DNA of 6,234 nt. It comes from JBHIBR01 sp046759145 [NCBI: Nitrospinota bacterium] (GTDB taxonomy: Bacteria; UBA8248). The stretch is from the NCBI GenBank assembly GCA_046759145.1, contig JBHIBR010000118.1, positions 1-6,234 of the forward strand, in the 5' to 3' direction. Shown in pieces: positions 1 through 6,234 of the stretch (positions within the stretch are counted from its first letter, which is position 1; every line of letters starts with the position of its first letter). The notes beneath the pieces were generated by a model. The model was not told where the DNA came from. It worked only from the letters and a program-made list of their open reading frames with translations, and did no database searches. The translations under genes and the position numbers were made by a program.

Positions 1-1349
1 TCGGAGAGGGCCATGAAGGCGTCGCCCGCCTGGGCGACGCTGGAGAAGCCCAGCACCTCCACCGGGGCGGAGGGGACCGCCTCTTTGAGCCGGCGGCCCA
101 TGTCGTCGATGAGGGCGCGCACCTTCCCGTAGCTCACGCCCGCCACAAAGGCATCCCCCACCCGGAGGGTGCCTCGCTGGACCAGCACCGTGGCCACCGG
201 GCCCCGGCCCCGGTCCAGCTTGCCCTCGACCACCACGCCCGCCGCCCGGCGGTCCGGATTGGCCTTGAGCTCCATGATCTCGGCCTGGAGGAGGACCATC
301 TCCACGAGGTCTTCAATGCCGATCCTTTCCTTGGCGGACACTTCGCAGAAGATGGTCTTGCCGCCCCACTCCTCGGCGATCAGGTCGAACTCGGTGAGCC
401 CCTGGCGCACCCGGTCGGGGTTGGCGTTGGGGAGGTCCACCTTGTTGATGGCCACGATGATGGGGACCCCCGCCGCCCGGGCGTGGGCGATGGCCTCACG
501 GGTCTGGGGCATCACGCCGTCGTCGGCCGCCACCACCAGCACCACGATGTCCGCCACCTTCGCCCCCCGCGCCCGCATGGCGGTGAAGGCCTCGTGCCCC
601 GGGGTGTCGAGGAAGACCACGGTGCCCTTCGGGTGGTTCACCCGGAAGGCGCCGATGTGCTGGGTGATGCCGCCCGCCTCCTGGGCCATGAGGTTGCTCT
701 GGCGGATGGCGTCCAGAAGGCGCGTCTTGCCATGGTCCACGTGCCCCATGATGGTCACCACGGGCGCCCGGGGGCGCAAATCTTCGGGCCGGTCTCCCTC
801 GTCCTGGAGAGCCTCCTCCAGCTCGTCCCCCACCACCTCCACCGCGAAGCCGAACTTGCCGCCCACCTTGGCTGCCGTCTCCGCCTCCACGGGCTGGTTG
901 ATGGTGGACATCACCCCCATCTCCATGAGCTGGCGGATGAGGTCGGTGGCCTTCACCTGGAACCTCCCGGCGAGGTCCTTGACGGTGATGGCGCCGGCGA
1001 TGCGCACCCTTCGGAGCAGGGGAGGGGCGGGAGGTGCCTTCTCGACGGGCTCCGGCGGGGCCGGGGGAGCCGCCTTGGCGGGCGGCTCCATGACCGCCAC
1101 CTCGGCCTCGGGCGCTCCCTTCAGCACAGCCTCGGCGGGGGGGGCCGGGGCCTTGGCTTTAGGCGGAGCGGCCCTGGGCGGAGGAGCCTCCTTCGGCTTG
1201 AAGAGCGTGAGAATGAGCTCGGTGGTCTCCTCGTCCACCGTGCTCATGTAGCTCTTCGCCGCGATCCCCTCTTTGCGGAGCTCTTCCACGAACTCCTTGC
1301 TGGGGATCCCCAGCTTCTTGGCCAGCTCATAGACCCGCGTTTTCGCCAT
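1..1349 (-). CDS. infB: Translation initiation factor IF-2, 5' part (449 complete codons, truncated by window edge)
   Basis: GTPase that places initiator fMet-tRNA on the 30S subunit and promotes subunit joining. Seen: an IF2_N-type module at residues 1-50 (starts [20 protein letters not shown]), a Pro/Ala-rich linker at about 51-112, and a second IF2_N-like module at about 115-170. The GTPase domain follows with G1 GHVDHGKT at 202-209, switch region GGITQHIG at 226-233, G3 DTPGH at 248-252, G4 NKVD at 302-305 and G5 SAK at 338-340. Domain II begins near 372 and is cut off at base 1. The residue after the P-loop Thr is Arg rather than the commoner Ser/Thr; such variation is known in the family. 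The ATG start is preceded by a purine-rich GGGAGGGGAGG run. The N-terminal part is short compared with E. coli IF2. It is last in the rimP-nusA-ylxR order, 78 nt after ylxR. The identification is near certain. Confidence 0.97.
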
Positions 1350-1427
1350 CCTCCCCTCCCTCGTCTGGAAACCGTACTGCCTCAGCACCCCCTCAACAAC
1401 CCACGTTAGTTTCCCCCATGCCCCTTG

Positions 1428-1994
1428 TCAAATGGCCCCCCCTGCCACCGACTCCCTTCGCTCCAGCCAGCGGACCAGGGCCCGGGCCAGGCCTTCCTCC
1501 CTCACGCCCACCACTGCCACGGGGCGCTTCCCCAGGAGCTCTCCCAGGCGCTTTTTGGAGAAACCCCGGAGAACCCGATGCGGGGGGCCGCCCCTTTCAG
1601 CCAATTTGGCTACACTGCCCCCCGCGTCCTCGCTCCAGAGGATCAGCAGGCAGGAGGGAAAACTCTCCTCCACCGCGCTCCTGCCCCTCACAAGGCGCCC
1701 GGCACGCCGGGCCATCCCGAGCATGCCTCCCACCTTGCGGTCGATCGCCTCCGCCAGGCTCGCCGCGAAGGCGCTCGCTTCGGGGGGCCTCACAGGGGCC
1801 CGAAAACCCCTCTCCAGGGCCCTGGGCTTGAGGGCCGCCTCCAGGCATCGGCGCGCGAAGCAGGCGTAGGCCCCCCTCCCCGGCAGCCTGTGCTCGAGGT
1901 CGGGGGCCACCTCCCCACCGGGGCTCCGCGCCAGCCGCAGAAGCTCTGCCTGCTCCCTCACCTCCCGGCAACCCACGCAGGTCCGCAGGGGCAT
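1428..1994 (-). CDS. ylxR: YlxR (DUF448) domain fused to an L7Ae/YlxQ-like RNA-binding domain
   Basis: A 188-residue two-domain protein. Residues 1-65 are a YlxR domain: RTCVGCRE near the start, the PGRGAY signature at 38-43, and four cysteines (6, 9, 45, 50) in two close pairs. Residues about 83-178 resemble the L7Ae/YlxQ ribosomal-protein-like fold: GGMLGMARRAGRLVRG at 89-104, then CLLILWSEDA and a KKRLGELLGKRPVAVVGV stretch typical of the K-turn-binding family. In Bacillus these are two separate genes, ylxR and ylxQ, between nusA and infB; here one reading frame carries both in the same order. Function is inferred as RNA or nucleic-acid binding linked to ribosome or transcription regulation; no precise role can be read from sequence. 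The start is five nucleotides after the nusA stop with only a weak purine stretch upstream, which suggests translational coupling. The stop TGA is followed by a 78-nt gap before infB. Confidence 0.9.
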   Translation of the reverse strand: MPLRTCVGCREVREQAELLRLARSPGGEVAPDLEHRLPGRGAYACFARRCLEAALKPRALERGFRAPVRPPEASAFAASLAEAIDRKVGGMLGMARRAGRLVRGRSAVEESFPSCLLILWSEDAGGSVAKLAERGGPPHRVLRGFSKKRLGELLGKRPVAVVGVREEGLARALVRWLERRESVAGGAI

Positions 1995-1999
1995 GGGCC

Positions 2000-3415
2000 C
2001 TAGCCCTGGGAGGGCTCGTCCCCCTCCCCCTCTCCCGCCGTGGCTGCCCCCTCCCCGGCGGCCTCGGGCCCATCCAGCGGCGGCCCCGAGCTCGCCGCCG
2101 CCGGGGCTTCCACCTCAGCCCCCTCCTCCGCGGCAGCAACCCCGGCACGGGCAGCCTTCGCCGCCAGGTGGGCCGCCGCCGCCTCCTTCAGGATGGCCGC
2201 CCGTTTGGGGCCGATCCCGGGCACCGCCGTAAGCTCCTCGATGGTCGCCCCGACTACCTTCTCGACGAAGCTGAAGCCGTGCGCGCTCAGGAGGGAGGCC
2301 ATCTTCTCACCCACCACGGAGAGCTCCTCGATGTCGGGCCGGGGGGCGAAGGTCGCGGCGAAGGTCGTGGCGGCGACGCGCTTGCGGTACTCGCCCTCGC
2401 CCACAAGGTCGATCCTCCAGCCGAGGAGCTTCGCGGCGAGGCGCACGTTCTGGCCCTGCTTGCCGATGGCGAGGGAGAGCTGGTCGTCGGCCACGATGAC
2501 CTCCATCCGCTGCTCTTCCTCGTGGAGGACGATGTGCTGTACCCGGGCGGGGCTGAGGGCGTTGGCGGCGTAAGTGTTGAGGTCGGAAGACCAGGAGATG
2601 ATGTCCACCTTCTCGCCATGGAGCTCCAGCACCACCGCCTGTACGCGGCTCCCCCGCGTGCCCACGCACGCCCCCACCGGGTCCACGTCCGAGTCGTGGG
2701 AGACCACGGCGACTTTGGCCCGGCCGCTGGGCTCGCGGACGCAGGCCTTGATCTCCACGATCCCCTCGTAGATCTCGGGCACCTCCATGGCGAAGAGCTT
2801 CATCAGGAGACCCGGGTGGGTCCGGGAGAGGATGATCTGCGGCCCGCGGCTCACCTCCCGCACCTCGAGGATGTAGGCACGGATGCGGTCGGCCCGCTTG
2901 TAGACCTCCCGGAAGATCTGCTCGCGGCGGGGCAGCAGGGCTTCGGCGCGCCCGACGTCCACGTAGATGTTGCCCCGCTCCACCTGGGAGACCACCCCCA
3001 TCACCAGCTCCCCGACCCGGTCCTTGAACTCGTTGTAGATGTTGGCCCGCTCGGCTTCGCGCACCCGCTGGAGGATGACCTGCTTGGCCGTCTGGGCGGC
3101 GATGCGCCCCAGGTCGTCCAGCGCGAGGGGGAGCCGCACCTCCTGGCCTTCGGTTGCGTCGGGGTTGAGCTGCCGGGCCTCTTCGAGGGAGATCTGGAGC
3201 TCGGGGTCCTCCACCTGGGATACGGCGGTCTTCTTGCAATAGAGGGTGAGGTCGCCCGTCTCCCCGTCCACCTCCGCCTCCACGTTGTCGCCCAGGCCGT
3301 AGTGCCGCTTGGAGGCCGACACGATGGCAGCCCGCACCGCCTCGAGGAGGACCTCCCGCGGGACGGCCCGCTCGCGCTCGATCTGGTTCAGGATGTAGAG
3401 CAGCTCTTGATTCAA
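2000..3415 (-). CDS. nusA: Transcription termination/antitermination factor NusA (471 aa, TTG start)
   Basis: RNA-polymerase-associated factor that controls pausing, intrinsic termination and antitermination. Domains seen: N-terminal polymerase-binding domain (1-125, opening NQELLYILNQIERER), S1 domain (about 134-198), KH1 (about 228-290, GTRG at 252-255), KH2 (about 295-370, GKQG at 318-321), then a single helix-hairpin-helix acidic-repeat-like module (about 362-412, PGIGPKRA at 399-406) and an Ala/Glu/Gly-rich acidic tail (about 420-471). E. coli NusA carries two such C-terminal repeats and B. subtilis none. I chose the TTG at 3413-3415 because the next residues match the usual NusA N-terminus and a ribosome binding site lies 10 nt upstream. 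A longer frame from another TTG at 3454 would add 13 residues lying inside rimP and is less likely. The TTG overlaps the rimP TGA (TTGA), so translation is probably coupled. Confidence 0.95.
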   Translation of the reverse strand: MNQELLYILNQIERERAVPREVLLEAVRAAIVSASKRHYGLGDNVEAEVDGETGDLTLYCKKTAVSQVEDPELQISLEEARQLNPDATEGQEVRLPLALDDLGRIAAQTAKQVILQRVREAERANIYNEFKDRVGELVMGVVSQVERGNIYVDVGRAEALLPRREQIFREVYKRADRIRAYILEVREVSRGPQIILSRTHPGLLMKLFAMEVPEIYEGIVEIKACVREPSGRAKVAVVSHDSDVDPVGACVGTRGSRVQAVVLELHGEKVDIISWSSDLNTYAANALSPARVQHIVLHEEEQRMEVIVADDQLSLAIGKQGQNVRLAAKLLGWRIDLVGEGEYRKRVAATTFAATFAPRPDIEELSVVGEKMASLLSAHGFSFVEKVVGATIEELTAVPGIGPKRAAILKEAAAAHLAAKAARAGVAAAEEGAEVEAPAAASSGPPLDGPEAAGEGAATAGEGEGDEPSQG

Positions 3416-3951
3416 GGCGTCGCGTCTCCCTTCCGCCCGAAGACCTTCTTCCAATCCACCTCCAGCCGCGCCTTGGCCACATCCTCCAGGGGCAGCCGCA
3501 CCGTGCGGGGCACCCCAAGCGGCTCGCCGCTTGGGGACCCCGTGCGGTCGGGCTCCACCTCCAGGAGGATCTCCCCCCCCTCCAGCCCCCGGAGGGTCCC
3601 CCGAAAGTTCCTCTGGCCCCCCACGGGGACCCTCACCTCAACGCGCACGCGCTCGCCCGCAAAGCGCTCGAAGTCCCGCGCGCGGCGAAGCGGCCGGGCC
3701 AGGCCGGGGGAGGAGACCTCCAGGAGGTAGGAGGAGGCGATGGGGTCCTCCACATCCAGGAGCTTGTCGAGCTGGGAGCTCACCCGCGCGCAATCGGCGT
3801 GGCTCACCCCTCCGGGCTTGTCCACGTAGATGCGCAGCACGCGGCGGCCGCGGTCGATGCCGAACTCCACCTCCACCACCTCCATCCCCTCCTCGGCCGC
3901 GATGGGCTCGCTCAAGGCCGTGACTTTCTGGATGAGGGCCGACTTATCCAT
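3412..3951 (-). CDS. rimP: Ribosome maturation factor RimP (179 aa, with an inserted loop)
   Basis: Cytoplasmic factor needed for maturation of the 30S subunit; first gene of the rimP-nusA-ylxR-infB block. Seen: N-terminal alpha/beta domain (about 1-85) with EVVEVEF, RRVLRIYVDKPGGV and DCARVSSQLDKLLDVEDP, the family signature LEVSSPGLARPL at 77-88, and a C-terminal SH3-like domain (about 90-166) ending in LEDVAKARLEV. At 179 residues it is longer than E. coli RimP (about 150). About 13 extra residues (136-149) are encoded by a palindrome with flanking direct repeats, and there is a short basic C-terminal extension. The ATG at 3951 gives an N-terminus like that of relatives; upstream GTG codons in frame lie in or before the terminator hairpin and are rejected. 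An AGGAG directly abuts the ATG with no spacer, which is unusual. The stop overlaps the nusA start. Confidence 0.95.
   Translation of the reverse strand: MDKSALIQKVTALSEPIAAEEGMEVVEVEFGIDRGRRVLRIYVDKPGGVSHADCARVSSQLDKLLDVEDPIASSYLLEVSSPGLARPLRRARDFERFAGERVRVEVRVPVGGQRNFRGTLRGLEGGEILLEVEPDRTGSPSGEPLGVPRTVRLPLEDVAKARLEVDWKKVFGRKGDATP
3426..3434 (-). promoter_or_regulatory. Ribosome binding site that decides the nusA start
   Basis: GGAAGGGAG on the minus strand, inside the end of rimP, ends 10 nt before the TTG at 3415. It supports that TTG over the upstream TTG at 3454. Confidence 0.6.
3501..3547. repeat. Palindromic element flanked by 8-bp direct repeats inside rimP
   Basis: Bases 3513-3522 (CCCCAAGCGG) and 3527-3536 (CCGCTTGGGG) are perfect reverse complements around a 4-nt centre. 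An identical octamer CCGTGCGG lies on each side, at 3501-3508 and 3540-3547. The octamers are offset by 39 nt, exactly 13 codons, so removing one octamer and the palindrome keeps frame and restores a RimP loop of ordinary length (PDRTVRLPLED). Pairing continues in the outer arms in DNA and partly in the mRNA (3507-3510 with 3538-3541, and further), partly because the octamer is itself nearly palindromic. The layout resembles a small palindromic insertion with target-site duplication. A chance hairpin in GC-rich coding sequence is the alternative. The structure is seen directly; its origin is inferred. Confidence 0.7.
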
Positions 3952-3966
3952 CTCCTGCCCCCGGAC

Positions 3967-3990
3967 AAAAAAAAGTGGGCACAAGCCCAC
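3967..3990 (-). terminator. Intrinsic terminator between proS and rimP
   Basis: On the minus strand GTGGGC, loop TTGT, GCCCAC form a perfect 6-bp G/C-rich stem followed immediately by eight T (bases 3974-3967). This is a textbook Rho-independent terminator for transcripts coming from ispG-proS. It lies only 15 nt before the rimP ATG, so any rimP promoter upstream of it must read through it. It may therefore serve as a leader attenuator for the nusA operon. Confidence 0.85.
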
Positions 3991-4020
3991 GGATGGACCC
4001 ACAGCCGGTCAGCCGCCCAC
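3985..4020 (-). promoter_or_regulatory. Possible rimP leader with repeated terminator 5' arm
   Basis: Reading the minus strand, GTGGGC occurs at 4020-4015, GTGGGT at 4002-3997 and GTGGGC again at 3990-3985. All three can pair with the single GCCCAC arm at 3980-3975 (the middle copy with one G-U pair), so alternative folds of this leader are possible. I see no convincing -35/-10 pair in the 100-nt gap between proS and rimP. A 12-bp palindrome CGGTGGCCACCG also sits at 4037-4048, just past the proS stop. A regulatory role is an inference. Confidence 0.3.
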
Positions 4021-4051
4021 ATCGCATCCCGCGCCCCGGTGGCCACCGCCC

Positions 4052-5800
4052 TCAGGCGGCTCCCTCGGCTCCCCCCCTTTCGGTCCTCCGGATGGCCTCC
4101 TCCACTCTATCCCGCACCGTGCGGGCCACGGCCTCCCGCGCCACCCGCTCCGCCCCCTCGGGCCCTCGCCGCCGCTCCTGCACCTCCACCTTCCCCTCGC
4201 GGAGGCCCTTGGGGCCCACCACCACTTTGTAAGGGACGCCCAGGAGGTCGGCGTCTTTGAATTTGACCCCCGCCCGCCCGTCGCGGTCGTCGTAGAGCGT
4301 CTCCACGCCCAGGGCGGTGAGCTCCCGGTAGAGAGACTCCGCCGCCTCCCTCGTGGGGGCGTCGGCTTGGTTGATGGGGATGAGGTAGGCGTGGTAGGGG
4401 GCGATGGGGGCGGGCCAGATGATGCCCTCCGCGTCGTGGTTCTGCTCGATGGCGGCCGCCACCGTGCGGCCGATCCCGATCCCGTAGCAGCCCATGACGA
4501 TGAGCCGCCCCTCCCCCTTCTCATCGAGGTAGGTCGCCCCCAGGGCCCGGCTGTACTTCTCCCCCAGCTTGAACACGTGCCCCACTTCGATGCCCCGCCG
4601 CACGCCCAGGGGCTCGCGGCAGCGGGGGCATGGATCCCCCTCCCGGGCAAGGGAGAGGTCGGCGAAGCGCTCGACCTTGAAATCCTTCCCCTCCTCCGCC
4701 CCGGCGTAGTGGTAATCCGTCTCGTTGGCCCCCACCACCAGGCCACCCCGCCCCCGCAGGGAGTGGTCCGCCACCAGGGGGAGGGAGAGCCCCACCGGCC
4801 CCGCGAAGCCCACCTCCGCCCCGGTGAGGCGCTCGACGGCGGGGCCGTCGGCGAGGGTGAGCTCGTTGGCCCCCAGGAAGTTTTTGAGCTTCACCTCGTT
4901 GAGGGCGCGGTCGCCGGGCACGAGCACAGCGGTGGCGCCCCCGTCGACGAAGTAGATGAGCGTCTTGGCGAGCCTTGCCGGGGGGACCCCGAGGAAGGCG
5001 CTCACCTCCTCGATGGTGCGCGCCCCGGGGGTGTGGACCCTCTCGAGCCTCTGTCCGTCCAAGGCATCCCCACCCCCGGACTCACACACCGGGGTCTTCT
5101 CCACGTTGGCCGCGTAGCCGCACTTGCCGCACACGGTGATGGCCTCTTCGCCCGTGTCGGCCAGCACCATGAACTCGTGCGAGAAGCTCCCCCCGATGGC
5201 GCCCGGGTCTGCCTCCACGGCGGCGAAGCCCAGCCCGCAGCGGCGGAAGATGGCCGAGTAGGCGTCGAACATCTGGCGGTAGCTCTCCTCCGCCCCCGCC
5301 TCGTCCCGGTCGAAGCTGTAAGCGTCCTTCATCAGGAACTCGCGCCCCCGCATGACGCCGAAGCGGGGGCGGACCTCGTCGCGGAATTTCGTCTGGATCT
5401 GGTAGAGGTTGAGGGGGAGGTCCCGGTAGGAGCGCACCTCGCGGCGCACCAGGTCGGTGATGACCTCCTCGTGGGTAGGCCCGAGGCAGAACTGGCGCTC
5501 GTGGCGGTCCTTAAGGCGCATGAGCTCCTTGCCGTAGACCTGCCAGCGGCCGCTCTCCATCCAGAGCTCGGCCGGGCTCAGCACGGGCAGGGAGACCTCC
5601 TGGGCACCGTGGCGGTCCATCTCCTCGCGGACGATGTTTTCCACCTTGCGCTGCACCCGCAGGCCCAGGGGGAGGACGGAGTAGATGCCCGCCGCCAGCT
5701 TGCGGATCACGGCCGCCCGCACCATCAGCCGGTGGCTCACCACCTCTGCCTCGGCGGGCGCCTCCTTCAGCGTGGGCAGGAAGGCCCGGCTCACGCGCAT
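4052..5800 (-). CDS. proS: Prolyl-tRNA synthetase, bacterial type with inserted editing domain (582 aa)
   Basis: Class II aminoacyl-tRNA synthetase that attaches proline to tRNA-Pro. Seen: N-terminal [20 protein letters not shown], motif 1 region with [18 protein letters not shown] (44-61), the proline-pocket segment GPTHEEVIT (107-115), motif 2 spanning 139-163 ([20 protein letters not shown] and onward), and motif 3 [17 protein letters not shown] (437-453). The anticodon-binding domain covers about 465-560. Between motifs 2 and 3 lies the YbaK-like insertion (about 255-380) with LAKTLIY and its lysine at 279, which removes mischarged Ala-tRNA-Pro in the family. CGKC (224-227) and CPRC (391-394) flank the insertion and could bind zinc. 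I chose the ATG at 5800 because it fits the family N-terminus and has GGGGGAG 7 nt upstream. A GTG at 5830 overlapping the ispG stop would add ten residues. It probably shares a transcript with ispG and ends at the terminator downstream. Confidence 0.97.
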
Positions 5801-5807
5801 GGGTCGG

Positions 5808-5814
5808 CTCCCCC
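5808..5814 (-). promoter_or_regulatory. Ribosome binding site that decides the proS start
   Basis: GGGGGAG on the minus strand lies 7 nt before the ATG at 5800, in the 26-nt gap after ispG. It favours the ATG over the GTG at 5830, which overlaps the ispG stop. Confidence 0.65.
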
Positions 5815-5826
5815 GGCCGGCTTCGC

Positions 5827-6234
5827 TCACGCGCCCATCGCGGGGGAGGGATCAGCGGTGGGCTCCGAGTCCATCTCCTCCACCTTCCGCAGGATGGCGG
5901 ATTTGATGTCCTCGTAAGGGACCAGGCCCACCTTCTCCCCTTTCACGAAGATGAGCCCACTGCGGTGTCCGGCCGCCACGCCCACGTCGGCGTCGTGCGC
6001 CTCGCCGGGGCCGTTCACCTCACACCCCATGACGGCCACGGTGATGGGCTTCTCCACGTGGGCGAGGTCGCGCTCGAGCTCTGCCGCCAGCTTGTCCACG
6101 TCGATCTGGACCCGGCCGCAAGAGGGGCAGGCCACCACGTTCACGCCCCTCTGGCGCAGGCGCAGCGACTTGAGGATCTCGTAGCCCACCTGCACCTCCT
6201 CCGCCGGGTCGGCGGCGAGGGAAACGCGGATGGT
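5827..6234 (-). CDS. ispG: 4-hydroxy-3-methylbut-2-enyl diphosphate synthase IspG/GcpE, C-terminal part
   Basis: IspG converts methylerythritol cyclodiphosphate to HMBPP in the non-mevalonate (MEP) isoprenoid pathway, using a 4Fe-4S cluster. The 135 visible residues begin in [10 protein letters not shown], just ahead of the iron-sulfur domain. The cluster ligands are present: CPSC (visible residues 36 and 39), the Cys of [11 protein letters not shown] (71) and its Glu (78). Their spacing of 3, 32 and 7 equals that of E. coli C270, C273, C305 and E312, from memory. A short tail rich in Pro, Ala and Ser follows the conserved domain. The gene's 5' part lies beyond the right edge. The TGA at 5829-5827 is 26 nt before the proS ATG, so the two are likely cotranscribed. 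That the host makes isoprenoids by the MEP route follows from the gene being intact here. Confidence 0.96.

What the first reader, a model, noticed from the sequence alone, without database searches (positions are those of the whole stretch)
3501..3547. In-frame palindromic insertion with 8-bp direct repeats inside rimP
A perfect 10-bp inverted repeat around a 4-nt centre is bracketed by identical octamers CCGTGCGG whose offset is 39 nt (13 codons). Deleting one octamer plus the palindrome leaves PDRTVRLPLED, a loop of normal RimP length, and brings the protein to about 166 residues. That is the footprint expected of a small palindromic element that inserted with target-site duplication and is translated as a surface loop, comparable in principle to the palindromic elements known inside Rickettsia proteins. 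Alternatives are slippage-mediated duplication, or a chance hairpin in a GC-rich gene.
Basis: partly seen in the sequence, partly recalled or inferred. Interest (0 to 1): 0.6.

Follow-up and report, generated by a model that had tools for sequence, protein, structure and literature searches.

The report
Hairpin insertion inside a ribosome-assembly gene
A ribosome-assembly gene in an unidentified GC-rich bacterium carries 13 extra codons that form a DNA hairpin bracketed by a duplicated 8-base sequence; it looks like a genuine small insertion tolerated in a floppy protein loop, but nothing yet shows that it is a mobile or repeated element.

Summary
A protein-level test supports an insertion. 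Where the window's RimP has 20 residues, 111 of 116 distinct relatives have 6-7, 121 of 143 in a wider set, and 30 of the 30 best-scoring RimPs held. Removing 13 codons leaves 7. The insert is predicted as a low-confidence coil between two strands of the C-terminal domain. The palindrome alone is unremarkable (53 of 300 shuffles); palindrome plus flanking octamers occurred in 0 of 300. The same loop is long without such a palindrome in 16 of 30 Nitrospirota-type loci, so length alone proves little; the match between octamer offset and excess length is the stronger point. No host genome is held and no relative reached is close enough for a DNA-level empty site. The exact hairpin was absent from 395 distant genomes, viral contigs and the rest of the window. 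Verdict: probably a one-off 39-bp insertion with 8-bp duplication; mobility unproven; modest interest.

The parts
3415..3951 (-). rimP coding sequence, 179 codons from ATG (stop at 3412-3414)
   Evidence: Pfam RimP_N and DUF150_C; NCBIfam RimP models match, below their curated cut-offs; AlphaFold model matches solved RimPs 7afi_X, 8bh7_A, 1ib8, 5gl6_A
3501..3508 (.). first octamer CCGTGCGG, candidate target-site duplication
   Evidence: sequence; scored
3509..3539 (.). 31-nt inserted segment, almost wholly self-complementary; with one octamer it adds 13 codons
   Evidence: sequence; relatives lack about 13 residues here
3513..3536 (.). perfect 10-bp inverted repeat with 4-nt centre
3540..3547 (.). 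second octamer CCGTGCGG, candidate target-site duplication
   Evidence: sequence; scored
3496..3508 (.). small palindrome CCGCAC-C-GTGCGG at the insertion point; its right arm is the end of the first octamer
   Evidence: sequence

Best explanation
A 39-bp segment, made of a 31-bp palindrome plus one copy of an 8-bp target sequence, was inserted in frame into rimP between two strands of the C-terminal (Sm/SH3-like) domain. The ancestral loop was about 7 residues long. The insert is translated as RTGSPSGEPLGVP (or an equivalent 13-residue cut), a Pro/Gly/Ser-rich flexible loop that RimP tolerates. The clean 8-bp duplication abutting a segment whose two ends are inverted copies most resembles a transposition-type event: either a very small palindromic element, or the scar left when a larger insertion sequence was lost and kept only its two terminal repeats and its target duplication. 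Shown: the anatomy, the loop excess, its match with the octamer offset, the open frame. Inferred: that it was one event, that a transposase made it, that RimP still works.
For: Loop length 20 against 6-7 in 111 of 116 and 121 of 143 distinct RimPs and in 30 of the 30 best-scoring ones; 20-13=7. The excess of 39-42 nt was derived from proteins alone and agrees with the 39-nt octamer offset read from DNA. Palindrome plus flanking octamers in 0 of 300 shuffles, octamer given palindrome in 25 of 4000. The protein sequence does not force the hairpin (1.1% of synonymous recodings). The insert's codons are somewhat atypical (rank 14 of 166 thirteen-codon windows of rimP; CCA and CTT in a gene with 92% GC3). 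Predicted coil at residues 133-148 between strands 127-132 and 149-154; mean pLDDT 66 and 61 in blocks 131-140 and 141-150, flanking blocks 97 and 95. A screen against 118 RimPs flags residues 135-148 as missing in at least 80%.
Against: No second copy found and no DNA-level empty site. The palindrome alone occurs in 53 of 300 shuffles. The octamer occurs twice more on the same strand of the window, is partly forced by the repeated residues R-T (9.6% of recodings), and is near-palindromic itself. The same loop is long without such a palindrome in 16 of 30 Nitrospirota-type loci, and four of those show direct repeats of 8-9 nt too. NusA and IF-2 of this window also carry short stretches (8 and 14 residues, in linkers) that most relatives lack, with no such hairpin, so extra residues are not peculiar to rimP. 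The feature was chosen for looking unusual.
Confidence: 0.47

Rival explanations
1. The insertion is real but was made by a replication error: at the small palindrome CCGCAC-C-GTGCGG the nascent strand folded back or switched template, producing an inverted copy and duplicating the octamer. No mobile element was involved.
For: The insertion point abuts a 6-bp perfect palindrome (3496-3508); the octamer is quasi-palindromic and the whole 47 nt folds as one hairpin; no further copy found. Short pieces of the insert (8-10 nt) recur in the window, the nearest being GCCGCTTGG at 3304-3312 and GGGGACCC at 3594-3601 (inverted) and 3625-3632, so patchwork copying is conceivable.
Against: No piece longer than 10 nt recurs in the window, and matches of 8-10 nt are to be expected at 70% GC. 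A simple slippage would copy a neighbouring sequence whole, which this does not.
Confidence: 0.33
2. No single insertion happened. RimP's loop is free to vary, it grew by ordinary small changes, and the hairpin and octamers are chance in a 70% GC gene.
For: Palindrome of this size in 53 of 300 shuffles. In a Nitrospirota-type sample the same loop has 10-27 residues in 16 of 30 loci, mostly Lys/Glu-rich, without a long palindrome. Four of those 16 (L147, L148, L158, L163) show 8-9 nt direct repeats in this stretch, though at offsets of 15-33 nt that do not match their excess lengths of 30-63 nt. The octamer occurs twice more on the same strand of the window.
Against: Palindrome plus octamers in 0 of 300 shuffles and 0.11% of recodings. 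The octamer offset equals the loop excess. None of the other 19 loops of 10 residues or more (each with 15 nt on either side) has an inverted repeat above 8 bp.
Confidence: 0.15
3. The hairpin is kept because the rimP-nusA mRNA uses it, for example as an RNase III site or pause site before nusA.
For: The mRNA strand folds at -51.5 kcal/mol, z -4.5, about 100 nt upstream of the likely nusA start; the operon is known for attenuation upstream of rimP (PMC2965389, passages).
Against: No Rfam family at gathering score, and only three hits far below gathering score at E 1.1-3.5, two miRNA families and a growth-factor IRES. No U-run follows the stem and the terminator scan does not list it. Relatives with the 6-7 residue loop have no room for it (inference).
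Confidence: 0.05

Closest known systems
Rickettsia palindromic elements (RPE) and Wolbachia palindromic elements (WPE)
   Same: A palindrome inserted in frame in a protein-coding gene and translated (PMC10969869 and PMC4224334, passages).
   Different: RPEs are about 150 bp, in ten families with 44 integrations in one species (passage); this is 31 bp plus an octamer, one known copy, in a 70% GC genome.
Repetitive extragenic palindromes (GTAG- and CGTC-tagged REPs) inside ORFs
   Same: 20-40 bp palindromes, some wholly inside ORFs and translated (PMC3733652, abstract start and passages).
   Different: No GTAG or CGTC tag on either strand within 3480-3570; not shown to be repeated. The paper's text holds no word beginning 'duplicat', while here an 8-bp duplication is the main mark.
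[quoted passage not shown]
   Same: Inverted terminal repeats directly inside a target duplication.
   Different: MITEs are given as 70-300 bp with 15-30 bp terminal repeats (PMC3733652, passage); here the two ends make up the entire insert. Scars from nearly precise excision are recalled; none of the ten papers listed (of 35 found) held that phrase.
Natural length variation of the RimP C-terminal loop (Nitrospirota-type genomes)
   Same: Same position in RimP, similar length (10-27 residues in 16 of 30 loci).
   Different: Different residues (mostly Lys/Glu/Gly), AT-rich in most, no inverted repeat above 8 bp.

Membership tests
Rickettsia/Wolbachia-type coding palindromic element | Palindrome inserted in frame without a stop | tested here: met
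   open frame; loop excess
Rickettsia/Wolbachia-type coding palindromic element | Several homologous copies in the genome | not testable with these tools
   no host genome held; no second copy in the 6.2-kb window
Rickettsia/Wolbachia-type coding palindromic element | Length about 150 bp with a conserved peptide (RPE) | tested here: not met
   31 nt plus octamer
Rickettsia/Wolbachia-type coding palindromic element | Orthologue without the insert | tested here: inconclusive
   protein level only and from distant relatives: 30 of the 30 best-scoring RimPs have a 6-7 residue loop; no DNA-level empty site
GTAG/CGTC REP | GTAG or CGTC tag at one end of the palindrome | tested here: not met
   neither tag on either strand within 3480-3570
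GTAG/CGTC REP | RAYT transposase in the genome | not testable with these tools
   no host genome held
Transposon-type insertion (MITE or insertion-sequence scar) | Direct repeat directly flanking the insert | tested here: met
   identical octamers at both edges of the 31-mer; 0 of 300 shuffles give the combination; that they are a duplication is inferred
Transposon-type insertion (MITE or insertion-sequence scar) | Terminal inverted repeats at the insert's edges | tested here: met
   GGCACCCCAAGCGG against GGTCCCCAAGCGG, apart from a one-base gap and one mismatch near the tip
Transposon-type insertion (MITE or insertion-sequence scar) | A transposase or full element with the same ends | tested here: inconclusive
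   blastn of the 47 nt gave 14 plasmid records, best E 0.2, chance level, and no phage match; host genome not available

The most novel reading that the evidence does not exclude
An uncultivated GC-rich lineage near Desulfobacterota carries an undescribed family of about 31-bp palindromes that insert with 8-bp target duplications and are tolerated in frame inside conserved housekeeping proteins, much shorter than the coding palindromes of Rickettsia.
Probability: 0.13. Interest if true: 0.6.

Novelty: new member of a known kind. Interest (0 to 1): 0.27.

Why it matters
If the hairpin proves repeated, it would extend translated palindromic insertions to a GC-rich lineage and to very short elements with target duplication, and give a simple DNA route by which protein loops gain a dozen residues in one step. 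If it is a single event, it is a tidy but ordinary example of a tolerated in-frame insertion in a variable loop of RimP.

Tried and rejected
Rejected: an intrinsic terminator in the rimP coding sequence (no U-run; not listed); an Rfam RNA; slippage copying one neighbouring sequence whole (only pieces of 8-10 nt recur in the window); homology with the 27-residue insert of a Nitrospirae-titled RimP (L058: local DNA score 21 in a gapped alignment, reached by 31 of 2000 mononucleotide shuffles; treated as chance because related loci have unrelated loops).

Led nowhere: finding the host. Searches of 6, 395, 35, 99, 60, 59, 112, 5 and 287 genomes gave at best 53% NusA over 418 residues (up to 56% over about 340), 55% RimP over 131 residues and 65% ProS. 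Searches used strict cut-offs, so they exclude close relatives only; several samples overlap. A quick tree put the window with weak support (0.74) beside L021, L037 (titled Acidobacteriota and Blastocatellia) and L027 (Bacterium HR08), while ProS and IF-2 are nearer Desulfobacterota-type genomes, so the host lineage is unresolved. blastn of 301 bp against plasmids found nothing.

Technical weaknesses: the first insertion screen was unsound, since too few ProS and IspG relatives were held to count and it did not flag rimP itself; one search replaces it and does flag rimP. Loop counts depend on the alignment: L071 and L072 count 6 and 9. In one search the 128 RimPs were reduced to 116 distinct ones, one of the 128 being cut by a locus end; one locus of 158, L112, was set aside and near-duplicates were collapsed (157 to 143). 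The output was cut.

Full report
What the window holds. The 6234-bp window is 70% GC and encodes, on the minus strand, the end of ispG, proS, rimP, nusA, a ylxR-type gene and the start of infB. The finding lies in rimP, whose coding sequence runs from ATG 3951 to 3415 (179 codons).

The observation. The stated details are right: identical octamers CCGTGCGG at 3501-3508 and 3540-3547, offset 39, and between them a 31-nt segment with a perfect 10-bp inverted repeat around CTCG. Three features were added here. The ends of the 31-nt segment are mirrored almost up to the octamers. The octamer is itself a quasi-palindrome, and the 47 nt fold as one hairpin. The first octamer is the right part of a small perfect palindrome, CCGCAC-C-GTGCGG, at 3496-3508, whose left arm is missing at the second octamer (sequence).

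Chance. The palindrome alone is not unusual for this composition: 53 of 300 dinucleotide shuffles contain one as long. The combination with a flanking octamer repeat is: 0 of 300, and 25 of 4000 when only the flanks are shuffled. The octamer occurs twice more on the same strand, at 4117 and 4462, so it is not rare here. The protein does not force the DNA: among 20,000 synonymous recodings 1.1% have arms of 10 or more, 9.6% an 8-nt repeat at offset 39, and 0.11% both. In the fetched loci (196 loci, 1.20 Mb, some overlapping), 126 comparable inverted repeats include 2 with an 8-bp flanking repeat, both T-rich; an earlier, smaller set gave 0 of 80. These numbers carry the usual caution for a feature selected by eye.

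Is it an insertion? No host genome is held and no close relative was reached, so an empty site could be tested only at the protein level. Between fixed anchor positions on the two beta strands the window has 20 residues. Of 116 distinct RimPs, 90 have 6, 21 have 7, one 8, one 11, two 12 and one 27. In a wider set of 143, which added a Nitrospirota-type sample, 121 have 6-7. All 30 of the best-scoring RimPs held have 6-7. Removing 13 codons leaves 7. A separate screen flags residues 135-148 as missing in at least 80% of 118 RimPs. The excess, 39-42 nt, comes from proteins; the octamer offset, 39 nt, comes from DNA; they agree. That agreement is the best evidence for one insertion event that duplicated the octamer.

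The counter-evidence. In the phylum of a Nitrospirae-titled genome (30 loci taken from 148 genomes, of which 107 matched), 16 loci have 10-27 residues in this loop. Those loops are mostly rich in Lys and Glu, with no inverted repeat above 8 bp; four have direct repeats of 8-9 nt, at offsets unlike their excess length. So the position tolerates growth by other routes, and loop length by itself would not prove a palindromic insertion. The screen also flags 8 residues of NusA (369-376; 164 relatives) and 14 of IF-2 (62-75; 77 relatives), both in what look like linkers; the window's only inverted repeat of 10 bp or more is the one in rimP. Nothing was flagged in ProS (24 relatives), the IspG part (13) or the ylxR-type protein (7), the last two on thin data.

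Structure. AlphaFold with the window's RimP and 41 relatives gives mean pLDDT 88.9; the insert lies in a coil at residues 133-148 (blocks at 66 and 61) between strands 127-132 and 149-154, with blocks on either side at 97 and 95. The model matches solved RimPs. [quoted passage not shown] Whether the longer loop touches the ribosome was not tested.

Other copies. The stem pattern with a free 4-nt centre is absent, as an exact match, from IMG/VR viral contigs and from 395 genomes of the best-scoring phylum, and, at up to 3 mismatches, from the rest of the window. Those genomes are distant (NusA at most 56%) and the control pattern also gave zero, so this says little about the host. blastn of the 47 nt gave only chance-level plasmid matches (14 records, best E 0.2) and none in phages. 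Pieces of 8-10 nt of the insert recur in the window, none longer.

How it most likely arose. Octamer duplication directly against a segment with mirrored ends is what a transposition event leaves. Two forms fit: a very small palindromic element, or the two end repeats of a lost insertion sequence. The second form needs no other copies. A replication error at the pre-existing palindrome is the main rival; it explains the target's shape but no full donor is seen in the window. I give 0.47 to a transposition-type insertion, 0.33 to a replication error, 0.15 to gradual growth plus chance, and 0.05 to a conserved mRNA role.

Comparison with what is known. In-frame palindromes are known from Rickettsia and Wolbachia (PMC10969869 and PMC4224334, passages), and short REP palindromes lie inside ORFs in several species (PMC3733652, abstract start and passages). 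This case shares the principle. It lacks the GTAG and CGTC tags, is far shorter than an RPE, and is not known to be repeated. A library search for papers holding both 'RimP' and 'palindromic' returned nine papers, of which I read passages of one, on transcription attenuators; the others I saw only as listings, so I make no claim that such a case is absent from print.

Verdict. Observation confirmed; insertion likely; mobile element unproven. Modest interest unless the host genome shows more copies.

Noticed in passing
window 3967-3990, minus strand: Terminator-like hairpin GTGGGC-TTGT-GCCCAC followed by eight T, between proS and rimP and shortly before the rimP start. It fits the GGGc...gCCC rimP-leader attenuator described in PMC2965389 (passages); no Rfam match was reported there.
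   Followed up: partly
window 1431-1994, minus strand: The ylxR-type gene encodes a 188-residue protein joining a YlxR/RnpM-like part with an L7Ae/YlxQ-like part. Of 53 tblastn rows among held loci the best 40 were printed, and 3 of these (L015, L071, L072) cover 160 residues or more of it.
   Followed up: partly
window 3412-3415, minus strand: The likely nusA start (TTG) overlaps the rimP stop codon (TTGA), suggesting translational coupling; inferred from the sequence and frames.
   Followed up: no
L147-L176 (phylum of a Nitrospirae-titled genome): RimP's C-terminal loop varies from 6 to 27 residues within one phylum, 16 of 30 loci having 10 or more, mostly Lys/Glu-rich: a natural hot spot of loop growth.
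   Followed up: partly
window: NusA residues 369-376 and IF-2 residues 62-75: Short stretches that at least 80% of relatives lack (164 and 77 relatives), probably variable linkers.
   Followed up: no
whole window: The host lineage is unresolved: best NusA 53% over 418 residues, best ProS 65%. Its order ispG-proS-rimP-nusA-ylxR-infB was not seen in the Desulfobacterota-titled loci, none of which gave a proS match, though several are cut short upstream.
   Followed up: partly
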